Source: Armatimonadota bacterium
GTDB taxonomy: Bacteria; Armatimonadota; Fimbriimonadia; Fimbriimonadales; Fimbriimonadaceae
NCBI GenBank assembly: GCA_027451905.1
Contig: DAIDHV010000001.1
Coordinates: forward strand, 1-38,665
Length of the DNA: 38,665 bases
Direction: 5' to 3'
Part shown: positions 1-38,665 of the stretch, in pieces
How positions within the stretch are numbered: position 1 is the stretch's first letter
Layout of the letters: every line of letters starts with the position of its first letter
Made by a program: the position numbers and the translations under genes
The notes under the pieces: model-generated
What the model was told of the DNA's origin: nothing
The model's input: the letters and a program-made list of their open reading frames with translations, nothing else
Databases searched by the model: none

Positions 1-2
1 CT

Positions 3-1970
3 ACAGGAATGTCAACCGTGCATATGTACGAAGTTGCAACCGGAAAAGATACGGAAGTCATCAACGGAGACTACGCCAATGCGTCGGTGGCTTTTGACCT
101 TAATGGAAAGTATTTGTACTTGATTTCGGGTCGAAACATTCACCCAAGTCCTGGTCTTTACGGGCCAAGCCTTAAAGTCAGCCATCCCTATCTTGTTTAC
201 GCCATAACCTTGGCCCAAGATACTGCCGATCCTCTTGGCATCAAGGACAACGAAGAGAAACCCCACGACATGACTCCTCCTGCGGGAATGATGCCGCCCC
301 CCGGATTCCATCCTGGCATGCCAATGATGAGGCCCGGTGGACCTGGAATGCAAAAGCCAGGCGCAAAGCCCGGTTCTAAGCCTTCAGGACCTCCGGCTCC
401 GCCTCCAATCACAGTTGATCTTGCAGGATTTGCTAATCGGATGATTGAGTTGCCATTACCAGGCGACGATTATGTCAATCTCATCGGAGGTAACAACGGC
501 GTCTTTATCCAAGATCATATCGGCTTACTCCACTTTAGTTTTGATACCAAACATGCCACTCCCGTCATCATGGCTCCTGGTGGTAGGTTTGCCCTTAACC
601 CAGATCGCACAATGGTTGGCTACGAGGCAGGAGGCACTTTTGGTGAAATTCCTGCTTTTGGCCCGCCTGCATCCGTTGGTGAAGGAGCCATCAATACCTT
701 TGGAATTGCCTACACTATCGATCCGGTTGCCGAGTGGAAGGAAATCTATTGGGAAGCCTGGAGATTCATCAGAGACAACTATTACGACAAAAACTTTAGA
801 GGCCAGAACTGGGACGCCATTGGAGCCCACTATGCCAAGTATTTGCCAGACGTCAAAAGCCGATCTGACCTTAATGTGGTCTTGAGTTTGCTATTGAGCG
901 AGCTTGGAACAAGCCACTGTTATATTGAAGGTCCTGGCGATCTTGGACCGTCTCCAACTCCCATCCCAACCGGTTACCTAGGTGCCGACTACGATATTTC
1001 TGATGGGCATATTCAGTTCAAGAAGATCTATCCGGGTCACCCCAGCAACCCGCTCAAAGCTGGACCACTGGGTCTACCGGGCTTGAATGTGAAGGCAGGC
1101 GATTACCTGCTTGCCATCGATGGCCAGGAACTGGGAACTATGAATCCTTCCGAGGCTTTGCTTGGAAAGGCCGGTCAGCCCGTTTCCTTGCTCATCAATT
1201 CTAAGCCAACCGACGTTGGGGCAAGAACCATTATTGTCAGACCAATTGGAACCGAAAATACACTTCGCTATTTAGACTTCTTTGATCATGCGAGAGAGCT
1301 GGTGAACACGCTTTCCGACGGCAAAATCGGATACATGCACCTGAGGGATACTGAAGTTCAAGGCTCCAATGACTTTGCCCGTGCGTTTGTGCCTCAAACT
1401 GATAAAGAAGCCATGATCATAGACGAACGGTGGAATGGAGGCGGGTATCCCGATCCTAAGTTTATTGAGCAACTTAGCTTCAAGTCCTATTCCATGGGTC
1501 AATCCAGAATTGGCGGCGATAACGAGATCACTCCGAGTTTGCTTGGCCCTCAAGCCATGCTCATCAACGGCTATGCTGGCTCTGGTGGAGATCTCTTCCC
1601 ATGGACGTTCCGGCAGGCTCATTTAGGGCCGCTGATCGGGATGAGAACCTGGGGCGGCTTGGTTGGAATTGGAGCCGGTGCCGATCTTGTTGATGGAGGG
1701 TCCATTAGCACTCCCAGCTTTAGCGTATACAACCCCAAGACGATGCGCATCATTGCAGAAAACCATGGAATTGATCCCGACATCCGCGTTGATGAGCTTC
1801 CGAATTTGGTGGCAAAGGGTGAGGATCCACAACTTTTGGCCGCGATCCATTACTTGATGGACAAACTCAAGCAGCTTGGTCCTCCCTTCAAGCGAACAGA
1901 ACTGCCTCATGTGTCTCAAGAAGGTCAAAGAAGCCTTCCTAAAGGAATCTACAAGGTAGATAAAAAGTAG
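3..1970 (+). CDS. Tricorn-type protease, 3' part (propeller end, PDZ, S41 core)
   Basis: The frame is open to the left edge, so this is the C-terminal part of a longer gene; full tricorn proteins exceed 1000 residues and begin with two beta-propellers. Counting from the first ATG at 9, the order is propeller remnant, a Pro/Met/Gly-rich insert (about residues 85-135), a helical C1 region, a PDZ-like segment (about 310-400, GDYLLAIDG) and an S41 catalytic core. The expected tricorn catalytic residues are visible: Ser302-His303 in ELGTSHCY, the nucleophile Ser525 in NGYAGSGGD, and Glu584 in ENHGIDPDIRV. The family trims peptides released by the proteasome or by other proteases. The role here is inferred from the family only. 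A strong hairpin follows the stop codon. Confidence 0.9.
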   Translation, partial: TGMSTVHMYEVATGKDTEVINGDYANASVAFDLNGKYLYLISGRNIHPSPGLYGPSLKVSHPYLVYAITLAQDTADPLGIKDNEEKPHDMTPPAGMMPPPGFHPGMPMMRPGGPGMQKPGAKPGSKPSGPPAPPPITVDLAGFANRMIELPLPGDDYVNLIGGNNGVFIQDHIGLLHFSFDTKHATPVIMAPGGRFALNPDRTMVGYEAGGTFGEIPAFGPPASVGEGAINTFGIAYTIDPVAEWKEIYWEAWRFIRDNYYDKNFRGQNWDAIGAHYAKYLPDVKSRSDLNVVLSLLLSELGTSHCYIEGPGDLGPSPTPIPTGYLGADYDISDGHIQFKKIYPGHPSNPLKAGPLGLPGLNVKAGDYLLAIDGQELGTMNPSEALLGKAGQPVSLLINSKPTDVGARTIIVRPIGTENTLRYLDFFDHARELVNTLSDGKIGYMHLRDTEVQGSNDFARAFVPQTDKEAMIIDERWNGGGYPDPKFIEQLSFKSYSMGQSRIGGDNEITPSLLGPQAMLINGYAGSGGDLFPWTFRQAHLGPLIGMRTWGGLVGIGAGADLVDGGSISTPSFSVYNPKTMRIIAENHGIDPDIRVDELPNLVAKGEDPQLLAAIHYLMDKLKQLGPPFKRTELPHVSQEGQRSLPKGIYKVDKK

Positions 1971-1974
1971 TCGC

Positions 1975-2005
1975 AAGAGCTCCACTTTGATGAAGCGGAG
2001 CTCTT
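1975..2005 (+). terminator. Hairpin after the tricorn gene
   Basis: A perfect 9-bp inverted repeat (AAGAGCTCC at 1975-1983, GGAGCTCTT at 1997-2005) with a 13-nt loop starts 4 nt after the tricorn stop. There is no long T tract, so it is a terminator-like or mRNA-stabilising hairpin rather than a textbook intrinsic terminator. Confidence 0.5.
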
Positions 2006-2259
2006 CCAAATCGTTGAGCCAAGCTCGTCGGCACCAGATGTTCTCGGGCTTGGCATAAATAAAGTTTTTCAGTGAAGGCAATCGGTGATGCTCCGAGGCG
2101 CTGTTAGTCAAGGGGTGTTCGTCTGCAAAGTGCCAAAAGCGATCAACGATTGACCGAATCAACGGCTCATTCTTCGTTTTTCAAGGATTTACCCCACCTA
2201 AGTGAGGTCAATCTTGTGCAAAGGTTTTTGTAAGAAAGCCGTATTGCATTAAGAGGGTT

Positions 2260-4086
2260 ATGCATCAAAGTTATTCCAGCGATTACAAGCCTAAATCCGT
2301 CGAGAAAGCAACCCTGAAAAGGGTTATGGGAACCTTCCGACCCTATAAATCACAAGTGGTTTCAATCCTTGTGCTGGTCGTAGCTTCGGTGGTTCTTGGT
2401 ATTTTGCCTCCCTTTTTTCTCAAAGAAATCATTGATAAAGGGCTGCCCCATGCCAATCTGAACCTCATCGCCAATCTTTCGTTGATCACGATTGCGGTCA
2501 CAGTTGGTGCCAGCGTGGTGACCTATTGGTACGGCTACCTTTCCGTCTCGATCGGGCAAAAGATCATGAGAGACCTACGTCGAGACCTCTTTAGCCACCT
2601 GCAAGGGATGTCTTTAAGGTTCTTTAGCAATACAAGAACCGGAGAAATCCAGTCGAGGCTCCTTAACGATGTTGCCGGAGTTCAAACCGTGGTTTCGGAC
2701 GTGGTCGCCAACGCCATTTCTAATATCGGCATTGTTGTTGCTTCATTGGTTGCGATGTTTTGGTTAGATTGGCGTCTCACCCTGCTTAGCATTGGCATTA
2801 TTCCCTTTTTTGCAATCGTCTCGAGCTTTGTCGGCAATTACGCAAGAACAGTAAGAAGAAACGTTCAGCAGCAAGTCGCAGAGCTTAATTCGGTGATGCA
2901 AGAAACCCTCAGCGTCAGCGGAATCTTGCTTACCAAAGCGGTGGGAAGACGCAGCCTCATCCAATCCAAGTTTGGAACCGAGAATGAAAAACTCGTTGGT
3001 TGGCAAGTCAAACAACAGATGATCCAATACTTCTTTTTTGGCGTCTTTCGGATGATCTTCTCTGTTACCCCCGCCCTTGTTTATTGGTTTGCAGGGTGGA
3101 TTATCAGCAAGAATCCCTCTAGCATTACAATCGGTACCATTGTTGCCTTTACTGGCCTCCAGGCAAGGATGTTTTTCCCCCTCACCGGCATCTTAAGCAC
3201 TCAAATTGAGGTTAAAAGCGCTATGGGGCTTTTTGATCGAATCTTTGAGTACCTTGACAAACCTCAGGACATCCAAGATTCAACCGAATCAAAAGACTTG
3301 GAGCCGAGCCAAGTCCTTGGCAAAGTGGCGCTCCAAGACGTCTGCTTCTCCTACGATCCAGAGTCAGAAGAACCCACCATCAAGTCCATAAGCTTTACTG
3401 CCGAACCAGGGCAATTGGTCGCTTTAGTCGGCCCTAGCGGGGCTGGCAAAACAACGATTGCCTACCTAGTTGCTCGGCTTTATGACGCCGATTCCGGATC
3501 GGTTACAATTGACGGCCTTGACGTAAAATCCATCAAATTAGAGTCTCTAGAAAGGATTGTCGGAGCCGTAACCCAAGAAACCTATCTGGCTCATACAACG
3601 ATCAAAGAGAATCTTCGGTTTGCCAATCCCGATGCCACCGACGAGCAGATCGAAAATGCAACCAAGGCGGCCGCGATCTACGATTATATTGCCGCCCTGC
3701 CAGACGGCTTCGAAACCGTGGTCGGAGAAAGAGGCTATAAATTAAGCGGCGGCGAGAAGCAAAGGATGGCCCTAGCAAGGACGATATTGAAAAACCCTAG
3801 GATTCTCATCCTCGATGAAGCAACTTCCGCTCTAGATACCGCCAGTGAAAGAATCATTCAAGCTTCTTTGGACAAAATCATGGAAGGAAGAACAACATTT
3901 GCCATTGCCCATCGGCTTTCAACTATTCTTTCCGCTGACCAAATCCTTGTCATCGAAAATGGACGAATCGTCGAATCGGGACGTCACCGAGAGCTAATCG
4001 AAAAAAATGGCCTGTACGCCCGCTTGTATGCCGAGCAGTTTGCCAACGATCTCTCTGGCCAGCGGTTGGGGTCGACCCTTTCCTAA
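2260..4086 (+). CDS. ABC exporter half-transporter (fused TMD-NBD, MsbA/multidrug type)
   Basis: A 608-residue fused permease-ATPase that acts as a homodimer or heterodimer in the inner membrane, exporting lipids, drugs or peptides by ATP hydrolysis. Residues 1-330 hold six predicted membrane segments of the ABC type 1 exporter fold. The nucleotide-binding domain has Walker A GPSGAGKTT (from 391), signature LSGGEKQ (from 495), Walker B ILILDEATSALD (from 515, catalytic Glu520) and the H-loop His551. All key residues are intact, so it should be active. The ATG at 2260 is preceded by a purine-rich AAGAGGG. No partner ABC gene lies nearby, which favours a homodimer. The substrate cannot be read from the sequence. 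Confidence 0.93.
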   Translation: MHQSYSSDYKPKSVEKATLKRVMGTFRPYKSQVVSILVLVVASVVLGILPPFFLKEIIDKGLPHANLNLIANLSLITIAVTVGASVVTYWYGYLSVSIGQKIMRDLRRDLFSHLQGMSLRFFSNTRTGEIQSRLLNDVAGVQTVVSDVVANAISNIGIVVASLVAMFWLDWRLTLLSIGIIPFFAIVSSFVGNYARTVRRNVQQQVAELNSVMQETLSVSGILLTKAVGRRSLIQSKFGTENEKLVGWQVKQQMIQYFFFGVFRMIFSVTPALVYWFAGWIISKNPSSITIGTIVAFTGLQARMFFPLTGILSTQIEVKSAMGLFDRIFEYLDKPQDIQDSTESKDLEPSQVLGKVALQDVCFSYDPESEEPTIKSISFTAEPGQLVALVGPSGAGKTTIAYLVARLYDADSGSVTIDGLDVKSIKLESLERIVGAVTQETYLAHTTIKENLRFANPDATDEQIENATKAAAIYDYIAALPDGFETVVGERGYKLSGGEKQRMALARTILKNPRILILDEATSALDTASERIIQASLDKIMEGRTTFAIAHRLSTILSADQILVIENGRIVESGRHRELIEKNGLYARLYAEQFANDLSGQRLGSTLS

Positions 4087-4125
4087 GGTGAATGTAGTCA
4101 ACCGTTGGCTAGGTACCATTGAACT

Positions 4126-4479
4126 ATGAGCAAGTACCAAGCTTCTATCTTTCTTTATGCGGTTGCAATGATTGCCCTTGGATTTGCTGGACATTTCATG
4201 TCTCCCAATCATGAGTGGATTTCAACAATTGCGGGAGGAGCCATCGGAGTCATCGAGCTCTTTTTTGGGACTCTTACCAAAACAAATCCTCGGGTTGGTT
4301 TCATTGGCGCATCGGTTGTGGCCCTTCTTGTAGACGGGCAATTTGTGCCTGCCCTGATCCACCCGAAGCCTGGCCCCGTGTGGCACATTTGGACGATTGT
4401 TGTGCTTTCAACCCTGCTGATAATCTTTTTGCTAGGCGGTCACTTCTTCCAAAGAAGATTCGGAAAGTCCGGTTCCTGA
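4126..4479 (+). CDS. Small four-helix membrane protein, unknown function
   Basis: A 117-residue protein with about four hydrophobic segments (roughly residues 5-24, 31-50, 57-75 and 84-105) and a short basic tail. The Gly/Ala-rich helices look a little like TMEM14-type small membrane proteins, but I cannot assign it to a family. It starts 39 bp after the ABC exporter and may be co-transcribed with it. Its last 48 bp overlap the 3' end of the convergent EamA gene. Confidence 0.65.
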   Translation: MSKYQASIFLYAVAMIALGFAGHFMSPNHEWISTIAGGAIGVIELFFGTLTKTNPRVGFIGASVVALLVDGQFVPALIHPKPGPVWHIWTIVVLSTLLIIFLLGGHFFQRRFGKSGS

Positions 4480-5418
4480 TTCTAATCCTTCTTTTGCGTT
4501 GAACAGCTTGACCGGCTCGTGCTTTTCCTTGGCTATCAAGAAAAGAGCGGCACAAATCAACAAGCTTCCAAACCCCATGTTGAGGGTCAGCTTTTCATGA
4601 AGGAACAGGGCGCCAAAAACAGCGGCAACCGGGGTTTGCAATGCTAAAGTCGCAACCATCACCGAAAGGGGTACCGTTTCCACCACGATCATCCACGTGC
4701 CAAAAGTAACGATTCCTGCACAAACTGCCAGATATCCAAGGCTCATCCAACCGGAATTGAAATGATGGGGCACAGTAAATGGAAATAGGTTTGGCATCAA
4801 CAGGGTGACCAGAATTCCGATCATCGCCATTCCACTTGCTTCAAATGCCATCACAATCAACCCAGAAGAACGCCTTGCAAACATCGTTAAAAAGATTCCG
4901 CCAATCGCTTCCAACGTTGTTCCAAGCAGATAAACCCCATCCCACAATAAGTGCTGAGAACCAAACAGTGGCAAAGCAAACCCCACCGAAGCAATGTAGG
5001 CGCCGATGGCCCCTAAAAACAGACTTGTCCATCTTGCCGCGTGGATTTTCTCTCTTAAAAATAGCCCCGATAGCAAACCAACCGTAAGCGGGGCGGTGGA
5101 CCCAAGAATGGTTCCTTCGACGGTACCAACCTTGCCAAGGGAATGGTAGTACAGCAGGTGGGCCGGCCCCGAAAGGCACAACCCAATCACCATCACTGCC
5201 AACATCGTTTTATAGCCTGGCATCTTCGAGACGACTTTCTTGCGAACAGATGGTAAAAGCGCAAGCCCTCCAAGCCCAAGAGCTATAATCACCCATCGCA
5301 CCACTTCAAGGCTGGTGGGGCTGAATCCAGAATCCTTTGCCGTGACAATAAAATAGTTCACGGGGCCCCACAAAATGTTCAAACCCACCATCACCGCCAA
5401 TACTTTTGGCTTGTTCAT
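4432..5418 (-). CDS. EamA/DMT-family transporter (RhaT/YdcZ-like permease)
   Basis: A 328-residue integral membrane protein with about ten hydrophobic helices in two EamA repeats (about residues 5-140 and 155-290). The repeat-end pattern is visible in TAPLTVGLLSGLFLREKI and TPVAAVFGALFLHEKL, with the conserved acidic/basic LxEK turn. The family exports or exchanges small metabolites such as amino acids, sugars or nucleotide precursors; the substrate is unknown. Its ATG overlaps the stop codon of the upstream ygfZ-like gene by 4 bp (ATGA), which indicates translational coupling. The tail after the last helix is hydrophilic and Glu/Ser-rich, and it overlaps the convergent small membrane protein gene. 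Confidence 0.88.
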   Translation of the reverse strand: MNKPKVLAVMVGLNILWGPVNYFIVTAKDSGFSPTSLEVVRWVIIALGLGGLALLPSVRKKVVSKMPGYKTMLAVMVIGLCLSGPAHLLYYHSLGKVGTVEGTILGSTAPLTVGLLSGLFLREKIHAARWTSLFLGAIGAYIASVGFALPLFGSQHLLWDGVYLLGTTLEAIGGIFLTMFARRSSGLIVMAFEASGMAMIGILVTLLMPNLFPFTVPHHFNSGWMSLGYLAVCAGIVTFGTWMIVVETVPLSVMVATLALQTPVAAVFGALFLHEKLTLNMGFGSLLICAALFLIAKEKHEPVKLFNAKEGLESGTGLSESSLEEVTA

Positions 5419-6332
5419 GGTGTCCCGCTTAGCTGCAAGCCGGTTTCTAAAAAGCTTTGGGGTTTAAGGGAGATTTGGTGACCCTCATCAAGGCAATAAA
5501 TTTCTGAATCGCCTTCTACTGAAGTTCGGATGCGTACCCCAGCCATCGGCCCCACCGGTGAATCTGCTACCACAGACGTTACCAAACCAACTTTCTTTTC
5601 ATGGGCATACACATCAAGCCCTTCTTGAACGGGGACTGAACTTGCCATCAGCTGCCAAGTCCAATTGACATGGCCTTGGCTATAAATCCGCATGATGACT
5701 TCTTGACCCAAATAACAGCCCTTGCTATAGCTAACATGGCTTGCTTCAAAGCCCTTCCCTAGTTCAGCCGGAAACGAAGCCGCCGAGATGTCAGACCCAA
5801 ACTTTGGCCTGCCGGACAAGATTCTCATCGCTTCACATTCCTGAGCACTGCTTTCGATACCGATTGCAGACTGGAATTCCGCGATTTGGTCTGGATTTAG
5901 CAAAACGCCGAACCCGCCGCCTGGTGATTGTTGGCAAGGAAACACAAAGTGCCCCTGAGAAGCTAGATCCTTGGCAACGATTTCGAAGTGGTCCGAAGTA
6001 TCCCAACTTTGCACGGAGGCTAGGTTTAGATCAGTTTTCGAAAGGAAAACATCCTCGGTAACAACAAAGTGATCCACCCTTTGCTGAATGGCGTTGATGC
6101 ATTGATTAGGCGTGATTAAATAGACTTCGTTCTGTTCCTTTAAGATGGCAGTAGCAACCGCTTCAATCTGCCCAGTTGATCGGCAAAAACAAAATGATAG
6201 GGGATGACCGGGCCCAAGTAGCCGAACATCATTCGTAACTTGTCCCTGCAGCCAGCTTAAAGAATCATCCCCCGAAAGAACCAAAACCGATTCTTCCTGC
6301 ATCCATTTCCACGCAAACTGGTTGACTCGCAT
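5415..6332 (-). CDS. ygfZ: YgfZ/GcvT-type folate-binding Fe-S maintenance protein
   Basis: A 305-residue protein of the aminomethyltransferase (GcvT) fold. The YgfZ signature K-G-C-Y-L-G-Q-E is at residues 204-211, with the functional Cys206. The N-terminal DSLSWLQGQVTNDV is the usual start of the family. YgfZ binds tetrahydrofolate and supports repair or maturation of certain Fe-S enzymes, including the tRNA methylthiotransferase MiaB. The ATG at 6332 is supported by a strong Shine-Dalgarno AAAGGAGGTA (complement of 6341-6350). It is the first gene of a two-gene minus-strand operon with the EamA transporter; a functional link between them is not obvious. A sufSU operon occurs elsewhere in the window. 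Confidence 0.87.
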   Translation of the reverse strand: MRVNQFAWKWMQEESVLVLSGDDSLSWLQGQVTNDVRLLGPGHPLSFCFCRSTGQIEAVATAILKEQNEVYLITPNQCINAIQQRVDHFVVTEDVFLSKTDLNLASVQSWDTSDHFEIVAKDLASQGHFVFPCQQSPGGGFGVLLNPDQIAEFQSAIGIESSAQECEAMRILSGRPKFGSDISAASFPAELGKGFEASHVSYSKGCYLGQEVIMRIYSQGHVNWTWQLMASSVPVQEGLDVYAHEKKVGLVTSVVADSPVGPMAGVRIRTSVEGDSEIYCLDEGHQISLKPQSFLETGLQLSGTP

Positions 6333-6426
6333 CTTAGAATTACCTCCTTTAGTCTACGGGTTCAGCCAGTTGAACTGCTTTCTCACAGTCTAAAAGCTAG
6401 TCTAGCCGCGTAAGATCGGTATTCTT

Positions 6427-7158
6427 TTGCAAGTGATAACGGAGTCGCCTACCAACATTGAACCGGTGGCAACCGTAATTGTTCCTGTTCTCAATGAAGA
6501 ACGCACCATAACTGAGGTTGTCGAGCGCCTGCTTGCTCTTCATCTACCTCTACAAATCATTGCCGTCAATGATGGCAGCACCGATGGCACCGCGGAGATT
6601 TTAAGGCTGTTTCAAGGCAAAATTTTAGTGTTAACCAATACGAGACCAACCGGTAAGGGAAACGCAATCAGAACCGCTCTAGAAAAAGCAACTGCCCCCA
6701 TCACCGTCATTCAAGATGCTGATCTGGAATACAAACCAGAAGAACTTCCCCAGATTCTTCGTCCCATTCAAGATCAAACCGCAGATACGGTTTTAGGTTC
6801 TCGATTTAGGCTGGGAATGCCTAAAGGCATGGCTCTGCCCAACAAAATTGTCAACAAACTTCTGGCATGGTCTGTGTTCATTTTGTACAGCAAAAGAATA
6901 ACCGATGAGGCAACTTGCTACAAAGCCGTACGCACCGAGTACCTAAGGGAAATGGACCTTCAATGCCGCCGGTTTGAATTTTGCCCGGAAGTTGTTTCTA
7001 AGAGCATCCGCCTTGGATTAAGAATTAAAGAAGTGCCAATCTCCTACGAACCCCGATCTATTGAAGCTGGCAAAAAAATAAGATGGACTGATGCCCCAGA
7101 AGCTTTCTGGACCCTTCTGAAATATCGGTTTTGGAAGCGGAAGTCTCACCGCAGGTAA
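6427..7158 (+). CDS. Family 2 glycosyltransferase (dolichyl-phosphate mannosyltransferase-like)
   Basis: A 243-residue GT-A fold enzyme that transfers a sugar from a nucleotide sugar, typically to a polyprenyl phosphate or glycan acceptor. Motifs are VIVPVLNEE (18-26), AVNDGSTDGT (46-55) and the metal-binding QDADLEY around Asp97/Asp99. The C-terminal RFEFCPEVVSK and the EVPISYEPRS segment are typical of the DPM1-like subgroup. There is no C-terminal membrane segment. The start is uncertain: TTG at 6427 or GTG at 6433; neither has a Shine-Dalgarno. A -10-like TATTCT at 6420-6425 would put the transcript start almost at the GTG, so a leaderless mRNA is possible. It precedes the dGTPase gene by 16 bp and is probably co-transcribed. 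Confidence 0.88.
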   Translation: MQVITESPTNIEPVATVIVPVLNEERTITEVVERLLALHLPLQIIAVNDGSTDGTAEILRLFQGKILVLTNTRPTGKGNAIRTALEKATAPITVIQDADLEYKPEELPQILRPIQDQTADTVLGSRFRLGMPKGMALPNKIVNKLLAWSVFILYSKRITDEATCYKAVRTEYLREMDLQCRRFEFCPEVVSKSIRLGLRIKEVPISYEPRSIEAGKKIRWTDAPEAFWTLLKYRFWKRKSHRR

Positions 7159-7174
7159 TGAGCAGACCCGATAA

Positions 7175-8194
7175 ATGATGAATCCCCGCGAAAGAATCGA
7201 AAAAGAAGAAGCAGAAAGACTCTCGCAATTTGCAGCAAAGGCAACTGAGAGCCAGGGCCGAGTATCAGAAACGGCTCCTGATCCGATTCGAACCTGTTTT
7301 ATGAGGGATCGAGACCGAATCTTGCATTCCAAGTCATTCCGCAGGCTGAAACACAAGACCCAAGTCTTTATAGATCCTGCCGGAGATCATTTCCGCACCC
7401 GTTTAACCCACACCCTTGAAGTCGCCCAAATTGCAAGAACAATATCTAGAGCCCTCCGGCTGAATGAAGACCTGACCGAAGCCATAGCTTTGGGCCACGA
7501 CGTGGGCCACACTCCGTTTGGTCATGCCGGCGAATTTGCCCTTGATGAGGCAATCAAAGAACTGGCCTCACCAACCGGCCCTCAGGGTTTTAGCCATTCA
7601 GAGCAGTCTTTAAGAATTGTTGAAATTTTAGAAAATCTGAACCTAACCCATGAAGTCAGGGCTGGCATCGGAGGCCATAGCAAAGGAAGAAAAGATCTTA
7701 GCGATGTGGATGGCGAGGCGGTCTCAACTTTGGAAGCAGCCGTAGTCAGAATTTCCGATCGGATTGCTTACCTAAACCACGATTTGGACGATGCGATCAG
7801 GGCCAATATTTTATCTGATGTGCCCTTGCCCTTCCGCCATTTTGGAACGACTCACTCGGAGAGAATCGGAAATATGGTCAACAATGCGGTGGAGAACTCT
7901 ATGGATCGCCCTTCCATTTCTTTTAGCTCTCCTATGCTCAAGGATTTAAACTTGCTCAAGGAGTTTCTGTTCGAAAACGTTTACGACCGATATCCTGATA
8001 AATATCGCGACATTAGCAAGGCCCAAGGCGTGGTTAAAGAACTATTCTTCCATTACTGTCAGCCCCATCATTTGCCAGATGGTTTTGATGGAATCCAAGG
8101 AGCCGTTGATTATGTTGCGGGGATGACCGATCGGTTTGCAACATCGGAATTTGTTCGTCTGCGGGTCCCTGAAGCTTGGAATACTCCACGCTAG
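7175..8194 (+). CDS. dgt: dGTPase-like HD-domain triphosphohydrolase
   Basis: A 339-residue protein of the deoxyguanosinetriphosphate triphosphohydrolase family, which cleaves dNTPs to nucleoside and tripolyphosphate. It has the N-terminal RDRDRILHSKSFRRLKHKTQV block (about 44-64) and a full HD metal site: His79 in RLTHT, His108-Asp109 in ALGHDVGHTPFGH, and Asp195 in RISDRIAYLNHD. The size fits the short type-2 dGTPase-like group rather than the roughly 500-residue E. coli Dgt. It follows the GT2 gene closely on the same strand and ends 30 bp before the convergent serine hydrolase. Nucleotide preference cannot be read from the sequence. Confidence 0.92.
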   Translation: MMNPRERIEKEEAERLSQFAAKATESQGRVSETAPDPIRTCFMRDRDRILHSKSFRRLKHKTQVFIDPAGDHFRTRLTHTLEVAQIARTISRALRLNEDLTEAIALGHDVGHTPFGHAGEFALDEAIKELASPTGPQGFSHSEQSLRIVEILENLNLTHEVRAGIGGHSKGRKDLSDVDGEAVSTLEAAVVRISDRIAYLNHDLDDAIRANILSDVPLPFRHFGTTHSERIGNMVNNAVENSMDRPSISFSSPMLKDLNLLKEFLFENVYDRYPDKYRDISKAQGVVKELFFHYCQPHHLPDGFDGIQGAVDYVAGMTDRFATSEFVRLRVPEAWNTPR

Positions 8195-8224
8195 TTGGTC
8201 AGTTCTAGCCTCCGAAACCGCAAT

Positions 8225-9349
8225 TCAGATGATCTGAAAGGCTAAATCTGCAAAATCGGAACGAACTTGCATGATTCCAAACCGTTCCCTATCGGGATGA
8301 ACCCGATTGGTCAGCAATATGCAAAACTTTTGAGATTCTGGATCAATCCATAGAGAAGTTCCTGTGAATCCGGTGTGACCAAAAGAGTGGCGCCCAAAGA
8401 GTTTTCCCGCCGAGGAAAAGCCATCTAAAGACCGAGTATCCCAGCCGAGACCTCGGCTAGAGATCATGCTTTGCCGTCTTGCAAATGCAAGAACGGTACC
8501 CAGGCTTGGCAGTTGCCCCGTCGTGGCACGGTTTCTGGTTTCCTTTGGCACTCTGCCTAAAAGAAATTGGCAGAATTTGGCTAAATCTTCTACACTTGCA
8601 AAGAGTCCTGCATGGCCAGAGACGCCTCCCAAAAGCAAGCATGTCTCATCGTGAACTTCACCTTGGATATAGGCAGTGCCTTCCTCACTGTAAAAAACTC
8701 GTTGATCCTTAGCAAGGCCCATCGAATTATGGACTTTGAATCTCCAATCCGTGACAAATTCGGTGGGGGCAATGCTATGTTTCCATTCCACACAGGGTAA
8801 GAACCCCGCCGAAGTCATGCCAAGAGGCAGTTTGACCTCATTATCAAATAAGGCCTTCAGGCTCTGCCCAGAAATCAAGGTGAGGACGTGACCTAAAGCA
8901 ATAAAGCCCAGATCTGAATAGATGCCGTCAGTACCAACCGGATATTGTAGAGCTTCTTCGGCGATGAGGGAAAGGACATCGGGAAGCACAAGGTTAGATT
9001 CATGGTACTTGCGGAAGGCAATGAGGCCGGAATTGTGGCAGAGCAAGTTACGAATGGTCACAGATTCCTTTCCATTCTTGCCAAATTCAGGCCAATAGAA
9101 GCACACTGGTGAATCTAAATCAATGGCTCCTCTTTGCCAAAAGCTCATTGCTAAAGAGGTTGTACACACCACTTTTGTCAGGCTTGCCAGATCAAAAATC
9201 GTGCTGACCGTTGTTGGAGGGCTACTGTCTTGATAGGTTAGCCGCCCAGCCGCTCCCATTTCTACCGAATGAGGAGTTCCAACCGCCCAACTTGCCCCCG
9301 GGAAAGCACCTTCAGATATCCCGTTTTCCAGCAAGTTTTGAATGTTCAT
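8225..9349 (-). CDS. Serine hydrolase, class C beta-lactamase/PBP fold
   Basis: A 374-residue protein of the beta-lactamase-related family (PF00144). Catalytic motifs are S56-L-T-K59 in FDLASLTKVV, Tyr144 in GIYSDLGF, and H325-T-G in FGHTGFTG, which replaces the KTG triad. There is no clear signal peptide, so it may act in the cytoplasm. Its ATG overlaps the stop of the upstream MFS permease by 4 bp. As that permease looks AmpG-like, this hydrolase may process imported cell-wall fragments, for example as a peptidase or amidase on muropeptides. That role is inferred from context; esterase or DD-peptidase activity is equally possible from the fold alone. Confidence 0.88.
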   Translation of the reverse strand: MNIQNLLENGISEGAFPGASWAVGTPHSVEMGAAGRLTYQDSSPPTTVSTIFDLASLTKVVCTTSLAMSFWQRGAIDLDSPVCFYWPEFGKNGKESVTIRNLLCHNSGLIAFRKYHESNLVLPDVLSLIAEEALQYPVGTDGIYSDLGFIALGHVLTLISGQSLKALFDNEVKLPLGMTSAGFLPCVEWKHSIAPTEFVTDWRFKVHNSMGLAKDQRVFYSEEGTAYIQGEVHDETCLLLGGVSGHAGLFASVEDLAKFCQFLLGRVPKETRNRATTGQLPSLGTVLAFARRQSMISSRGLGWDTRSLDGFSSAGKLFGRHSFGHTGFTGTSLWIDPESQKFCILLTNRVHPDRERFGIMQVRSDFADLAFQII

Positions 9350-10929
9350 GCTGTTGCCTCTTGCGCCAACGGACCGGATGATTCATCGAGGGGGATGAAG
9401 AACAAGGTCAGCAGCCCAGGAATCGTCATTAGGATCACGGATATATAAAACCAATGCCAGCCAAAGTTCCCCTGTACAATGCCGCTAAAGACGCCGGCAA
9501 CGCTGATGAACAGGGCTCCGATCCCAACCCCAAGGGCATAATGAGCAGTCGGAAATGAACCTCGCCTAGCTACCGACATCTGGAAAATGATGTAACCGGC
9601 AAACCCAAAACCATATCCAAATTGGTCACTGAAATCGACGAAGTACATGGGAATCAAACCTGGCTTGGCATAAGAAGCCCAAAGGTAAAGAAAATTAGGA
9701 ATGTGCATCAAAATCGCAATGATCCAAAAGCACCTCCTAAGCCCATACTTGCCCACAACATAGCCTCCTAAAAGCCCGCCAAAGACAATTCCAAACACAC
9801 CAACTTGCCCCTTAATCAAGCCAACGTCCACCGTGGATAGCCCAAGTCCTCCTTTGGCAACGGAATCTTTAATAAACAGGGGCGACATTTTGGCGACCAT
9901 TGCCTCCCCAAACCGATAAAACATCAAGAAAGCCAAGATCGCCAAGATTCCCTTGTTTGCAAAGTAAGTCGAGAAGGTCCTTGCAAACTCCGTACCTTGG
10001 ATCGCCTTGCGTCCCTTACCCTGGATCATCCCGAGCAGACCAACGCAAACGATAAGTTGAATAATTTCCGCCAAAACTCCGTTGTTTCCAACCGAAAGGC
10101 CAAGCACTTTCGGGTTGTTGGGAAGAATCCACCCTCTGAGAGGGCCATTCTGAGTGCCGTCAAATATTTTCCACGCCAATTGGGCAAGTAGCTTAACCAC
10201 GCTGGATAGGGCAAAGTAAGCGGCTAACGCACCACTGATGACAATGATGGTTTGCTTTGCGCTATGCCCGCCTGATTCCCTTCCCGACCCGCTTTTTTCA
10301 ACGTCCAGCCTAGGCCTTGGCAAAGCCCATCTGTTTTCTAACATCCCAACCCCATAAAAGCCGCAGCCAACCAAAAAGGTAATGAGCCAAGCCGCATGAA
10401 TTCCAAACCGAGTTTCTAGCCCTCCCGCAAGGATCACAAGCCAGCCTTTGCAAAAGAGAGCCCCAAACCGATAACAAGTCGTTTGGACACCTGCAAATTT
10501 GGCTTGCTGATCTTTCGGCAACGAAAGTATATAAAACCCATCCATCGCGGTGTTGGTCAACGTAGAAACGGCCGCCAGTGCCAACATCATGGCAAGGCTG
10601 ATGCCATAAGCATGCTGAGATGCAAGGCTAAGCCCAATCCCACCAATCAGAAAGGCCATGATGGATTCTCCCCCGAGAACCCATTTTCGCTTGGTCCAAT
10701 TAAGATCAACCATAGGGCCAACCATCATTTGGAGGGCCCAAGGGAGGGCAATGATGGACGTCCACTTTGCTATGGATTCGTTGCTTACGCCAAAATCTTT
10801 AAATAGGACCGGAGAAACGTCTTGAACCAAGGAAACAGGAATGGCTTGCAAGAAGTAAAGTACGGGCACAAAAAGCCAAGGATTGCTGGACAGTTTGGGT
10901 TCTATGGCCTGACTCTTATCGGAATCCAC
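9346..10929 (-). CDS. MFS permease, AmpG/PAT-like
   Basis: A 527-residue membrane protein with about 12-14 hydrophobic segments. The N-terminal LYFLQAIPVSLVQDVSPVLF, the LPWALQMMVGPMVD loop and NTAMDGFYI resemble the AmpG/peptide-acetyl-CoA (PAT) branch of MFS transporters, which import anhydro-muropeptides. The start is a GTG at 10929, only 23 bp from the divergent GH65-like start, so the two 5' regions must overlap. A longer hydrophilic loop around residues 205-225 (Lys/Ser/Gly-rich) separates the two halves. The translational coupling with a beta-lactamase-fold hydrolase fits peptidoglycan recycling. The assignment to MFS is firm; the AmpG-like label is a judgement from motifs. Confidence 0.85.
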   Translation of the reverse strand: MDSDKSQAIEPKLSSNPWLFVPVLYFLQAIPVSLVQDVSPVLFKDFGVSNESIAKWTSIIALPWALQMMVGPMVDLNWTKRKWVLGGESIMAFLIGGIGLSLASQHAYGISLAMMLALAAVSTLTNTAMDGFYILSLPKDQQAKFAGVQTTCYRFGALFCKGWLVILAGGLETRFGIHAAWLITFLVGCGFYGVGMLENRWALPRPRLDVEKSGSGRESGGHSAKQTIIVISGALAAYFALSSVVKLLAQLAWKIFDGTQNGPLRGWILPNNPKVLGLSVGNNGVLAEIIQLIVCVGLLGMIQGKGRKAIQGTEFARTFSTYFANKGILAILAFLMFYRFGEAMVAKMSPLFIKDSVAKGGLGLSTVDVGLIKGQVGVFGIVFGGLLGGYVVGKYGLRRCFWIIAILMHIPNFLYLWASYAKPGLIPMYFVDFSDQFGYGFGFAGYIIFQMSVARRGSFPTAHYALGVGIGALFISVAGVFSGIVQGNFGWHWFYISVILMTIPGLLTLFFIPLDESSGPLAQEATA

Positions 10930-10952
10930 TCTGTTGCAAACTATATCAGAAG

Positions 10953-13001
10953 ATGCCGATGATGCACAGCCAGAAACTCAATCGCAAAGGGCCCTCTTCT
11001 AAGGAAAAGCTTCCTCAACCTGCCTTTTCTCTAAAAAACCTCTGGCACCTTTCGATTCTGCTGATGGCGCCTTTGGCAGTTCAATGCGCCCATCCTGCCA
11101 GCCAATCAAAATCCACTTCGCTGCCGGAGTTTCCAAGCCAAATCGTCAATAGTTGGGAAATCGCTTCCCTTAAGCCTCAAACCGAAGTTCCTGCCTTTTT
11201 AGGCGACGGCACTCTTGCGGCCCATTTTGGCCCTCTCGGAGACGGAAGTGGCCTGAGCGGCAACAATTCCCTGATTTTTATTGCTGGTAACTATCGGTCC
11301 TCAGAGAAAATTGCGCCGGTGCCAAACCCAATGGTCGTGACTCTAAAAATCAACAATGTGCCTGCCAGTCCAGGTTCAAACTACAGACAAACTCTTGATT
11401 TTCAGAGAGATCAGTTGGTGACCCAGTGGGATCAACAATCTGCAGATGGCCAACAGACCATCCAAGTGACCTCTAAGATACAAAGCGATTGCATCATCTG
11501 TTCTTGGAAGATTTCGTCTACGGTGGAGACGTCGGTCAGTTGGCTGCCAATTCCATTTGCCCTCAAAACCACGCCTCTTGTTAGCTTATGGACCAAGTTT
11601 CCAACTTGGTCCCTCTTTGGAAATGAGGGTCTGCAGCCGGTTCCACTTCAACCATCTGCCTTTAAAGCTACAATCCCTGCTCAGGGAAGCGCCAACTTTA
11701 CTTACATCCTTTATTTGCCAATTGCCCAAAATGGATGGTTGGAATCCACGATGGTGAAGCTTCCGGCGATAGCCAACTTAGCTAAATCGAAGCTTGCGGT
11801 TCAGAGGGCTCTTGCCGCCCCAGACCCACCCTTTGCCGACATTCGCGTTGAGAGCTCTTCGCCTCAAGACCAGCTTGCCATCCGCTCTTTTCTCTTTGAC
11901 TTGCGATGCGGTGAAGGCTATCCTCTCAGCCCGTTTGGCTTGACGAACTCGTTGTACGACGGCCATGTATTTTGGGACGCGGATACCTGGATGGCTCCTG
12001 CTTTAGATTTCCTTGATCCCAATGAAGTTAGAAAGCTATGCCAGTATCGATACTTAAGATTGGGCAAGGACCCAAACCAGCCGTGGCCCTGGGAAAGCAG
12101 CGTCTCAGGCAAAAATGTTGCCACCGTTATGAACCGAGAAATTCATATCGTGGGAGACGTTTTATGGCAACTTCAAATTGCCCATGCTTTGGGCATTAAC
12201 ACAGAATCATTAGTGGATCCTTTAGCAAGCTGTCAGAAGTTTTGGAAGGGTCAGTTATCAAAACTGCCTTCTGGCAAGTACGGAATCAATCATGTGGTTA
12301 GCCCCGATGAAAACCACACCGGAAATAACGATCTTTACACCAACCTCCTAGCTCAATGGACTCTCAATGGGATGAAGTGGAATCCAAAATCTGCCTATAT
12401 CCTCCATCTGCCTCACGATAACAAGACTTTCTTGACGTACGACAATGATCCTGTTCGATCTTACAAGCAAGCGGCGGCAATTCTATCGCTTTGGCCCTTG
12501 CAATATCCGCCAGCGGTTAAAGAGTCGGCCCAAATGCTGCAGCGGTTTGGAGACAAAACCCTAAAACATGGGCCTGCAATGTCTGGCTCTATCCTTGCCT
12601 TGTTGCTGGCAAGGCAAGGTGAGGCAGAGAACGCCTACAAGTCCTGGCAAAAAAGCTGGCAGCCTTACATGTCGGGTCCCTTTCTGACCTTTAATGAGAA
12701 GCCGGTTACCACACCAATGGAGTTAAAGGAAAGCAGGAACACGTTTATGACCGGCGCAGCTGGTTGTTTAGATGCCGTGCTGTATGGTTTCGCCGGATTA
12801 GAAATCACTCGACATCCAAGCCAAAGTGCGGAAGTAAAGGTGCATCTTGAGGATGGATATTGGCTGACTGTTCAGCCTCATTTGCCACCAGCTTGGAGCA
12901 TGCTTCAGCTTGCCAACATTCAGATTCTTGGAAAGTCATATAATTTGACTATCGAACAAAAAGGGCAAACGCAAAATGCCCAATTGACCTCAAGTTCTTA
13001 A
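10953..13001 (+). CDS. GH65-like (alpha/alpha)6 glycoside hydrolase or phosphorylase, exported
   Basis: A 682-residue protein with a basic N-terminus, one hydrophobic segment (about 30-48) and a Cys in LAVQC that might be a weak lipobox, so it is likely exported or a lipoprotein. An N-terminal beta-sandwich region is followed by a catalytic (alpha/alpha)6 barrel. GH65-type blocks are GHVFWDADTWMAP (about 338-350) and SPDENHTGNNDLYTN, where Glu453 aligns with the general acid of GH65 phosphorylases and of the glucosylgalactosyl-hydroxylysine glucosidase. The family cleaves alpha-glucosides by inversion, with water or phosphate. No clear phosphate-binding loop was recognised, so hydrolase is preferred. 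A second ATG lies at 10962. It is 30 bp upstream of the deacetylase gene. Confidence 0.75.
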   Translation: MPMMHSQKLNRKGPSSKEKLPQPAFSLKNLWHLSILLMAPLAVQCAHPASQSKSTSLPEFPSQIVNSWEIASLKPQTEVPAFLGDGTLAAHFGPLGDGSGLSGNNSLIFIAGNYRSSEKIAPVPNPMVVTLKINNVPASPGSNYRQTLDFQRDQLVTQWDQQSADGQQTIQVTSKIQSDCIICSWKISSTVETSVSWLPIPFALKTTPLVSLWTKFPTWSLFGNEGLQPVPLQPSAFKATIPAQGSANFTYILYLPIAQNGWLESTMVKLPAIANLAKSKLAVQRALAAPDPPFADIRVESSSPQDQLAIRSFLFDLRCGEGYPLSPFGLTNSLYDGHVFWDADTWMAPALDFLDPNEVRKLCQYRYLRLGKDPNQPWPWESSVSGKNVATVMNREIHIVGDVLWQLQIAHALGINTESLVDPLASCQKFWKGQLSKLPSGKYGINHVVSPDENHTGNNDLYTNLLAQWTLNGMKWNPKSAYILHLPHDNKTFLTYDNDPVRSYKQAAAILSLWPLQYPPAVKESAQMLQRFGDKTLKHGPAMSGSILALLLARQGEAENAYKSWQKSWQPYMSGPFLTFNEKPVTTPMELKESRNTFMTGAAGCLDAVLYGFAGLEITRHPSQSAEVKVHLEDGYWLTVQPHLPPAWSMLQLANIQILGKSYNLTIEQKGQTQNAQLTSSS

Positions 13002-13031
13002 GCTTGCCAACAAAAATCGAGACTAAAAATC

Positions 13032-13790
13032 ATGCCAAATGTAGTGTTAACCATCGACTGCGAAGCCGCTCACCACGATCGTTGTTTCACCTCGGAACTG
13101 ATTCGGGTCTGCGAGTCAGAATTTGTGCCTTGCACCTGGCTCATCCATGTTTCGATGAAAGATCCCAGCGCTAATACCAGCCTTTATTACCACGAGTTCA
13201 TGCACCGAATTCCTAGCTGGCACGAGATTGGCATGAAGGTCAACTTCGAAAATGAAAGGGGATATATTGATGACCCCAAAGAAAGGGGCGCAGTACTGTG
13301 GCTTGCTAAAGATACACTCAAAGCTCACCTAATCAAATGTACTTCCTTCCGAGCTGGATCGCTTGCCCTCATGCCTACGGATATCCCCTATCTTGAAGAA
13401 ATGGGGGTTTTGGTGGATAGCTCCGTTGCACCAAACGCGGATTATAAAATGTTCGTAGACTGGCAAGGCGCGCCAAACGATCCTTACCACAGTGATAAGG
13501 CCGATCTTACCAAAAAGGGCAACAACCGGATCTTGCATCTACCTCTTGCCACCCATAATGGGTTGCATGGCTATCTTGACCATCCGATGGCTCAGCTTCT
13601 CTCCCTCTTTGAAGCGAACCTTAATCGTGAAGTCTTGACCCTTGCCGCACGGGACTACATGGATTCAACCGAGAATCTCATTGCAACCATCCAGTACTTC
13701 CGTAACCAGGGCTCTCATTTTACAACCATGACTCAAGCCGCCAGTGAGCACTATGAGCATCATGGTGCTTTAATGACTGCGGGGGTTTGA
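13032..13790 (+). CDS. Polysaccharide deacetylase-like (NodB fold) protein
   Basis: A 252-residue protein with a carbohydrate esterase 4 pattern. Motif 1 is TIDCE with Asp9 and Glu11. Motif 2 is WHEIGMKVNFEN with His64, but the second His of the usual HxxxH is Met68. Motif 3 is SFRAGS with Arg107, followed by LEEMGVLVDSSVAP, a standard strand of the fold. There is no signal peptide, so it is predicted cytoplasmic, unlike most peptidoglycan deacetylases. The altered motif 2 means the metal site may differ or the substrate may not be an N-acetyl sugar. It lies 30 bp downstream of the GH65-like gene and is probably in the same transcript. Confidence 0.75.
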   Translation: MPNVVLTIDCEAAHHDRCFTSELIRVCESEFVPCTWLIHVSMKDPSANTSLYYHEFMHRIPSWHEIGMKVNFENERGYIDDPKERGAVLWLAKDTLKAHLIKCTSFRAGSLALMPTDIPYLEEMGVLVDSSVAPNADYKMFVDWQGAPNDPYHSDKADLTKKGNNRILHLPLATHNGLHGYLDHPMAQLLSLFEANLNREVLTLAARDYMDSTENLIATIQYFRNQGSHFTTMTQAASEHYEHHGALMTAGV

Positions 13791-13888
13791 GCGTAATCTG
13801 GCATGCCATTTGCCTAAAAAAGCTGCTTGTGGCAAAATGTCGGAACAATACGAGAACCTTATTCGCCCACCTATAGGATTAAAAAACA

Positions 13889-14302
13889 ATGCTCAAAGAT
13901 TTTAAAGCTTTCATAAACAAGGGCAATGTCCTTGACCTTGCCGTCGCCGTCGTCATTGGTGCTGCCTTTGGTGCCATAGTGAAGTCATTTGTGGATGATC
14001 TCCTCAGCCCTTTATTGGGATTGTTTGGAAAGCATGATTTTTCAAACTATTTTTTAGTTCTCAAAGATGAGGCCAATAAGGGTCCGTATGCCAGCCTTGC
14101 TGATGCCCACAAAGCGGGGGCAGTTGTCCTGGCTTATGGTTCCTTTTTAACCAACGTCATCAATTTCCTTATCATTGCCTTTGCCATATTCTTGGTTGTA
14201 AAAGCCGCCGAAAAGATGAAAAAGAAAGAAGATGCCGCTCCTGCAGCGCCTCCTGCCGACGTGGTGCTTTTAACCGAAATTCGAGACTTGCTAAAGAAAT
14301 AG
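13889..14302 (+). CDS. mscL: Large-conductance mechanosensitive channel MscL
   Basis: A 137-residue protein colinear with MscL. It has the N-terminal amphipathic helix ([18 protein letters not shown]), pore-lining TM1 with the Gly/Ala-rich [20 protein letters not shown], an extracellular loop (about 48-80), TM2 (about 86-108, [18 protein letters not shown]) and a C-terminal Ala/Pro linker leading to the bundle helix [15 protein letters not shown]. The homopentamer opens on membrane tension to release solutes during hypo-osmotic shock. A strong hairpin 25 bp downstream ends the transcript. A diverged copy of its last 54 coding bases lies about 1.1 kb downstream (15352-15405). Confidence 0.97.
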
Positions 14303-14327
14303 GTCTAGCTTCTGGAGGGTTACAAGC

Positions 14328-14351
14328 GGGCTGCTTCATTTGAAGCAGCCC
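14328..14351 (+). terminator. mscL terminator hairpin
   Basis: GGGCTGCTTCA at 14328-14338 and TGAAGCAGCCC at 14341-14351 form a near-perfect stem of about ten usable pairs with a tight ATTT loop, 25 nt after the mscL stop. A short T-rich stretch follows. Confidence 0.75.
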
Positions 14352-14629
14352 ACTTTCCATATTTCCAGCCGTTCTTTTTTGATAAGGTAGCGTCAGATGG
14401 TCTTCTTCTTGCTTGGAAGATCCTTTCCCTTCAGTGAAGGATTCTTCATTTTCCGGACCCTCCATACAATCGGGTCCATCTTCCTCTTCGGAGTTGGCAC
14501 AAGACGGGCAACGGCGTTTGCCTAGAAAGAATCCTGGCAACTCACAAGCACAAAAAGTTCTTATAATCGTCAAAATCAGCTAGTAAAGATACCAGTTGTT
14601 TGTAAGTTTTATACCTTGAACTTACATTT
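14352..14629. other. Intergenic region with a doubtful antisense Cys-rich frame
   Basis: No convincing gene. On the minus strand a frame open from 14573 to 14172 begins with a TTG codon and encodes CxC...CPSC near its start, then an acidic Glu/Asp-rich stretch, and runs on through the mscL terminator into mscL antisense. It has no Shine-Dalgarno and an in-frame stop lies three codons upstream. It could be a small zinc-ribbon protein or chance. Confidence 0.3.
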
Positions 14630-14652
14630 CGTGTTACAATGCGATTGCCCAC
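14630..14652 (+). promoter_or_regulatory. Shared upstream element with extended -10, first PEP-CTERM gene
   Basis: CGTGTTACAATGCGATTGCC here is almost the same as the block at 16578-16600 upstream of the third PEP-CTERM gene. TGT-TACAAT reads as an extended -10 (TGn plus 5 of 6 consensus bases). No good -35 was seen at 17 bp. The predicted leader is about 25-30 nt. Confidence 0.5.
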
Positions 14653-14672
14653 TAAGGGGGGTTGAAAAGATC

Positions 14673-15308
14673 ATGAAAAAAATTCTTGTAATGTCTATCG
14701 TTACTGTCGCTTCTCTAACTTTTGGACGAAGCGCCTTCGCTCAACAAGTAGCCTTTAACAATTTTGGTCCTGGTATGACCTACGATAACAGTATTGGCTG
14801 GGATGTTTTTGGGACCAACTCGGGATTTGGCTATTTTGAAACAGCGATGGAGTTCCAATCTGCAACCACCGGAAGTTTAGATAGTATCACTAGCGCATTC
14901 TTCCAGGTTTTTAATTCGGGCAACATCACAGTTAATTTGTACGCGGATAACGGATCCGGTGCCTTTGGATCACTTTTGTATAGCGCAACCGAGAACATCC
15001 CGAGTGGCTCCGGAAACATTGTCACTTCAACAAATGCCAACCCCGCCATCACATTAACGGCTGGCCAAAACTATTGGGTTGACTATGCGGCAAATGTGGA
15101 TACAACGGTTGGAGTCGCATGGTACTTTGACGCTGGTCCAACTTCAACTCAAAACGTGGTGCAGTTTACTTCTCCGGGCGGCACTCCAGTAACTAGAAGT
15201 GGTGATGGCTCCCTCGAGGTGACCACTCAGTCAGTCCCTGAGCCTGCAAGCTTTGCTGCGTTAGGGCTGGGCTTGGTTGGCCTCATTAGACGGCGAAAAA
15301 CTCATTAA
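14673..15308 (+). CDS. PEP-CTERM protein 1, choice-of-anchor R-like domain
   Basis: A 211-residue secreted protein. A signal peptide (about 1-23, ending in SAFA) precedes the mature start QQVAFNNFGPGMTYD. The body is a beta-rich Gly/Ser/Thr domain of the choice-of-anchor R type, with SITSAFFQV, NITVNLYADNGSGAFGSLLYS and LTAGQNYWVDYA. The C-terminus is a PEP-CTERM sorting signal: VPEPAS, a hydrophobic helix, then RRRKTH. Exosortase normally recognises this tag and moves the protein to the surface or exopolysaccharide. The ATG at 14673 is chosen over the upstream in-frame start at 14616 because it begins the signal peptide and follows a G-rich ribosome site (AAGGGGGG). Two paralogues follow on the same strand. 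Confidence 0.9.
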   Translation: MKKILVMSIVTVASLTFGRSAFAQQVAFNNFGPGMTYDNSIGWDVFGTNSGFGYFETAMEFQSATTGSLDSITSAFFQVFNSGNITVNLYADNGSGAFGSLLYSATENIPSGSGNIVTSTNANPAITLTAGQNYWVDYAANVDTTVGVAWYFDAGPTSTQNVVQFTSPGGTPVTRSGDGSLEVTTQSVPEPASFAALGLGLVGLIRRRKTH

Positions 15309-15339
15309 TTTTCGGGTTTAGCATTTTCGATAGCTAAAC

Positions 15340-15405
15340 GAGGCACCAGCTGCGACTCCTGCCGACATCGTTCTTTTAACCGAAATTCGAGACTTACTAA
15401 AGAAA
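15340..15405 (+). pseudogene. Relic of the 3' end of a second mscL copy
   Basis: Bases 15352-15405 match the last 54 coding bases of mscL (14246-14299) without gaps, with about five or six differences. They translate to [21 protein letters not shown] against [21 protein letters not shown] in MscL. A stop codon (TAG, 15331-15333) precedes the match in frame; the mscL stop position reads CAG and the frame runs on to TGA at 15475-15477. No membrane-spanning part of the channel is present. It is too short to be a channel and is best read as the surviving tail of a duplicated mscL. Confidence 0.75.
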
Positions 15406-15407
15406 CA

Positions 15408-15436
15408 GGAATCTGTTGAGCAACTCAACAGGTTCC
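15408..15436 (+). terminator. Hairpin after the mscL relic
   Basis: A 13-bp stem with one G-T wobble (15408-15420 with 15424-15436; core CTGTTGAG/CTCAACAG) and a 3-nt loop, starting right after the relic reading frame match. It may be the terminator of the lost mscL copy or serve the first PEP-CTERM gene. Confidence 0.55.
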
Positions 15437-15492
15437 TATTTCGGCTTGAGCCGGAAAGCGTTGCCAAGGTTCTGTGAATCTGGGAAAAAGGG

Positions 15493-15563
15493 GAAACTGC
15501 CTGATTTCCGCGCAAATCTGGCGGTTTTTCTGAACAACTGCCATGGATCGGCAATTGTTCAAC
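15493..15563 (+). repeat. Two-hairpin structured repeat, copy 1
   Basis: A 71-nt element that aligns without gaps to 23530-23600 (about 55 of 71 identical by eye). Hairpin A uses 15493-15507 and 15514-15528 with a 6-nt loop; hairpin B uses GAACAACTGCC (15532-15542) and GGCAATTGTTC (15550-15560) around the invariant loop ATGGATC. Each stem has one mismatch in this copy. It sits between the mscL relic and a T-rich terminator. Confidence 0.75.
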
Positions 15564-15596
15564 ATTCACATAGTTTACGTTTTTGTGATCACAAGA

Positions 15597-15640
15597 ATAA
15601 AAGGCAGATAGCAAAAGGTTGTCTGCCTTTTATCCTTGTT
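15597..15640 (+). terminator. Intrinsic terminator before the second PEP-CTERM gene
   Basis: A perfect 12-bp stem, ATAAAAGGCAGA (15597-15608) with TCTGCCTTTTAT (15622-15633), 13-nt loop, followed by a T-rich tract (TTGTTTTTTAT). It would also work in reverse because of the A-rich left flank. Confidence 0.75.
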
Positions 15641-15777
15641 TTTTATCTCTTTTCCATTATCAAACCTGACCGTTTTCTACCACAACCTCTAAAAAAATAT
15701 CTTGTTACAAACATTTGTCTTATTTCAATGTAGTTGCGTTAATATATTTATGACCATTAAATTTGGGGTTGCAAAAA

Positions 15778-16401
15778 GTGAAACACATTGTCTTTGGAAT
15801 TGGAATCTTTTGCATTGCCGCCGTCGCATCGGCTGACACCGCATTCAACAATTTTGGGCCAAGCATGGCATACAACACTCTTCATGGAGACCGAGTTTCT
15901 GGCTCCGGCTCTTCAAATGGCTACATTGAAACTGCCATGCAATTTACATCCCTTGTCAGCGGCTCTCTAGAGTCTATAACGACTGGCTTGGTTGACTTAA
16001 GCACGAGCGGCATGGGAGACTCAATGACCTTAAACCTCTACACGGATAATGGAAGCAATGGATTTGGCGCGTTGCTCTATTCTGATCACTATGACCCTGG
16101 CCTCAGTATGACTTCGCAGTTATCCAGTGTCATGAACTCAAACGCGCTCATAACGCTCACGGCTGGCCAAAAGTATTGGGTCGATATGGTGGCGGATACA
16201 GACACCAATATTGGGTGGAACTATGACTACCAAAACACCGCTAATCAGCTTGTTTATCAATGGAGCACTCCGGGAGGAACTCCAAGGCAAGGGTCTACCG
16301 ATGTTTCTCTGCAAGTCACAACTCAGTCTGTCCCTGAGCCAGCCAGCATTGCTGCTCTTGGGTTAGGGCTCATTGGCTTGCTAAAGGGAAAGCGATTTTA
16401 G
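15778..16401 (+). CDS. PEP-CTERM protein 2, choice-of-anchor R-like domain
   Basis: A 207-residue paralogue of the first PEP-CTERM protein and the most diverged of the three. A signal peptide (about 1-19, ending in VASA) is followed by DTAFNNFGPSMAYN, the same beta-rich domain (SITTGLVDL, MTLNLYTDNGSNGFGALLYS, LTAGQKYWVDM) and the C-terminal VPEPAS, hydrophobic helix and KGKRF tail. The GTG at 15778 is chosen because MKHI aligns with the MKKI start of paralogue 1 and both follow a GGGGTTG-rich ribosome site; an in-frame TTG at 15763 is the alternative. A TGTTACAAA block 67 bp upstream resembles the promoter element of the paralogues. Confidence 0.87.
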   Translation: MKHIVFGIGIFCIAAVASADTAFNNFGPSMAYNTLHGDRVSGSGSSNGYIETAMQFTSLVSGSLESITTGLVDLSTSGMGDSMTLNLYTDNGSNGFGALLYSDHYDPGLSMTSQLSSVMNSNALITLTAGQKYWVDMVADTDTNIGWNYDYQNTANQLVYQWSTPGGTPRQGSTDVSLQVTTQSVPEPASIAALGLGLIGLLKGKRF

Positions 16402-16438
16402 TATTGCGCTTGAATTGCATGTGGGAAATGGTGAAGAA

Positions 16439-16470
16439 TTGTTGGAAGGTGTTCTGAGCCATGCCAACAA
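16439..16470 (+). terminator. Weak hairpin after the second PEP-CTERM gene
   Basis: TTGTTGG (16439-16445) and CCAACAA (16464-16470) can form a 7-bp stem with an 18-nt loop. There is no T tract, so termination here is only a possibility. Confidence 0.3.
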
Positions 16471-16577
16471 TCCGGGGTTGCAGGGTTTTTCGACGGAGTC
16501 ATAAGCCAGCACTTTTTTGGCTATGGAGGGCCAAAAGAGTTAAGATTTCTGCAATATCTCACTTATTTTCTTGGAAC

Positions 16578-16600
16578 CGTGTTACAATGTGCTTGCCACT
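16578..16600 (+). promoter_or_regulatory. Shared upstream element with extended -10, third PEP-CTERM gene
   Basis: CGTGTTACAATGTGCTTGCC matches the element at 14630-14652 at all but about two positions. TGT-TACAAT is an extended -10 candidate. The start codon is 21 bp downstream with GAGG as ribosome site. Confidence 0.5.
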
Positions 16601-16620
16601 ATAGTGCGGTATGAGGAAAA

Positions 16621-17256
16621 ATGAGAGCCTTCGTCTTTGGGCCGGTCGCTGTTTTTGCACTTGTTGGGTTGAGAACCATTGCTAATGCCCAGCAAGATGC
16701 GTTTAACAATTTTGGACCTGATCGGGCCTATGATAGAAGTCAGATTTGGTCTATTTATGGAAGCGGGGCACCAGGCGGTTATGTTGAAACGGCGATGGAG
16801 TTCCAATCCGCGACGACAGGAACACTTGATACCATTACCAGTGTCTTTCTTGAGCAGTATCAAGCCGGAAACATCACGGTTAATATTTATAAGGATAACG
16901 GCTCAGGTGCCTTTGGATCACTTCTATATAGCTCGGTTGATGCCATACCTACGCACTTCAACAACTTCGTCACCTTTACAAACTCTAACTCTTCAATCAA
17001 GCTAAACGCTGGTCAGAATTATTGGATTGACTATGCTGCCAATGTCGACCCAACCGTATCGGTCGGTTGGTACTTTGATTGGAATGGAACCCATAATCAG
17101 AAAGTGGTTCAATTCACCTCTCCGGGCGGCACTCCAATTGCTAGAAGTGGTGACGGCTCCCTTGAGGTGACCACTCAGTCAGTCCCTGAGCCTGCAAGCA
17201 TTGCTGCCCTTGGACTGAGTTTGATCGGCTTAATGAGGCTCCGCAAAAGTCACTAA
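16621..17256 (+). CDS. PEP-CTERM protein 3, choice-of-anchor R-like domain
   Basis: A 211-residue paralogue closest to the first copy. A signal peptide (about 1-23, ending in IANA) precedes QQDAFNNFGPDRAYD. The body carries TITSVFLEQ, NITVNIYKDNGSGAFGSLLYS and LNAGQNYWIDYAAN, and the C-terminus is VPEPAS, a hydrophobic helix and RLRKSH. The last stretch of coding sequence (SPGGTP to PEPAS) differs from the first copy at only about five bases, much less than the rest of the gene, which suggests recent gene conversion or selection on the sorting tag region. A strong terminator follows. No exosortase gene is present in the window, so sorting must rely on one elsewhere. Confidence 0.9.
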   Translation: MRAFVFGPVAVFALVGLRTIANAQQDAFNNFGPDRAYDRSQIWSIYGSGAPGGYVETAMEFQSATTGTLDTITSVFLEQYQAGNITVNIYKDNGSGAFGSLLYSSVDAIPTHFNNFVTFTNSNSSIKLNAGQNYWIDYAANVDPTVSVGWYFDWNGTHNQKVVQFTSPGGTPIARSGDGSLEVTTQSVPEPASIAALGLSLIGLMRLRKSH

Positions 17257-17286
17257 GTCACTGAAAACGGCTGATGAAAGCTGCCT

Positions 17287-17329
17287 CATGCTCCTAGTGG
17301 CAAAATTGCCAACAGGAGCATGGTTTTTT
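17287..17329 (+). terminator. Intrinsic terminator after the third PEP-CTERM gene
   Basis: CATGCTCCT (17287-17295) pairs with AGGAGCATG (17314-17322), enclosing an inner stem TGGCAA/TTGCCA (17298-17303, 17306-17311), followed by a run of Ts from 17324. A strong textbook terminator. Confidence 0.85.
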
Positions 17330-17424
17330 AGAAACAGCTGTGATGCTATACCGGCCGCCTTGGCCTGTGGCAGGACCCCTTTAATGCCCAGGATTCGCCA
17401 AGAACTGCGGAAACGACAATTGAC

Positions 17425-17880
17425 TTAGGAAGCCACTGTAATAATTGGCTCGACTTCTACCAAGACTTTGTCTCGAATCGTGTTCGTGATAATGCAGTAG
17501 CTGTCCGTTTTCATGGCAATATCTTTTGCCAGCGCAGACATGGCTTCATCAGAGCCAGAACTTAAAACGATGCTTGGCTTGATCACAATTTTGGTGTAAA
17601 CAAAGCTAGCTCCCTTCTGCTCAACTTCTCCGATCGCTTCCACAGCCAGGGATTGCAGAGCCAACTTTCGATTGGCGGCAATGATGCCAAAAGTGATGGA
17701 ATAACAACCTGCTACCGCACAGGCCAGCAATTCTTCGGGATTTGAACCGGAACCAGTCCCCTGAAATTCAGGAGGTACTGCTATTCCAACGCAAGCCCCG
17801 CTTCGAATCGCCTGAACTTTCCCTTGTCCGTCCCTTCCACCGGTCCATTCCACCGTGACAGGATATTGATGTGTTGCCAT
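17425..17880 (-). CDS. OsmC/Ohr-family peroxide-reducing protein
   Basis: A 151-residue member of the OsmC family, thiol peroxidases that reduce organic hydroperoxides. The two redox cysteines are in place: Cys59 in LLACAVAGCYSITF and Cys129 in TDSYCIITN, with an additional Cys54. The N-terminal EWTGGRDGQGKV and GSNPEELLACAV match the OsmC-like branch (YhfA/SACOL1771-like) more than classical Ohr. ATG at 17880 is used; an in-frame GTG two codons upstream (17886) is possible. It is divergent from the split IDH genes, with 149 bp between starts, and convergent with the PEP-CTERM cluster. The protein is predicted cytoplasmic and dimeric, as in the family. Confidence 0.9.
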   Translation of the reverse strand: MATHQYPVTVEWTGGRDGQGKVQAIRSGACVGIAVPPEFQGTGSGSNPEELLACAVAGCYSITFGIIAANRKLALQSLAVEAIGEVEQKGASFVYTKIVIKPSIVLSSGSDEAMSALAKDIAMKTDSYCIITNTIRDKVLVEVEPIITVAS

Positions 17881-17962
17881 GACCACATTCTACTGCCCAA
17901 ACTCGCTAACCATAGGCAGGCATCCAACAGTTCAATTCATAGGATCGAAAGAAACCTGGTAT

Positions 17963-17991
17963 TTGACTTCAATGCCAGAACTGCTCATACT
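17963..17991 (+). promoter_or_regulatory. Candidate sigma-70 promoter for the split IDH operon
   Basis: TTGACT (17963-17968), a 17-bp spacer and CATACT (17986-17991) lie about 40 bp upstream of the ATG at 18030. The -35 matches 5 of 6 consensus bases and the -10 matches 4 of 6. Confidence 0.4.
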
Positions 17992-18029
17992 TAAGAAAAG
18001 CTCTGAGCGTTGCTGCTCAAAATTGCGAT

Positions 18030-18320
18030 ATGATGAGTCTCCATGGTGTTGACGTGTACCTGAACACGTCAGAATTTCCCAATCTTCCTCAAGAAGTCGG
18101 CAGCTTTTCTTTAATTTTTGTGGCAAGTCGAGGCACCCGAATGAAGCCGGGGGCAACCGATATTGCCTGGCCGCAGTGCCGATACTTTAGCGAAACCGAA
18201 GTCACCGATCAAGACATCGAGAACCTTGTTGCCAAGATCAATGCGGCAGGATTTCAGTGGACCAAGTGCCAAAAATTATTCAAAATCGACGGCGTTAATG
18301 CCTTTTCACAACCATATTAG
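18030..18320 (+). CDS. Stand-alone IDH C-terminal domain protein
   Basis: A 96-residue protein homologous to the C-terminal extension (about residues 390-495) of the fused IDH at 27289-28776. Shared blocks are G[VI]D[VI][YF][LI] at the start, then RGxxxxP (SRGTRMKP against NRGVKVWP), WxxCR[YF] (WPQCRYF against WRCRF), and K..LF..DG...FS near the end. This extension is known from Thermus-type IDHs but there it is fused to the core. Here it is a separate gene 9 bp upstream of an IDH core that lacks the extension, which implies two subunits of one enzyme. There is no signal peptide or membrane segment. Start ATG at 18030 or the adjacent ATG at 18033; no strong ribosome site. Confidence 0.8.
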   Translation: MMSLHGVDVYLNTSEFPNLPQEVGSFSLIFVASRGTRMKPGATDIAWPQCRYFSETEVTDQDIENLVAKINAAGFQWTKCQKLFKIDGVNAFSQPY

Positions 18321-18329
18321 AAAATAAAC

Positions 18330-19331
18330 ATGGCTCATAAAGTCTGCTTAATTAGAGGGGATGGCACTGGTCCCGAACTTGTCAGTGCAGTTGAAACCGT
18401 TTTTCGAGCCGCCAATGTGGCAATCGACTGGGTTGAAGTTGAGGCAGGACTTGCCTGTGTGGAAGCAGGAAAGCCGATCGTCCCCGACGAAACCATCGAA
18501 AAAATAAGAGAAGTTGGAATTGGTCTGAAAGCACCGATGACCACTCCCATCGGCAAAGGATCGGTAAGCCCAAATGTGACTTTAAGGAAGCGCTTGGACC
18601 TATATGCCTGCGTTCGCCCTGTCTTCTCATTGCCGGGTGTTGAAACCCCGTTCAAGAACCTAGACATCGTTATCTTTCGAGAAAATACCGAAGACCTTTA
18701 TGCCCAAATTGAATACATGGCAACAGAAACGGTTGCCCACAGCGTGAAGGTCATCAGTGAATCCGGTTGCGAAAAAATTATTAGGGCCGCGTTTGAATAC
18801 GCTCGGAAAAACGGTAGAAAGAAGGTAGTTGGTGTCCACAAAGCCAACATTATGAAAGTTGCCGATGGGCTCTTCTTAAGGACCTTCAAGCGAATTTCCG
18901 AAGAGTATCCGGATATTGAGTCTTGGGACAACATCGTGGACAACCAGTGCATGCAGCTGGTTACCAAATGGTCCATTTATGACGTCTTGGTGACCCTCAA
19001 CCTTTATGGAGACATCGTTTCTGACCTTGCCGCGGGAATGATGGGCGGCCTTGGAGTCGCTCCTGGCGCCAATTTCGGCACCAATTGCGCTGTTTTCGAA
19101 GCCGTCCATGGCTCAGCCCCTAAGTACACGGGAATGAACAAAGTCAATCCGACTGCTCTTTTGCTCTCGGGAACTCTGATGCTTGACCATCTTGGCGAGA
19201 CAAAGGCAAGGGCCGATATCGAAGGTGCCCTCAAAGCAACCTTGATGAAAGGGGTGAAAACCTACGATCTCGGTGGATCGGCTACCACATCGGGGTTTGC
19301 CGAGGCCATTTGCAGCGAGCTCAAAGGCTAA
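18330..19331 (+). CDS. icd: Isocitrate dehydrogenase core (NADP-type), lacking the C-terminal domain
   Basis: A 333-residue decarboxylating dehydrogenase of the IDH/IPMDH family. Isocitrate-type substrate residues are visible: Ser80 and Asn82 in SVSPNVTLRKRLDLYACVRP, Arg86, Arg96, Arg117 in FRENTEDLY with Tyr124, Lys171 in HKANIMK, and Asp228/Asp232 in NLYGDIVSDLAAG. At the cofactor site HGSAPKYTGMNKVNP has Lys265, Tyr266 and Val272, the positions equal to E. coli Lys344, Tyr345 and Val351, which favour NADP. Tyr312 matches Tyr391, but the Arg395 position is Gly316. The protein ends at the catalytic core; the usual Thermus-type C-terminal domain is instead encoded by the preceding gene. It makes 2-oxoglutarate in the TCA cycle. 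Confidence 0.9.
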   Translation: MAHKVCLIRGDGTGPELVSAVETVFRAANVAIDWVEVEAGLACVEAGKPIVPDETIEKIREVGIGLKAPMTTPIGKGSVSPNVTLRKRLDLYACVRPVFSLPGVETPFKNLDIVIFRENTEDLYAQIEYMATETVAHSVKVISESGCEKIIRAAFEYARKNGRKKVVGVHKANIMKVADGLFLRTFKRISEEYPDIESWDNIVDNQCMQLVTKWSIYDVLVTLNLYGDIVSDLAAGMMGGLGVAPGANFGTNCAVFEAVHGSAPKYTGMNKVNPTALLLSGTLMLDHLGETKARADIEGALKATLMKGVKTYDLGGSATTSGFAEAICSELKG

Positions 19332-19370
19332 CCGGATCGCGCGATAGCTGACCGGGCTCGGTTCATTAAG

Positions 19371-19400
19371 GCAGGGGCAGCCTATTTGGCTGGCACCTGC
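19371..19400. terminator. Possible bidirectional hairpin between IDH and the convergent gene
   Basis: GCAGG..CAGCC (19371-19382) can pair with GGCTG..CCTGC (19388-19400) around a TATTT loop, with a small internal loop. It overlaps the 3' end of the convergent gene. No strong T tract. Confidence 0.3.
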
Positions 19401-20893
19401 TGAATGGCAATCGGGACATAACCAACTTCTAGCCCATTTGGCGGCTTGACCAAGAGGGCTGGATCGATCCCCGCCAAAGTTCCTCGCGAAGGAGGAGCCA
19501 TGTACTGCTTATCTTGCGTCCAATGAATCTGAATTTGATCAACTAACTTCTGAAGTTTCTGTAACTCTGAAGGGCTGAGGCCCGAGTGCTGCATGGATGG
19601 TTGGTTGATGAAAAGATACCAATAATAGGTTACAACACTATGGCCAGACAAAGTGACCTTAAACGGTCCTGCGGCGCGTCCAGGATGTTTCCAAACTCCA
19701 AAACCACCATTAGAGGGCAAATCTGACTTGTTCATGTTTGGCAACGGGAAATGAGTGGATGCCAAGCCAGAAGAAAATGGAATCTGCTGAGAAGTCATGG
19801 CCACAGCCTGATTCTGCCCCACTTTGAAAAAGTGAGGAAAAGTTCCTTTGCGCCAAGGCCCCTTCCAAGCCGAGATGGCTTGGTCTTGCCACACGAGTCC
19901 AAAAGTATGGGGCCCGATGTTTGAAGTCTGAACCCAATTGTGAATCCCAACTGCCTTTTTGCCGTCTACTTTGAGTTGGATGGGGTTTGCCTTCACCTTC
20001 AAAACCCAACTACCATCTTTCAAAAAAGTTCCGCTTGGCACCTTGCCGCCATGCCTCCAAGCTAAAACCTGATCCCATAATGCCCCCTTAGAATAAACGG
20101 TGAGATCATTGAGCAGCACAGTTTGGTTGACGTTGTTCACCGGAAAATGCAAGCTGGGGATTCTTGTAAAGCGCGCCCCTCCGTTATCGGTAGAAGCAAA
20201 CTGGGGGACCGTATTCACCTCGATAGCACCGCTAGCCGCGTATCCTGGCCTTGCATCTAATCCTCTGCCAACGGCGGGAGGATAATGTTCAGACATTCTG
20301 GTCCAGTTGATTGGCAGATAAAAGGCAACTGGTCCCCTAAAGTTCTCGGTATTGAAAAATGACGTCCAACATTGGTCACCGGTTTTGACAGGATGGTTTT
20401 GGGCCGGAACTAAGGGTAAAGCCATCCACGCATAACCAAAAAGCTCGCTAAGGGTCTGTTTGGATAAGGTGACACCGTCTGGAGGAATCAAAATGCGATT
20501 GCTTAGTTGAGCTAAGCCCATAAGTCGCCCAGGAAGGGCTTTTCCGCTAAACTCCCAACCGGGGGTTGAGATCTCATGGTTGTAGCCGTCAGGGGTTCCA
20601 TTCATCCTAAACTTTGCGGTCTTGCTAAAAAACTTATTGCTTGCCCAAAATCCCAGTCCACCTTCTATAGTCTGAAAAACCGTCCAATAGTTTGGGCGCC
20701 GATCCTTCATTGTGTCTCTTGCCAAAGTTCCATGAGGCACCAAAGGTTGTCCATAATGGCTGTTTTGGGGCAGAATCCAAGTTCCTGCCAGCCCCATCTG
20801 AAACCCATTGATGGGATGACTAAGCAAGGGCCAAGCCGCCGAATAAAGGCTAGCCCCATAATCAAATCCTTTGGGTGCAGGCTCTGCGGTCAT
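19382..20893 (-). CDS. Protein of unknown family, Trp/Pro-rich, 503 residues
   Basis: I do not recognise this protein. It is hydrophilic, rich in Pro, Gly, Trp and Asn, with no signal peptide or membrane helix from the ATG at 20893; an upstream in-frame TTG at 20926 would add 11 residues. The composition and alternating strands suggest a beta-rich protein, perhaps an enzyme acting on carbohydrates or a surface protein. Visible segments are FDYGASLYSAAWPLLSHPIN near the start, a repeated WxxFFNTENFRGPVAFYLP area, and VTYYWYLFINQPSM near residue 425. The frame is intact over 1.5 kb and lacks competing genes, so it is real. It is convergent with the IDH and divergent from the DUF1801 gene. Confidence 0.75.
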   Translation of the reverse strand: MTAEPAPKGFDYGASLYSAAWPLLSHPINGFQMGLAGTWILPQNSHYGQPLVPHGTLARDTMKDRRPNYWTVFQTIEGGLGFWASNKFFSKTAKFRMNGTPDGYNHEISTPGWEFSGKALPGRLMGLAQLSNRILIPPDGVTLSKQTLSELFGYAWMALPLVPAQNHPVKTGDQCWTSFFNTENFRGPVAFYLPINWTRMSEHYPPAVGRGLDARPGYAASGAIEVNTVPQFASTDNGGARFTRIPSLHFPVNNVNQTVLLNDLTVYSKGALWDQVLAWRHGGKVPSGTFLKDGSWVLKVKANPIQLKVDGKKAVGIHNWVQTSNIGPHTFGLVWQDQAISAWKGPWRKGTFPHFFKVGQNQAVAMTSQQIPFSSGLASTHFPLPNMNKSDLPSNGGFGVWKHPGRAAGPFKVTLSGHSVVTYYWYLFINQPSMQHSGLSPSELQKLQKLVDQIQIHWTQDKQYMAPPSRGTLAGIDPALLVKPPNGLEVGYVPIAIQQVPAK

Positions 20894-21045
20894 GGTTATG
20901 TAACCGGAAAGGCCCGGTGACTGCAATACAGGGCAGAACGGAATGGCAGTTCACAGAAGAAAGGAAATATCATGACAACAGTTTCAACTTACCTTCACTC
21001 CAACCTCGATGTGAGCCAGAAACTGATGATAATTTCACCTTATTC

Positions 21046-21054
21046 TGGTATAGT
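21046..21054 (+). promoter_or_regulatory. Candidate extended -10 for the DUF1801 gene
   Basis: TGG-TATAGT at 21046-21054 fits an extended -10 (TGn plus 5 of 6 bases) 45 bp upstream of the ATG at 21099. No good -35 is seen. Confidence 0.3.
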
Positions 21055-21098
21055 GCCAACTGAAACCCATACAAAACTGGCTAAAACTGAGGTCAATC

Positions 21099-21542
21099 AT
21101 GAGCAACCAATCCAAAGAAGAACTGTTTTCTAAAGAAGAAAAAGCCGCCATGCGAGCTAGAGTCAAAGAGCTGAAATCAGAAGCAAAAAGTGCTCAGAAC
21201 CGACAAGCTGGCGAAAAAGATCTTTTGGCGGCAGTGGATATGATGAGCCCAGAAAGCAAAGCCATTGGCACCCAGCTTCATCAAATTATTTCCGAAAATG
21301 CGCCCCAGCTAATGCCCAAAACATGGTACGGAATGCCAGCCTATGCTAACGCGGATGGCAAGGTTGTTTGCTTTTTTAGGGGTGCCGAAAAGTTCAAGGA
21401 AAGGTACCTAACCCTTGGATTTCAAGACGCTGCATTGTTGGATGCCGGAGCCATGTGGCCAATTGCCTACGCACTAAAGGACCTCACAAAGGCAGAATCA
21501 GACGCAATTGCCAAGCTCGTGAAAAAAGCAGTGGGCGGCTAA
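21099..21542 (+). CDS. DUF1801/YdhG-like protein
   Basis: A 147-residue protein of the DUF1801 (YdhG/YdeI frataxin-like fold) family. The N-terminal 45 residues are a Lys/Glu/Ala-rich helix likely to be coiled. The domain (about 46-147) carries the typical IISENAPQLMPKTWYGMPAY block, VVCFFRGAEKFKERYLTLGF and the ending ALKDLTKAESDAIAKLVKKAV. Some relatives in Bacillus (YdhG) act as iron chaperones, but most members have no assigned function. It lies directly upstream of sufSU with 108 bp between, so a link to Fe-S biogenesis is tempting, though the palindromic promoter region of sufS separates them. Confidence 0.85.
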   Translation: MSNQSKEELFSKEEKAAMRARVKELKSEAKSAQNRQAGEKDLLAAVDMMSPESKAIGTQLHQIISENAPQLMPKTWYGMPAYANADGKVVCFFRGAEKFKERYLTLGFQDAALLDAGAMWPIAYALKDLTKAESDAIAKLVKKAVGG

Positions 21543-21576
21543 ACCCTCAATAATCACCATTCCACATCTCTTTTTA

Positions 21577-21596
21577 TCTATACTTTTATGTATAGA
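21577..21596. promoter_or_regulatory. Perfect palindrome upstream of sufSU, candidate operator
   Basis: TCTATAC-N6-GTATAGA, a perfect 7-bp inverted repeat with a 6-bp spacer, lies 55 bp upstream of the sufS ATG. It contains TATACT, which can serve as a -10. A dimeric regulator of the Rrf2 or Fur type would be expected at a suf operon, but the sequence is not a textbook SufR or Fur site. Confidence 0.4.
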
Positions 21597-21650
21597 TTAC
21601 ACTTCGGGGTTGAAAGCCGTGGAGCAACATCTTTTGAAGACGGAGATACC

Positions 21651-23018
21651 ATGAAGTTAGAAAATGGCAGCTTAGCAACCCCTTTGGAATCAGATTCTGT
21701 TGCTACCGTCCGTGCTGGCAGAGCCGACTTCCCTATTCTATCGACCCTCATCAACGGAAATCCACTTGCCTACTTGGATAACGCCGCAACCACCCACAAG
21801 CCACAATCCGTCATCAATCGAATTCAAAAGTTCTACGCAGCAGAAAATTCAAACATTCACCGTGGCGTCCACACCCTTACCGCCCAAGCTACCGATATTT
21901 ATGAAGAGGCAAGGTCCGCATTAGCCCAATTTGTCAATGGTTTTAGCGTTGATGAGATCATTTTCAACCGAGGCTGCACGGAAGGAATCAATTGTGTAGC
22001 CGACGCATTTGCGTCTCCAGCCGAACTTTGGCAGCATCCTTCTGGCTTGATTAGTCCGTTAAGTGAGGGTGACGTGATTCTTGTTTCCGAAATGGAGCAT
22101 CACAGCAATTTGGTGCCCTGGCAAATTGCGGCTGCAAAATCGGGAGCCGTAGTTAAAGCCATCCCTATCACCGATTCCGGCGATCTCGATTTAGACGAAT
22201 ACCAAGCTTTGCTGAAGATGAACCCAGTGCGAATTGTTGCGGTGACTCATGCCTCGAACGTGATTGGCACTGTCAACCCGATTCAACTCCTAGCCGAACT
22301 TGCCCACCAACACAGCGCGATTGTGGTGGTCGACGGTGCCCAGGCCGTTGCCCACCTTGCGATTGACGTTCAAAACCTTGGCGCTGATTTCTATGCATTT
22401 TCTGGCCATAAAATGTTTGGTCCAACCGGAATTGGAGTGTTGTGGGGCAAACAAACCCACTTAGAGGCGATGCCTCCTTACCAAACCGGCGGCGGCATGG
22501 TGCGAGAAGTCACGATGCAAAAGACAACCTTCGCCCAGGTTCCTGCTAAATTTGAAGCAGGGACCCCCAATATTGCCGGAGCCATAGGCCTTGCCGAGGC
22601 GGCTAGATACTTGGCAGCCTTGGCTAACGGCGGCTCTGGTCCTGCTTCAATTGACAAAATGCGGCCACAACTTCAGTCTAGTTTTGCGGCCCTGACTCTG
22701 GTGGAAGATCAGCTTCTGGCCCATGCCTTGCAGGCGTTGACCCCTGTTAAGGGTCTAAAAGTCTTGGGCAGGCCCCACCATCAGCTTCCTGTAATTTCCT
22801 TTGTGCTGGATGGCGTGCATCCACATGATTTGGGCACCATCCTTGATTCAGAGGGAGTTGCGGTAAGAGTAGGACACCATTGCTGCATGCCCTTGATGCG
22901 GCGGCTGGGTGTTCCTGCCACCACAAGGGCAAGTTTGGCATTCTATAACACGGATGCGGAAATTGAAAGACTGATTGATGCCATCAACAAGGCAAGGAGC
23001 TTTTTTGGTGAGCCTTGA
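21651..23018 (+). CDS. sufS: Cysteine desulfurase SufS
   Basis: A 455-residue PLP enzyme of the class V aminotransferase fold that takes sulfur from L-cysteine for Fe-S cluster assembly. Landmarks are YLDNAATTHKP (41-51), HRGVHTLTAQATDIYEEAR, SEMEHHSNLVPWQ (147-158), Asp228 in VVDGAQAVAH, the Schiff-base Lys254 in FSGHKMFGPTG, and RVGHHCCMP with the persulfide Cys411. The RxGHHC motif marks the type II (SufS) group. The family is usually about 405 residues; here the N-terminus is some 25 longer. ATG at 21651 has GGAG 7 nt upstream and is preferred over the frame opening at 21588. The stop overlaps the sufU start by 11 bp. Confidence 0.95.
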   Translation: MKLENGSLATPLESDSVATVRAGRADFPILSTLINGNPLAYLDNAATTHKPQSVINRIQKFYAAENSNIHRGVHTLTAQATDIYEEARSALAQFVNGFSVDEIIFNRGCTEGINCVADAFASPAELWQHPSGLISPLSEGDVILVSEMEHHSNLVPWQIAAAKSGAVVKAIPITDSGDLDLDEYQALLKMNPVRIVAVTHASNVIGTVNPIQLLAELAHQHSAIVVVDGAQAVAHLAIDVQNLGADFYAFSGHKMFGPTGIGVLWGKQTHLEAMPPYQTGGGMVREVTMQKTTFAQVPAKFEAGTPNIAGAIGLAEAARYLAALANGGSGPASIDKMRPQLQSSFAALTLVEDQLLAHALQALTPVKGLKVLGRPHHQLPVISFVLDGVHPHDLGTILDSEGVAVRVGHHCCMPLMRRLGVPATTRASLAFYNTDAEIERLIDAINKARSFFGEP

Positions 23019-23445
23019 TCCAACCGACCTCTACAAGGAAGTTATTTTAGACCACAATCGTTGGCCCCGCAACCGAGGCAGGCTGGAAGAGTTCAACCGA
23101 TCTTCATCCGGATTCAACCCTTTGTGTGGGGATCAGATTGCCCTCACCCTGAATGTAAGCCAAAACCAAATTGAAGACATTAAATTTGATGCCCAGGGTT
23201 GCGCAATGACGGTTGCAAGCGCCAGCATCATGACGGAGGCAGTCAAAGGCCGCACAGTGGATGATGCCCTCAAACTGTTTGATGCCTTTCATGACTGCAT
23301 CTCTGGCAAATTGCCACCGGAAAGCCTTGATGACAGCGAAGAGTATTACGCCCTGTTAGGGGTGCGAGCTTTGCCGGTGAGAATCAAATGCGTCATGCTG
23401 GCTTGGCATGCCCTGCATGACGCTCTCTCTGAAAACGAAACCTAG
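23008..23445 (+). CDS. sufU: SufU zinc-dependent sulfur acceptor
   Basis: A 145-residue IscU-fold protein. It starts at GTG 23008, inside the end of sufS, with AAGGAG 8 nt upstream. The zinc and sulfur-transfer residues are Cys40 and Asp42 in NPLCGDQI, Cys65 in AQGCAMTVASASIM, and Cys128 in IKCVMLAWHAL. The longer spacing between the second and third cysteines is the SufU-type insertion that separates it from IscU. It accepts persulfide sulfur from SufS and passes it to the SufBCD scaffold, which is not in this window. Overlap with sufS implies translational coupling and matched expression. Three hairpins follow the stop. Confidence 0.94.
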   Translation: MSLDPTDLYKEVILDHNRWPRNRGRLEEFNRSSSGFNPLCGDQIALTLNVSQNQIEDIKFDAQGCAMTVASASIMTEAVKGRTVDDALKLFDAFHDCISGKLPPESLDDSEEYYALLGVRALPVRIKCVMLAWHALHDALSENET

Positions 23446-23476
23446 GTGGGTGTTGAAGAACTCAAAACCTACTTAG

Positions 23477-23492
23477 CCCGGCAAGAGCCGGG
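23477..23492 (+). terminator. GC-rich hairpin after sufU
   Basis: CCCGGC (23477-23482), loop AAGA, GCCGGG (23487-23492): a short perfect 6-bp stem with a stable tetraloop, the first of three hairpins in the sufU-GH29 convergent spacer. No T tract. Confidence 0.35.
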
Positions 23493-23529
23493 ACGCGATG
23501 TGAAGGTGCTTTGATCCTGAACATCGTCG

Positions 23530-23600
23530 GTAACCGTCTGACTTCAGCCCAAATCAGACGGCTACCTTGAACCATTGCCATGGATCGGCAATGGTTCAAC
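23530..23600 (+). repeat. Two-hairpin structured repeat, copy 2
   Basis: This aligns without gaps to 15493-15563. Hairpin A: GTAACCGTCTGA (23530-23541) with TCAGACGGCTAC (23554-23565), one A-C mismatch. Hairpin B: GAACCATTGCC (23569-23579) with GGCAATGGTTC (23587-23597), perfect, around the invariant loop ATGGATC. It lies between the convergent sufU and GH29 genes and may act as a bidirectional terminator. Confidence 0.75.
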
Positions 23601-23622
23601 ACCCTCCTAGTTGGTTTGGGAT

Positions 23623-25080
23623 CTATGGCTCATTATAGATTCCAATTTCCGAAATATGGGGTGTATCGGCACTTGCCTCAAAAGAAAATCGAACTTGGTC
23701 TGTCTTGATTGGCTCGGTGCGATGAAATTGAACTCGGTGGGGTACTTGACCACCGGCTATTTCTTGCCAAGCCCCATCAATCTTTGCCTCGAAGCGATAG
23801 CTGCCAATCCGGCTCTTTTCATAGTCTTGATATTGCCCCACCGGTTCCACGATTCCAACGACATTAAAGAGAGTGGGGTGCTTAAAGGTGAGTTGAAGCC
23901 AACCACTGGTAAGACCAAAATCGGGATACCAATCGGAATCGAACTTGCCATCATTGGCTAAATCGGGCCCTACTGTATCGGGGTAAGAATTGGCATGAAT
24001 GGTTTGACCAGTTGCCAAATTGGGGGTGGTAATGATAACGTTGTCATCTAGCTTGGCAGCGGGGCCAGGGTTTTGCCAGGCTTTGCCAATTTCTTTGAGC
24101 CTGCTGACCACATTCTCTGCCAAACGGCCTGTGCGATCTGGCGGAGCGTTGAGGATGAGGTTGCAATGATGCTGATTATGAGGTACTAGCCATTGATTGA
24201 CAACCTGATCAACGGTTTTTAAGGGGCGATTTGAATCGGCTAGCTTCCAAAACCATCCCTCGGTCAAGGTTACACAAGCCTGGGCGGGGATTGCACTATC
24301 AGAAGGAGCCTCTTGCCCTGCATTTTGCTCATAGGCTTTGATGTCCGAGTAATACAATCCGGTTTCTGGATATTGGCTTGCGTTCAGCTCTGAGATCAAG
24401 CAGTCTGGCTGGTGGCTTTTAATCAGCCGATAAATATCATCAAATGGAACTTCGGAGTACGGGATTCGGCTCCAAGGTGCATCCCAGCCATCAAAAATGA
24501 GAAGGTCGATTTTGCCGTACTGGGTCAGAAGTTCTGTCAGTTGTTCATGAATGAGTTGAATCTTGGCAGGAGTGATATTAAAGTGCCGAATATCGTCTCT
24601 TAAGCTAAGGATGGAGTAATACAAGCCCACTTTAAGCCCCTTTTGCCTAAAAGAATCTGTGTACCGTTTGACCACATCAAGTTTCTTGGGGGTCTGCAAA
24701 ATGCTGGCCGCCTTTGTTTTTGTAGGCCACAAGCAAAAACCATCGTGGTGCCTAGTGGTTAGACATCCATAACCCATTCCCGCGGAAAGGGCGGCATCCG
24801 CCCATTGGTCGGTATCGAGGTCGGTGGGATCAAAGGCCTCGGTGGGTCCATTGGGATCACCCCATTCTCGATCTTGAAAGGTAGCCATATTGAAGTGGAC
24901 AAACATACCAAAACGCAGGTCCATAAATTGCTGCTGTAGTTGCAGCATTGGGGTACGGGATGAGTAGGGCTTGGTGGCATCCATTGCGGGTTTATCAAAC
25001 CTCTTTGTGGCGGACGCAGGCAGAATTGTACTAAGGCCCGCCATTGCTGCAGACTGAACAAATTGTCTTCGGGTGCTCAT
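23623..25080 (-). CDS. Alpha-L-fucosidase-like enzyme (GH29) with C-terminal CBM32/F5-8C domain, Tat-exported
   Basis: A protein of about 485 residues with a twin-arginine signal at its start (STRRQFVQSAAMAGLS), so it is folded before export. The GH29 TIM barrel (about 45-340) shows HHDGF (111-115), QKGLKVGLYYS (148-156) and LLIFDGWD with the likely nucleophile Asp197. The retaining enzyme releases alpha-linked L-fucose from glycans. The C-terminal 130 residues (ATGQTIHANSY, WLQLTF, RFEAKIDGAWQ, VRFSFEA) form a discoidin/CBM32 sugar-binding module. ATG at 25080 is used; in-frame ATG 25098 and GTG 25122 are possible, and none has a ribosome site. The general acid cannot be placed with confidence. 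Confidence 0.88.
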   Translation of the reverse strand: MSTRRQFVQSAAMAGLSTILPASATKRFDKPAMDATKPYSSRTPMLQLQQQFMDLRFGMFVHFNMATFQDREWGDPNGPTEAFDPTDLDTDQWADAALSAGMGYGCLTTRHHDGFCLWPTKTKAASILQTPKKLDVVKRYTDSFRQKGLKVGLYYSILSLRDDIRHFNITPAKIQLIHEQLTELLTQYGKIDLLIFDGWDAPWSRIPYSEVPFDDIYRLIKSHQPDCLISELNASQYPETGLYYSDIKAYEQNAGQEAPSDSAIPAQACVTLTEGWFWKLADSNRPLKTVDQVVNQWLVPHNQHHCNLILNAPPDRTGRLAENVVSRLKEIGKAWQNPGPAAKLDDNVIITTPNLATGQTIHANSYPDTVGPDLANDGKFDSDWYPDFGLTSGWLQLTFKHPTLFNVVGIVEPVGQYQDYEKSRIGSYRFEAKIDGAWQEIAGGQVPHRVQFHRTEPIKTDQVRFSFEASADTPHISEIGIYNEP

Positions 25081-25429
25081 GAGAGAGGAGGTCAGCATTC
25101 GGTTTTTGGTCGAAATGCGCACCTGACTCTTGTGTACCTTGCAATTTGATTGAATTTTGCCGCACTACAGTGGTTCATCACCGGTTTTGGATACTGTTGG
25201 TGCTAAATGAGGGTCACCTGTCAAGAATCAGTCATCACTTCATGGATCGTCTGCGTGGATTCTGCTTTTGCTTGGCGGAATGTGATTTGATTAGGCAGTG
25301 CTCACATTTCCATGGCAGTTCATAGGAAGTGGTCCCAATGTTTTGCGGAGTTTTAGGATTGTGCAGGGCTTTCCGGTCTGTTTCTCATTCAATGGGTTTG
25401 CAGTGAAGCCTGGATTTGGCGGAGGCAAC
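25081..25429. other. Intergenic region between GH29 and tRNA-Val
   Basis: About 350 bp without a supportable gene. It should hold the GH29 promoter on the minus strand, but no convincing -35/-10 pair was picked out. Short plus-strand frames here have no ribosome site and no recognisable domain. Confidence 0.5.
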
Positions 25430-25458
25430 TTGTTACCGCCATTAGATTGCGGTATTCT
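25430..25458 (+). promoter_or_regulatory. tRNA-Val promoter
   Basis: TTGTTA (25430-25435), a 17-bp spacer and TATTCT (25453-25458). The predicted start is about 6 nt before the mature tRNA 5' end, and no other gene intervenes. Confidence 0.6.
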
Positions 25459-25471
25459 ACAGGTCCTGACC

Positions 25472-25546
25472 GGGCGGTTAGCTCAGTGGTAGAGCACTAC
25501 AATGACACTGTAGGGGTCACAGGTTCAAGTCCTGTACCGCCCACCA
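25472..25546 (+). tRNA. tRNA-Val (anticodon GAC)
   Basis: A full cloverleaf: acceptor GGGCGGT with ACCGCCC, D arm GCTC-AGTGGTA-GAGC, anticodon arm CTACA-ATGACAC-TGTAG with GAC at the anticodon positions, T arm ACAGG-TTCAAGT-CCTGT, discriminator A at 25543 and an encoded CCA at 25544-25546. GAC reads the valine codons GUC and GUU. Confidence 0.97.
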
Positions 25547-25614
25547 TTTTCTGAACTGTCCATACCAGCCACTTTGTTTTCGCGTTCCGCCGTGGGCTGG
25601 CATTGAAGATCATC

Positions 25615-25717
25615 GGTAAGTTATTTCAAAACCAACTGTCAATGGGTAGGTTGTTCAGAAAGCGGACTCGTATCGCATATCTTTTGGCAAGTTATTCCCA
25701 TTGACAATAAGCTGAAC
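25615..25717. repeat. Nested direct and inverted repeats downstream of the tRNA
   Basis: A direct repeat GGYAAGTTATTYC occurs at 25615-25627 and 25686-25698. A 10-bp inverted repeat TGTCAATGGG (25637-25646) with CCCATTGACA (25697-25706) interleaves with GTTCAG (25653-25658) and CTGAAC (25712-25717), an H-type pseudoknot order. No gene is seen in 25547-25799. Confidence 0.4.
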
Positions 25718-25799
25718 ATTTCCCCGCGTGACTAGCAAGGGCAGGCTCTAAAGTCGTAGCCACAAAATAAACCCAGATGAAGAAGGTCCGAACCTGATC

Positions 25800-26762
25800 C
25801 TATAGACGAGACACTAAAGTCCACAGCTCTGGTCGACCCTTAATATTCTCAAGGGCGATGTAAACGCGGTGGGTAGTTTGGTCAACCGCGATTGTGTGGG
25901 CATCCGGTGCCATAAACTTGCCGAGAGGGACTAAAGACTTTCTTGCAATCTTAAAGACATCCACTGCCCCTCCCTCGCACGCCACATAAAGAAGGTGTAG
26001 CCCTTTTTCAATTGCCAAAACATCGGGGCCGCTTGTTACCGGCAAAACTTGCCGAACCTTCATTGATTTGAGGTTGGCCACAAGAAGTTTGTTGTTGCCA
26101 TCGCAAGAGATATATGCCGTGCCTTGATAAGAAATCCAGCCATGAGGATGGTTGCCGCCTGGGGTTGCATATTTGGCTATAACCTTAAGGGTGCGTGGGT
26201 CAATCTCTGCCATTTGATTCCGGGTTTGAACGGCAACCCAAATCCGCTTGGTGGTTGGATCATAGTGAGTATTGCCAGCCTTACCGCCAAGGTTAATCAT
26301 GCCAATCCGACGGTTGGTTACCGCATTAATGACAAGGTCCCTGCCACCGGCCTCGTCCGACACAAATATCCTTTGCAAAGAGGGCACATACGCAATTCCA
26401 TCAGGGAAACCTGCTCCTTTGATCCTTGCAATGATCTTGTTGGACCTCATTTCAGTGACCACAACTTCATGGCTGCCGGTTGCCGAGGCATAAAACTTGC
26501 CGATCTGAGGAACCGCCAACACCCCTGTTACAGTTGGATAGCCAGGCAAATTGGCTTCGACCCTATTTGCTTTCGTGTTAAAAATCACCACTCGGCCCGC
26601 TCCCATGTGGGATAAATAAAGCCGATGAGATTCAGGATCAAGGCTTTCATAGTCAAACCTTGTTGCCTGCCCCGGCAGAACCACCGCGCTCACTTTGAAC
26701 AACGGAGGAAGATTTCCTTTGGCTAAATTGGCAAATACCAAAACCATTGGGCCGAACATCAT
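25800..26762 (-). CDS. YncE-like YVTN beta-propeller protein
   Basis: A 320-residue protein with a short hydrophobic N-terminus (about 1-17) that may be a signal peptide, followed by a seven-bladed propeller of about 40-residue repeats. Repeat features are SHRLYLSHMGAGRVVIFNTKANRV, GIAYVPSLQRIFVSDEAGG, HYDPTTKRIWVAVQTRN, TAYISCDGNNKLLVANL and LLYVACEGGAVDVFKI, with the pattern of a strand, an observed-versus-stored value and the V-[FV]-[DN] turn. Such proteins bind ligands or partners in the periplasm; no catalytic residues are expected. The start context is weak. It is divergent from the fused IDH, with about 525 bp between. Confidence 0.82.
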   Translation of the reverse strand: MMFGPMVLVFANLAKGNLPPLFKVSAVVLPGQATRFDYESLDPESHRLYLSHMGAGRVVIFNTKANRVEANLPGYPTVTGVLAVPQIGKFYASATGSHEVVVTEMRSNKIIARIKGAGFPDGIAYVPSLQRIFVSDEAGGRDLVINAVTNRRIGMINLGGKAGNTHYDPTTKRIWVAVQTRNQMAEIDPRTLKVIAKYATPGGNHPHGWISYQGTAYISCDGNNKLLVANLKSMKVRQVLPVTSGPDVLAIEKGLHLLYVACEGGAVDVFKIARKSLVPLGKFMAPDAHTIAVDQTTHRVYIALENIKGRPELWTLVSRL

Positions 26763-27226
26763 TCCTTCAGTGTGCCAGATTTCTGAGTGCCATTCTGCAC
26801 AAATGGCCCGTGGCTGATACCTAAATCAGCGGCCCCTGTTGCCACTTCAACAGTTGGCTTAGAATCTATCAAACGGTCTATAGAAAGTTCTCCCGAATGC
26901 AAACACGGCTTGAGTCACCAAAATTGTGTCTCCAGATCTCAATCAAGGCAAAATCCACGCAACACATCGCTTATAAGGCTTGCAAAGAAACCGTCCAGAA
27001 CGCCAAAGCGAGATCAATGGATTACAGGCGATTTACAGTCCCGCAAGTGGCAGACCGTACCCAGTTTGCTCACGGTTGTAGGGGAAATTTGGCCGGTCCA
27101 AATTTTTTGTCTAACCATATTGCTTTTAGAATCCAGGGCTTCAATTTGGGCCAAGGCAATTTTTGAAACAACCCAGGTTCAAAAGTCAAAAATTTGGGTT
27201 ATGGAAAACGCAAAACACTCAACAAA
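26763..27226. other. Long intergenic region upstream of the fused IDH
   Basis: About 465 bp without a supportable gene. A small hairpin (GCTGAT/ATCAGC around 26812-26829) lies near the YncE-like start. Open frames on the plus strand here are short, have no ribosome site and show no domain. The AT content rises sharply toward the IDH promoter. Confidence 0.5.
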
Positions 27227-27301
27227 TTGTAAAAAAGTCACGACAAGCACTATATACGACATTTATTTCGTGTATTATATATCGTGATATGAATGTCGTA
27301 T
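27227..27301 (+). promoter_or_regulatory. AT-rich promoter with repeated CACGA/TCGTG sites upstream of the fused IDH
   Basis: TTGTAA (27227-27232) with CTATAT or TATATA (27250-27256) at 17-18 bp is a candidate promoter; TATTAT near 27273 is a second -10. Half-sites of one type cluster here: CACGACA (27239-27245), ACGACA (27256-27261), TCGTG (27268-27272), TCGTG (27282-27286) and TGTCGT (27295-27300). ATACGACATT (27254-27263) and AATGTCGTAT (27292-27301) form a perfect 10-bp inverted repeat spanning the start codon. Confidence 0.45.
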
Positions 27302-28776
27302 GTTCATCAACCGCATCATCAGCATCCAACCAAAATGAGCTGACTCCTATTGCCATTTCCTATGGTGATGGAATCGGACCGGAAATCATGACAGCAGTGG
27401 TTGACATCCTCAATCAAGCTGGAGCAAAACTTGAATACTGGCCCATAGAAGTGGGTGAAACCGTTTATAACCAGGGCCACAGCTCTGGAATTGCACCCGA
27501 GACATGGCAGAAACTTCAAAAAGCCAAGGTCTTTCTTAAGGCGCCAATAACTACTCCTCAAGGCGGAGGCTTCAAAAGCCTTAACGTTACCATCCGTAAA
27601 ACTTTGGGACTGTATGCCAACGTGCGCCCTTGCGCCTCTTATGCGCCGTTCGTAAAAACCGAGCATCCCCACATGAACGTCGTGGTGATCAGAGAAAATG
27701 AAGAAGACCTGTATGCAGGAATCGAGCATCGGCAAACCGAGCAGGTCTATCAGTGTCTTAAGCTCATTACCAAGCCCGGTTGCGAACGAATTTGCAGGTA
27801 CGCCTTTGAGTATGCACGGGCCAACGGTCGCAAAAAGGTGACATGCATGACCAAAGACAACATCATGAAGCTTACGGATGGTCTTTTCCATAAAGTCTTT
27901 GATGAAATCGGATCGGACTATCCCGAAATCCAAAAAGAACATCGCATTATCGACATCGGCATGGCCCAAGTTGCGTGCCGACCTGAATTGTTCGACGTGA
28001 TTGTTACCCCAAATCTATACGGAGACATTCTTTCTGATGTAGCGGCGGAGGTTGCCGGATCTGTAGGCTTGGCACCTTCCAGCAATATTGGCGATCATTG
28101 CGCTATGTTCGAGGCGATCCATGGCAGTGCGCCAGATATTGCCGGCCAAAATATTGCTAACCCTTCTGGACTTCTATTGGCAGCAGTTATGATGTTAGTG
28201 CATGTGGGTCAACCAGAAGTCGCTTCTGCCATCCACAATGCTTGGCTTTGCACAATTGAAGATGGAATTCACACCAAAGACATTTATCAGCTTGGCATCA
28301 GCAAAGAGCTGGTTGGAACCCGAGAGTTTGGAAACGCTGTTTGCCAAAGACTTGGTAGCATTCCTAAGCAGTTCAGCACGATTACCTATACAGAAGTTAG
28401 CCCCCTTCAATCTGAGCCGATCCACGCAAGCCAAACTCGACAAAAAAAGGAACTTGTGGGGATTGACATTTTTATTGACTGGACCAGAACAGTTGATGAA
28501 CTGGCAATGCGTCTGCAATCTGCAGAAACTCAGCACATGAAGCTCCAGATGATTACCAATCGCGGCGTCAAGGTATGGCCAAACGGATTTCCAGAAACCT
28601 TCGTGACGGATCACTGGCGGTGCCGATTTATTTCTGATCCGCAATTAGAAGTGCCTAAACAGGAGCTTCAAGACATTATGGGAAACTTGCTTAAAGCTGA
28701 ACTTGATTTTATCAAGTCAGAAACTTTGTGCTTGTTCGATGGCCAGCCAGGCTTCTCGCTTGGCCAGGGTCAGTAG
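27289..28776 (+). CDS. icd: Isocitrate dehydrogenase (NAD-type) with fused C-terminal domain
   Basis: A 495-residue Thermus-type IDH. Catalytic core (about 18-360): Ser97 and Asn99 in FKSLNVTIRKTLGLYANVRP, Arg103, Arg113, VIRENEEDLYAGIEH, Lys189 in CMTKDNIMK, Asp246/Asp250 in NLYGDILSDVAAE. The cofactor segment HGSAPDIAGQNIANP has Asp283, Ile284 and Ala290, with Lys330 later; these match the residues that switch E. coli IDH to NAD (Asp344, Ile345, Ala351, Lys391). A linker leads to the C-terminal domain (about 390-495: GIDIFIDW, NRGVKVWP, HWRCRF, LFDGQPGFSLGQG). ATG at 27289 follows an AT-rich promoter without a ribosome site, so a leaderless or near-leaderless mRNA is possible. Confidence 0.93.
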   Translation: MNVVCSSTASSASNQNELTPIAISYGDGIGPEIMTAVVDILNQAGAKLEYWPIEVGETVYNQGHSSGIAPETWQKLQKAKVFLKAPITTPQGGGFKSLNVTIRKTLGLYANVRPCASYAPFVKTEHPHMNVVVIRENEEDLYAGIEHRQTEQVYQCLKLITKPGCERICRYAFEYARANGRKKVTCMTKDNIMKLTDGLFHKVFDEIGSDYPEIQKEHRIIDIGMAQVACRPELFDVIVTPNLYGDILSDVAAEVAGSVGLAPSSNIGDHCAMFEAIHGSAPDIAGQNIANPSGLLLAAVMMLVHVGQPEVASAIHNAWLCTIEDGIHTKDIYQLGISKELVGTREFGNAVCQRLGSIPKQFSTITYTEVSPLQSEPIHASQTRQKKELVGIDIFIDWTRTVDELAMRLQSAETQHMKLQMITNRGVKVWPNGFPETFVTDHWRCRFISDPQLEVPKQELQDIMGNLLKAELDFIKSETLCLFDGQPGFSLGQGQ

Positions 28777-28802
28777 ATAGTTCAGGCTTAAGCAGTTAAG
28801 CC

Positions 28803-28838
28803 GGGTAGCAGAGGCATTCTCTAGCTACCCTCCTTTTA
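28803..28838 (+). terminator. Terminator of the fused IDH gene
   Basis: GGGTAGC (28803-28809) with GCTACCC (28824-28830), extended inward by AGAG/CTCT with one bulged A, then TCCTTTTATT. Located 26 bp after the stop. Confidence 0.7.
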
Positions 28839-29018
28839 TTGTTTCGCGGTACTATGTTTTGCCATGGTTTTGGTCTTCTAATGGGACGTTAATTTGGTTC
28901 TACGATTGCCTTGAAATGCGCAAGTAAATCATTAGCATTTTTTGTATCTTTTTTATTTGCCAATCTGATTTTGCAGTGCTCCATCAAATGGACAAATTGA
29001 GATATGATATAGAGATTC

Positions 29019-31160
29019 ATGCCGGTTTCAACTACAATTCTCACAGCATTCCTTTCTCTTTTGCCGGGTCACAAGCCAATTCCTCATTGGATTTGGGGGC
29101 AAGGGCAAAAATTGCCAGATCATGTATGGTTTCGGCGGGATTTTCACCTTTCTACCCTCCCCAAAAATGCCGAATTGACCATCACATGTGATGACGAATA
29201 TGTCCTTTATGTCAACGGACGTCGTGCCGCTTCCAACGCAAATTGGTACACGATGCAAGACATCTCCTTAGTGCCCTATCTTCACAAAGGCAAAAATGTT
29301 CTCGCGGTGGCGTCAACAAATCTTCAGGCCCAGGCTGGGCTTTTGGTGCGGTGCACATTCCAGAGCGGAGGTCACCTTTTCAATTTAGACAGTGGTCTGA
29401 GCTGGAAATCCAGTTTAGCTCCATCCGACGGCTGGCAGGCAACTGGATACGACGATTCTAACTGGGTTCCACCAGTAGATGAGGGAGCGCTGGGAGTTGC
29501 TCCTTGGGGATTTCCTACTGACGACAACGACATTTTAGCAAGCATGAGTTTTAACGCGGTGCCCAAGGTTGATCCGATTGCAAAACGAAAACCAGACCCC
29601 GCCTCCCCAGACCCAGCCCAAGGATTTATCTGGTCAAAACAGCAAATTGGCCCCCACGGTAATTTCCAGCAAATGCCAATCTTACCATTGCATCCCACTC
29701 TGAAAACTCTTCGAGGCAGGGTCATAACTTCGCCTACCGTCATCAAACTAGATTTCGGCAAAGAACTTGCCGGGTGGGCTACTTGCACTGTCACTTCAAA
29801 AGTACAACCAAACATCAGCATCTATGTTGGGGAAGCGTCTACCCCTCAGCCTAAATTTACGACTGCCGTCACAAAGCATGGTAATTCTTATACCTTTACC
29901 ATGCTGCCCACGAATGACTACACCGGCTTTCGGTACGCGTGGATCCATTTTGACAGAGTTGTAGCCCCCGTTCATATTTCTAATTTAGAGGCCGTGTATC
30001 GGGTCTTCCCTGCCAACTATATCGGCAGTTTTCATTGCAGCAATAACCTGCTTAATAAAATTTGGGAGATCGGCGCTTATACCGTCCGACTGAACCTTGC
30101 CAGAGATGCCACGGGATCCATTTTAAGGCCAGATCGTGGAGATCGCTACCCGTGGATGGGAGATGATCGAGTTTCTCATCACACACTCTTTGACGTCTTT
30201 GGAGACTACTGGCTGGCTAGAAATGACTTTGATTACTTTGTTACACCAGGGGCAAAAAACATTAATATTAATGGTATTCCCGGTTACACATTAGATTGGG
30301 TCATTGCCATGTACGACTATTACATGTACAGCGGCGACCTGTCCTCCGCTGAAAAACACAAAGCCGATATCAAGTCTATTTTAACCGACCTTGACACCAC
30401 CGGCACCCCTCCTGGCTGGCTTTTCACAGACTGGGAACCTGGATTGAATACAACAACCGACCGGTCGGTTATGGCATTTCATATCAAATATCTGCAAGCC
30501 GCCGAAGCAGGAATGCAACTCGCAAGGGCCATGCATGATACGAAGGATTTGGCCGACTTTCGACAAAGGCGCAATTCAATGCTGGCATTCCTAAAGGAGT
30601 CTCCTCTCTGGGTGAAGGGACTGGGGCGTCACCGTTTAGCGGACGCCATTTTAGCTGGCTATGCCAGTTCCTACCCCAAGTCACTCATGAGTGATACGGC
30701 AACTCCCTACTTTACGTACTTTGTGGCCCAGGCTTTGGCCGATGTTGGGCAAGATCAGCGTGCCCTCAATACCATTCTAAAAACCTGGGGACGCATGGTG
30801 AAATTAGGAGGCACTTCCACGTGGGAGTTCTTCCAAACTCCTTGGGGCAAAGTTTACACTGGCAATCCGCAGCCACCAGAACTGAATGACATGATTAACG
30901 ACACCATCAGTTTGTGCCATCCATGGTCCAGCGGAGCAACCGCCTGGCTTTCTGACCATGTCCTTGGCATAACTCCAACCTCGCCGGGGTTTAAAACCTG
31001 CCTTATCAAGCCCTTCTTTGGCAACCTTTCCTGGGCCTATGGATCGGTGCCTACTCCCAAGGGTCGGATTAGCGTTTGGTGGAAGAAGGTTGGCAAAAAG
31101 TACGTTGTCAAGTTTCATGCGCCAAAGGGGGTCAAAGTCCACCTAGTTGTCCATCCATAA
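29019..31160 (+). CDS. Alpha-L-rhamnosidase-like glycoside hydrolase (GH78 type)
   Basis: A 713-residue protein. A short hydrophobic N-terminus (about 4-16) may be a signal peptide. Residues 25-150 form a jelly-roll module (AELTITCDDEYVLYVNGRR, KNVLAVASTN, TGYDDSNW) typical of the N-terminal domain of bacterial rhamnosidases. The (alpha/alpha)6 barrel follows, with HCSNNLLNKIWEIGAYTVRLNL and DRGDRYPWMGDDR (372-384), which matches the GH78 signature (acidic residues around a conserved WMGD), then the C-terminal beta-domain (GITPTSPGFKTCLIKPF). The family cleaves alpha-L-rhamnosyl residues from polysaccharides and glycosides. The substrate is inferred from the family. An upstream TATGAT may be its -10. 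Confidence 0.8.
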   Translation: MPVSTTILTAFLSLLPGHKPIPHWIWGQGQKLPDHVWFRRDFHLSTLPKNAELTITCDDEYVLYVNGRRAASNANWYTMQDISLVPYLHKGKNVLAVASTNLQAQAGLLVRCTFQSGGHLFNLDSGLSWKSSLAPSDGWQATGYDDSNWVPPVDEGALGVAPWGFPTDDNDILASMSFNAVPKVDPIAKRKPDPASPDPAQGFIWSKQQIGPHGNFQQMPILPLHPTLKTLRGRVITSPTVIKLDFGKELAGWATCTVTSKVQPNISIYVGEASTPQPKFTTAVTKHGNSYTFTMLPTNDYTGFRYAWIHFDRVVAPVHISNLEAVYRVFPANYIGSFHCSNNLLNKIWEIGAYTVRLNLARDATGSILRPDRGDRYPWMGDDRVSHHTLFDVFGDYWLARNDFDYFVTPGAKNININGIPGYTLDWVIAMYDYYMYSGDLSSAEKHKADIKSILTDLDTTGTPPGWLFTDWEPGLNTTTDRSVMAFHIKYLQAAEAGMQLARAMHDTKDLADFRQRRNSMLAFLKESPLWVKGLGRHRLADAILAGYASSYPKSLMSDTATPYFTYFVAQALADVGQDQRALNTILKTWGRMVKLGGTSTWEFFQTPWGKVYTGNPQPPELNDMINDTISLCHPWSSGATAWLSDHVLGITPTSPGFKTCLIKPFFGNLSWAYGSVPTPKGRISVWWKKVGKKYVVKFHAPKGVKVHLVVHP

Positions 31161-31180
31161 ACTTGGAGTCCGTGCCAAAT

Positions 31181-31209
31181 TTGACCGGGTCGTTTGGGTT
31201 TTGTATTTT
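31181..31209 (+). promoter_or_regulatory. Sigma-70 promoter for the alkyltransferase-like gene
   Basis: TTGACC (31181-31186), a 17-bp spacer and TATTTT (31204-31209), about 115 bp upstream of the start at 31328, which has GGGGAG 7 nt before it. Confidence 0.5.
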
Positions 31210-31327
31210 GGTCATCTGCAATGATATGAAAGCCATCTTCGATTTATGGGTGGCCACTATTCCTCATTAGCCTTTGAGTTGAGATCAATTTGAATGCTGC
31301 CATTCATAATGTAACCGGGGAGAAACA

Positions 31328-31789
31328 ATGCCGAAAAGTTGGACAGAGAAGTATTACAACGGAAAGGATCCAATTGTTGGCCTGACAAACCGGAAAATCT
31401 CGGGGTTTCCCGCTGGGTCAAGGATGCTCGTGCCAACCCCAACTCAAGTCGACAACTACATCCGACAAATCCCAGTCGGCGAAACGAGGACTACCGCACA
31501 AATGGCAATTGACCTTGCCGAAAAAGCTGGCGCAGACTTAACCTGTCCACTTTGCTGTGGCTTGTTCTTCCGAATCTGCACAGAAAGAGCCTATGAAGAA
31601 TTGCAGAATGGGAAGCTAGATGAAGAAGTCACACCCTTCTGGAGGCTGGTGCCATCCAACAAAAGCTTATTAGGCAAGATTTCTTGCGGAGTGGACTTCA
31701 TTGAGGCAAAACAAAGAGAGGAAGACCACCAGTCAATGCGAGACGGGCCCACAAAATACCCTGATTTTAAAAACTGGGAAATCAACTGA
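31328..31789 (+). CDS. MGMT/alkyltransferase-like protein without the active Cys
   Basis: A 153-residue protein of the MGMT-like family that begins MPKSW and carries a winged-helix AGT DNA-binding domain: VDNYIRQIPVGETRTTAQMAIDLAEKAGADLTCPLCCGLFF. The position of the alkyl-acceptor motif PCHRV reads PFWRLV (103-108), so the acceptor Cys is missing, as in alkyltransferase-like (ATL) proteins where it is often Trp. It can therefore not repair by alkyl transfer; binding to damaged or other DNA is the family-based guess. A CPLCCG cluster (73-78) is unusual and might bind a metal. The ATG at 31328 has a good ribosome site (GGGGAG). The PaaK-like gene follows after 53 bp. Confidence 0.75.
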   Translation: MPKSWTEKYYNGKDPIVGLTNRKISGFPAGSRMLVPTPTQVDNYIRQIPVGETRTTAQMAIDLAEKAGADLTCPLCCGLFFRICTERAYEELQNGKLDEEVTPFWRLVPSNKSLLGKISCGVDFIEAKQREEDHQSMRDGPTKYPDFKNWEIN

Positions 31790-31842
31790 CCAGCAGAAGG
31801 TCGCGCAACAAAGCTCTGGACCCATGCGTTATCAAGTCTTAT

Positions 31843-33366
31843 ATGGGAAATCTTGAACCCAACCCAAGTTTAACGGAGCGTTTAGCTTTTGCAACCTTGG
31901 CTTTAGACGACGTCTATTGGTTTTTTGCGTCCAGAAAATTTCCCTCGATGCTTTCCAAATTGCAAAGGGTTTCGCCTTTAAAGATGGATCGCCTCTCTAG
32001 GCTCAGATCTCGACGCGCATACTATCACGCGCTAAGAACGGTTCCTGCCTATCGCAATTATGTTTCAAGTTTGTCCGCAAAGTGCTCGAAGACTCCGGAA
32101 ACCGACAAGGCCGCCTACATTACTCAATACTCCATTGAAGATCGGTGCTGCGGAGGCAAGATACCATACCGAACCATCATGATTGACGAATCATCTGGAA
32201 GCACTGGTGTTCCTTTCAATTGGGTTCGATCGCTAGAGGAACGAGCTGATTCTCACAAAGCAGTGAACTTCTTTGCTCGCTATTGTTATGGTGAAGAAGA
32301 GACAATTGTCATCAACGCTTTTTCTATGGGTGCTTGGGCAACTGGACTCAATATGGGGCAAGCCCTCCTGCAATTTTCTACAGTTAAGAACATTGGCCCA
32401 GACCTTGACAAAATTCTTAGCACTTTGCAAGCTTTCGGAACACGATATCGCTACCTGGTTGTTGGCTATCCCCCGTTCCTTAAGCACCTCATTGATGTTT
32501 CCGTTCAAAGGGGAGTGTCACTGGAAGGCTATCGCCTAGACGCCTTAGTTGGCGGAGAAGGTATGTCAGAAGGCTTACGAGATTATCTTATGCAAACATT
32601 CAGATCGGTATTTAGCGGCTACGGCGCAACTGATCTTGAACTTGGTCTAGGCGGTGAAACGTGGGTCTCAGTTGCAATAAGGCGGCTGGCCCGAGACAAT
32701 CTTGAAATTCGAGAGCTCTTATTTGGTGACCATTCGAGGTTACCGATGGTTTTTCAGTACAACCCGCTTATGCACTACTTTGAGATTAACAGCCAGTCGG
32801 AAGTGCTTGTAACTATCTTAAGATCAAACGTACTCTCACCAAGGATTCGTTACAACATCCATGACGAAGGAGGAATCGCACGATTTGATGAACTAGAGAA
32901 GCTGCTTGCTACTAAGGGAATTGACTTGTCCAAATTATCAACTGGTCCGCAACCCACCCTCAAGCTCCCTTTTCTATGGATCTATGGTCGGCAAGACTCC
33001 ACGATTAGCATCATGGGGGCCAATATCTATCCAGAAGATTTGGAAGAGTGCGTGTATACCAAACCAAGCCTCGCTAAGCAGATTAGTTCGTTTTGTATGG
33101 AACTTGCCGAGTTGGATTCTGGAGAATTCCAAGCTTGCTTTCATTTCGAGGTTGAAACACCAACTGACAGTTTGCAAGATGAAATCAAAGAATCCGTATA
33201 CAAGACGCTCATATGTTTAAATTCGGACTTTCGAGAGGCGGCAAAAGAACACCCCAATGGTCTAAAACCGCAAGTACAACTGCATCGGACAAAGGAGGGC
33301 CCGTTTGCTCAGAATTCCAGCCGAATCAAGCATCTACGCAAAGTCAACTCCATATTTAACCCGTAA
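31843..33366 (+). CDS. PaaK-like adenylate-forming enzyme (phenylacetate-CoA ligase family)
   Basis: A 507-residue member of the ANL superfamily, PaaK/coenzyme F390 synthetase-like branch, which activates a carboxylate with ATP. Landmarks are the N-terminal RRAYYHALRTVPAYRNYV, the phosphate loop SSGSTGVPF (117-125), SMGAWATGLNMG, LVGGEGMSEGLRDYL, and the A5 motif FSGYGATDLE, then YNIHDEGG and GRQDSTISIMGANIYPEDLEE leading into the C-terminal lid domain. No clear acyl carrier partner is encoded nearby. Members of this group occur in polysaccharide and natural product clusters. The substrate is unknown. No ribosome site is seen at the ATG, and the next gene is 198 bp away. Confidence 0.82.
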   Translation: MGNLEPNPSLTERLAFATLALDDVYWFFASRKFPSMLSKLQRVSPLKMDRLSRLRSRRAYYHALRTVPAYRNYVSSLSAKCSKTPETDKAAYITQYSIEDRCCGGKIPYRTIMIDESSGSTGVPFNWVRSLEERADSHKAVNFFARYCYGEEETIVINAFSMGAWATGLNMGQALLQFSTVKNIGPDLDKILSTLQAFGTRYRYLVVGYPPFLKHLIDVSVQRGVSLEGYRLDALVGGEGMSEGLRDYLMQTFRSVFSGYGATDLELGLGGETWVSVAIRRLARDNLEIRELLFGDHSRLPMVFQYNPLMHYFEINSQSEVLVTILRSNVLSPRIRYNIHDEGGIARFDELEKLLATKGIDLSKLSTGPQPTLKLPFLWIYGRQDSTISIMGANIYPEDLEECVYTKPSLAKQISSFCMELAELDSGEFQACFHFEVETPTDSLQDEIKESVYKTLICLNSDFREAAKEHPNGLKPQVQLHRTKEGPFAQNSSRIKHLRKVNSIFNP

Positions 33367-33564
33367 CTTGTGTGGCTCAAAATTACCACAGCAAATTGCA
33401 AATCTATAGAAAAGGACCGAAGTCACCAGTCTTTGTATGCCCCTTCACAACGTTTCAACCGATTGAATATCAAGGCAAGCAAGAGTCCGTCTAGCCAAAC
33501 TTGGTAGCGCCGAGTGCCACAAGTTCAAACACTTCTCCCGTGAGGTGTAGACTAGTTTTCTACA

Positions 33565-35361
33565 ATGTCGGATTCAAGCCCAGAAATCAATAACCTGCAA
33601 AGCAAGTTTCAGCGGGTTTTTCAAGAAGGCGTGCAGGCGTTTCGGCAAGGAAATCTCAACAATGCCATTCATAAATTCCAAGAATGCCTGCGGGTTCAGC
33701 CAGATAGCTACGAAGCGCTCTGTGGCCTAGCCGATAGCTATAGGCTGGTCAACCAGTTGGAATTAGCTAGGGAGCCGTTGCAAACCGCAATCAATCTCAA
33801 CCCCAACAACATGGGGGCATATCTCATCCAGGGCATGACTTACAATGCCGAATTTCAATTTGAACAAGCCCTCGTTAATTTCAGGCAGGCCGCTCTCATC
33901 AGCCCCAAAAATGCAATTGCTCAGTACAACTTGGGCCTAGCCTACTACAAACTCTTCCTGTACCCAGAAGCCGAGGCCGCCTTAAACCTGTGTCTAGAAC
34001 TCTCAGCTGACCACGTCTTTGCTATCTACTATAAGGCCAGATGCAGAGAACTCTGCGACGATGCGGAATCTGCAAAAAATCTTTACACTTATGCCATCGA
34101 ACTTGCCTCCAATCAAGGCACCGCAGTCCTAAGCCAACTGGCAGAGACAATGAAAACCGATGCCCTCCTAGATTGGAGCGAAATGGCGGCTGATCTCATA
34201 TGCAACCAACCCAACGCTAAGGTTGTGGGTTTAGTCATCAAAGCTAACATCTCTCAGCAACAAGGTGGGTTTGATATTGCAGAGACGTATCTTCAGCAAG
34301 CGATAGAACTCGCCCCCAATCAAGCAAAACCTTATTTTGATCTTATCTATGGCCGCAAAATGACGGTGCAAGACCAGGCTCTTCTTCAAGCCATGCAGAA
34401 GTTATTAAGCACCCGTGGGCTTGATCTAGAGTCAAGAAGGATGCTTTGCTATTCCCTGGGGAAGTTCTTTAGCGACATTCAAGAATACAAAGCTGCGGTG
34501 CGATACTACGATGAAGCCAATGCTGCTGCTCTCCAGCAGCTTGGAAGCCATGTCTACGACAGTAAAGATCAGGCGCAATTTGTAAACACAAGCATCAAAA
34601 CTTTCAACACCAGGCTCTTTGAAGAAAACAAGCACTTTGGCAACTTAAGTACAGTTCCAGTGCTTATTGTTGGCATGATACGGTCTGGAACCACGCTTTG
34701 CGAGCAGGTCATCTCAAGCCATCCTGAAGTGGGGGCGGGCGGAGAGTTGGCCTACCTTCTTTATAAATCTTTCGGCAGAATGGAGGATCAAGACGAAGCC
34801 AACAAGAAAGCAGCGATGGACGATTTTACTACCGGATACCTCAACACTCTGCAAATAATTGCACCAGATAAGGCATTCGTCACCGATAAAAGCCCCCTCA
34901 ATTTTACAAATTTGGGTGCCTTTCATATTGGCTTTCCTAGGGGCAAAATCATCCACGTAAAAAGAAACCCGGCAGAAAACGGACTTTCCATCTACCTCAC
35001 TCCTTTTACTCCAAACCTCGACTTTGGCCACCACCAAGATAACATCGTGGATTTCTACCAGCAATATCTGCGACTCATGAATCACTGGCGCAGGGTTTTG
35101 CCAAAAGAGAACCTTTTAGAGATCAATTATGAAGACCTTGTGCTGCATCCAGAACAAGAAACTAGGCGCATGGCCGACTTCTTAGGCTTAGAATGGAACG
35201 ATGCCATGCTGCATCACGAATCTAACCCAAGGATCATCCAAACCCCAAGCCAATGGCAAGCGCGGCAGCCCATGTATACATCCTCACTCAACAAATTCCA
35301 CCTTTATGAGCCCTATTTGGATGGGCTACAGAAATTAAAGGACTTGAAACTGCCAAACTAA
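33565..35361 (+). CDS. TPR-sulfotransferase fusion
   Basis: A 598-residue two-part protein. Residues 8-260 hold TPR repeats (FRQGNLNNAIHKFQECLRVQPDSYEAL, FEQALVNFRQAALISPKNA and others) for protein contact. Residues 365-598 form a PAPS-dependent sulfotransferase: the 5'-phosphosulfate loop VGMIRSGTTLCEQVISSHP around Arg373, the substrate-side GGELAYL, and the 3'-phosphate motif VKRNPAENGLSIY (about Arg467 and Ser475). It transfers sulfate from PAPS to a sugar, lipid or tyrosine; bacterial examples often modify surface polysaccharide. No signal peptide, so cytoplasmic. A candidate -10 TAGACT (33548-33553) lies 11 bp before the ATG, giving a very short leader. It starts a likely three-gene operon. 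Confidence 0.9.
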   Translation: MSDSSPEINNLQSKFQRVFQEGVQAFRQGNLNNAIHKFQECLRVQPDSYEALCGLADSYRLVNQLELAREPLQTAINLNPNNMGAYLIQGMTYNAEFQFEQALVNFRQAALISPKNAIAQYNLGLAYYKLFLYPEAEAALNLCLELSADHVFAIYYKARCRELCDDAESAKNLYTYAIELASNQGTAVLSQLAETMKTDALLDWSEMAADLICNQPNAKVVGLVIKANISQQQGGFDIAETYLQQAIELAPNQAKPYFDLIYGRKMTVQDQALLQAMQKLLSTRGLDLESRRMLCYSLGKFFSDIQEYKAAVRYYDEANAAALQQLGSHVYDSKDQAQFVNTSIKTFNTRLFEENKHFGNLSTVPVLIVGMIRSGTTLCEQVISSHPEVGAGGELAYLLYKSFGRMEDQDEANKKAAMDDFTTGYLNTLQIIAPDKAFVTDKSPLNFTNLGAFHIGFPRGKIIHVKRNPAENGLSIYLTPFTPNLDFGHHQDNIVDFYQQYLRLMNHWRRVLPKENLLEINYEDLVLHPEQETRRMADFLGLEWNDAMLHHESNPRIIQTPSQWQARQPMYTSSLNKFHLYEPYLDGLQKLKDLKLPN

Positions 35362-35418
35362 ACGTAATTGATTCGAGATGAAAATGGGAAGTTGGAATCG
35401 AGTAGACGGTGAGTGCCT

Positions 35419-36507
35419 ATGAGTCTGCCAGAAGGAACACTCTCTTTTCTCTTTTCCGACATCGAAGGAAGTTCGCATCTGTGGGAATCTGATCCCAAAG
35501 GGATGAAGGCATCATTGGTCCTACACGACGTCATCATGATGCAAGAAATCAAGGCCAACAATGGCCAAACCTTCAAGCGTGTGGGAGACGCCTTTTGCGC
35601 CGTTTTTCCAACCGCAGTTGATGCCTTAAACTGCTCTATCTGCTGCCAATTGCGCCTCAACGAACCGCCGCCAGAGGGGATGATTCCGTTGAAGGTTCGC
35701 ATCGGAATCCATACCGGAATTGCCGAACTGCGTGAAAACGACTACTTTGGCCCCACTGTGAATCGAGTGGCAAGAATCGTTAACTTGGGTCACGGAGGGC
35801 AAGTCCTGCTTTCTCAAGTTTCGGCTGGGCTTTGTTTGGACCACATGCCACCACGTTCTGAGCTGCTGGAAGCCGGAGAAGTCACCCTTAAGTCAATGAC
35901 TCGGCCAGAAAGAATCTACCAGCTCTACCACCAAGATATCCCTTCTGTTTTCCCTCCTCTAAGGTCAAATTCCGAAGACATTGTGACCGGTTACGAATCC
36001 TCAAATTCAGACTTCCAAAAGGAAGCAGAAGCAACCCAAGCCATTCTTTCACGGGCCCAGCAAATGTCGGGCACCACGATCAATCGAGACAATCTTTTGA
36101 GAACTGCGGCGGAACTGGGAATTTCTGCCAGTGCGGTAGCTAAGGCAGAAACCGAATACCGGCAACAGGAGCAACAAAAGCAGATGCGCTCTCAGTTTTT
36201 TAAAGAGCAAAGGCATCAGTATTTTAGCAAGTGGCTTTCGGTTTTTAGCCTTGCTTTTTTAATGACTGGCATCTGGTTTCTAAGCGGTCGCGGTAATTAT
36301 TGGCCCTTTTGGGTGTTTATGTGGCCGGCAATCTTTGTTATATCGAGGGGATTCAAGCTGATTCATGACGGGCCCCATCTTGATGAGAGTTTCGAAAAAT
36401 GGAAACTCAAGCAGACTTATGTTCAGCAGGGATTACCGGTTCCTCAAAATATCAATGTAGAATTGGAACAAGACAACCATCGAATCGGGATCCACAAAGA
36501 CCTATGA
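35419..36507 (+). CDS. Class III adenylate/guanylate cyclase with C-terminal 2TM domain
   Basis: A 362-residue protein with an N-terminal class III cyclase domain (about 5-170). The metal-binding aspartates are Asp14 in FSDIEGSSHLWE and Asp57 in GDAFCAVF. Lys53 and Asp108 sit where adenine-selecting residues are found, so cAMP is the more likely product. Asn115 and Arg119 in GPTVNRVARI are the transition-state residues. A Gln/Arg-rich coiled segment (about 225-262) leads to two membrane helices (about 268-308) of the 2TM-domain type. So the cyclase is cytoplasmic and membrane-tethered. ATG at 35419 is used; an in-frame GTG lies at 35413. Its stop overlaps the next gene's start by 4 bp (ATGA). 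Confidence 0.87.
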   Translation: MSLPEGTLSFLFSDIEGSSHLWESDPKGMKASLVLHDVIMMQEIKANNGQTFKRVGDAFCAVFPTAVDALNCSICCQLRLNEPPPEGMIPLKVRIGIHTGIAELRENDYFGPTVNRVARIVNLGHGGQVLLSQVSAGLCLDHMPPRSELLEAGEVTLKSMTRPERIYQLYHQDIPSVFPPLRSNSEDIVTGYESSNSDFQKEAEATQAILSRAQQMSGTTINRDNLLRTAAELGISASAVAKAETEYRQQEQQKQMRSQFFKEQRHQYFSKWLSVFSLAFLMTGIWFLSGRGNYWPFWVFMWPAIFVISRGFKLIHDGPHLDESFEKWKLKQTYVQQGLPVPQNINVELEQDNHRIGIHKDL

Positions 36508-37559
36508 AATCCATCACACTATTCATTTTGCTAACCTTAAGCCTCGGTGCCATTTGTCAGGTGCCTTGTAACCTATCCCACCAAAAAGATTTTCGATCGG
36601 AAAGACTTTCCAGCACCGATCCAAACCACCATAATGCCGATTACCGCCCAATGCAGCCCGGACAAACTTTGACACTGGGGGTGATCCATGGGGCGGGCAG
36701 AATTGAACACATCTGGATGACGATCGCTGCCCAAGATGATGACCATCTTCGAGAAATGGTGTTAAGAATTTACTGGGACGGATCAAAAACCCCCGCTGTC
36801 GAGTGCCCAGTCGGGGACTTCTTTGCTCAGGGACCAGGCAAGTACGCTGAGTTTCATAGCGCAGCGGTCTCAGTAGGAGGCAGCATGGCCCTCAACTGCT
36901 ACTGGCCAATGCCCTTCAAAAAAGAAGCAAGAGTGACAATGACGAACGAGGGCACCGGCAAAATCTATGCTCTGTATTACAACATTGACTACCGCCTAGA
37001 AAACCACCCCGAGCCTCATTTGCTGTACTTCCATACTCAGTATCGCAACGATTTTCCCGCCAAAGTTGGCTCGCCAATACCAATTTGCAAAGCGTCTGGC
37101 AGTGGCCAATTCGTTGGAACAGTTTTAACCGTTCAAGCCAATAGCGATGGTTGGTGGGGAGAAGGCAATGATCTTTGGTTTATTGATGGCGCTAAAAAGC
37201 CCACAATCGAAGGCACCGGCTCAGAAGATTATTTCTGCGGCGCATGGGATTTCGGACATGTCTTTCAAACGCCCTACTTTGGGGTGACCTACTATGATGA
37301 CGCCAAGTTTGGAGGCGAAAAACGGGGGATTCAAAACACCGTCTACCGGTGGCACATTCTAGACCCCGTGGTCTTCCAAAAGTCTCTACTGTTTCAACTT
37401 CAGCAAGGCAGCTCCGGCGACAATGAAGACAGGAAGCCGTTCACCAACAATTACACAACTGTCGGCCTGTACTATGTAAACCACCCTCAAAGGGATGGAG
37501 AAGAAATACCAAGCCTAAGCCACCGCATCCCCCATCTCATTCCTTTGGAAGGGCATTAG
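36504..37559 (+). CDS. GH172 (DUF2961) glycoside hydrolase, exported
   Basis: A 351-residue protein with a signal peptide (about 1-19, hydrophobic SITLFILLTLSLGAIC, then Q). The body is the double jelly-roll DUF2961 domain, now family GH172, which acts on fructofuranosides and arabinofuranosides. Signature segments are RIEHIWMTI (66-74), WWGEGNDLWFIDG (217-229) and EGTGSEDYF (236-244); Glu220 and Glu241 are likely the two catalytic acids. It starts at ATG 36504 inside the cyclase stop, which implies coupling; an apparent longer frame from 36399 is rejected because the signal peptide begins at 36504. The exact sugar is unknown. Confidence 0.88.
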   Translation: MKSITLFILLTLSLGAICQVPCNLSHQKDFRSERLSSTDPNHHNADYRPMQPGQTLTLGVIHGAGRIEHIWMTIAAQDDDHLREMVLRIYWDGSKTPAVECPVGDFFAQGPGKYAEFHSAAVSVGGSMALNCYWPMPFKKEARVTMTNEGTGKIYALYYNIDYRLENHPEPHLLYFHTQYRNDFPAKVGSPIPICKASGSGQFVGTVLTVQANSDGWWGEGNDLWFIDGAKKPTIEGTGSEDYFCGAWDFGHVFQTPYFGVTYYDDAKFGGEKRGIQNTVYRWHILDPVVFQKSLLFQLQQGSSGDNEDRKPFTNNYTTVGLYYVNHPQRDGEEIPSLSHRIPHLIPLEGH

Positions 37560-37704
37560 GTGCAGCTAACTGCAGTCAAGCTAAGTCCGTAGTTCATTCA
37601 AGTGCAAGTGAAGCGTGGCAATAAACCACGTTTCCATTGCACTATCCGCAACCACTGCATTGTGTTCTTCAACGAAGATAGAAGCGGCTCATACAAGAGG
37701 AAAG

Positions 37705-38664
37705 TTACGCCAAGGCAAGGTTCATTGCCGCCAGTTCTCGCTCTCGAGAAAGGACTTTACGGCTTCCCTTGCCGTCCATGACCTGATCGCGCTCTGGCAT
37801 CGCCTGAAGCCAACCCAAAGTGTCTTGCAGGGTGACTTCCAATTTCCTTCTTTTCAATCCCAACCCGAGTGCTGCCGAAGGGTTCAGATTCCGCAAGGCC
37901 TCGCCTGGACCTCGCTTGCAGATCAAGGGCAAATCGGATCCGACTTCAATGTTTTCTTTTTGAAGCTTATCAGCCGATACCTGGACAATTTTATCTTTGT
38001 GATAACCCGGACACTTCGCTAAGACTTCGTCGAATGTATAGCTTTCACCCACAACCGTATATTGACCATAAAATTTGGACTCAATGGATAGGTTCACGAA
38101 GTCTGCCAAATCCCTCGCATCAATCTGTTGGATTCGAGTTTGGATATCTTCTGGCACCAAGACCTTATCATATCTATCAAATCGATCCACCCAATACGGC
38201 ATACGGAGGGTGATGTCGTGGGGTCCTGCCACAAATCCAGGACGGATCATCGTGCATGTGTGCCCAAAAGCCTCTTCAACAAAATGCTCGGCTAGAAGCT
38301 TCATCGGCCCGTAAGTTTCAGAGTTGACTTCCTCATGAGTTCCTTCCGGAAAAAGCTTTGCCTCTAGCCAGCCATCTTCTGCGGGATGATAAACCGCCAC
38401 CGTGGAAATGAAAAGATACTGCGCCGCCCGCCGTTTAAAATGCTGAGCCGCTGATTTCACCACCGATGGCAAATAGCCAGAGACGTCAACAACCGCATCC
38501 CATTTGCCTTCCACTGAATGGATTTCGGACGTCCGATCGCAAAGCACTTCTTCCAAGTTCCAAGTGTCTGGCTTTGCGGTTTTGCCCCTGTGCACAATCG
38601 TGACCTTCCATCCCTTTTTCAGCGCGTCTTCTACTATGGCTCTGCCCACAAAATTTGTGCCGCC
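37705..38664 (-). CDS. NAD-dependent epimerase/reductase (extended SDR), 5' part cut
   Basis: A partial gene running off the right edge. The last codons before the edge read GGTNFVGRAIVEDALKKGW, the dinucleotide-binding start of an extended SDR, so only a few residues are missing. Further features are VTIVHRG (cofactor strand 2), WDAVVDVSGYLP, LFISTVAVY, and a Tyr-x3-Lys active site in YGPMKLLAE, with MIRPGFVAGPHD as the substrate-binding strand. The family epimerises, dehydrates or reduces nucleotide sugars, and some members cleave mRNA or act as atypical reductases. The C-terminal 60 residues are Lys/Arg-rich. The convergent GH172 gene ends 145 bp away. Confidence 0.87.
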   Translation of the reverse strand, partial: GGTNFVGRAIVEDALKKGWKVTIVHRGKTAKPDTWNLEEVLCDRTSEIHSVEGKWDAVVDVSGYLPSVVKSAAQHFKRRAAQYLFISTVAVYHPAEDGWLEAKLFPEGTHEEVNSETYGPMKLLAEHFVEEAFGHTCTMIRPGFVAGPHDITLRMPYWVDRFDRYDKVLVPEDIQTRIQQIDARDLADFVNLSIESKFYGQYTVVGESYTFDEVLAKCPGYHKDKIVQVSADKLQKENIEVGSDLPLICKRGPGEALRNLNPSAALGLGLKRRKLEVTLQDTLGWLQAMPERDQVMDGKGSRKVLSRERELAAMNLALA

Positions 38665-38665
38665 T

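Follow-up and report, generated by a model that had tools for sequence, protein, structure and literature searches.

The 71-nt two-hairpin repeat that occurs twice in the window (the whole 38,665-nt stretch of armatimonadotal DNA that was analysed) is the 3' part of a larger element of about 169 nt, the repeat extending further upstream. Its copies are small (169 nt), non-coding and dispersed, with 26 of full length in the host genome, and we consider it fairly probable that they form a non-autonomous, genome-specific, palindrome-rich and degenerate MITE-like family, for which IS5-type insertion is the best-fitting mechanism. A MITE-like mobile hairpin was among the possibilities raised in the initial annotation of this DNA, and the copy number, sharp ends, inverted termini and evidence for target duplication bear it out. 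No description of these elements was found in the open-access literature; they are a new family, though of a common type, the miniature transposon.

The two copies in the window

The gapless alignment of 15493-15563 with 23530-23600 reported previously was reproduced with 55 of 71 identities, the runner-up gapless match to copy 1 within the window reaching 34 of 71, and the three compensated pairs described between them (A-T/T-A, C-G/T-A and A-T/C-G) were found as noted. The full units, both on the plus strand, share 114 of 169 positions. Copy 1 (15405-15573) is recognised by alignment and by a covariance-model match covering model positions 1-169 (E 1e-41) and belongs to subfamily B, while copy 2 (23442-23610; E 7.5e-54, model 1-169) belongs to subfamily A, and each contains five hairpins, H1 to H5. 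In copy 1 these are the left terminal palindrome H1 (15405-15439), with ACAG as its left tetranucleotide, H2 (15440-15455), a weak H3 (15459-15489), H4 (15492-15529) and H5 with its ATGGATC loop (15530-15562), followed by a right terminal tail (15563-15573) that ends in ATAG. The corresponding parts of copy 2 are H1 (23442-23476), a near-palindrome that starts from CTAG and contains the left inverted terminus, H2 (23477-23492), H3 (23496-23526), H4 (23529-23566), H5 (23567-23599) and a tail ending in CTAG (23600-23610).

H4 and H5 are the two hairpins first seen, and this fold was recovered with folding z-scores against shuffled sequence of -5.5 and -7.9 on the plus strand and -4.9 and -9.0 on the minus strand. 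The 3-nt gap placed between them was not, as the two hairpins abut in the family structure. Nor are the ATGGATC loop of H5 and the AAATC arm of H4 invariant, since several family copies deviate, though both are well conserved (divergence is 0.04 for the loop compared with 0.10 for all stems).

Copy 1 is located between the first two of three adjacent open reading frames with a C-terminal PEP-CTERM motif (14616-15308, 15763-16401 and 16621-17256). Just downstream of it, at 15598-15650, is an inverted repeat, ATAAAAGGCAGA..TCTGCCTTTTAT, with a T-run shortly after, which looks like an ordinary intrinsic terminator distinct from the element.

Anatomy and distribution of the family

The consensus unit is a succession of the five hairpins. 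H1, 35 nt long, is an almost perfect palindrome bounded by CTAG at both ends. It contains the left inverted terminus, which is paired there with an internal copy of itself; the other terminus lies in the right tail, whose consensus is CACCCTCCTAG. The inverted termini of the element are GNGGGTGTTGA, and the consensus terminal inverted repeats are GTGGGTGTTGA on the left and GAGGGTGTTGA on the right, weaker in both subfamily-B copies. The same kind of termini is found on a different, separate element of 175 nt (C8:61404-61578). Among 25 aligned copies, conservation breaks off sharply, at [CT]TAG to the left and at NTAG to the right.

With copy 1 as the query, 47 matches at E values up to 10 were obtained in the host genome (2.87 Mb in 37 contigs, 98.2% complete), of which over 20 were strong and almost full-length. 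The covariance-model search proposed at the outset recovered 26 full-length family members, both window copies included, together with shortened copies at C5:106700-106779 and C5:106858-106975 and solo H1 palindromes at C8:29922-29956 and C3:104656-104690. For the 25-row alignment the copy at C2:449660, which has an internal duplication, was excluded and the copy on C13 was included in truncated form. The aligned copies fall into two subfamilies, A with 23 and B with two (copy 1 and one on C9). Pairwise identity ranges from 63 to 93% with a median of 82%, so that recent activity is not visible. No match was found in 84 other genomes of the host's taxonomic family, whether searched by DNA or with the covariance model (the latter with stricter filters), in 290 other genomes of the phylum by a shallow DNA search in which two candidates were scored per genome, or in viral contigs by two scans for exact H5 and H1 patterns.

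In one copy, C2:449660-449894 (L131:661-894), part of H5 occurs twice and the two pieces are separated by unrelated sequence. At C5:106700-107130 (L029:3001-3430) and C8:61404-61578 (L122), a repeat of the form GGATTCCCCTC..GAGGGG..GTCGACGAAG..GACGGGGTGG, which we take to resemble repeats near DUF559 genes, lies inside or between element fragments; on C5 the GGATTCCCCTC-type repeat is present twice, with B-type element ends, directly 3' of a gene.

Covariation and decay of the hairpins

The compensated pairs between the two window copies were initially read as the product of selection on structure rather than on sequence. Across the 25 aligned copies, in which 88.8% of cells are paired, both-side changes indeed exceed expectation, with 31 cells compared with 10.6 in shuffles and none of 500 shuffles as high. 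Relative to the consensus, 42 double changes were counted, and 27 of them are Watson-Crick (null 8.9). These are unevenly spread, as 17 of the 27 are held by the two copies of subfamily B, while the 23 copies of subfamily A have 10 (null 5.2, p 0.029), next to 12 pair-breaking double changes, one wobble and 182 single changes. Most compensated changes therefore separate subfamilies A and B, and the pair first compared consists of one copy from each.

As a whole, that reading is only partly supported. Stems have diverged as much as loops and linkers (300 of 2964 cells, 0.101, compared with 106 of 943, 0.112; p 0.33, and p 0.31 in subfamily A alone). In an RNA under selection, G.U on its own strand is expected to be better tolerated than A.C; here G.T and A.C mismatches are balanced (70 and 61, p 0.48), as they are among the single changes of subfamily A (62 and 53, p 0.46). 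Both results indicate that copies, once inserted, accumulate changes with no apparent regard for pairing. Real as the covariation is, it does not demonstrate a selected RNA, and pairing was maintained in the lineages that founded the subfamilies. In the course proposed for this family, hairpins would have been maintained during the mobile phase by selection on mobile copies, by template switching inside the palindromes or by both, and copies would have decayed after insertion free of visible constraint on pairing.

Template switching can create compensatory changes without selection, and its reported mark is homogenisation of the arms with inversion of the spacer, in the accounts of PMC8604942 and PMC8794818. 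Such an event is apparent in the copy at C5:181021-181189, where the H1 loop GAA is inverted to TTC between matched arms and a G-C pair replaces the adjoining G.A mismatch of the consensus at 11-25; a standard pair occupies this position in eight of the 24 copies with H1 (G-C in six, T-A in two). That template switching during DNA replication produced most of the compensated changes, through arm homogenisation and loop inversion and with no need for structural selection, is a serious possibility, if one we hold at somewhat below even. It is weakened by there being just one clear loop inversion and by the 12 of 23 subfamily-A double changes that break pairing. This proposal competes only over the cause of the covariation and is compatible with a MITE-like origin.

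Evidence for a possible target duplication

The left ends are CTAG or TTAG in most copies and the right ends are N-TAG, including GTAG and ATAG. The first bases of the left and right tetranucleotides are equal in 17 of 25 copies compared with 11.6 expected (p 0.003), and the equal ends include TTAG/TTAG and, once the left end is shifted by 1 nt, ATAG/ATAG. In the other eight copies they differ, which a per-site divergence of about 10% accounts for only in part. IS5 itself duplicates Py-T-A-Pu, with CTAG in 15, CTAA in three and TTAG in three of the 24 cases listed in PMC5493358. The element resembles IS5 of E. coli and IS5-derived MITEs in its inverted termini and in having ends that are mostly CTAG with some TTAG, and the agreement between ends suggests an IS5-like target duplication of 4 bp. 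Insertion would accordingly have taken place at CTAG-like tetranucleotides with about 4 bp duplicated, as by IS5, a step for which the support is statistical. The GTAG and ATAG right ends break the strict IS5 rule and, together with an interior that is a chain of hairpins, set the element apart from the IS5 family.

IS630 prefers CTAG. An IS630/Tc1-mariner-type MITE that duplicates only the TA inside this tetranucleotide was considered; IS630-family elements target and duplicate TA in the description of PMC2170065, and TA ends occur in many bacterial MITEs according to PMC2229807. A duplication of TA or TAG alone is disfavoured by the agreement of the first bases of both ends beyond chance, C before and G after the TA are conserved, and the PF13358 domain was not found in the genome, so that an origin of this type appears unlikely.

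Insertion sites and stop codons

The elements are usually located just 3' of genes. When their position relative to gene ends was checked, as had been advised, the stop codon of an open reading frame of at least 100 codons was found exactly in an end tetranucleotide of nine of the 26 full-length copies, at the left end in five and at the right end in four, one of these stops being the TAA in CTAA. The count, like its background, was based on open reading frames rather than on curated genes. Copy 2 is among the nine, its left CTAG supplying the TAG stop (23443-23445) of a NifU-like gene (22975-23445, plus strand; PF01592). Eight of the nine abutting genes have a Pfam domain over the cut-off and the ninth has sub-cut-off matches only; besides that of the NifU-like gene, these domains are those of cytochrome bd subunit II, RNase E/G, acyl transferase, carboxyltransferase, M48 peptidase, haem-dependent oxidative demethylase and FAD-binding/ALO. 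Several of these domains reach near the C-terminus, and the stops hence look natural rather than the result of truncation.

In the fetched DNA outside the elements (216,298 bases, mostly surrounding copies), 440 CTAG sites were counted, comprising 332 coding sites, 19 gene stops and 89 other non-coding sites. The share of gene stops among copies (9/26) is in modest excess over that among non-coding CTAG sites (19/108; binomial p 0.028, Fisher p 0.054), and targeting of CTAG combined with the avoidance of genes accounts for most of it. Short frames (70-120 aa) that run across some copies were treated as spurious, and a longer one of 456 aa shares 44 nt at its 5' end with a copy. Because CTAG includes the stop codon TAG (and YTAG has CTAR as its complement), insertion at a C-TAG stop would leave the gene intact, and the surviving copies would thus be intergenic and often abut stop codons.

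The copy behind argJ on C13 lacks most of H1; the argJ stop coincides with positions 33-35 of the element, in its internal CTAG, and ArgJ matches its Pfam model through the last residue. This copy and the solo H1 palindromes on C8 and C3 bear on the idea of a modular, CTAG-delimited composite, in which the 35-nt H1 and the remaining 138 nt, each running from CTAG to CTAG, are separable units. Were this true, either unit could enter or vacate a CTAG, in many cases one at a gene stop, and no mobile unit would be smaller than the 35-bp palindrome, which would be recognised by its structure. The same observations would follow, with no additional mobility, if one unit had been deleted precisely between CTAG repeats, and we regard a composite of this kind as quite improbable.

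Search for the mobiliser and comparison with known systems

In the mechanism proposed for the MITE-like family, a DDE transposase would have recognised the inverted ends in trans. In the host genome the termini pattern with up to two mismatches gave 71 matches compared with 18 for the reversed control; no kilobase-spaced pair of inverted termini was found among the pattern matches, and there were no matches to PF01609 (DDE_Tnp_1), PF13586 (DDE_Tnp_1_2), PF13358 (DDE_3) or PF01797 (Y1). That none of the searched transposase families was found counts against the proposed mechanism, and a host without a detected IS5-type transposase or full-length partner is a further difference from the IS5 family. 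The exact termini pattern was present in three of the 84 other genomes of the taxonomic family, compared with four control matches, and these three had no second convincing terminus within 3 kb. The presumed transposase may have been lost or may be unassembled, and the situation is compatible with decay, since decayed families can lack an autonomous partner. At the end of C15, a 12-kb contig, a fragment of a Mutator-family (PF00872) transposase was observed (L135:3-584, minus strand). Its coding frame contains a one-mismatch match to the terminus, which was taken for chance.

The element is comparable to Correia/NEMIS, ERIC and RUP as characterised in PMC2229807, being 100-200 bp long, non-coding, dispersed and highly base-paired, with terminal inverted repeats. 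Those elements are described there as mostly carrying a TA motif at the ends and a stem in which the 5' end pairs with the 3' end, whereas the present one has five local hairpins in a row. Like the REPIN/REP sequences of PMC3116915, it is palindromic and extragenic and shows compensatory changes, which are commonly seen in REPIN hairpins according to that source; it differs in its few copies and its asymmetric five-hairpin unit.

A REP-type system was among the first suggestions, and the anatomy, with palindromes throughout and a hairpin near the right end, would suit a single-strand (HUH) system, whether REP/REPIN with a RAYT or IS200/IS605- or Helitron-like, in which the recognition end would consist of the right-end hairpin, the next 11 nt and CTAG. 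The Y1 transposase PF01797, sought as the RAYT, had no match in the genome, inverted termini are present and the agreeing end tetranucleotides point towards duplication, so that a system of this sort is very unlikely.

Least probable of all is a structured RNA or 3'-UTR element (a terminator, an RNase-processing site or a protein-binding RNA) under selection after insertion, since its strong folding, the both-side changes above shuffles across all copies and the many copies directly 3' of genes are set against stems no better conserved than loops, equal numbers of G.T and A.C mismatches, an orientation that is not fixed (abutting genes at the left end in five cases and at the right end in four) and no above-gathering Rfam match for either window copy. 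In the window Rfam recognised tRNA alone, and a permissive search with one further copy gave sub-threshold matches only. Two forms of this proposal that had been put forward earlier, a terminator family and a protein-binding RNA, find no backing in particular, as the aligned copies have neither an end T-run nor a strand bias and their orientation to the abutting gene is not fixed.

Implications

The CTAG preference shows how an element can occupy stop codons without damage. The family also illustrates clearly why compensatory changes seen in a pair of repeat copies do not prove a functional RNA. Where palindromes are mobile, the same pattern can be produced by subfamily history and by template switching of the DNA, and the rates of stem and loop change, together with the balance of G.T and A.C mismatches, distinguish such causes from a functional RNA.

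Follow-up and report, generated by a model that had tools for sequence, protein, structure and literature searches.

A stand-alone isocitrate dehydrogenase C-terminal domain encoded upstream of its core in Armatimonadota: a proposed two-subunit enzyme

Isocitrate dehydrogenases related to the locus

The isocitrate dehydrogenase (IDH) of Thermus thermophilus (structure 2d1c; families NF006673 and TIGR02924) is one chain of ~495 amino acids that ends in a ferredoxin-like C-terminal domain. This enzyme has been placed in 'subfamily IV'. In that group, ~100 additional residues build a larger clasp-like structure on top of the dimer clasp, and without these residues the subfamily IV enzymes resemble those of subfamily III (PMC3521221). 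Mitochondrial and bacterial NAD-dependent IDHs (IDH3-like, TIGR00175; PDB 6lky and 6m3s) have no associated clasp domain. The canonical bacterial NADP-dependent enzyme Icd (TIGR00183) carries a Lys-Tyr-Val coenzyme signature; Lys-Tyr(-Val) marks NADP specificity, whereas Asp-Ile(-Ala) marks use of NAD (PMC5397045).

Here we describe a locus in a 38,665-nucleotide stretch of an Armatimonadota genome (contig DAIDHV010000001.1, positions 1 to 38,665; the whole stretch is referred to as the window). The locus resembles the Thermus thermophilus enzyme in core fold, in the ferredoxin-like C-terminal domain and in the NADP-type Lys-Tyr signature, but it encodes two polypeptides, with the domain gene first. 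A fused Thermus-type IDH is encoded further downstream in the window and served as comparator. The relevant features, all on the forward strand, are:

18030..18320 (+), free small subunit gene, 96 aa (PF18324; AlphaFold2 model; homologues in related genomes)
18306..18317 (+), C-terminal S-Q-P-Y of the small protein (motif comparison of free and fused copies)
18318..18329 (+), TAG stop codon plus 9-bp intergenic gap; small and core ORFs share one frame in the window
18330..19331 (+), catalytic core subunit gene, 333 aa, Iso_dh fold (PF00180, 323 bits)
18567..18587 (+), S-P-N-V-T-L-R isocitrate-binding segment (S80, N82, R86), invariant in 18 aligned split cores
18708..18746 (+), core clasp segment, residues 127-139, proposed docking site (clasp position of PMC3521221 mapped by alignment)
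19122..19127 (+), Lys265-Tyr266, NADP signature equivalent to E. coli K344/Y345 (alignment and the rule of PMC5397045)
27289..28776 (+), fused Thermus-type IDH, 495 aa, comparator outside the pair (NF006673, 773 bits; TIGR02924, 713 bits)
28447..28773 (+), C-terminal domain of the fused IDH, comparator (PF18324, 142 bits)

The original prediction, made from the sequence of the window, had placed a separate domain gene 9 bp upstream of an IDH core, and its coordinates were exact. Its statement that the extension is known as a fused C-terminal part of Thermus-type IDHs likewise agrees with 2d1c and PMC3521221. Searches of the open-access literature on split IDHs, on the domain family PF18324, on IDH subunits of Nitrospira or Armatimonadota and on gene fission retrieved no earlier description of a split IDH, nor one of the Nitrospirota form presented below.

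The small protein and its core

The small ORF comprises 96 codons from an ATG start to a TAG stop, and a second ATG at 18033 may be an alternative start. Its product is matched by Pfam family PF18324 (Isocitrate_DH_C_bact) with 38.5 bits (E 1.3e-9, cut-off 25), the match spanning residues 4-94 of 96 and profile positions 3-106 of 110, and by no other Pfam family. Among solved structures, the sole convincing sequence match is the C-terminal domain of 2d1c. An AlphaFold2 model, built from a 10-sequence alignment of the window's protein and related loci, reached a mean pLDDT of 93.9 and a pTM of 0.85. Its best structural match is again 2d1c (residues 386-493; Z 13.1, rmsd 2.2, 95 residues aligned), while the next chains, with Z ~7.0, are generic ferredoxin-like folds; Foldseek retrieved 2d1c at 3.8e-6 and no other match below 0.001. 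S6, ACT, PII and HMA proteins were considered as relatives and rejected, as these other ferredoxin-like folds scored Z 5-7 only. Thus, by profile and fold, the 96-residue protein is a stand-alone IDH C-terminal (second clasp) domain, as originally predicted. Homology to the C-terminal part of the window's fused IDH had been argued from shared motifs. The pairwise match is weak (26% identity, BLASTP E 0.010), and for two of the motifs cited the alignment is not exact (WPQCRY with HWRCRF, and LFKIDG with LCLFDG); the homology stands on profile and structure. A different motif sets free and fused copies apart: the very C-terminus S-x-[P/A]-Y is common to the intact free copies, one fragment cut off at a contig end excepted, and missing from the fused ones.

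Purifying selection acts on the small gene, though less tightly than on the core gene (pN/pS 0.34-0.46 versus 0.13-0.21). The small protein also evolves faster, mean identities being 50% among small proteins and 75% among cores, and several of its polar residues are invariant. The window's own copy is unusually divergent, with a 4-residue deletion, loss of S-N before R-G and a long branch; the adjacent core shows no such divergence. The genome with this divergent copy also carries the fused NAD-type IDH.

The core was expected to stop where the C-terminal domain would begin, and indeed the PF00180 profile is matched end to end, with protein and profile stopping together and no C-terminal domain following. 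The core scored below the cut-offs of four IDH equivalog families (NF006673, 389 versus 509 bits; TIGR02924, 323 versus 561; TIGR00175, 358 versus 432; TIGR00183, 266 versus 567). Its best matches among solved structures are IDH3-like enzymes (6lky, 6m3s). It belongs to another subfamily than Icd, with which it shares the presumed reaction and the NADP signature. Thermus-type enzymes combine the two domains in a single chain of 480-500 residues, whereas separate ORFs of 96 and 333 amino acids are found here. Residues S80, N82, R86, R96, R117 and Y124 are invariant in 18 aligned split cores; the roles of the isocitrate-binding residues have been described (PMC3521221). Judged from its sequence, the core is an IDH of the Iso_dh superfamily with intact isocitrate-binding residues. 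At the coenzyme position, 27 of the 32 Armatimonadota pairs carry Lys-Tyr, two Arg-Tyr, two Pro-Leu and one Asp-Ile, and Lys-Tyr is also found in the split loci of Bipolaricaulota and Nitrospirota. All Pro-Leu and Asp-Ile cores belong to a single genus (g9), and both g9 genomes tested possess a type II NADP-IDH in addition.

The fused IDH of the window contains both domains, and its core is 45% identical to the split core. Unlike the pair, it is a single chain with the Asp-Ile (NAD) signature. Its longest ORF begins at a TTG codon at 27163; the ATG at 27289 is the likely start. A third IDH-like protein is encoded elsewhere in the same genome (G000:C3:251031-252008, locus L222; core 53% identical); it has the Asp-Ile (NAD) signature and no C-terminal domain, and its type occurs in most members of the family. 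Genomes of a sister family, f2 (e.g. L045-L051, L013-L025), encode two fused IDHs each, one with Lys-Tyr (NADP) and one with Asp-Ile (NAD), and no icd.

Distribution, history and relation to icd

A free domain was detected in 32 genomes of the window's phylum, with scores of 135-168 bits against the small-protein alignment as compared to at most 85 for fused copies. In every one of these genomes the small gene is followed directly, on the same strand, by a core gene of ~333 codons, mostly at a distance of 1-60 bp and of 520 bp at maximum. Hence, the order noted in the window, domain before core, holds in 32/32 genomes, and adjacency of the two genes is conserved in these genomes as well as in 30/30 Nitrospirota loci. 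The 520-bp gap, in genome G017, contains an ORF for a four-helix-bundle-like protein of 170 aa (L226:3157-3669 (-); core MAKTFRELKVWQLAV...). In another genome (G027, L043:1075-1986 (-)), the frame of the small gene is open for 303 codons with homology only from residue 204 onwards, and the part upstream is probably a chance open frame.

A survey of named genomes with the core alignment, whose counts are lower bounds, extended the distribution to other phyla. Among the matches listed, a Candidatus Bipolaricaulota MAG (L082; core 66% identical) and Chthonomonas sp. UBA2387 have the small gene followed by the core, the latter genome being possibly identical, or close, to one of the survey genomes. 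Chthonomonas sp. UBA2387 also encodes an IDH without the C-terminal domain. In the core tree, this protein clusters with its counterparts from the window's genome and family, which points to Armatimonadota as the probable phylum of the window. In Nitrospirota, the free domain is present in 37 of 246 sampled genomes. These loci (L106, L118, L126, L192-L221) likewise encode a free domain beside a core that lacks it and form the sister clade in both trees, but in all 30 loci retrieved the core precedes the small gene. Moreover, their small proteins differ from that of the window by an extra N-terminal stretch of ~15-20 residues, which is linker-like and possibly derives from the former linker.

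The core tree places all split cores in a single clade (SH-aLRT 87), divided into Nitrospirota on the one side and Bipolaricaulota with Armatimonadota on the other. The split small proteins are united as well in the domain tree (97/98), and the three groups branch as in the core tree. Since both trees unite all split pairs, one gene separation and one change of gene order provide the simplest history. Derivation of the pair from the window's fused IDH was rejected, as the fused copy falls into a distant clade in both trees. The split clade sits among cores that have no C-terminal domain. Of 20 genomes that encode such cores, 19 lack any copy of the domain, so that either fission of a fused gene or recruitment of the domain could have given rise to the pair; the linker-like stretch in Nitrospirota favours fission. 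Taken together, one central enzyme presents a natural series: the fused Thermus type, the split pair of Nitrospirota that retains the original order, and the split pair of Armatimonadota and Bipolaricaulota with the order reversed.

Presence of the pair coincides with absence of icd. The latter gene (TIGR00183, above cut-off) is missing from 31 of the 32 split genomes, whereas each of the 41 family members examined that have no pair gave a match, two of them with fragments only (Fisher p about 1e-19, a statistic that ignores relatedness). The swap must have happened repeatedly, because genera g15, g20, g22 and g25 each hold both states. None of the 32 split genomes encodes a monomeric IDH, although two Nitrospirota genomes that have the pair do. 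In two genomes, G028 and G044, the split core is even the only Iso_dh-family protein at E<=1e-20. The split pair thus seems to replace the usual NADP-dependent IDH. G134 counts against such a replacement as the only split genome found to have icd too. Its canonical icd (G134:C72:2-1677) is cut by the contig end and is encoded on the strand opposite to the split pair, at a distance of about 220 bp. These data suggest that in genomes without icd part of isocitrate dehydrogenase resides in a gene of ~100 codons, which is easily missed or called hypothetical.

A proposed two-subunit enzyme and its alternatives

It is probable that the two genes specify a single, NADP-dependent IDH and that the small protein serves the core dimer as a second clasp, detached from the core chain. 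In this enzyme, the 333-residue core would form the catalytic dimer, and the 96-residue protein would contribute, as a separate polypeptide, the second clasp (C2) of the Thermus-type 'subfamily IV' IDHs. Two copies of the small protein would bind on top of the core dimer's clasp and support the core, yielding an A2B2 complex that performs the NADPH-forming step of the Krebs cycle in place of Icd. We infer the physical association, the A2B2 stoichiometry, the stabilising role and the coenzyme preference from the comparisons reported here. Core residues 127-139, at the clasp, separate domain-bearing cores from cores without the domain more strongly than nearly any other part of the core (p 0.0003 after entropy correction, within the top three of the 320 segments compared; rank 2 of 56 label permutations), which is suggestive, though only suggestive, of docking of the small protein at this site. 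The faster evolution of the small protein and the divergent copy in the window count against a two-subunit enzyme. Moreover, many related cores persist without the domain, and the core might therefore not need the small protein. As the domain can be added or omitted as a separate protein, the role of the second clasp becomes directly testable.

The small protein could also be a reversible regulatory subunit, which would turn the core on or off upon sensing a metabolite rather than bracing it permanently. A gene of its own would permit independent control, the invariant polar residues could be read in this way, and the model bears a weak structural likeness to ACT- and PII-like chains (the ACT domain of homoserine dehydrogenase, SbtB, Lrp; Z 5-6). 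However, Z values of 5-6 are common for any ferredoxin-like fold, the small protein has no known ligand site, the fused relatives hold the domain permanently, and the close spacing of the two genes, with most gaps below 40 bp, suggests cotranscription. We regard this reading as unlikely. The same low probability applies to the related idea that binding of the detached clasp controls how the only NADP-IDH in these bacteria oligomerises and how active it is, with a metabolite as the possible signal. If the small protein did act as a reversible control subunit, splitting off a structural domain would have created a regulator of Krebs-cycle flux.

Much less probable is that the free domain is a relic of gene decay, left over from an ancestral fused IDH and with little or no function. 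The domain is dispensable in the related cores that lack it, and the window's divergent copy would fit such a fate, but an intact ORF has been kept beside the core across three phyla, and both purifying selection and the invariant C-terminal Tyr specific to split copies speak against decay.

Service to another partner, be it the fused NAD-IDH at 27289 or a stand-alone IDH without the domain, appears slightly less plausible still. The original prediction had offered two options, a two-subunit IDH or a free domain that could also associate with the fused enzyme, and we favour the former. A role for the free domain in the fused enzyme is unlikely, because that enzyme already has its own C-terminal domain and because, among the first 61 genomes, only two (G000 and G009) combine a free domain with a Thermus-type fused copy, most genomes with the free domain having no such fused IDH. 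The third IDH of the window's genome, at C3:251031, would be available as a partner without the domain; however, G028 and G044 retain the small gene even though they encode no Iso_dh-family protein other than the split core at the above threshold.

Finally, it is extremely improbable that the pair is an artefact, in which a single fused gene was broken by a frameshift or by misassembly or is restored by programmed read-through: the TAG and the 9-bp gap do leave the two ORFs of the window in one frame, but a broken fused gene would yield core then domain instead of the observed domain then core, the arrangement recurs in dozens of genomes, and across 19 pairs the relative frame (0, 1 or 2) and the stop codon (TAG, TAA or TGA) vary. 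Read-through and frameshift of a single gene were rejected on these grounds.

Upstream of the pair, the window contains three tandem paralogous ORFs of 230, 212 and 211 aa (14616-17256 (+)), each of which ends in a PEP-CTERM sorting signal of the VPEPAS...GL type.
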